Source of the DNA: a virus
IMG/VR virus record: IMGVR_UViG_3300009603_000058
Span: 1-24,919 of that record
Length of the DNA stretch: 24,919 bases
Direction: 5' to 3' (one strand)
Positions 1-24,919 of the stretch are shown here, piece by piece. The position numbers and the translations under genes were made by a program. How positions within the stretch are numbered: position 1 is the stretch's first letter; each line of letters opens with the position of its first letter. Under the pieces are notes generated by a model. That model saw only the letters and a program-made list of their open reading frames with translations. It was not told the origin of the DNA and made no database searches.

Positions 1-628
1 CGCCCCACCCTGTAGATGGAACATACACATCAAGTCCTGAATTGATTTGATAGACTCCATCCACACCAGCGCCACCATTTTCGTCATCATCCGAATTTGC
101 GGTAACTTCATCTCCAGAGGTATCCTTAGCAACTATAGTGTAAGCATTCGCACTTGTTACCAATGCAATTTGATATTTTTGCTGTAAAACAGTTTGAGTT
201 ATATTTCCCCCTGCACCGAGTCCATCACTTTGTACACCACTAAAAGTAACAAAATCTCCATTTACAGCACCATGAGAACTGTCTGTAACAGTAACAGTAG
301 AAGACCCATTAGTTGCCGCAAAAGTAATACTATTGGTAGATGTTTTGCGGGTAGGGGTTATATCGTTAAAAACATTTCCTTCCTGAACATATAATTTCTG
401 ATGCGTACCAATTACAGTATAGGAATCACCTTCTGCATCCTTATAAGTAAGAATTTTCCTGCAGGTTCCTATGAAACTATTGGCAGAATTTTTAATCCAT
501 CCCCCTATACGCTCTGGCTTACCTTTCCGAAATCTGACCTTATCAGCGTCATACCATCCATTTTCATTGCTGTAATTAGTACCTTCCTTATTAATCCCGG
601 GTCTGAATGTAAATTTTAAAAATGGCAT
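1..628 (-). CDS. Partial virion protein, resembling P22 gp10-type DNA stabilization/neck proteins (N-terminal part)
   Basis: An open frame starts with ATG at 628 and runs off the left edge, giving 209 codons. The first residues read MPFLKFTFRPGINKEG, followed by a WYDADKVRFRKG stretch and an IGTHQKLYV stretch. From memory, this N-terminal pattern is shared by long virion proteins of marine phages, and it recalls the opening of P22 gp10, a tail-neck protein that closes the portal after packaging. The ATG follows the lysozyme stop TAA directly. A GGAGG lying inside the last lysozyme codons serves as ribosome binding site, so the two genes are probably translationally coupled. The C-terminus is missing, so domain order cannot be checked. 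The coding call is firm; the gp10-like function is inferred from memory of the family and from position. Confidence 0.72.
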   Translation of the reverse strand, partial: MPFLKFTFRPGINKEGTNYSNENGWYDADKVRFRKGKPERIGGWIKNSANSFIGTCRKILTYKDAEGDSYTVIGTHQKLYVQEGNVFNDITPTRKTSTNSITFAATNGSSTVTVTDSSHGAVNGDFVTFSGVQSDGLGAGGNITQTVLQQKYQIALVTSANAYTIVAKDTSGDEVTANSDDDENGGAGVDGVYQINSGLDVYVPSTGWG

Positions 629-1039
629 TTATCCCTCCAAAACCATCAATGCCAGACGAACTGCCCTTTCTCCGACCTGATCTGCCCACTTTGAATCAAG
701 CATCTCTTCTGCCGCTACATTCCATATTTGGTTTTCCATGGCTTTAATAAATTTTTTGAATCCCTTGAGCTTCCCTAATCCTAGGTTAAAGCACATATTA
801 ACCAATGCCCTTTGCCGTTTATCCGAAAGGTCTTCATACCAACTAAAAGACTTTTTCAATTCATCTATACAGATATCTATATCGTTTTGAAGCAAAAACT
901 CAGCCTCTAAATCACTAATTCCACGATCTTCTATATTTCTTCCGATACCAATAGTCAATTTGTCGGCAGAGCATTTGTAAGGTTTTAACCTTACTCCCTC
1001 GTCCCTCTTCAATTCTTCAATTAAAGTTTCTCTATTCAT
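629..1039 (-). CDS. Endolysin, T4-type lysozyme (glycoside hydrolase family 24)
   Basis: This 136-residue protein has the size and opening of phage muramidases that cleave the peptidoglycan glycan strand at lysis. The catalytic Glu is E14 in the RDEG motif, followed by the TIGIGRN segment (residues 29-35). The family motif E-8aa-(D/C)-5aa-T fits exactly as E14, C23 and T29, so this is the variant with cysteine where T4 lysozyme has aspartate. There is no signal peptide or N-terminal membrane anchor, so release through a holin is expected. The start overlaps the preceding coiled-coil membrane gene by four bases (ATGA), and the next virion gene starts immediately after the stop. The GTA-type holin gene lies about 4.4 kb upstream in the same direction, separated by two large exported-protein genes. 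Confidence 0.93.
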   Translation of the reverse strand: MNRETLIEELKRDEGVRLKPYKCSADKLTIGIGRNIEDRGISDLEAEFLLQNDIDICIDELKKSFSWYEDLSDKRQRALVNMCFNLGLGKLKGFKKFIKAMENQIWNVAAEEMLDSKWADQVGERAVRLALMVLEG

Positions 1040-1542
1040 TCCACATCATTTAAAGGATTTTCAAGAATAGTCTGAATCCTTTCCTCCAAGTCATTCCGAA
1101 TTTGACGCATCGTACCATCCATTTCCCTAATTCGGTCATCTAGGTCGTTTCTCGTACCCCGGATTTCTGAGTTCATTTCTTGAAACCGGGATTGCATCTC
1201 GCGTTCCATGTCATAAACATCGTTCCGCACTTCCCGTTGTGTCGCAGATGTTTCTGTCTCAATGGTTCTTGAAAGGCGGTTGGCTTCAACGATTTCATCA
1301 GACACCGCATTAATATCTGAGGCAAGCTCATTTCGGATGAGGTCATACACTGTCTCAAGCCTCCGAATTTCAGCGGTTATGGAATCCGGCTCAAGTGAGT
1401 TCAGCTTCGATTCCGCATCCAGCAGGCGATTGTATAGTTCAAACCCTCCCCACAAAAAACCGCCTACGGTTCCCAATAAAGGCAAAATCAACAGCAGCTT
1501 CCCACCACCGATTCGGATTCCCTGATACTCTACCTCTGCCAT
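1036..1542 (-). CDS. Membrane-anchored coiled-coil protein, possibly lysis-associated
   Basis: The protein has 168 residues. Residues 16-34 form one hydrophobic segment (LLLILPLLGTVGGFLWGG), preceded by a short polar N-terminus. The rest is highly charged and heptad-like, with repeated motifs such as RNDVYDMEREM, RNDLDDRIREM and RNDLEERIQ that suggest a long coiled coil. This layout, one N-terminal membrane helix and a long helical ectodomain, is that of many phage inner-membrane proteins including i-spanins, but no outer-membrane lipoprotein partner was seen. Its start shares a base with the upstream stop (TAATG), and its end overlaps the lysozyme start by four bases, so coupled expression with the endolysin is likely. 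The exact function is unknown; a role in lysis rests on position only. Confidence 0.85.
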   Translation of the reverse strand: MAEVEYQGIRIGGGKLLLILPLLGTVGGFLWGGFELYNRLLDAESKLNSLEPDSITAEIRRLETVYDLIRNELASDINAVSDEIVEANRLSRTIETETSATQREVRNDVYDMEREMQSRFQEMNSEIRGTRNDLDDRIREMDGTMRQIRNDLEERIQTILENPLNDVE

Positions 1543-4151
1543 TATCTATCGTACTGGCTCAAAATCATCTGATTCAATTTCTGCTGTGTTTTGCCGGCCA
1601 TCATATAAAAATTGAATAGATTATCATCCAGTTCCACGCCCTCATAAATTGAACGATCAAGATACCAATTTGTATTATCCTGAATCTGGGATTGATTCGT
1701 ATACTGAGAAAAACCTTCCCTGAACCCAAGAAAAGTAACTACGGCTGTCTGATCACTGTCAAAACCGCCTTCTTCAGAAATAGCTTCCAATTGGTCCTGT
1801 AAATTTTGCTGAACCACTTCAGCCCCCACTCTTTCAGCCAGAGACTCTACTGCCGAAACAATCCTTTCTTCGCTTGCCGTTGGAGGCTCTATCTCAAACC
1901 TTCCGAAGTCAGGGACCTGTTGGGAAAGAAATGTCCCGATATCTCCACCCACGGCCATTGCTTCACTGAAACTGTCTTCAAACTGAATGTCTGCCTGTGT
2001 AAAGGTTTCCCCACCATCCAAAACAAAATCCTGTTGCAACTGCTGCTGTTCCTGCTGCTGTTCTGCCACCTCAAACGGGGAGTCAGCGACTATCTGTGTG
2101 GCAGGCGTTTCGGTCATCTGAATCTGCTGAATACCAGAAGATTGCTCATGCTGGTCCTGAATAAAAGTGTCGCCAGTGGCAAGAGACTGCTCAGTCTGGC
2201 TTACTGGATCGATATTTTGGGAAATACTTGTACCCGAAGATGAAGCATCTGTACTACCAGACGACATGATTGTGTTCCCGCTTTGTTGCTGTGACGAACT
2301 TCCGTCCGATGACGATTGCTGGGATGATATTGTCCTAACCGAGTTCATAGCGATAGATACAGCACGATTGTAATTTCTGCGATCATCCTTTTTACTGGAC
2401 CTCTTCTCTGTTTTTTCCTCTAACTCTTCATCTTCTTCTGCGATCAATTCCATTTCTTCAACAGGATCACTTTCTTCCTCAATCAATTCTTCCTCTTCCT
2501 CCACTTCTTCTGCAATACTGATCAATTCCTCCAGTTCTTCTTCATCAATAAGCTCTTCAAGCTCTTCAAAAATTTCGCCCTCAATTAAATCTTCATAAAC
2601 CTCCTCAGACTGCTCCTCAAGCAAGTTTAGTTGAGCATTTTCGACAAACTCTTCTTCAAGAAGAAAATCTTCTTCTACGCTTAACCAGACATCCGTAATT
2701 TCCATGTCCTCAAGGATATAGTCCTCATTTAGCTGGGCTAAAAGGTATTCTCCTTCTATTTCCTGCTCAAAAACAGAAATAAATTCTTCTTCAAATTCAG
2801 AGTCTATAAATAAAAGTTCCTCCTCGACAGATGGCTGAAAATCCACATAATCGAATTCTTCGTAAATTTCCTCTGGCATGAATAAAGGAAAATTTTCTTC
2901 GTATATCTGTGTTTCCACGAGATACAAATCTTCCTGAAACTCATCTACATACTGGAAATCAAATAATTCCTCTTCCCAAGCTTCTGTCTCAAAAAAGAAT
3001 TCTTCCTCAAAATACTCAGGTTCATACTCGTAGATATACTCTTCTTCTTCGTAGCCATAAAAATCTTCTTCGGATGAAAATCCGACATTTATAAAGACTT
3101 CATCATTGGAAATACCAAGCATGGTGTAATCATCCTCAGTATATGTCCCGTCATCAAAAGTCTCTTCTTCTTCTATAGCGTAAGAATCTTCGATAGCTTG
3201 CTGTCTGGCTAGGGCAGACCCATATCCCGCGCATGAACTATGATAAAGATCATCAAGATCACACTGCTGCAACAGGTAAGCTGATGCATACCCGCTGCAA
3301 TTTACGTTATAAAGACTATTCAGGTCGCATTGCTGTAAAAGATAAGCGGCTGCATAACCCGAACATTCTTCATCGTAAAGAGCGTTGACCCCGCATTGCT
3401 GGTTAAAGTAAGCCAACGCATATCCACTGCAATTCACACTATAAAGCTGGTTCGCTTCACACTGGGATGTAATGTCAATTTCCACAAATAAAGACTTGTT
3501 TTCCAGCGTAGTGTTAAAGCTGGTGTTGTTCCAGTCCGTGTTGACACAGGAACCTGAAACATTTGTGGTTCCCGTGGAACATTCATCGTGGAAAAGGTAC
3601 TGCTTGTATTCGGTGGAATCACCCTGTATTCCAATCAGGACATCGTGCTGGATAATGTCTAAATCTTCATACCTGAACTCGATATTATTCGTACCTTCAT
3701 ACAACAGCATCTCAAAGGTGTTATCGGAAGCACGGTGGTATTCACGCAAGTCGTACCATCCAGCTACAAAATAATCATTACCACTAGGATCATCAAAATA
3801 TTTCGTCAACATCTTTGAGCCGCTGTCGCGGATCAGGTCGGTCCAGAACGGATAAATTGTGTAGGTCGTGTCAGGCAACGGGTCTGGGGTGTAATCATTA
3901 CAGTAAGACGTAGTAAAGGAAAAGCACCCATTCGTAGCCATATACCCTTGGCTATAACTGTTTCCATAAAAATCAAATGTAAATCCCAAGTTAATCGCAC
4001 TGGACCTTCCGTCATCGCTGACATTCCATTGGGAAGTGCCTGATTCGTTTCTCAAATCAATAATAGAAGCCGTTCCGACCACAAAATCGGAGGCTCCCGC
4101 AACGAGTGGCAGAAAACTACATATTGCAAATATCTTCTTCAGGCGATTCAT
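1542..4151 (-). CDS. Large exported protein: nidogen-like N-domain, 22-residue cysteine repeats, very acidic middle
   Basis: The likely start is the ATG at 4151 (MNRLKKIFAICSFL), which gives 869 residues and a classic signal peptide ending AGA before SD. An in-frame start at 4226 would bury that signal. Residues 25-220 resemble nidogen-like extracellular domains (GFTFDFYGNSY, then MATNGCFSF). Residues 231-307 hold four repeats with cysteines at 231/241, 253/263, 275/285 and 297/307, an exact period of 22 with LY and CSGYA motifs. Residues 320-580 are extremely rich in Glu and Asp. Residues 605-710 are Ser/Gln-rich, and the C-terminus looks folded. The gene overlaps its upstream neighbour by 35 bases. 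It is not recognised as a named family; I recall similar repeats in marine phage genomes. A surface or cell-envelope role is inferred. Confidence 0.85.
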   Translation of the reverse strand: MNRLKKIFAICSFLPLVAGASDFVVGTASIIDLRNESGTSQWNVSDDGRSSAINLGFTFDFYGNSYSQGYMATNGCFSFTTSYCNDYTPDPLPDTTYTIYPFWTDLIRDSGSKMLTKYFDDPSGNDYFVAGWYDLREYHRASDNTFEMLLYEGTNNIEFRYEDLDIIQHDVLIGIQGDSTEYKQYLFHDECSTGTTNVSGSCVNTDWNNTSFNTTLENKSLFVEIDITSQCEANQLYSVNCSGYALAYFNQQCGVNALYDEECSGYAAAYLLQQCDLNSLYNVNCSGYASAYLLQQCDLDDLYHSSCAGYGSALARQQAIEDSYAIEEEETFDDGTYTEDDYTMLGISNDEVFINVGFSSEEDFYGYEEEEYIYEYEPEYFEEEFFFETEAWEEELFDFQYVDEFQEDLYLVETQIYEENFPLFMPEEIYEEFDYVDFQPSVEEELLFIDSEFEEEFISVFEQEIEGEYLLAQLNEDYILEDMEITDVWLSVEEDFLLEEEFVENAQLNLLEEQSEEVYEDLIEGEIFEELEELIDEEELEELISIAEEVEEEEELIEEESDPVEEMELIAEEDEELEEKTEKRSSKKDDRRNYNRAVSIAMNSVRTISSQQSSSDGSSSQQQSGNTIMSSGSTDASSSGTSISQNIDPVSQTEQSLATGDTFIQDQHEQSSGIQQIQMTETPATQIVADSPFEVAEQQQEQQQLQQDFVLDGGETFTQADIQFEDSFSEAMAVGGDIGTFLSQQVPDFGRFEIEPPTASEERIVSAVESLAERVGAEVVQQNLQDQLEAISEEGGFDSDQTAVVTFLGFREGFSQYTNQSQIQDNTNWYLDRSIYEGVELDDNLFNFYMMAGKTQQKLNQMILSQYDR

Positions 4152-5403
4152 TGCAGAATTCTTCCTTGCTATAGACCCGATAATCAAACTCACGGCCCTG
4201 TTCAGATTTCCTGAACCGATACTCAACTTCCGTTACCCCTTCAGGCTTGTCCTGAGGGTTGCGGTCCCAGCTATCCTGTGCGTCTGAGCCTATCAACCCG
4301 TTATAGGGACAAGGGGTTCCAGCCATCTCCATTGCCTCAAAAACACGCGAGTCCTGACACATCAGGCTGACTGCCGCGACCTTCATTCCCATATCGTAGA
4401 TTGTTTTAGATAACTTGATTCGTTCACAATTCTCGTCCCGAATACTTCTGCCTCCAGAAAACCCTAAAATCTGAGTCTGTACTGCACCGCTGACTCCAGT
4501 TGTACACAAGTCCTGAGAATAAGAACTACCTATACTGGGAGCAATCGCACTTGGTGGTGGACTGGTTATTTCCTGCTCAATCCTCTGAACAGTCTCATTA
4601 CGGTTAATATTTTCATTTCTATTGGTATTATTAGATACATTCGTATTATTTGTGGTAACTTCAGAAGAAGAGTTACTTTCTGAAGTACTAGAATTTACAT
4701 TGGTGTTGGTATTGCTAGAAACCGCTGAACTGCTGCTTGTACTATTTGTAGTATTTACATTATTACTATTTACACTCTGGTTAATATTTGAATTATTATT
4801 GTTTGTATTTGTTGATTCTGAGGTTGAGCTTACCGTTGAATTATTTACATTAGTATTGTTACTGGTATTGTTATTTATATTCGTATTGCTATTGGTGCTG
4901 GTTGCTACTGAGTTATTAGTATTTACATTTGTGTTGGAATTCGTATTGCTTGAAGTATTAGTATTCACATTCACATTATTATTATTATTGGTATTAGTTG
5001 ATGTTCCAGTGTAAACAGTCGTATTGTCATTATTATTGTTATTTGTATTGGTATTTGTAGAACTGGCAGTTGAGGTTGTCGTATTCGTATTTACATTGGT
5101 ATTTGAATTTGTATTACTAGTACCTCCAGAAGAAACATTATTATTTGTATTTACATTTGTCGCAGTACTCGTATTCGTATTTACATTGGTATTTGAATTT
5201 GTGTTCGTATTTACATTGGTATTTGAATTTGTATTGGTAGCTGTAGATGTTGCGGTACTGGTAGTAGTTGTCGCCAAAGAATTTGCTTCACAAAATTCAG
5301 TGCCAGCAGTGCAAGTACCACTTTGTTGGGCTGCAGCATTTGGTAAAAAAAAAGTTATCAAACAACCAATACCGATCAGTACTATAAATAGAATATTCCT
5401 CAT
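4117..5403 (-). CDS. Exported Asn/Thr-rich low-complexity protein with conserved C-terminal domain
   Basis: The protein has 428 residues. The first 25 form a signal peptide (ILFIVLIGIGCLITFFL, cleavage after NAAA). Residues about 45-285 consist almost only of Asn, Thr, Ser and Val in NTNTNVNTN-type runs, encoded by imperfect repeats including three exact 29-base copies at 5084, 5174 and 5204. Residues 285-428 return to normal composition with several cysteines (QDLC, SLMCQDSRVF, GTPCPYNG, EEFCNE, EDICNM), which suggests a disulfide-bonded domain. The ribosome binding site is weak (GGAA). It lies between the holin and the acidic cysteine-repeat gene, and both products carry export signals. The linker could be a flexible spacer or a glycosylation-like region; this is inference. 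No family name is recognised. Confidence 0.85.
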   Translation of the reverse strand: MRNILFIVLIGIGCLITFFLPNAAAQQSGTCTAGTEFCEANSLATTTTSTATSTATNTNSNTNVNTNTNSNTNVNTNTSTATNVNTNNNVSSGGTSNTNSNTNVNTNTTTSTASSTNTNTNNNNNDNTTVYTGTSTNTNNNNNVNVNTNTSSNTNSNTNVNTNNSVATSTNSNTNINNNTSNNTNVNNSTVSSTSESTNTNNNNSNINQSVNSNNVNTTNSTSSSSAVSSNTNTNVNSSTSESNSSSEVTTNNTNVSNNTNRNENINRNETVQRIEQEITSPPPSAIAPSIGSSYSQDLCTTGVSGAVQTQILGFSGGRSIRDENCERIKLSKTIYDMGMKVAAVSLMCQDSRVFEAMEMAGTPCPYNGLIGSDAQDSWDRNPQDKPEGVTEVEYRFRKSEQGREFDYRVYSKEEFCNESPEEDICNM

Positions 5404-5429
5404 AGGAGATTCCAGACAGATAAAAGATA

Positions 5430-5816
5430 TTAATTCTCTCTTGAGACGCTTTTCATTTTCTCAAACGTCCTGAGTCCGCCCAAGCCGAGCATTCCCATCA
5501 AAATGGTAGAAAGTTGACTAAAATCAAATTCTGGCAATTCCTGTTCAATGCCAGCTAACGCAAAACCGAACTGCACTAATGGAGCTAATATGAAGTGGTA
5601 ACTTAATGCCACTCCAGTGACCCAGCCAACGAAGGGCCTCCAGCCAGCGACAAAAATACTTTTGTGGGCTGCTTCAGTCTTGTTCACATCAATTTGGGCA
5701 AGATTCGCGTTATGGATCGACATACTCAACTCATGGTTAAGTTTTTCCCGCAAATCCTTATCAGGAACCATTTTGTCAACGATTCCAGTAATCGGTCCAA
5801 TTAATTTATCAAACAT
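5430..5816 (-). CDS. Holin of the three-TM / gene-transfer-agent release type
   Basis: The start chosen is the ATG at 5816 (MFDKLIGPITGIVDK), one base after the stop of the nuclease gene, with GGAAG eight bases upstream. An in-frame upstream ATG at 5855 lies inside the neighbour and lacks support. The product has 128 residues. After an amphipathic N-terminus comes the family hallmark SIFVAGWRPFVGWVTG (residues 53-68), then hydrophobic segments at about 62-90 and 100-116 and a charged tail. This matches the 'holin of 3TMs, for gene-transfer release' family, which forms inner-membrane lesions that let the endolysin reach the wall. The lysozyme gene lies downstream in the same direction. Confidence 0.88.
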   Translation of the reverse strand: MFDKLIGPITGIVDKMVPDKDLREKLNHELSMSIHNANLAQIDVNKTEAAHKSIFVAGWRPFVGWVTGVALSYHFILAPLVQFGFALAGIEQELPEFDFSQLSTILMGMLGLGGLRTFEKMKSVSREN

Positions 5817-5817
5817 T

Positions 5818-6246
5818 TTATGCGCTTCCAATTGGAGAAAAGGAACCAATCTCAATCAATTTCTTCCGATTTTCCATATGTTGATTTTCAACATCTTTCT
5901 TGCTTTGTCCTGAATATTCCACAGCAAGGTAATTATTAATCATTAACTGGTTTATATTTATTTTGTCTACGATTACAGAGGCAAGAACCCTACCAAATTT
6001 TCCTCTAGAATCTTTCAGTTTGGTCCTCAAGACAACATTTTTTCCATTCTCTATCTCATTCTTCAAAAAATCCTTAGCCAAATTTCCTCTGACCTTTTCA
6101 TCTTTATCCCTTGTTCTTGATTCTGGGGTATCGATGCCATAAAGGCGTACCCTGCATTTATGCAAGATATTAAATCCTAAATCGAGGGTGGCATCTATCG
6201 TATCCCCATCTACCACTCTGTTAACTTCACATTTGTATTCATACAT
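5818..6246 (-). CDS. Staphylococcal nuclease-like (thermonuclease fold) nuclease
   Basis: Starting from the ATG at 6246 (MYEYKCEVNRVVDGDT), the protein has 142 residues, close to a single SNase domain. All active-site positions of the family are visible: D15 in VVDGDT, R34, D39, T40 and E42 in RLYGIDTPE, and R86 in FGRVLAS. SNase enzymes cut DNA and RNA with calcium. No signal peptide is present with this start. A longer in-frame reading from 6312 adds residues that overlap the upstream gene and do not belong to the fold. The gene overlaps the PDDEXK nuclease gene by eight bases and ends one base before the holin start, so it is expressed with lysis genes. Host DNA degradation or superinfection control are possible roles, neither shown here. 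Confidence 0.9.
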   Translation of the reverse strand: MYEYKCEVNRVVDGDTIDATLDLGFNILHKCRVRLYGIDTPESRTRDKDEKVRGNLAKDFLKNEIENGKNVVLRTKLKDSRGKFGRVLASVIVDKININQLMINNYLAVEYSGQSKKDVENQHMENRKKLIEIGSFSPIGSA

Positions 6247-6679
6247 CGGTTTTTTCTTCGTGTAATCTAATGTCTTCTTGATATAGTGTTTCCAACAAAT
6301 ATATAAAATCACCGAATGATAAATCTACGGTTATACGTTCATCGGATAAAACAGGGTTAAGACTTTTCGCAAGAACCCTGACCTTCACAGGTCTATAATC
6401 AAACTTATAAATTAAAGCAGGTATGTCCCCATTCTTGCAGGAATTCATTACCTGATCCCACCAAGCATCTTTTAATTCAGCGCCCTTTGCATATCGCTTG
6501 CACTCGATATTCCATCTACCAAACCTCAAGTCTGGTAATTGCTTTGTCCTTGTCTGCTCAAGTATTCTTTTTACTGGCTTTTCAAGAAGTAAATGTCCAA
6601 CTAAAAGAGTGGCTATCGACCTCTCAAACGATGCACCTTTGTTTCTGGAATTAACTGGCACTTTAGAAATAAATACCAA
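6239..6679 (-). CDS. PDDEXK-fold nuclease, Holliday-junction-resolvase-like
   Basis: This protein has up to 146 residues with the residue order of small PDDEXK endonucleases: E19 in KGASFERSIA, D50 in LPDLRFG, and E59-x-K61 in NIECKRYAKG. A DAWWDQVMNSC helix follows, then a hydrophobic strand (PALIYKFD). Phage proteins of this shape are usually annotated as Holliday-junction resolvase-like nucleases that trim branched DNA before packaging. The start is uncertain. No ATG is available: the frame opens with TTG at 6679, overlapping the upstream gene by 17 bases, or GTG at 6661 just after that gene's stop; neither has a clear Shine-Dalgarno. It lies in a tight leftward run with the SNase-like gene, an unusual pair of nucleases beside a holin. 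Confidence 0.85.
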   Translation of the reverse strand: MVFISKVPVNSRNKGASFERSIATLLVGHLLLEKPVKRILEQTRTKQLPDLRFGRWNIECKRYAKGAELKDAWWDQVMNSCKNGDIPALIYKFDYRPVKVRVLAKSLNPVLSDERITVDLSFGDFIYLLETLYQEDIRLHEEKTDV

Positions 6680-6929
6680 ATAAATGGGCTATAGCAGTAG
6701 CAAAAACAGTACCAACAACAAGCCAAGCAAGCTTTTCCCATCTGGCAGAATGAGCATTACTGGTTACCATTAATTGTTCACTCATTGATCTAAGATGCTT
6801 GATTTCAGACACAGCTTCAGACCAACGCTCTCCGCATTCTTTTTCATGTTTTTCTATTTTTTCCAGAGACTGCAAAGCAACTTCCATTGCGCGTTTACCT
6901 GCTAATTCCCGTCTTTGAGATTTATTCAC
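6663..6929 (-). CDS. Small tail-anchored membrane protein with helical ectodomain (XhlA-like layout)
   Basis: The product has 88 residues. It starts with GTG at 6929, well placed behind GGGAG, and immediately follows the stop of the 58-residue gene. Residues 1-65 are charged and helical (LQSLEKIEKHEKECGERW), and residues 68-86 form one C-terminal membrane segment (LAWLVVGTVFATAIAHLF). This order, a coiled coil followed by a C-terminal membrane helix, resembles XhlA-type haemolysin/holin-associated proteins. That is a layout match only; no diagnostic motif is visible. It sits upstream of the nucleases and holin, so a part in membrane disruption at lysis is possible. Confidence 0.8.
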   Translation of the reverse strand: MNKSQRRELAGKRAMEVALQSLEKIEKHEKECGERWSEAVSEIKHLRSMSEQLMVTSNAHSARWEKLAWLVVGTVFATAIAHLFGIYF

Positions 6930-7106
6930 TTATCTCCCACTCTCCTTGGCTCTTCCAATATTAATTGCAAGGATATCTACAAACTTATACAGCTTACCGA
7001 TCCATATATCATCTTTTGGAGTCGGTGTAATAGCAGCTACAATACTTGCGATAGTGACAATCAAAGTAACAACAGAAATAATATTCAAAACCATACCCAT
7101 ATCCAT
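6930..7106 (-). CDS. Small membrane protein, 58 residues (below usual ORF cutoff)
   Basis: A complete small frame runs from ATG at 7106 to TAA at 6930, read as MDMGMVLNIISVV to NIGRAKESGR. Residues 5-26 form one hydrophobic helix (MVLNIISVVTLIVTIASIVA), followed by the motif TPTPKDDIWIGKLYKFVDILAINIG. I recall this TPKDD-x-GK-KxVD pattern in many small proteins of marine and other phages, so I consider it a real gene. GGGGG stands just upstream, better spaced for the second ATG at 7100. The stop is followed at once by the GTG of the next gene, and the oxygenase stop lies six bases upstream. A one-TM protein next to another membrane protein in a lysis region could be a holin-like accessory; that is inference. 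Confidence 0.83.
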   Translation of the reverse strand: MDMGMVLNIISVVTLIVTIASIVAAITPTPKDDIWIGKLYKFVDILAINIGRAKESGR

Positions 7107-7112
7107 TTCCCC

Positions 7113-7832
7113 CTAGTTGACCTGATTCGTCTGGCCCGTATCCGTGTCTGTCAGGTTCCAGACATTCAAATTAGCAGCCACAGTCCTGCGCTCACCCGCA
7201 CCCTTAAACGGGTAGACCAGATGCTGCAACCATGACGGGAACATATATAGCTTCCCGACCTCTGGCTGTAAAGATGTGCATTGCGGTGGCCGTAGCCGTT
7301 CCACATCCATGAGTGAATTTCTCCCGTACTGGAAGCACAGATACCCGTCACAATCGCCGCTGGAATTATAGAGGCTGTAATTCGGTGTACCAGCAGTGGG
7401 CTGATCTAATATCTGCTGCGGAACCTTTGTCCAGCCAGTCACAGAAATACCCATGATTGTTTTAGTGCCGTGGTCGTGAATCGGATTGTAATCCCCCTCA
7501 AAACTATGGACTGACCAGAGTTCGTCCACCTCCACCTTACGGGTTCCTGAAAACATATTTCCAGTCTGTTCCGCAAAATGCTTCACATATTCAATACCCA
7601 TCCCGCTGATCAGACTGCAAAACTCCTCCAGTTCAGGAGCCGTGTAGTCCATTGTCAACTGTTGTCCACGGTCAATCTGACCCACAAGCGTCCCTGCGTG
7701 GGAATGGCGGTCATCGCTCTCCAGTAACCTGTCAAGATAATCATTTATGCCATCCACCATATCGGGCGGAAGGTTAGTCTCCAGCATGAAGGCAGCAGGT
7801 AAAGACCAGATATTGATGTTAACTTCAGGCAT
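7113..7832 (-). CDS. Phage 2-oxoglutarate/Fe(II)-dependent oxygenase-like protein
   Basis: This protein has 239 residues. The double-stranded beta-helix signature of the phage 2OG-Fe(II) oxygenase family (2OG-FeII_Oxy_5 type) is visible: NPIHDHG with H119 and H121, then the second metal-side motif FPSWLQHLVYPF with H204, and R215/R216 in GERRTVAANLNV, which would bind 2-oxoglutarate. These enzymes hydroxylate proteins, nucleic acids or small molecules in the cytoplasm; the substrate cannot be told from sequence. The ATG at 7832 has GGAGG ten bases upstream. It lies just downstream of the tail fibre gene and a small helical protein gene, as in many marine phages where such oxygenases sit among structural genes. 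Modification of a virion or host protein is possible but not shown. Confidence 0.86.
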   Translation of the reverse strand: MPEVNINIWSLPAAFMLETNLPPDMVDGINDYLDRLLESDDRHSHAGTLVGQIDRGQQLTMDYTAPELEEFCSLISGMGIEYVKHFAEQTGNMFSGTRKVEVDELWSVHSFEGDYNPIHDHGTKTIMGISVTGWTKVPQQILDQPTAGTPNYSLYNSSGDCDGYLCFQYGRNSLMDVERLRPPQCTSLQPEVGKLYMFPSWLQHLVYPFKGAGERRTVAANLNVWNLTDTDTGQTNQVN

Positions 7833-7838
7833 GGAAAA

Positions 7839-8069
7839 TCAATCCTCCAAAACCTCTTCCGCTTTTTTCTTGGAAGCGGAGAGAAAAGAGTTCTCAAAAA
7901 TCTTCAAAGCAGCACTGACCTGATCTATCTCAAAAGTAAGCCTACCCCGCTTATTCCTCAAATCAAGAATCTGGGAATGGAAATATTTCTGTTCCTCAGA
8001 AAGGTCTTCCACCCTAATTTTCTCATCTCCAAGAAAAACAACATTCTCTTCTGCCGGTTGATCAATCAT
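7839..8069 (-). CDS. Small helical phage protein, possibly DUF6447-like
   Basis: This 76-residue, acidic, mostly helical protein contains the pattern VEDLSEEQKYFHSQILDLRNKRGRL, then FEIDQVSAALKIFENSF. A short strand-like opening (VVFLGDEKIRVEDLSEE) before two helices recalls the DUF6447 group of small phage proteins, where a gene of this kind usually sits near tail genes. The family assignment is tentative and from memory. GGAG stands seven bases from the ATG at 8069, and the gene lies between the tail fibre and oxygenase genes with short gaps. The function is unknown; a chaperone or assembly role for the adjacent fibre is only a guess from position. Confidence 0.8.
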   Translation of the reverse strand: MIDQPAEENVVFLGDEKIRVEDLSEEQKYFHSQILDLRNKRGRLTFEIDQVSAALKIFENSFLSASKKKAEEVLED

Positions 8070-8084
8070 CCAATATCTCCAAAA

Positions 8085-9770
8085 TTAACTTTCAAGTGCC
8101 GCTATCCTAGCTTCCAGTTCTTGGACAGTTGCTACAAGTAATGGAACTAGCTTGCTGTGATCCATTGCCTGAACAATGACATTACCGCTTGCATCTACAC
8201 CATCCTTATCGCCATGAACGGCTTCGGGAACAACCCCAGCAACCTCATGGGCCTGAAACCCGTCCAACGTGGGAGATTCGCCAATAAAATTAAAGCGGTA
8301 AGGCTTGAGATTTTTTAAGCGAGTAGTGGCATTTTCAAGATCAACAACATTTTCTTTCAGTCGGTAATCCGATGAAGTATTAAAGGCGGTTGTCGTCCCT
8401 GATGTCGTTATGGACCCAACGACTGTATCATCCCCTTTGCAGAATGCCATTGGCAAAGTAGTATCGACTCCTCCACCGCCAGTCGCCATCGAGTACTTTC
8501 CGTTGTGCGACTTCACGCACCAGAAAGCGTTTACAGGTTCCGAAGTCAAATTGTTGTAAACGTTTCCTGTCGATTGCATGAAAATTCGGTCAGAACCACC
8601 CGTGCGGATTCTTAAATCGCTTGAGCTGTCGATATAGGAGTCTGTGCCATCGTGATACAAATCCATATCGGCCCCAGTACCCAATTGAATTTTGGTGCTG
8701 TCTGGTACATTCAACGAATCATCACTCTCGTCCCAAAGCAGATACTTGCCGGAAGTTGCACCGAAAAATTTTACGTCTTTGCCCGTGTCATCTACACCGA
8801 CCGTAACTGTCCCATCTATTTGCACATTGCCGTCAATATCTACAGCGTCTAAATTAGTTGTTCCGTCAATATCTACATCACCAGCAACAGTTAATCCTGC
8901 TGCTCCTACTAATTTTAAGTCATCAGCACTCTCATCCCAGAGCATATAAGCCCCAGATGTAGCACCAAAGAATTTAACATCGTAACCCGTATCATCTGCA
9001 CCAACTGTAATAGTTCCATCTGCTTGAGTTGCACCATCAATATCTACTACGTCTAGGTTAGCTGTGCCATCTATATCAATGTTTCCCGCAACTGTAAGTC
9101 CAGCAGCACCAACTAGCTTTAAATCGTCTGCGGATTCATCCCAGAGCATATAAGCCCCGGAAGTGGCCCCGAAAAATTTTACGTCATATCCGGTATCATT
9201 CACTCCAACCGTCAGGGTGCTGTACTGAACCACCCCGTCTGCCGATTCATCCCACAACCAGTATTTACCTGATGTGGCCCCGAAAAATTTTACATCATGA
9301 CCGGTATCATTTACCCCTACCGTAACTTTGCCGCCGATATTGATATCAGCCAGCGCATCAACTACTGCTGCCCCGGCTCCAGCCCCATCGTAATAAACCA
9401 TGCGGGATTCGCCGGTAGGGATATTCAGTGTGGCCCCGGTTCCCTGTTTGATCGTAATGATTTGTGAGCCACTTGTTGCGTTTTCAATAATCTGAATACG
9501 GCTCACCGTATTGGGAGCAATCGTTAAAACTCTGGTTGCGGTCAAAGAACCGCTTGATGTGACCTTGAAATAGAAAGCACGGGCAGGATCAGCGGCCCCG
9601 TCAGCAACCGTTGTAGTTGCATCTGCATCACTGCCAAAAGATTCCTGTGTGGCGTAGGATACGGCTTCTCCTATCAACTCCAAATTTGTATTTGTGGATG
9701 TTCCCCAAGTACCGGACTCATCTCCAGTTGATATTTCCTTGAGCCTTAAATCATTTACATAAGTCGCCAT
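8085..9770 (-). CDS. Tail fibre/spike protein with C-terminal S74 intramolecular chaperone
   Basis: The protein has 561 residues. It opens with NDLRLKEISTGDESGTWG, a start I recall from other phage fibre-like proteins. Residues 149-356 hold four copies of a motif close to VGVNDTGYDVKFFGATSG followed by LWDESAD, separated by IDIDGTANLDVVDID-type linkers, suggesting a trimeric beta-structured shaft. The C-terminus from about residue 464 is a Peptidase_S74 domain: SSDYRLKENV, with S467 and K472 spaced exactly as the Ser-Lys dyad of endosialidase chaperones, then GFQAHEV and a final coiled coil (LVATVQELEARIAALES). The domain trimerises the fibre and then cuts itself off between T465/S466 and S467. 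The start is one base after the previous stop. This is likely the host-recognition protein. Confidence 0.93.
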   Translation of the reverse strand: MATYVNDLRLKEISTGDESGTWGTSTNTNLELIGEAVSYATQESFGSDADATTTVADGAADPARAFYFKVTSSGSLTATRVLTIAPNTVSRIQIIENATSGSQIITIKQGTGATLNIPTGESRMVYYDGAGAGAAVVDALADINIGGKVTVGVNDTGHDVKFFGATSGKYWLWDESADGVVQYSTLTVGVNDTGYDVKFFGATSGAYMLWDESADDLKLVGAAGLTVAGNIDIDGTANLDVVDIDGATQADGTITVGADDTGYDVKFFGATSGAYMLWDESADDLKLVGAAGLTVAGDVDIDGTTNLDAVDIDGNVQIDGTVTVGVDDTGKDVKFFGATSGKYLLWDESDDSLNVPDSTKIQLGTGADMDLYHDGTDSYIDSSSDLRIRTGGSDRIFMQSTGNVYNNLTSEPVNAFWCVKSHNGKYSMATGGGGVDTTLPMAFCKGDDTVVGSITTSGTTTAFNTSSDYRLKENVVDLENATTRLKNLKPYRFNFIGESPTLDGFQAHEVAGVVPEAVHGDKDGVDASGNVIVQAMDHSKLVPLLVATVQELEARIAALES

Positions 9771-9771
9771 A

Positions 9772-10278
9772 CTATGCTACCTCTTTCCAATCAGGAGTTT
9801 GTCCGTCATCCACTGAACTCCAACTTGGTGTTTGTGAATCAGAAATCGTTGACCAAGAAGGTGTTTGTCCGTCATCCACAATACTCCATACCAAAACACT
9901 GGCTGTAGATACTTCAACTTCATTACCTGTAACTTCGACCGCTGCCTTGGCAACCACTGTGACAGAAGCGGTATATGCAGTAGACGCATCACTGGTAACT
10001 TCAATCGTGTTATTCGTGACAAGCGAGACTGAGCCGACCGCAGAAGTTGCCACATTCCCGCTTGCAGTGACTGCCGCCTTACCCGTAACAGTAACGCTGG
10101 CCGTAGATACGGTTGTCGAGTTTCCTGAAGCAGAGACACCCGCTGCGGCAGTGACAGTGACGGAATTAACAGACGCTGTTGATCCCGGCAATGCCTCTTC
10201 TGCGTTACCCCAAGTGCTCTCACCCCAAGCAATATTGCTAGAGTTCCAGCCTTGCCATGCAACTTTTGCGTTAGCCAC
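9772..10278 (-). CDS. Virion-associated repeat protein with SQTPSW repeats
   Basis: This protein has 168 residues. The frame starts with GTG at 10278 (MANAKVAWQGW). An ATG two bases upstream opens a different frame whose product is basic and not protein-like. Ala/Val/Ser/Thr-rich beta repeats fill residues 30-130 (TVTAAAGVSASGN, VTVTGKAAVTASGN, VTVVAKAAVEVTGN). Three W-rich repeats close the protein: SIVDDGQTPSW, TISDSQTPSW and SVDDGQTPDW. I recall the same DDGQTPxW ending in marine phage structural proteins; no family name is attached. It sits between the tail fibre gene and another virion-like gene in a tightly packed cluster, so it is probably a minor tail or fibre-associated component. 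Confidence 0.85.
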   Translation of the reverse strand: MANAKVAWQGWNSSNIAWGESTWGNAEEALPGSTASVNSVTVTAAAGVSASGNSTTVSTASVTVTGKAAVTASGNVATSAVGSVSLVTNNTIEVTSDASTAYTASVTVVAKAAVEVTGNEVEVSTASVLVWSIVDDGQTPSWSTISDSQTPSWSSVDDGQTPDWKEVA

Positions 10279-10290
10279 ATTATCTACTCA

Positions 10291-10761
10291 CTACGCGATT
10301 CTGATGATGGCATTACTCGCATCTGCTGCGGGAAATGTGATCGTAAAATCGCCTGCCGTTGAAGTCTTGTCGCCACCGAAAGCCAGAACCACCACTGCAC
10401 GGTTCGCACTACCTGCGGTTGTACTGGAATTATAAATCAATGCCCCGTTAGCTGTAATCGTAGCTGTTGACCATGTGGAGTCCGCGAAATCGGTCAGGGC
10501 TGTAGTCCCTGAAGTGGAGGGATCGACATTCGTGAGAGTGTTACCTCCCGCTGAATAATTTGTACCCGAAACTTCATTCGTGGTTGTGTATGCAGTCGTA
10601 CTGGCACTCATGGTCGAACTCGATGTATAGAGCGCGATCTTGAATGTGTTGCCTGTTCCCGTGGTTGTGGTCGTGCCTCCGCCTGAGCCGTTATGAAAGT
10701 TGTGGATGCCCTGCAACAACTCAGACTTAAAACTCGTAGTTACTGCTTGTGTATGTGCCAT
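10291..10761 (-). CDS. Putative virion protein, Ser/Thr-rich beta protein
   Basis: This 156-residue protein starts MAHTQAVTTSFKSELLQGIHNF, followed by a Gly/Thr run (SGGGTTTTTGTG) and FKIALYTSSSTM. It then has alternating Thr/Ser/Ala strands and a DFTITFPAADASNAIIRIA end. The pattern 'TSFK..L..G.H......FKIALYT' is shared by many phage structural proteins that I recall from siphovirus and marine phage genomes, but its role in the particle is not established for me. Its ATG shares one base with the stop of the upstream gene (TAATG), which suggests translational coupling. The Gly/Thr run is probably a flexible loop. Confidence 0.83.
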   Translation of the reverse strand: MAHTQAVTTSFKSELLQGIHNFHNGSGGGTTTTTGTGNTFKIALYTSSSTMSASTTAYTTTNEVSGTNYSAGGNTLTNVDPSTSGTTALTDFADSTWSTATITANGALIYNSSTTAGSANRAVVVLAFGGDKTSTAGDFTITFPAADASNAIIRIA

Positions 10762-11051
10762 TAGATTTTCCTCAAAATATCCGCCATGTCCTCATGGCCC
10801 TGTTGCGTTAAAATATTATAAAGACTGGTCCTGTCACTCTGGATTGAATCCTTACAGGCTTTCAAAATAACATGATATACCCTTCTCTTAAATGCCTCTG
10901 CCTGTTCTTTGACAATTGGGTCAGCACAATCTGCCACTGACACTATTTTTTCTATAGATCGACTTGCTATCTCTTCTGGGGTAAATCCCCTGTACTGAGT
11001 TGTTTCTACCTTCACTTCCCCTACTGGAGATTTGATATCAATATCAAGCAT
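10761..11051 (-). CDS. Conserved small phage protein of the neck cluster
   Basis: The ATG at 11051 (MLDIDIKSPVGE) gives 96 residues. The frame also reads TTG ATG, but the ATG sharing a base with the upstream stop (TGATG) is the better start. The protein has a short strand-like opening (VKVETTQYRGFTPEEIASRSIEKI), then helices with VKEQAEAFKRRVYHVILKACKDSIQSDRTSLYNIL. I recall proteins with the 'TPEE-A....KI..V.D...P..K.QA.AF' pattern in several marine podoviruses, always near neck genes and unnamed. It may be an assembly factor or minor neck component; no function can be assigned. Confidence 0.85.
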   Translation of the reverse strand: MLDIDIKSPVGEVKVETTQYRGFTPEEIASRSIEKIVSVADCADPIVKEQAEAFKRRVYHVILKACKDSIQSDRTSLYNILTQQGHEDMADILRKI

Positions 11052-11692
11052 CAAGTAACTTGCTGTCTGACTGTACCAGTTCTATAAGAATCCTTTGTAT
11101 CCCGACCTTCTCCAAGAACCTTCAATCTTGACATACCTTCCTTGAACCTGATTTCATAATTTTTCATTATATCCGGCTCACCCTTCATAAAAGTATAAGC
11201 CTCTACCAATGAACCGTATAAAAGAGTATCCGCTGCATTAGTCCCAATCCAGCTTGTTCCGTCTCCAGATGCAGTAATTGAAGTTGGCCTGTACTGGTAA
11301 TGCAATTCGGTTGTCAGATTGGCATTCGGGGTAGGTCCTAATATAAAAGAATCATTATCAAATAATGAATAATATTTTGGAATTCCAGTAGTACTGCTTA
11401 CTGGATAGGCTTCCCTGATGAAATTTACTTCCTTAAATTGAAGATACTCATATCCGCTGTTATCAACTGCGAGTGAAAACGGAGCAAGAAAATCAGATGG
11501 CGTAGATAAATAAGCATTTCCAGAAGTTGTTGTACCAGTCACATTTTTTCTGAAAAACGGAAGGTATACATTTTTTAATATGCGCTCTTCTGCCTGAACA
11601 ATAAATTCATCCAGATAGCTATCAAATGTAGTTTCACTATTCTGGGTATAGTCCTGTATGGCAGATTTTAATGTTGTAAATGTCCAAGCCAT
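11051..11692 (-). CDS. Head-tail adaptor (connector) protein, SU10-adaptor-like
   Basis: This 213-residue protein opens MAWTFTTLKSAIQDYTQNSE, then has YLDEFIVQAEERILKNVYLPFFRKN, a beta region with LSTPSDFLAPFSLAV and YEYLQFKEVNFIREAYP, and the signature YYSLFDNDSFILGPTPN followed by LHYQYRPTSI. This is the pattern of the phage adaptor family typified by the phage SU10 adaptor. That protein forms the ring below the portal and links head to tail (gp6/gp11-type role). It overlaps by one base with genes on both sides. The protein encoded by 12031-12726 has a related layout and may be a second ring component. Confidence 0.83.
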   Translation of the reverse strand: MAWTFTTLKSAIQDYTQNSETTFDSYLDEFIVQAEERILKNVYLPFFRKNVTGTTTSGNAYLSTPSDFLAPFSLAVDNSGYEYLQFKEVNFIREAYPVSSTTGIPKYYSLFDNDSFILGPTPNANLTTELHYQYRPTSITASGDGTSWIGTNAADTLLYGSLVEAYTFMKGEPDIMKNYEIRFKEGMSRLKVLGEGRDTKDSYRTGTVRQQVT

Positions 11693-12030
11693 TAGGTCAC
11701 CACCTTAACCTTACCAACCTTTCCTGTCATTTTAAGCCCGACAGTACTGGAACCAAATTCTGTTACGCCGCCTCCAACAGGATTAAACGCATAATAACTG
11801 GTAGAGGATTTTTCTCCACTATCCGCCCTTGGATTATACAAAGCCTGAGGATCGGTAAATTTTACCTTACCAAGCTGTAACTGAGGATGGTCCTGATCAA
11901 AACAAGAAGAGCATACCCTCAATCCATTCCTGACCTGATCCTCTATTTCATACTTGAGTTCCGAAAGTTTATAGGTAAACCCGCACCTGTCACAGAGGCC
12001 AAGCGCCCTTTTCCCAGCAGCATATGCCAT
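11692..12030 (-). CDS. Small zinc-ribbon-like virion-cluster protein
   Basis: The protein has 112 residues. C13-D-R-C16 and C40-S-S-C43 make a CxxC-23aa-CxxC set that probably binds one zinc ion, with a basic helix in front (GKRALGL) and DQDHPQLQLGKVKFTDPQAL after. The rest is Gly/Ser-rich with a basic end (GKVGKVKVV). I recall a similar protein, with CDRCGF and CxxCxDxxHPQ motifs, next to neck genes of marine phages. Its start directly follows the stop of the 231-residue neck gene, and its stop shares a base with the adaptor start. The CxxC pairs could help DNA binding or fold stability; no role is known to me. Confidence 0.85.
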   Translation of the reverse strand: MAYAAGKRALGLCDRCGFTYKLSELKYEIEDQVRNGLRVCSSCFDQDHPQLQLGKVKFTDPQALYNPRADSGEKSSTSYYAFNPVGGGVTEFGSSTVGLKMTGKVGKVKVVT

Positions 12031-12726
12031 TTACCTGTAACTCGTATTATCTGGGACAAAACGAACTGTAGACCTGTCCCTGTCTGCATCACTAGCATCA
12101 CGCCAGAGTTCATTGTATCTCTGCTGTAACATCGGAATCCTGTTCTGCGCCTGAACTGACTTGCAGGCAAGATTATAGGCCAAGGCATAGGTCAGGCATG
12201 GAAGGTATCTGGCAGGAACATCAGCATTATTACTTGCGACAGTTCCAGCGTCCTCGATCCTCTGGATGTAGTCATAAACCAGAGTATAGGTCTGAGAGCC
12301 GTCTGGTGTAGGCCAAAGAACAATACTCATAGAACTTGTCCCTTTATCCACATAGTACTGGGTAGGCTTGGACTGGGTCAGTTTATTTGCCAGATGGTCG
12401 TAGGCTGTTCTTGATATACGGATAAGTGCTTGATCCTGTTGCTTATTTACATCAGCAGCATCTGTCCTTATAAAAGCATCCACCACTTCCATCGCACTAC
12501 TCTCAAGTGCATACGAACTGGTTCCTTCCACAAGGGTATCTGTGGCCTGTTCTATTGCCCACAAGTTAAGTCCCTTGTTCTGCCACTCAAGAAATACAAG
12601 ATTCAAAGCCCTTTTGGCACTTTTGAAATCATACCCTGTACGAAGCTCCATCCCACACAGGTCAAAAGCTTCTTCCATGATATCAGCCAAATCAAGATTA
12701 AATGTATAAGTTCCGCTCGTTGCCAT
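12031..12726 (-). CDS. Putative neck/tail-tube protein (connector-complex component)
   Basis: This protein has 231 residues. N-terminal helices (LADIMEEAFDLCGMELRTG, then AKRALNLVFLEWQNKGLNLWAIE) are followed by a beta region. The motif RISRTAYDHLANK comes next, then QYYVDKGTSSMSIVLWPTPD, then a helical end with VPARYLPCLTYALAYNLACK and ERDRS-like DADRDRSTVRF. In phages with a P22-like portal, a protein with the same order (start helices, WPTPD, PxRYLPxLxxxLAYxLA) lies beside the adaptor gene. It is usually called a neck or tail-tubular protein. The precise ring is not certain. The downstream gene begins at the base after its stop. AGGGG precedes its ATG at twelve bases, a longer gap than usual. 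Confidence 0.78.
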   Translation of the reverse strand: MATSGTYTFNLDLADIMEEAFDLCGMELRTGYDFKSAKRALNLVFLEWQNKGLNLWAIEQATDTLVEGTSSYALESSAMEVVDAFIRTDAADVNKQQDQALIRISRTAYDHLANKLTQSKPTQYYVDKGTSSMSIVLWPTPDGSQTYTLVYDYIQRIEDAGTVASNNADVPARYLPCLTYALAYNLACKSVQAQNRIPMLQQRYNELWRDASDADRDRSTVRFVPDNTSYR

Positions 12727-12754
12727 TTACCGTATATCCCCTAATATTAATATT

Positions 12755-13045
12755 TTATATTTCAAAATCAGAAGGTTTAGGCTTCCACTTAGGATTGGGT
12801 ACAGATTCACCATGAACTGTTCCCCTACCAGAGGGCGCAGGATATAAAACCTTTGTTGTTGGAGAAGGATTATCCGAAGACTTTTTAAGTTGTTTAGCAG
12901 CTGTGGCTCCCATATATCCTACAGCAGTGGCAATAGGATTTATGGCAATTCCTGCCGCCAATGCTCCTGCTTTACCTGCTGTTTTTGCGTCTTGAGCTAA
13001 TCTCTGTTTGCCTAATGCTTTTCTGTCTCTATGGGATTTTCTCAT
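12755..13045 (-). CDS. Hypothetical small protein with hydrophobic Ala/Gly segment
   Basis: This 96-residue protein has a very basic start (MRKSHRDRKALGKQRL). Residues 22-52 form an Ala/Gly-rich, mildly hydrophobic stretch (AGKAGALAAGIAINPIATAV, then GYMGATAAKQL). The second half is Pro/Lys-rich (GRGTVHGESVPNPKWKPKPSDF). No family is recognised. The ATG overlaps the stop of the 44-residue gene by four bases, so it belongs to the same transcript. A basic N-terminus plus an Ala/Gly helix fits a small virion or membrane-interacting peptide, but nothing decides between these. Confidence 0.72.
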   Translation of the reverse strand: MRKSHRDRKALGKQRLAQDAKTAGKAGALAAGIAINPIATAVGYMGATAAKQLKKSSDNPSPTTKVLYPAPSGRGTVHGESVPNPKWKPKPSDFEI

Positions 13046-13176
13046 AATATCTTTCCACGCGATTTCTGGTTTGCCTTTACGGCCCTAAGCCTTCTCTTTG
13101 CGGCTTGCTTGGATGAAGATTTACCTTTTACATTCTTGATCTTCCAGCCACCCTCTACTTTCCTGATAGGGGGCAT
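13042..13176 (-). CDS. Small basic protein, 44 residues (below usual ORF cutoff)
   Basis: A complete frame runs from ATG at 13176 to TGA at 13042, with start MPPIRKVEGGWKIKNVKG and a lysine/arginine-rich rest (KQAAKRRLRAVKANQ). The opening matches a pattern I recall from many tiny phage proteins (MPxRKVxGGYKWGxxGK..T.AxAxRQxRA). One base separates it from the upstream stop, and its own stop overlaps the next ATG by four bases (ATGA), a packing expected of a real gene. No clear Shine-Dalgarno is visible, so translation may depend on coupling. The charge would suit nucleic-acid or capsid-surface binding; the function is unknown. Confidence 0.75.
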   Translation of the reverse strand: MPPIRKVEGGWKIKNVKGKSSSKQAAKRRLRAVKANQKSRGKIL

Positions 13177-13177
13177 C

Positions 13178-13390
13178 TTAATATTTTGGTTTGCGCTTTT
13201 TCTCAGCACCTTTAACAACCATCCCTCTGGTGCTGGCTCCTCTACCCCCGCTTAGATTAGAGGCAGGAAGATCATCCTCTACTCTCCTTAGCTTTCCGGG
13301 TCCGCCCTTATTATAAGGTGTTCGGTCCCTGAATTTTCCAACGCCTCCCTTGCGGTATCCCCTTCTCTTACTTCTTATGGTTCTCGACAT
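13178..13390 (-). CDS. Small strongly basic protein
   Basis: The ATG at 13390 (MSRTIRSKRRGYRKGG) has AGGGG eight bases upstream and gives 70 residues. A longer reading from 13417 would begin inside the terminator region and is less likely. The protein is dominated by Arg, Lys and Gly (RGYRKGGVGKFRDR, KGGPGKLRRVED, AEKKRKPKY) and is probably disordered. It is the first gene after the terminator at 13412-13457, so its expression needs read-through or a promoter not identified here. It may bind DNA or RNA inside the capsid; this is inference from charge only. Confidence 0.75.
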   Translation of the reverse strand: MSRTIRSKRRGYRKGGVGKFRDRTPYNKGGPGKLRRVEDDLPASNLSGGRGASTRGMVVKGAEKKRKPKY

Positions 13391-13411
13391 ATTTGCACCC
13401 CTACTTATTAC

Positions 13412-13457
13412 ACGCAATAAAAAACCATACCGACCGCTACAACAGACGGTATGGTTT
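13412..13457 (-). terminator. Intrinsic terminator, leftward
   Basis: Read on the minus strand, AAACCATACCG (13457-13447) pairs perfectly with CGGTATGGTTT (13432-13422) around a 14-base loop. A run of six T follows (13424-13419). This is a textbook rho-independent terminator. It lies 14 bases past the stop of the lysine-tailed protein gene and just before the small basic protein genes, so it divides the virion gene array. Confidence 0.85.
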
Positions 13458-13470
13458 GATGAACACTTTT

Positions 13471-13788
13471 CTACCTCTTCTTGGAAGTCTTCTTCTTGGA
13501 AGTCTTCTTCTTAGAAGTCTTCTTCTTAGAAGATTTTTTCTTAGAAGACTCTTTCTTCCTTCCACCTACATAGGCTTCATTGACTTCTGGAGTTTCAGGA
13601 TCATCAGCAATATATTGACCAGAATCATCTCTGGCCCTTTTCGGATCAGACAGTTCAGATAATTTTCTTTTAGCATCATCTAGGTCATCTGGGCCGAAAA
13701 TAAGCTTATAAATTCCATCCTCACCCTTTTCCAATACATTGTATTGAGGTGGAAACTGACCATTTTCAGCAATAACAAAGTCACTCAT
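13471..13788 (-). CDS. Small protein with histone-like Lys/Ser/Thr repeat tail
   Basis: The ATG at 13788 (MSDFVIAENGQFPPQYN) has AGGAG at good spacing and gives 105 residues; an in-frame start at 13803 overlaps the upstream stop and is less likely. Residues 1-78 form an acidic, ordinary-looking domain (VLEKGEDGIYKLIFGPDDLDD). The last 27 residues are five tandem pentapeptides, SSKKK/TSKKK/TSKKR, encoded by 15-base tandem repeats at about 13474-13550. Such tails resemble those of histone H1-like or nucleic-acid-packing proteins, and I recall Lys-rich ends in virion proteins of other marine phages. Repeat number may vary between relatives because of slippage. The gene ends just before a terminator. 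DNA binding is inferred. Confidence 0.83.
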   Translation of the reverse strand: MSDFVIAENGQFPPQYNVLEKGEDGIYKLIFGPDDLDDAKRKLSELSDPKRARDDSGQYIADDPETPEVNEAYVGGRKKESSKKKSSKKKTSKKKTSKKKTSKKR

Positions 13789-13799
13789 AGAGTATCTCC

Positions 13800-14207
13800 T
13801 CAATCTGAATAAACTTTTATCATCTCTAAAATAATCGAATAAGTATCACCAGACGAAGCTCCAGTTGTAGTAAATTGGATATCTCCAGTCTTACCCGATC
13901 CTGCATTATTAGGAATACCGCCAAAAGAAGTAAAATCCAAATGTCCGTTACTACTCTCTGCAAGATCAAGCAATAAAACGTCAGAAGTTGCATCAAGTAA
14001 TAATTTTACAGACATACCAACGATTGCGTGACTTACCCGAAGTACCCTAACTTCTGAGCATGACGTTCCAGAACTGTTCGAAGCAAGTGCGGATACATCT
14101 ACTTTGGTAACAGCGGATTCGCCACTGCCATCGCTGACATTGGTAAACTTCATCACAGCAATCCTCTCTCCATCATCAATGGTTTGAGAAGTAACAGCAT
14201 CAGCCAT
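13800..14207 (-). CDS. Conserved virion protein, small beta-rich (possible decoration protein)
   Basis: This 135-residue protein begins MADAVTSQTIDDGERIAVMKF and continues TNVSDGSGESAVTKVDVSAL. It ends with FGGIPNNAGSGKTGDIQFTT, then GDTYSIILEMIK. I recall this exact arrangement (SQT..DG.R..VMKFTN.SDG.GES.V.KVDVS ... GGIPN.A..GKTGDI.FTT ... D.Y.I.LE..K) in many marine phages as an unnamed structural protein in the head gene region. GGAG lies eight bases before the ATG. It is not membrane bound and has no signal peptide. A place on the capsid surface or in the neck is plausible but not shown. Confidence 0.86.
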   Translation of the reverse strand: MADAVTSQTIDDGERIAVMKFTNVSDGSGESAVTKVDVSALASNSSGTSCSEVRVLRVSHAIVGMSVKLLLDATSDVLLLDLAESSNGHLDFTSFGGIPNNAGSGKTGDIQFTTTGASSGDTYSIILEMIKVYSD

Positions 14208-14231
14208 TTTCTGTCTCCCGTCTTAACACAT

Positions 14232-15137
14232 CTAACCTAAATTCATATTAATCAATGAATACTCGGTATCTGCTGATACAGCCATTACATCACCAACTTC
14301 TTGTAGTACGTTGTCAGTTGCTGGTGCAACACCGCCTGCTGTACCGCCAGAGCGAACTGCTGCATTACCTACAACCAAAGTGCCTACTGTGAGAAGTGCT
14401 GCTGGTCCTTTTATAACTGCCCAACCATAATAGTCTGCTGTCATATCAACGACAGTAGCTCCCATCAACGCACCTGTTTCTGTTGCTGGTGCAACAATTA
14501 GGTTGGTATTTGGGTTCTCTATTAGAGATAGTTGTGAGCTAGTTGTTAGTGCAGTCGCTAAATCATCGTAGCAAGTAATCTCAACAGAAGGGTCCTCTGA
14601 ATGATCGTGTGCTGGATTGGATTTTACTCTAAGGCATTGTCCTTCACCATTCACATCATTTACCCAAAGATAGCCATCTGCATATTGGTTAGCTGTTAAG
14701 TCAGTACCCCCAGTTTCAACAGATATTACAGTTTCACCTGCTGCTACTGCTGCTGTTGCTGTCATATTAGAGTGATGAGCAACTACTGCTGCGTGTTGAA
14801 GAAGTTTACCAGCAGTTACTGCTGTTCCGCCTATTTCAACATAACGATAAACATTATTACCGTAAACCAGAGTGCTTCCCAGAGGGAAGAGTTGCGAGGA
14901 ACTTTCTGTGTAGGGATCAACTGTCCCGTACTGGCTCCCCCCTTTACCGACTATAAGGTCAGCAGGCCCATATCCTGTTGCTGCTGCATACTGAATATGT
15001 CCACCATCATCAGTATAGACATTACCGTCTTTGTTTATTACAAAACCTTCAGTAACGGCCCCTGTCGTTGAATTGATATCAATGGTTTTGAAACCATTTT
15101 CGGAGCGTACTGCTCCTGTGAAAGTTGTATTAGCCAT
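14232..15137 (-). CDS. Conserved virion structural protein (beta-rich, capsid-associated)
   Basis: This 301-residue protein starts MANTTFTGAVRSENGFKTID and has alternating Gly/Thr/Ala strands. The middle carries NVYRYVEIGGTAVTAGKLLQ, then ANQYADGYLWVNDVNGEGQ. The second half has a PATETGALMGATVVDMTADY segment followed by YGWAVIKGPAALLTVGTLVVGN and ADTEYSLINMNL. I recall proteins of this order just downstream of the major capsid gene in marine phages, where they are listed as structural. AGGAG stands seven bases before the ATG. The gene is the first after the terminator at 15187-15217, so it needs read-through or its own promoter. A decoration or fibre role is inferred. Confidence 0.84.
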   Translation of the reverse strand: MANTTFTGAVRSENGFKTIDINSTTGAVTEGFVINKDGNVYTDDGGHIQYAAATGYGPADLIVGKGGSQYGTVDPYTESSSQLFPLGSTLVYGNNVYRYVEIGGTAVTAGKLLQHAAVVAHHSNMTATAAVAAGETVISVETGGTDLTANQYADGYLWVNDVNGEGQCLRVKSNPAHDHSEDPSVEITCYDDLATALTTSSQLSLIENPNTNLIVAPATETGALMGATVVDMTADYYGWAVIKGPAALLTVGTLVVGNAAVRSGGTAGGVAPATDNVLQEVGDVMAVSADTEYSLINMNLG

Positions 15138-15186
15138 TTCTTTCTCCTGTCTCGGCTAGTGTCTGCCACACGATGTGACAGTCAGG

Positions 15187-15217
15187 AAAAGGGAAAAGGA
15201 ACGCCCGAAGGCGTTCC
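15187..15217 (-). terminator. Intrinsic terminator after the major capsid gene
   Basis: On the minus strand, GGAACGCC pairs perfectly with GGCGTTCC across a TTCG tetraloop (15217-15198), followed by TTTTCCCTTTT. The 8-bp GC-rich stem with a stable UUCG loop is a strong hairpin; the T tract is broken by three C. It lies 17 bases past the capsid stop codon. Other phages, such as T7, also place a terminator right after the capsid gene to set its level above downstream genes. Confidence 0.85.
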
Positions 15218-15233
15218 GATTCCTGCTTTCAGT

Positions 15234-16148
15234 CTACGAAGCTCCCGGCGATCCAAAGATACCAAGTGGATCACTTACTCCAAAAGAGTATCTCTCTCTC
15301 GCTTTATACCGGACATTACCGGTATCGAAGTCTCCATCCATATTGGTACTTAGTGCCGACCTCGTGAAATGCTTCATTCCATCAGGAACGTCAGTGATCA
15401 GGAAGAAAGCATTTGTATCGGTCAAATAATTATTGACCGCATAGCCCTCTGGAATCACACCATTCGTCTTGATTGCATTCACATCATTATCAGCAGTAGC
15501 TACCCGATAAGTACTTTCTAGTAATCGTGTAGCAGCAAACTGAAGATCAGTCGGAATAATAAGTTTCTTCGGCTTTGCAGCAATTTTCAAACCCCTTTCG
15601 TCAGTCCACTTAGAGATTTGAATTACAGCATTCTCAAGCGAAGTCTCGTTCAGGTCAGCCGCAGTAGATGGCCTATTGCTATTGGTTCCACCAGTAACAA
15701 GCGGATGTGCTGTGCTGAAAAGAGCCACATCATCACCTGACTTGAAAGTAGTGGAGAAACCATTATTTAGCGGATAAGCCGCCTTTACCTGCTTCGTGTA
15801 CGCCATCGCCCTTGCCAGCGCCTTGGTATATCTACCAGAAACAGAAACATAGAGATTATCCTCCATTGCCTCTTCCGTGATAGAAAAACCTAAAGCGATA
15901 GTTTCGTGCGTGTAACGTGCAACAAAGGACTCCTGCGCCGTATCGTATTCGATAGCGGAGCCTTCATCCTTTACCGGTGCAGCGCCAAAACCTGACAGTT
16001 TCAGTTCCTCTTCGAATGAACGCTCGGAATTCTCAGAAGAGTAAATTTCCGTGTGTTCATTTTCGTATCGAGCATAACTATCTCCAAACAAGGCATTTAA
16101 GCCCGGAAGGAGTTGTTTAAGCTCATTAGCTCTTGATATAGCAGCCAT
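15234..16148 (-). CDS. Major capsid protein, Mu gpT-like
   Basis: This 304-residue protein builds the head. It starts MAAISRANELKQLLPGLNALFG and has ALGFSITEEAMEDNLY, then YTKALARAMAYTKQVKAA. After that come LFSTAHPLVTGGT, a TAADLNETSLENAVIQISK helix and IPEGYAVNNYLTD. The ending is TGNVRYKARERYSFGVSDPL and GIFGSPG. These motifs match the Mu gpT-like HK97-fold capsid family found in many environmental phages. There is no obvious cleaved delta domain; scaffolding is supplied by the separate gene at 17321-18319. The gene is preceded by another head protein and followed by a terminator. Two more head genes and the portal lie upstream in the same direction. Confidence 0.93.
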   Translation of the reverse strand: MAAISRANELKQLLPGLNALFGDSYARYENEHTEIYSSENSERSFEEELKLSGFGAAPVKDEGSAIEYDTAQESFVARYTHETIALGFSITEEAMEDNLYVSVSGRYTKALARAMAYTKQVKAAYPLNNGFSTTFKSGDDVALFSTAHPLVTGGTNSNRPSTAADLNETSLENAVIQISKWTDERGLKIAAKPKKLIIPTDLQFAATRLLESTYRVATADNDVNAIKTNGVIPEGYAVNNYLTDTNAFFLITDVPDGMKHFTRSALSTNMDGDFDTGNVRYKARERYSFGVSDPLGIFGSPGAS

Positions 16149-16161
16149 GATTTACCCCTTA

Positions 16162-16749
16162 CTAGCCTACGCCAGTTGCATTGAGCAATTGATGCCCTAC
16201 ATTAAACATAACCAACACATCCGTGTAAGCATCACCAACCGCGCTGTCAGGACCATCGATAAAATCGATAATCTTTACAGGCAATGTATTGGTGGTTGCA
16301 ACAGTAGATATGTCAACCGAATTTTTACTCGTACCGATAGCCGTAGAGCCAGCGGTCTGCACAACAGCACAATTCTTGCCAAGGTCATCTTGGTCAGCAG
16401 CGCCATCGCATTGCATACGCATGATCAGGTACGGGTCAGAAGCAACATACGCCACAATATCATCCGCAGCCGTTGAGGCTGGGAAATACTGGTTAGGCGT
16501 GAATTGCTTCGTGGTCGGATCGGTATATGCACATCCAACAAAAATCCCAATCGGAGTCAACGCAGTTGTCCCCGTATCTTTCTGTATGGTCGTATTGGGA
16601 TTATCATCGCCCCACTTCACAAAATCGCCAAAGAAAATACTTGTCCCGTAGGCGTTTTTGATTTTGTAGTGCGTGATCTTGTTATTAAATGCACAAGATA
16701 CCAGCGATCCAGTAGGTCTCGCTCCGTGTGGAGCAGCTGAAGCAGCCAT
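16162..16749 (-). CDS. Head-associated protein, probable decoration/stabilization protein
   Basis: This 195-residue protein begins MAASAAPHGARPTGSLVSCA. It has YKIKNAYGTSIFFGDFVKWG, then TPIGIFVGCAYTDP, then QYFPASTAADDIVAYVASDP. The end has LPVKIIDFIDGPDSAVGDAY and TDVLVMFNVGHQL. A protein with these motifs sits immediately before the major capsid gene in many marine phages that I recall; its position, between scaffold and capsid genes, suits a head decoration or stabilization protein. GGAG lies five bases before the ATG, and 13 bases separate its stop from the capsid ATG. No enzyme motif is present. Confidence 0.85.
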   Translation of the reverse strand: MAASAAPHGARPTGSLVSCAFNNKITHYKIKNAYGTSIFFGDFVKWGDDNPNTTIQKDTGTTALTPIGIFVGCAYTDPTTKQFTPNQYFPASTAADDIVAYVASDPYLIMRMQCDGAADQDDLGKNCAVVQTAGSTAIGTSKNSVDISTVATTNTLPVKIIDFIDGPDSAVGDAYTDVLVMFNVGHQLLNATGVG

Positions 16750-16784
16750 AGTATCTCTCCAAAAAAATTAAACAGAATGCGACT

Positions 16785-17315
16785 TCACGAGTCGCGCCCG
16801 AAAGAGGTTCTCGATTTGCGCTCAAAGACTTGCTTTGTCGCCATACGGGAATCCTGATTCTTAAAGTAAACATTGTCCACAGAGTCCATCTGTTGTTGAG
16901 CCATTTTGCTAAAATACTCATCACGGGCTTTCGCCCTTTCTTCAGGCATCTTGCACAATAATAACCCACCTATTTCCACATGGCCCTTCATCGCCCAGTC
17001 AGATTTATGGTCCATCATATGCATCTGGAGTTCAGGATGATCCTCAAGCTTACAAGGCTTCCATCCCTCCCGAAATCTTTTGGACACATTCGTAACATCA
17101 GTTTCTCCAGTAACACTGGTTCTGATATAACGAAAAACCCATCCCGGTTGTGGTGTAGGGTCAGGCAAATTAGATGGATTTTCCCAACTTTCATATCGCT
17201 GGGTAGCCTCCCGGCTTTCTGAACCCCTCGGGGTGCGCTCTTCCTGCTCTTCAGGCAAACTTTCAGTCAAAAGCTCTTTCTCGATATTATCTACCGTTTG
17301 ATCCTGCTCAGACAT
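16785..17315 (-). CDS. Conserved phage head-region protein
   Basis: This 176-residue protein has an acidic, disordered N-terminus (EKELLTESLPEEQEE), then the conserved-looking core LPDPTPQPGWVFRYIRTSVT and NVSKRFREGWKPCKLEDHPE. HVEIGGLLLCKMPEERAKAR follows, then a helical and basic end (VFERKSRTSFGRDS). I recall the WxFRWIRTS, EGWxPV and VEIGGLLLCK motifs as an unnamed family between scaffold and capsid genes in marine phages. Five bases separate it from the scaffold stop, and AGGAG precedes its ATG. It could be a minor head protein or assembly factor; no catalytic motif is visible. Confidence 0.85.
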   Translation of the reverse strand: MSEQDQTVDNIEKELLTESLPEEQEERTPRGSESREATQRYESWENPSNLPDPTPQPGWVFRYIRTSVTGETDVTNVSKRFREGWKPCKLEDHPELQMHMMDHKSDWAMKGHVEIGGLLLCKMPEERAKARDEYFSKMAQQQMDSVDNVYFKNQDSRMATKQVFERKSRTSFGRDS

Positions 17316-17320
17316 ACAAG

Positions 17321-18319
17321 TTATCTCCTCAAAAGCTCCTTCGCATACTGTTCAGGCGTTATCCCAAGTTGGCGAGCTAGTCTAACTTGGCTACCTTCCA
17401 GTTTTATTTCACGAGTAGCTTTCCCGCTATTCCTCGTGGCTGGTGCAACAACACTCGATGGTTGCCGCCTCTCAGGCTGCGCTTCCACGACAGCCTCAGA
17501 TGTTGATTGTATACCATAAAATGATGGAAATTGCGCTTTCATCATAGTATCGACTTCTTTGTAGTAACGATCTGGCTCCTTGGCAGGATCAACTCCAGAC
17601 CCCTGAAGGTGCTGGTCAACCCACATTGAATAGGCAGTCATCTCCCTCTGGAAGGGTTCTGATCCCATAAACCAAGGGTTCCTGTTCGCCCATTGCTGCA
17701 TATCAGGATCAGGCTGCGCCTGCTCTTCTGGCTGAGGCTGGGGCTGATTCGAAAACTGCTGTGCTACGTTATGTTGTAATTGCTGCGCATAATTAGGAGA
17801 CTGCTGCTCTGCCAGAGTAGCCTTTGACAGCTGCTCCTGAGCCTTACTCATGGCATCCGCGTCCCCGTCATCATAAGCTTTCTTGAACTGGGCCTGCGCA
17901 CTATGCTTGGCCCATTGCGCATTATTCAGTGCCTGTTTATTCAAGGCTTCGGAACCCGAAGTCAGCATTGCCTGAAGGCGCTGGTTATCAGACATGAGAG
18001 CCTTCATCTGTCTGGCAGCTTCGTTACGTTCCTGCTTTATAGATTCTTTTTCCCTCTGCTCCTGACTGTACTGGTATTTAAGGTGGGAAATACGATCCCC
18101 TGCACGTTGGCTGAGTTCAGATATTTCGTTATCCACCTCAGAAGGATCATGTTCACTGGAAGAAGATTTTTTTTCTGGAATCTCTGGAGAATCCTCCACA
18201 ACCTCTATGCTCAGGTTGTCACCAGAGACGGTATCCGTAATTTCCGTTTTTACCCCAAAAAACTTTTCTTCTTCGGATTGTCTTGGAATCTCTGCCTCAA
18301 CTTTATTTTCTTCACTCAT
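17321..18319 (-). CDS. Capsid assembly scaffolding protein
   Basis: This 332-residue, acidic, strongly helical protein is expected to guide capsid assembly inside the prohead and leave before packaging. The N-terminal 60 residues are disordered and acidic. Residues 60-125 form a long coiled coil (ISELSQRAGDRISHLKYQYS and QERNEAARQMKALMSDNQRL). A Gln/Pro-rich middle follows (QQFSNQPQPQPEEQAQPDPD), then a compact basic C-terminal helix (QVRLARQLGITPEQYAKELL), the part that in T7-like and P22-like scaffolds contacts the capsid protein. Position between portal and capsid genes agrees. It overlaps the co-chaperonin gene by four bases. Confidence 0.86.
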   Translation of the reverse strand: MSEENKVEAEIPRQSEEEKFFGVKTEITDTVSGDNLSIEVVEDSPEIPEKKSSSSEHDPSEVDNEISELSQRAGDRISHLKYQYSQEQREKESIKQERNEAARQMKALMSDNQRLQAMLTSGSEALNKQALNNAQWAKHSAQAQFKKAYDDGDADAMSKAQEQLSKATLAEQQSPNYAQQLQHNVAQQFSNQPQPQPEEQAQPDPDMQQWANRNPWFMGSEPFQREMTAYSMWVDQHLQGSGVDPAKEPDRYYKEVDTMMKAQFPSFYGIQSTSEAVVEAQPERRQPSSVVAPATRNSGKATREIKLEGSQVRLARQLGITPEQYAKELLRR

Positions 18320-18690
18320 GTCCTGACCACTCCTGTCGGGTCTTCAACCACCGCTTCCACGGTATCATCGTTGATAAGCCTGAACTCTTTCCCGTACATT
18401 TTGATTCTGGTTCCAGAATATGACCTGAAAACCACCCAATCCCCTTTCTTGCACCAAGGCCCAGAAGGAAACCTCGCGGAATCATTGTAGCAATCTGGCC
18501 CAAGATCAAGCACATAAGCGCAGATATTGCTGACTTCCTCGTCCCTGATCGTTTGTTTCGCCTTAACAATGCCACCTTCGGTCTTCTCTTCCGCATCTGG
18601 CATAACAACCAGTATCCTCCATCCCTTAGGGTTTGGAAGCTGGCTTTTTGTATCCAGTTCCCGAACTGGACTCTTAACCGTCTGATTCAA
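18316..18690 (-). CDS. Phage GroES-like co-chaperonin (Cpn10 fold)
   Basis: This 124-residue protein has the GroES layout. PKGWRILVVMPDAEEKTEGG leads into a mobile-loop-like segment (GGIVKAKQ, residues 39-46). VLDLGPDCYND, KKGDWVVFRSYSG and a final strand pair (FRLINDDTVEAVVED) follow. GroES has GGIVLTG at the loop, VLAVGNG and KVGDIVIFN in the same order. An insertion between VLDLGP and KKGDW (SARFPSGPWC) is unlike bacterial GroES. T4 gp31 is the known example of a phage co-chaperonin that replaces GroES for capsid folding, and this gene sits just before the scaffold. No Cpn60 partner is seen, so the host GroEL is the expected partner. The frame opens with TTG at 18690, inside the upstream gene by 17 bases; no ATG is suitably placed. 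Confidence 0.87.
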   Translation of the reverse strand: MNQTVKSPVRELDTKSQLPNPKGWRILVVMPDAEEKTEGGIVKAKQTIRDEEVSNICAYVLDLGPDCYNDSARFPSGPWCKKGDWVVFRSYSGTRIKMYGKEFRLINDDTVEAVVEDPTGVVRT

Positions 18691-18883
18691 TGAATTTACC
18701 TACCCATTCAAACATCTCTCTTTCGGCAAGAGAAAGACCTTCCACAATTCCTACCATTTTCTGGTATTCACCAAAATCCTTGCAGCTGCCCCCAGAAAGA
18801 TGATCGGTATGCTCACTCTTCATCTCTGAGAACCGTCTTTTCAAAAAGTCAGAAAGTGATTGCTCTTTGAAATCATTCCTCAT
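18674..18883 (-). CDS. Small conserved phage protein between portal and co-chaperonin genes
   Basis: This 69-residue helical protein begins with MRNDFKEQSLSDFLKRRFSE. It contains the phrase CKDFGEYQKMVGIVEGLSLAE, which I recall as common to small proteins next to phage portal genes, then EREMFEWVGKFI. Its ATG lies within the last codons of the portal gene (11-base overlap), and its end overlaps the co-chaperonin frame by 17 bases. There is no clear Shine-Dalgarno, so translation is probably coupled to the portal. Function is unknown; it is too short for an enzyme and may help assembly. Confidence 0.84.
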   Translation of the reverse strand: MRNDFKEQSLSDFLKRRFSEMKSEHTDHLSGGSCKDFGEYQKMVGIVEGLSLAEREMFEWVGKFIESDG

Positions 18884-21356
18884 TAGTTTTGTTATCTTTA
18901 GCTACCTGTATCCCAATGTCAACACCTTTTCTGTAATCCTCTCTGGCCTCTTTATCCTTTTGTTTTTTCTCTTCTAGCAAATCGCTAGCAATTTTCTGCC
19001 CTATACTGGCCCCAGCAATCCTCTCCTGAGAATCAATCCTCTTGTTTTCCACTGCATCCTTGGCCGCAGCCTTTTGTGCTTCAAGCTGAATTTTTGCCTG
19101 ATCACTCTGCGCCTTACGCTGCACTTCGGATTCCTTGATCTGAAGTTCCTTCTGCTTGGCCTGTATCAACGGGTCTTCCTGCTGTTCCTGAATTCTCTGC
19201 TGTTCCGCCTTCGCTGCATTCGTTGCAGCTACCCGGGTCGCTGCCTGCGCAACCAGAGCAGAAATACGCTTCTCCACATCGGGCGGCAGAGGCTCCCCTA
19301 CAGGCGGAAGCTGGGTCCCCATTTCCTGCTCGACCTGCTCCCTGAACTGCAGGGCAAGATGTTCCGTAATATAGGCAGAAGCCGTCATCATTATCATCTG
19401 TGCATTCGGGGCCTGTTCCAGTTTCTGTGTAATATTCGGGTCCTGTTGCGCAGATGTAACGGTCTGTATGTGTGCTTCATGGTCTTGGAATTCAAAAGCT
19501 TTTACTGGAACTCCATTCAGGAGGTTCTGAACAGCCGTCACTGGATCAACAGGAGGGACATCATTCTTATCTGGAATAATATCTTCTGCATCCCTGATAC
19601 CGAGTACATCGAGCATCTGCCTGTGCAGTTTGGGAAGGTCATACATCTGTGGTGACTGGGAGGCCAGTTGCAGAGCCGCCTGATACTGCATGATCCTCTG
19701 CGCCATCGTGGCGGCATTCGGGTCAGAAACAGGAAGAACATCGATCCTTTCATCGAAATCTTCCATCTTGACCGCTTCTTCCTCTTCAACTTCGTAGGGA
19801 TAGCTTGCATCCGTGAAATCCTTGACGATAGTGACCAGAATCCCAAATTCCTTGCGCATGGATGCGTGTAACCTAGCCTGTACCGCACTCATTACCTTCA
19901 TGTTCCTCTCAAGAAGGGCCAGAGTCGTACCCACTGGGGCCTGATTATTCATATCTGAAACCTTCAGGTCAGTAATGCTTGCAAAACGCCTCCCCTCTTC
20001 TACGATATTTCCCAGTAACTGGTACAGGGTTGCGCTCGGCTCCTTGTAGGGAAGGAAGGTGATATTGTCCCGAATAACCCCGCCCGGCACATCCACATCA
20101 CGGAACTCGCCCGGCATGATTGGCGTGTCATCGCCCTTGATACGCAATCCACGCGCCTTGAGGCCACCCGGTAAATTGGAAAGAGTCCCCGCATCCACGA
20201 GTTGCCTGAGAAGACTGGTTGCAGACTTTGACAGGCCGCCAACAAGATGGACCAGACCTAGCCCGTAGAATCCCAGACCGGGCAGGTACTGGTAATGGAC
20301 AAAGTGCATCCTGCGTAATTTTTTAGGGTCATCCTCATAATAATTCCTTCGGATGCTGAGTATGACTCCAGACGGATAGTCCAGAGTAACTGCATAGGGC
20401 AACGCAATCCCAGTAGGCTCACCGTTTTCGGAGGTATCTTCAAACCCGACCAGATCAAGGTCTACCTGCATTTCAAGTAATTCATGGCGGTTGTCGTAAT
20501 TAAATACATCCATTTCGCCAGTCATCTGGTCATATTTCTCCGTGATATCGCTTGAACTGGGTGTTGCGTCTGGAAGTTCCACATCCCTGTAAAAGCCGCT
20601 AACCTGCATCTTCCTGATGTCATTGGTCGATTTTTTCATTACATGGGAGGCTCTCTCACAGGTCTCAAGGTCACTGGCCCCGTAATTCACCACCACATCC
20701 TCAGCAGGTACAAAAATACCGCACGGCCTTCCAAGGTTATGATCGTAGTATATTTTCCTGAAAGCAGACCCTGCCAGAGGAAGTGAGAAAAGCATCTTCT
20801 CGGTCTCTGACCGATATTCAACCATCTCATGGGTGAGAAGGTAGTTCAGGTAATTCTTGACTCTTTCACCCTGAGATTCTTTCTCGTCTGTTATTTTTCC
20901 TACAATCTTGATCCTGACTGGTCCCTGAGCGGGAAAGATTTCAGAAATCGCCTGTGACTGGAACCGAACCACTGCCTCACTCAGCATGGGATGGAAGACC
21001 CCGCAAGCGCCAGCCCAAGGTGCTGTCCTTTCCTCGATCTTCAGCCCAAGCTGGTCAAGTCCCTTGATATAGGCTTCTTCCCATTCAGCGCGTGATTCCT
21101 TATCCGATTTAAATGACTGGACAAGTTCAGAGCCTATTCTCTGAAGTTCATCATCTTCAATAAAATCAACAAGATTGGAATTAAAATCCTGATCCGTTGT
21201 CTCTTTTCGGTTAGGATCAAAATCAATAATCATCCCCCCGTCTTCCGTATCAATGGATACGGACTCTGGGTTCTCTATCGCGATAGAGAGTGCCTCTTCT
21301 GGTTCCTGCTCCACAAGACCCTCAATAGGTGTTGCTGGGTTTCGTTCTATAGCCAT
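18873..21356 (-). CDS. Portal protein, P22-like
   Basis: With the ATG at 21356 (MAIERNPATPIEG, GGAG six bases upstream) the protein has 827 residues. An ATG at 21368 would add four residues but stands only two bases from AGGAG. The portal core shows at about residues 100-480: KGLDQLGLKIEERTAPWAGA, then FHPMLSEAVVRFQSQAISEI, FVPAEDVVVNYGASDLETCE and VHYQYLPGLGFYGLGLVHLV, then DAGTLSNLPGGLKARGLRIK and LERNMKVMSAVQARLHASMR. The last 120 residues are a Gln/Lys/Glu-rich coiled coil (QEDPLIQAKQKELQIKESEV), as in long P22-type portals. Twelve copies should form the channel for DNA packaging. The gene follows terL by 17 bases. Confidence 0.93.
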   Translation of the reverse strand: MAIERNPATPIEGLVEQEPEEALSIAIENPESVSIDTEDGGMIIDFDPNRKETTDQDFNSNLVDFIEDDELQRIGSELVQSFKSDKESRAEWEEAYIKGLDQLGLKIEERTAPWAGACGVFHPMLSEAVVRFQSQAISEIFPAQGPVRIKIVGKITDEKESQGERVKNYLNYLLTHEMVEYRSETEKMLFSLPLAGSAFRKIYYDHNLGRPCGIFVPAEDVVVNYGASDLETCERASHVMKKSTNDIRKMQVSGFYRDVELPDATPSSSDITEKYDQMTGEMDVFNYDNRHELLEMQVDLDLVGFEDTSENGEPTGIALPYAVTLDYPSGVILSIRRNYYEDDPKKLRRMHFVHYQYLPGLGFYGLGLVHLVGGLSKSATSLLRQLVDAGTLSNLPGGLKARGLRIKGDDTPIMPGEFRDVDVPGGVIRDNITFLPYKEPSATLYQLLGNIVEEGRRFASITDLKVSDMNNQAPVGTTLALLERNMKVMSAVQARLHASMRKEFGILVTIVKDFTDASYPYEVEEEEAVKMEDFDERIDVLPVSDPNAATMAQRIMQYQAALQLASQSPQMYDLPKLHRQMLDVLGIRDAEDIIPDKNDVPPVDPVTAVQNLLNGVPVKAFEFQDHEAHIQTVTSAQQDPNITQKLEQAPNAQMIMMTASAYITEHLALQFREQVEQEMGTQLPPVGEPLPPDVEKRISALVAQAATRVAATNAAKAEQQRIQEQQEDPLIQAKQKELQIKESEVQRKAQSDQAKIQLEAQKAAAKDAVENKRIDSQERIAGASIGQKIASDLLEEKKQKDKEAREDYRKGVDIGIQVAKDNKTNEE

Positions 21357-21373
21357 AGATAACTCCATTTCTC

Positions 21374-22873
21374 CTAATAATAATCCGCTATCCTGTTCGG
21401 CTCCATCGGCTCATCTTCCTCGTCAGATGACAGGGAAACAAAACCTCCCTGCCTGAACCTGAGCAACGCCTGAGTACTGCTGTCCACCAGATCATCATGC
21501 TGCATATTCGGAAATCCAGCAAATTCCTCCACCACTTCTTCGGCCCATCTAGTCTTTGGACACCAGACCACCCCAGAAAAGAACAGGTCAGCAACCGCAT
21601 TAACCCTCGCAATCTTGTCATTTCCACGGCTAGGCGTGTATTCAGATACGGGAATACCGATCTGCCTCAACTCGAAAATGAGCGGAGTACCTGCAGCTTT
21701 CGCTTCCACAATGAAAGCATCTGGCTTGTAGGCCCTGTACTTTTCCATTGCAGTCTTCTTCAGGTCTGGAAATTCAAGCCTTTCCTTGTAGGCATCAAGC
21801 AGGATCAGGTTTGGGGCCATTGTCCCCTCATCCTTGTTTTCTAGGTAGAAAACCCCCCATGTAGTACAGGCAGAATAATCAGCCCTCTCTGTTTTCAGGA
21901 AGGCAGTATCCCATGACTGGATAACAAACTCGCATTTCGGGGGATCGATCCCGCTCCATTCCTTCCACCACTCCCGTTTTACGAGAGCGCCTTCTTCAGA
22001 TGTCGGGTTCTGCTGATACTGGGCAGACCATTTTGAGGTAGGCAGTTCAGAGCGTAACGCCTCAAGCTCCTCCAGTTTCCAGAATTCTTCCCAAAGGGGC
22101 CTGCCTGATGGTAAAATAGCTGGTAATTCAACCACTTCCCACTGATCGGAGCCTCCTCTTTTGACGCTAGCATCGACCACTTCACCTGTAAGGTCTTTCT
22201 CGTGCCACCGCGTCATCACGACTACTATGGCCCCGCCGGGCTGGAGCCTCTGCCTCGGCCCAGAGGTATACCACTCATAAGTACGCTGGAAAACATTGAA
22301 GTCTGCGCTAGCGCCTTCCTGCTCCGAATGCGGGTCATCGATAATCAGCAGGTCTGCGCCCTTACCCGTTACCGCACCGCCCACACCGATGGCGAAATAC
22401 TCCCCTCCACGGTTCGTATTCCACCTGCCTGCAGCCTTGGAGTCGGCCTGAAGGCTGGTTTTGGGGAAAATCTTTTTAAAATCAGCACTATTGACCAGAT
22501 TCCTGACCTTTCTGCCGAACCCCACAGCAAGTTCAGCAGTATGGGCAGTCTGAATAATCTTCTTTTCGGGGAATCTTCCGAGAAACCAAGCAGGAAGAAG
22601 GTAGGAAGCAAACTCAGACTTGGTATGCCTAGGCGGCATATTGATAATAAGCCTCTTCAAGTCCCCTTTTGCAACCCTTTCAAAGGCTTCGGCCATGATC
22701 GAGTGATGAGCACCTTCGATAAAGGCAGACCACATCTCTTTCACAAAGGGCATGAAGTTCTGTCCGCAGGCTTGTCTCGCCCTAGCGTCCTGTAATTCAT
22801 CCAGCAGGACCAGAATTTCCTGCTTTTGCTCGATGGAAGCGTTTTGTAACTGGGTTAGTGCAACATTATTCAT
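21374..22873 (-). CDS. terL: Terminase large subunit (packaging ATPase and nuclease)
   Basis: The first ATG of the frame at 22873 gives 499 residues (MNNVALTQLQNASIEQKQE). The packaging ATPase has a Walker A-like PPRHTKS at 80-86, a Walker B LLIIDDPHSE with the Asp pair at 179-180, and a coupling motif VVMTRWHEKDLTG. The RNase H-fold nuclease follows with WDTAF (D322), VEAKAAGTPL (E390) and MQHDDLVDS (D460/D461, D464), the acidic residues that bind metal for cutting concatemers. The enzyme docks on the portal, whose gene is next. Two points are odd: no Shine-Dalgarno precedes the ATG, and a 13-of-14-bp hairpin lies just upstream. The small subunit gene is separated by about 750 bases. Confidence 0.95.
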   Translation of the reverse strand: MNNVALTQLQNASIEQKQEILVLLDELQDARARQACGQNFMPFVKEMWSAFIEGAHHSIMAEAFERVAKGDLKRLIINMPPRHTKSEFASYLLPAWFLGRFPEKKIIQTAHTAELAVGFGRKVRNLVNSADFKKIFPKTSLQADSKAAGRWNTNRGGEYFAIGVGGAVTGKGADLLIIDDPHSEQEGASADFNVFQRTYEWYTSGPRQRLQPGGAIVVVMTRWHEKDLTGEVVDASVKRGGSDQWEVVELPAILPSGRPLWEEFWKLEELEALRSELPTSKWSAQYQQNPTSEEGALVKREWWKEWSGIDPPKCEFVIQSWDTAFLKTERADYSACTTWGVFYLENKDEGTMAPNLILLDAYKERLEFPDLKKTAMEKYRAYKPDAFIVEAKAAGTPLIFELRQIGIPVSEYTPSRGNDKIARVNAVADLFFSGVVWCPKTRWAEEVVEEFAGFPNMQHDDLVDSSTQALLRFRQGGFVSLSSDEEDEPMEPNRIADYY

Positions 22874-22888
22874 AGGACGAAAACATAT

Positions 22889-22931
22889 GAGTTGCACGTT
22901 GCGTCTACTAGGGGAATGCAACCTGCAACTC
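22889..22931 (-). promoter_or_regulatory. Stem-loop in the terL leader
   Basis: On the minus strand, GAGTTGCAGGTTGC (22931-22918) and GCAACGTGCAACTC (22902-22889) pair at 13 of 14 positions, with a 15-base loop. The stem ends 15 bases before the terL ATG and no T run follows, so it is not a normal terminator. It could be an operator, an mRNA element affecting terL translation, or a packaging-related site. Confidence 0.6.
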
Positions 22932-23025
22932 GTCTGCAAGAAGAAGAGGAAACAGGCTTTCCTTTAAGGTGAACTATTACTGTGATCCAAAACATCCGGC
23001 CTGCTCCTCCCCATAATAAGATATA

Positions 23026-23138
23026 ACTTAGTAAGAACTTCTTTCTGTATAGAATCTCTTCCTAGATAGTTGCCTTACTAAATACCATTGTATTAATCAT
23101 TCATAGCTAATACCTCTTACTAAGTACTATTTAGTAGA
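23026..23138. repeat. Four short repeats of an ACTTAGTAAGA-like motif, both orientations
   Basis: ACTTAGTAAGA occurs at 23026-23036. Its exact reverse complement is at 23115-23125 (TCTTACTAAGT). Related copies are CTTACTAAA at 23074-23082 and TTTAGTAGA at 23130-23138. A fifth copy (CTTAGTAGAAG) lies at 24245-24255 beside the structured RNA. The shared core is TTAGTARG. Such clustered sites suggest binding of a regulator, initiator or terminase protein. Confidence 0.6.
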
Positions 23139-23163
23139 AGCTACTTACGGGGCGTAAGTAGCT
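23139..23163. other. Perfect 11-bp stem-loop with GGG loop
   Basis: AGCTACTTACG and CGTAAGTAGCT pair perfectly around GGG. No clean T run follows in either direction, so it is more likely a protein-binding site or an RNA hairpin than a terminator. It abuts the last TTAGTAG-type motif. Confidence 0.75.
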
Positions 23164-23239
23164 CAAGATTTTAGCATCTGACCACATCTTCACACGAAAC
23201 TCAAATAACTGGGCCATTGTCTGCGCAAATACCAAAAAA

Positions 23240-23342
23240 TACCGGCCGGGTATGGCGTAATTCGGGTAAAAATAGTGAAAACAAGGGGTGGTATGGGCAA
23301 AAAAGGCTGTGATTTCAGTAATATAGTACCGGTGGGGTATGA
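23240..23342 (+). repeat. Direct repeat pair TACCGGNNGGGTATG
   Basis: TACCGGCCGGGTATGG (23240-23255) and TACCGGTGGGGTATGA (23327-23342) agree at 13 of 16 positions, 87 bases apart. A partial third copy, GGGGTGGTATGGG, lies at 23285-23297. Both full copies are themselves partly palindromic. They may be iterons or operators. Confidence 0.55.
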
Positions 23343-23455
23343 AAAGTGGGCTATGGATGAGCAGATCACTATGTAAATACAGTCGGTCGCTACACCTTTT
23401 TTCTTCCGTGGGGGGTGGGTGTCTGTCGGGCGCGGGAACTACGGGATGGAATCTG

Positions 23456-23525
23456 TAAGTTATTGATTGTCAAGGGTTTTTTCCTTTCTCAGTCGGGTTC
23501 TAAGTTACTGATTTATAAGGATTTT
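23456..23525 (+). repeat. 25-base direct repeat pair, 45-base period
   Basis: TAAGTTATTGATTGTCAAGG plus GTTTT at 23456-23480 matches TAAGTTACTGATTTATAAGG plus ATTTT at 23501-23525 in 20 of 25 positions. The pair lies close to the terS stop. Sequences of this TAAGTTA-TGATT type are common near tRNA and attachment sites in Proteobacteria, from memory, but no integrase or tRNA is present here, so the meaning is open. Confidence 0.5.
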
Positions 23526-23628
23526 CTCAACTCATTATTCTTCCTTGGATCGGCCACTCACCCGCTCAGGCGCACTCAGGGCGCGCACAGGCGTGGCGCG
23601 TCTGTGTGTGAGTCCAGTGAAGGTCATG

Positions 23629-24114
23629 TCAGGCCAGTAGCTCAGACAGCCGTTGGTGTAGCTCAGACTCGATTTCCTCAGGTGACCTCGACTCTTCGCG
23701 CACCTCCACCTTGTCGCTGAACAGTGACACATGATCAAGCTTGCCGAGAAGTTCGAGTGCCCGTACCCGCGATGCGTCAGACTCTGCTTCGGTGCTCTCT
23801 GTGTAGAGCCGTGAGATAACGTGATTCCTGATCCTAAGCGCGGATGCTACCGACTCGTGCTCTTTCCTCTGCAATGCACGTTGCAAGCTTAGTGCAATCT
23901 TAGGAGTCGCTAGCAGCTTGCTGGCTTCGACTTCTACCCACTTTGGTATCGAACCATTCTTGTTCAGCCTAACGCTGTACGCCTCTGCGTACGCCGCCTT
24001 GTGACTACCCAACTTGCCGCGCGAAACTGCGTCAACAAATGCACGTTGCTTTTGCGTTAACGTGAGATCAATCTGCGGGACAACTTCCAATTTTGCTTTC
24101 GGTTTTTTGACCAT
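23629..24114 (-). CDS. terS: Terminase small subunit
   Basis: This 161-residue protein has an N-terminal helix-turn-helix-like domain: LTQKQRAFVDAVSRGKLGSH, then KAAYAEAYSV. EASKLLATPKIALSLQRAL follows, the order seen in phage small terminase subunits that recognise packaging-site DNA. A central helical region with SRVRALELLGKLDHVSLFSD and KVEVREES leads to a C-terminal SPEEIESELHQRLSELL that probably contacts the large subunit. The start at ATG 24114 has AGGA three bases upstream. Separation from terL by 755 bases is unusual. The gene seems richer in G and C than the capsid genes, which could mark a different origin; this was judged by eye. Confidence 0.88.
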   Translation of the reverse strand: MVKKPKAKLEVVPQIDLTLTQKQRAFVDAVSRGKLGSHKAAYAEAYSVRLNKNGSIPKWVEVEASKLLATPKIALSLQRALQRKEHESVASALRIRNHVISRLYTESTEAESDASRVRALELLGKLDHVSLFSDKVEVREESRSPEEIESELHQRLSELLA

Positions 24115-24245
24115 AATTCCTGCGCAACCTGAGATTGTTTTTGGCTCAGTAAAATATTATCTCGTGCCACTAACCAAAGCTACGCTTGCACTTAGCTATC
24201 GTGTGCAGTTGATGTTGCGAATGATGTTTGACTGATCTAAAATTC
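24115..24245. other. terS upstream region
   Basis: No gene is supported here. A CTGAG/CTCAG inverted repeat lies close to the terS start. A weak sigma-70-like pair on the minus strand (TTGATC, 17 bases, TATCAC) begins inside the adjoining structured region at about 24282. I would not call a promoter from this alone. Confidence 0.3.
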
Positions 24246-24694
24246 TTAGTAGAAGTGATATGCAGCAAGTTTGATTGGATCAACCCTCATATCATGAAAC
24301 CAGTCCCCGAGGGCCTGCGGTTGTTTCAACACTGTCGCGATGACACGGTTCGAAATGTCCGCAAGTCAAATCGCTGGAACTCCATCAGGAGTTAAGAGGT
24401 AGCGGGTAGAGCGGAGAGGTTCACCAAGTGAACCAAGACCGCCAGAAAATCCAACAAGGAAGCCTTGTCTTTTGGTTGGGTTCAGTGCAGGCGGTTAGTC
24501 TTGCTAGGAGTACCCTCGGGGAAAGCAGGACGGGATAAGTTTTTTGATGCAACGTCAACAAGAAATTCCCAACGCTGTCGAATCTGAATTCATCAGGCCA
24601 GAATAAAAATAGCGGCGAAGACAATCGGACTACGTTGGGACCTTCCTCCAAGGGTCGAGCTAGTGTGGCGACTAGCTCCTGAAGATGATAGCCA
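24246..24694 (+). ncRNA. Candidate large structured RNA
   Basis: About 450 bases without a credible protein gene hold many nested inverted repeats. Perfect ones are TGATATG/CATATCA (24256/24288), AACTCC/GGAGTT (24378/24388) enclosed by CGCT/AGCG, GGTTCAC/GTGAACC (24418/24428), ACAAGG/CCTTGT (24454/24463), TCCCAACG/CGTTGGGA (24567/24633) and GAGCTAGT/ACTAGCTC (24657/24671). Longer-range pairs include GACCGCC/GGCGGTT (24437/24490), CTTGCT/AGCAGG (24500/24524) and TGCGG/CCGCA (24316/24359). The loop TGGC (24666) can pair with GCCA (24691) as a pseudoknot. Several helices need G-U pairs on the plus strand, which would be A-C mismatches on the other, supporting this direction. It is not recognisable as RNase P RNA, tmRNA or a group I intron. 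Large phage RNAs such as GOLLD or ROOL are a possible class; no motif identifies one. Confidence 0.58.
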
Positions 24695-24695
24695 G

Positions 24696-24725
24696 AACAA
24701 AATATTGACTAGTAAATATTTTGTT
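24696..24725. promoter_or_regulatory. Perfect AT-rich palindrome around a TTGACT box
   Basis: AACAAAATATT and AATATTTTGTT are perfect inverted repeats around an 8-base spacer (GACTAGTA). TTGACT (24705-24710) in the centre resembles a -35 box for the rightward gene at 24761, but the fitting -10 (TAAATC at 24727) is poor. It may be an operator over that promoter, or a weak AU-rich terminator for the structured RNA, since TT follows the second arm. Confidence 0.55.
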
Positions 24726-24740
24726 TTAAATCGAAACCAA

Positions 24741-24756
24741 TTCACTTGGAGGTGAA
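24741..24756 (+). promoter_or_regulatory. Ribosome binding site inside a small hairpin
   Basis: GGAGGTGA (24748-24755) matches the 16S rRNA tail over eight bases and stands at ideal distance from the ATG at 24761. It lies in a TTCAC/GTGAA hairpin (24741-24745 with 24752-24756), so the loop TTGGAG holds part of the Shine-Dalgarno. This could tune translation. TTCACTTGG here is the exact reverse complement of CCAAGTGAA at 24424-24432 in the structured RNA. Confidence 0.65.
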
Positions 24757-24760
24757 TAAA

Positions 24761-24919
24761 ATGACTGCTAAAGCATTGAAAGAAAAGTACCGACAAACCA
24801 ACTACCGAAAGACGATTCGCGCACACAAGAAACAGTGTCGCATTCGCGCTGAGCGGCAGGCTAAAAATAAAGGTAAGTGGATGTCGTTGGTGGAGTCTGT
24901 AAGTGCAATTTCGATTCAC
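24761..24919 (+). CDS. Partial rightward gene for a small basic protein
   Basis: This is the only supported plus-strand gene. It starts with ATG behind a full GGAGGTGA ribosome binding site and runs 53 codons off the right edge: MTAKALKEKYRQTNYRKTIR, then a Lys/Arg/Gln-rich helix (HKKQCRIRAERQAKNKGKW) and SLVESVSAISIH. It is divergent from terS, so it probably begins the early or middle gene block of the phage. The basic, helical start fits a small DNA- or RNA-binding protein, but no family is recognised and the end is missing. Confidence 0.72.
   Translation, partial: MTAKALKEKYRQTNYRKTIRAHKKQCRIRAERQAKNKGKWMSLVESVSAISIH

Follow-up and report, generated by a model that had tools for sequence, protein, structure and literature searches.

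A conserved three-gene cassette of marine phages encodes a predicted exported protein with a modular 22-residue cysteine repeat

The locus

The window is the whole stretch of DNA analysed, 24,919 nucleotides of the IMG/VR virus record IMGVR_UViG_3300009603_000058. It carries terminase, portal, tail fibre, holin and endolysin genes and is a phage genome, as an earlier note on this DNA had taken it to be. The gene order is a staphylococcal-nuclease-like (SNase) gene, the holin gene, three genes referred to here as A, B and C, and the endolysin gene. Neighbouring genes overlap: the first 35 nt of B lie within A, TAATG is common to B and C, and ATGA to C and the endolysin. The earlier note dealt with B and missed the A-B-C cassette, its lysis-gene context and the modular, variable-length character of the repeat.

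629..1039, minus strand: endolysin (Phage_lysozyme; Pfam, PHROGs), in ATGA overlap with C
1036..1542, minus strand: protein C, 168 aa, predicted N-terminal transmembrane (TM) segment, coiled coil, C-terminal NPL motif (sequence, profile)
1542..4151, minus strand: protein B, 868 aa, middle gene of A-B-C (ORF translation, homologues, cassette)
4117..5403, minus strand: protein A, 428 aa, phrog_20531, unknown function (ORF, PHROGs, homologues)
4210..4569, minus strand: conserved C-terminal domain of A, four invariant Cys (homologues, model)
5430..5855, minus strand: holin (GTA_holin_3TM; Pfam, PHROGs), directly upstream of A

Protein B

The open reading frame of B is listed at 1542-4226 (minus strand) with a TTG start and 894 residues. 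The true start is likely the ATG at 4151, which gives 868 residues and the signal-type N-terminus MNRLKKIFAICSFLPLVAGA followed by SDF. A signal peptide had been proposed for this protein, and the N-terminus bears this out. B is composed of a head, a linker, a cysteine repeat array, a tether and a conserved C-terminal segment.

4092..4151, minus strand: signal-type N-terminus, MNRLKKIFAICSFLPLVAGA (typical Sec-type sequence and hydrophobic-segment counts)
3582..4085, minus strand: nidogen-like beta head, residues 23-190 (Pfam NIDO, RemA profile, AlphaFold)
3462..3581, minus strand: linker with an extra conserved Cys pair, Cys191 and Cys202 (sequence, homologues, model)
3396..3461, minus strand: Cys repeat unit 1, CEANQLYSVNCSGYALAYFNQQ (sequence)
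3330..3395, minus strand: Cys repeat unit 2, CGVNALYDEECSGYAAAYLLQQ (sequence)
3264..3329, minus strand: Cys repeat unit 3, CDLNSLYNVNCSGYASAYLLQQ (sequence)
3198..3263, minus strand: Cys repeat unit 4, CDLDDLYHSSCAGYGSALARQQ (sequence)
2232..3197, minus strand: Glu-rich low-complexity tether, ~residues 319-640 (composition)
1545..1784, minus strand: conserved C-terminal segment of the W-Y...IY....DN...L...M..QY type (homologues, including distant members)

The signal-type N-terminus and a simple hydrophobicity count suggest that B is exported. N-terminal hydrophobic segments are found in 88% of A and of C proteins, in 72% of B proteins, and in 26% of the products of other neighbour genes. In one locus (L042, 2295-3596), B seems to be interrupted; the reading frame stops within the Glu-rich part, and the C-terminal segment lies on a separate one. 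This split appears to be a broken gene or a sequencing error.

The cysteine repeat array

The array consists of four complete 22-residue units (3198-3461, minus strand) with eight cysteines, from Cys231 (3459-3461) to Cys307 (3231-3233). The cysteine steps are 10/12/10/12/10/12/10, or alternately 9 and 11 intervening residues, which is the pattern described earlier. None of 200,000 shuffles of the array's 88 residues matched this spacing, and its analytic chance probability is ~1.9e-10. The repeats had been called exact. This holds for the period and the cysteine spacing but not for the sequence, as units have 9-15 of their 22 residues in common, and 34-44 of their 66 bases. Likewise, of the two motifs named, LY occurs in all four units, but CSGYA occurs in three and is replaced by CAGYG in the fourth.

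The low identity between units points to an old array that has been retained for its protein pattern. Recent tandem duplication was considered and is ruled out by the small share of bases common between units. Against close relatives, with synonymous sites close to saturation, dN/dS is ~0.03 in the repeats (comparison with L007), while the head gives 0.04-0.05 and the Glu-rich tether ~0.1. The array has no convincing family match in Pfam, NCBIfam, PHROGs or PDB, and the searches over the repeats gave one weak CPW_WPC match, in the homologue from L009.

Predicted structure of the head and repeats

In an AlphaFold model of the head and repeats, built on an alignment of 29 sequences, the head (residues 23-190) is rich in beta structure and each repeat unit forms a single helix (residues 244-255, 266-277, 288-299 and 310-320). 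The pLDDT is 90-96 across most of the repeats, and the linker at residues 192-213 is of low confidence.

The cysteine spacing among relatives supports the predicted helix in each unit. The first and second cysteines of a unit, which bound its loop, are 10 apart in 208 of 212 cases and 9 apart in the remainder. The step across the helix to the first cysteine of the next unit is 12 in 172 of 185 cases. Its exceptions are four residues longer in four proteins and four shorter in two, about one helical turn, and six further cases have a step of 10, five of them in L161. The nearly fixed loop and the helix exceptions close to one turn favour pairing within each unit, which would close the loop. A disulfide probably joins the two cysteines of each B unit, judging from these sequence patterns.

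A Foldseek search with the head-repeat model returned no significant relative in the PDB. A search of BFVD yielded a few phage proteins, most of them uncharacterised. The Hcp/Sel1-like repeats of Helicobacter are exported, ~36-residue, two-helix units that are each tied by a disulfide. Both repeats are helical, whereas the B unit has 22 residues, one helix and a predicted disulfide, and no Pfam match to Sel1 is found in B. The predicted stalk offers a clean example of a disulfide-tied helical repeat in which the number of units appears to tune length.

Conservation and modularity of the repeat

A scan of viral contigs for relatives of B recovered 59 loci. Almost every copy long enough to include the region carries the array, mostly with 2-4 units, and the step from the second cysteine to the next first cysteine is constant at 12. 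The earlier note had set loss of the repeats in all homologues as a refuting outcome; homologues keep both the array and its spacing. A second scan, seeded on protein A, gave at least 600 matches in the viral collection. Among the B proteins of these A-seeded loci, a set that leans towards relatives of the window, the array is present in 41 of 76. These counts speak against the earlier description of the repeat protein as rare for a phage product. Strictly counted, arrays have between 2 and 12 units, and 191 distinct units give the consensus C[DN][LI][DN]PLY[SD]xxC[PS]GYxxAYxxQQ. One protein (L161, 6456-8597) has a mixed array, in which 22-residue units are followed by ~ten 20-residue Cys units whose helix part is two residues shorter.

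The array also follows heads without a nidogen-like appearance (L134, L146), and some nidogen-like heads (L072, L097) lack it. Head and stalk are therefore exchangeable modules. A GTDB scan with the head-and-repeat profile found no relative, and an origin from a host gene was rejected.

The nidogen-like head

The proposal of a nidogen-like head is supported by a marginal domain match, and the head is also related by profile to RemA. The N-terminal 321 residues of B match Pfam NIDO (PF06119) at 25.1 bits against a cut-off of 25, and full-length B, at 22.2 bits, falls below it. Five of 29 homologues match NIDO at E<=0.01. The match covers part of the domain and is found in few homologues, which sets the B head apart from typical NIDO members. 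Apart from NIDO, the Pfam scan of full-length B gives a weak NGF match and nothing else.

The head profile (positions 21-159) matches residues 24-171 of PDB 8gl6 chain D (RemA) at E=1.9e-12. The RemA/RemZ-type family is introduced in PMC10994853, by way of its reference 28, as a mobile cell-surface lectin. Chain D of 8gl6 is a type 9 secretion system (T9SS) substrate of which the C-terminal domain is resolved (PMC10994853), so the B head is matched at the sequence level, the corresponding part of the chain being outside the solved structure. The RemA/RemZ gliding adhesins of Flavobacterium johnsoniae are exported surface adhesins with a signal peptide, to which the B head is related in sequence. 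However, they are T9SS substrates, whereas B is a phage protein with no T9SS sorting family in Pfam and has, in addition, Cys repeats and a Glu-rich tether.

An adhesin-like head, together with the tail-fibre genes near some cassettes, would also suit a virion-associated protein that decorates the tail or capsid and binds host or particle surfaces, a reading implied by the virion proteomics that the earlier note suggested. This is quite improbable. The signal-type N-termini of A and B and the TM anchor of C would lead away from cytoplasmic assembly, B matches no PHROG structural family, and nothing in the analysis pointed to the virion for B.

Proteins A and C and the spread of the cassette

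Protein A has a signal-type N-terminus, a ~230-residue Asn/Thr-rich tract and the conserved C-terminal domain. A is predicted to be exported, and C to have one membrane segment and a coiled-coil-like region, both from sequence-based prediction of topology. The tract (4580-5300, minus strand) is nearly pure Asn/Thr/Ser (NTNTNVNTN...); most A proteins of the group have it, at varying lengths, and it is much shorter in the pelagiphage isolates. Neither sequence nor fold searches of the PDB gave a relative of the A domain, which is single-copy in every phage record searched. In GTDB, it is found at 26 loci, nearly all on metagenome-assembled contigs, which are probably phage. These copies (L149-L174) are placed in draft genomes of distant phyla, such as Actinomycetota, Euryarchaeota and Woesearchaeota, and are probably mis-binned phage contigs.

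Protein A lies upstream of B in all loci with enough sequence. Of the A-B loci, 80 extend 700 nt or more past B, and C lies downstream in 73 of them, mostly within 450 nt of B and more than 1 kb away in a few. Dozens of uncultured marine phages have the cassette, as do isolated pelagiphages. The A-B-C order is found in the isolates HTVC202P, HTVC115P, Mosig, HTVC023P and Baldr, in the fosmid phage MedDCM-OCT-S28-C10 and in the roseophage CRP-207. In the isolates (pelagiphages and roseophage), the A profile matches at E 1e-20 to 1e-52 and the C profile at E 1e-7 to 1e-14. The B proteins of the isolates and the fosmid phage have a CBM-like or other domain as head and no repeats, and their C-terminal segment appears conserved on visual comparison (best profile E=0.05 for the isolates). 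HTVC022P and HTVC027P, for which transcript timing is reported in PMC12753301, are not among the A matches. Marine phages carry the cassette in abundance, among them isolates that infect SAR11, the most numerous ocean bacteria. As cultured pelagiphages with A-B-C exist, the function of the cassette can be tested.

The lysis-gene neighbourhood

The 138 neighbour proteins of the cassette include ~9 endolysins, 2 holins and some Rz-like matches. This enrichment is too weak to rely on, and distances in larger records were taken instead. Lysozyme, GH19 endolysin and GTA-type holin families were counted in 24 larger records, 14 of which have any above cut-off. In 12 of these 14, a lysis gene lies on the same strand as A and within ~4.2 kb; several of the 14 are close relatives, and about seven or eight cases can be taken as independent. 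HTVC115P and Baldr have their detected lysozyme a long way from the cassette, and the HTVC202P cassette adjoins the terminase. A role in lysis is therefore optional.

One reading of this context is spanin-like: C would be an inner-membrane coiled coil, and A and B would span to the outer membrane and disrupt it after endolysin action. C resembles Rz in its predicted N-terminal TM segment and coiled coil, some C proteins match an Rz-like spanin family weakly (E ~2e-4), and the cassette often lies beside holin or endolysin genes, in the window between the two. Furthermore, the 38-kb contig of the window phage has no Rz-like match. Rz/Rz1 spanins differ, however, in that the cassette lacks a small lipoprotein partner. 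The N-termini of A and B show, by eye, signal peptidase I-type sites and no lipobox, and the lipobox proteins of other loci are separate genes. Separate overlapping Rz/Rz1-like pairs with a lipobox lie by the lysozyme, near the cassette, in several A-B-C relatives (for example L013, L016, L019, L034 and L044), and some others have an Rz-like match elsewhere in the genome. B is also much bigger than known spanins. A plain spanin as the sole reading is ruled out by the coexisting pairs, and a spanin-like role in the wider sense is unlikely.

The exported proteins lie directly beside the holin in the window, in Mosig and in the MedDCM phage. They might act as an antiholin-like lysis timer that holds back the holin in response to the envelope state or to superinfection, sensed by domains in the periplasm. 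Phage T4 has such a device in RI, which is periplasmic and carries a cleavable signal peptide (PMC8385771). B differs from RI in its size and its adhesin-like architecture, and the holins that adjoin the cassette are of differing types, which makes a timer very improbable.

Proposed role of the cassette

The preferred reading, to which a probability of roughly 45% is given, is that A, B and C form a late, inner-membrane-anchored, exported envelope complex in which the B head binds and the stalk sets reach and stiffness. B would be exported to the host envelope through the Sec pathway. The three-protein complex would be produced late, usually from or beside the lysis operon, and C, with its N-terminal TM helix and coiled coil, would be its anchor in the inner membrane. 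The common core may be the four-Cys domain of A and the conserved C-terminal segment of B. The variable head, nidogen-like in the window, may bind a host envelope component, perhaps peptidoglycan or an outer-membrane glycan. In the stalk, each 22-residue unit would contribute one helix and a 10-residue loop, probably closed by the disulfide. With one disulfide-tied helix per unit, more units would give a longer rigid spacer. The complex may prepare or time envelope breakdown.

The same proteins could act at the cell surface, where the variable B head would mask a receptor or exclude superinfection; with the surface structure covered, sister phages would neither inject nor be lost on debris. 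An exchangeable B head beside constant A and C proteins is consistent with this, as is the profile relation of the head to RemA, of a family given in PMC10994853 (reference 28 therein) as a mobile cell-surface lectin. A stalk that varies from 2 to 12 units would fit as well. Superinfection exclusion genes are frequently expressed early or alone, whereas this cassette overlaps lysis genes, and the Pfam scan of B gives no outer-membrane anchor or surface-export domain. Both masking and exclusion, with the protection of sister phages, are unlikely but deserve to be taken seriously.

The envelope-complex reading has a broader form, possible but doubtful, in which A-B-C represents an undescribed class of envelope machine of ocean phages, separate from holin, endolysin and spanin. 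It is similarly doubtful that such a machine, an arm anchored in the inner membrane with interchangeable binding heads and a disulfide-locked adjustable stalk, grips or bridges the envelope at the end of infection. If a role in lysis or exclusion is true, the cassette would be a new component in how ocean phages open or guard cells. The family to which A is assigned has no known function, and the B repeats match no described family.

Phage-encoded exported envelope proteins are already known. Curli (type VIII secretion) modules are encoded by pelagiphages and methylophages (PMC9599517, PMC9004378), with a suspected link to lysis (PMC9004378), and resemble A-B-C in this respect. CsgG is found in 0 of the 38 cassette-carrying records, many of them fragments, and a curli link of A-B-C was ruled out on this count. 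No prior description of the cassette or the 22-residue repeat was found in open-licence papers, an absence that is weak evidence.

Other genes near the cassette

The staphylococcal-nuclease-like gene (5818-6312 in the window) adjoins the cassette repeatedly (6 of the 138 neighbour proteins from 26 loci). Beside the cassette in two phage contigs, L059 (after B) and L050 (3944-4312), genes similar to those for iron-sulfur proteins, an IscU-like scaffold and an IscA/ErpA-like carrier, were recognised by eye. In the window, a 2OG-Fe(II) oxygenase gene (7113-7832) lies between the tail fibre and the lysis region; genes of this kind are frequent among related pelagiphages (PMC9599517).
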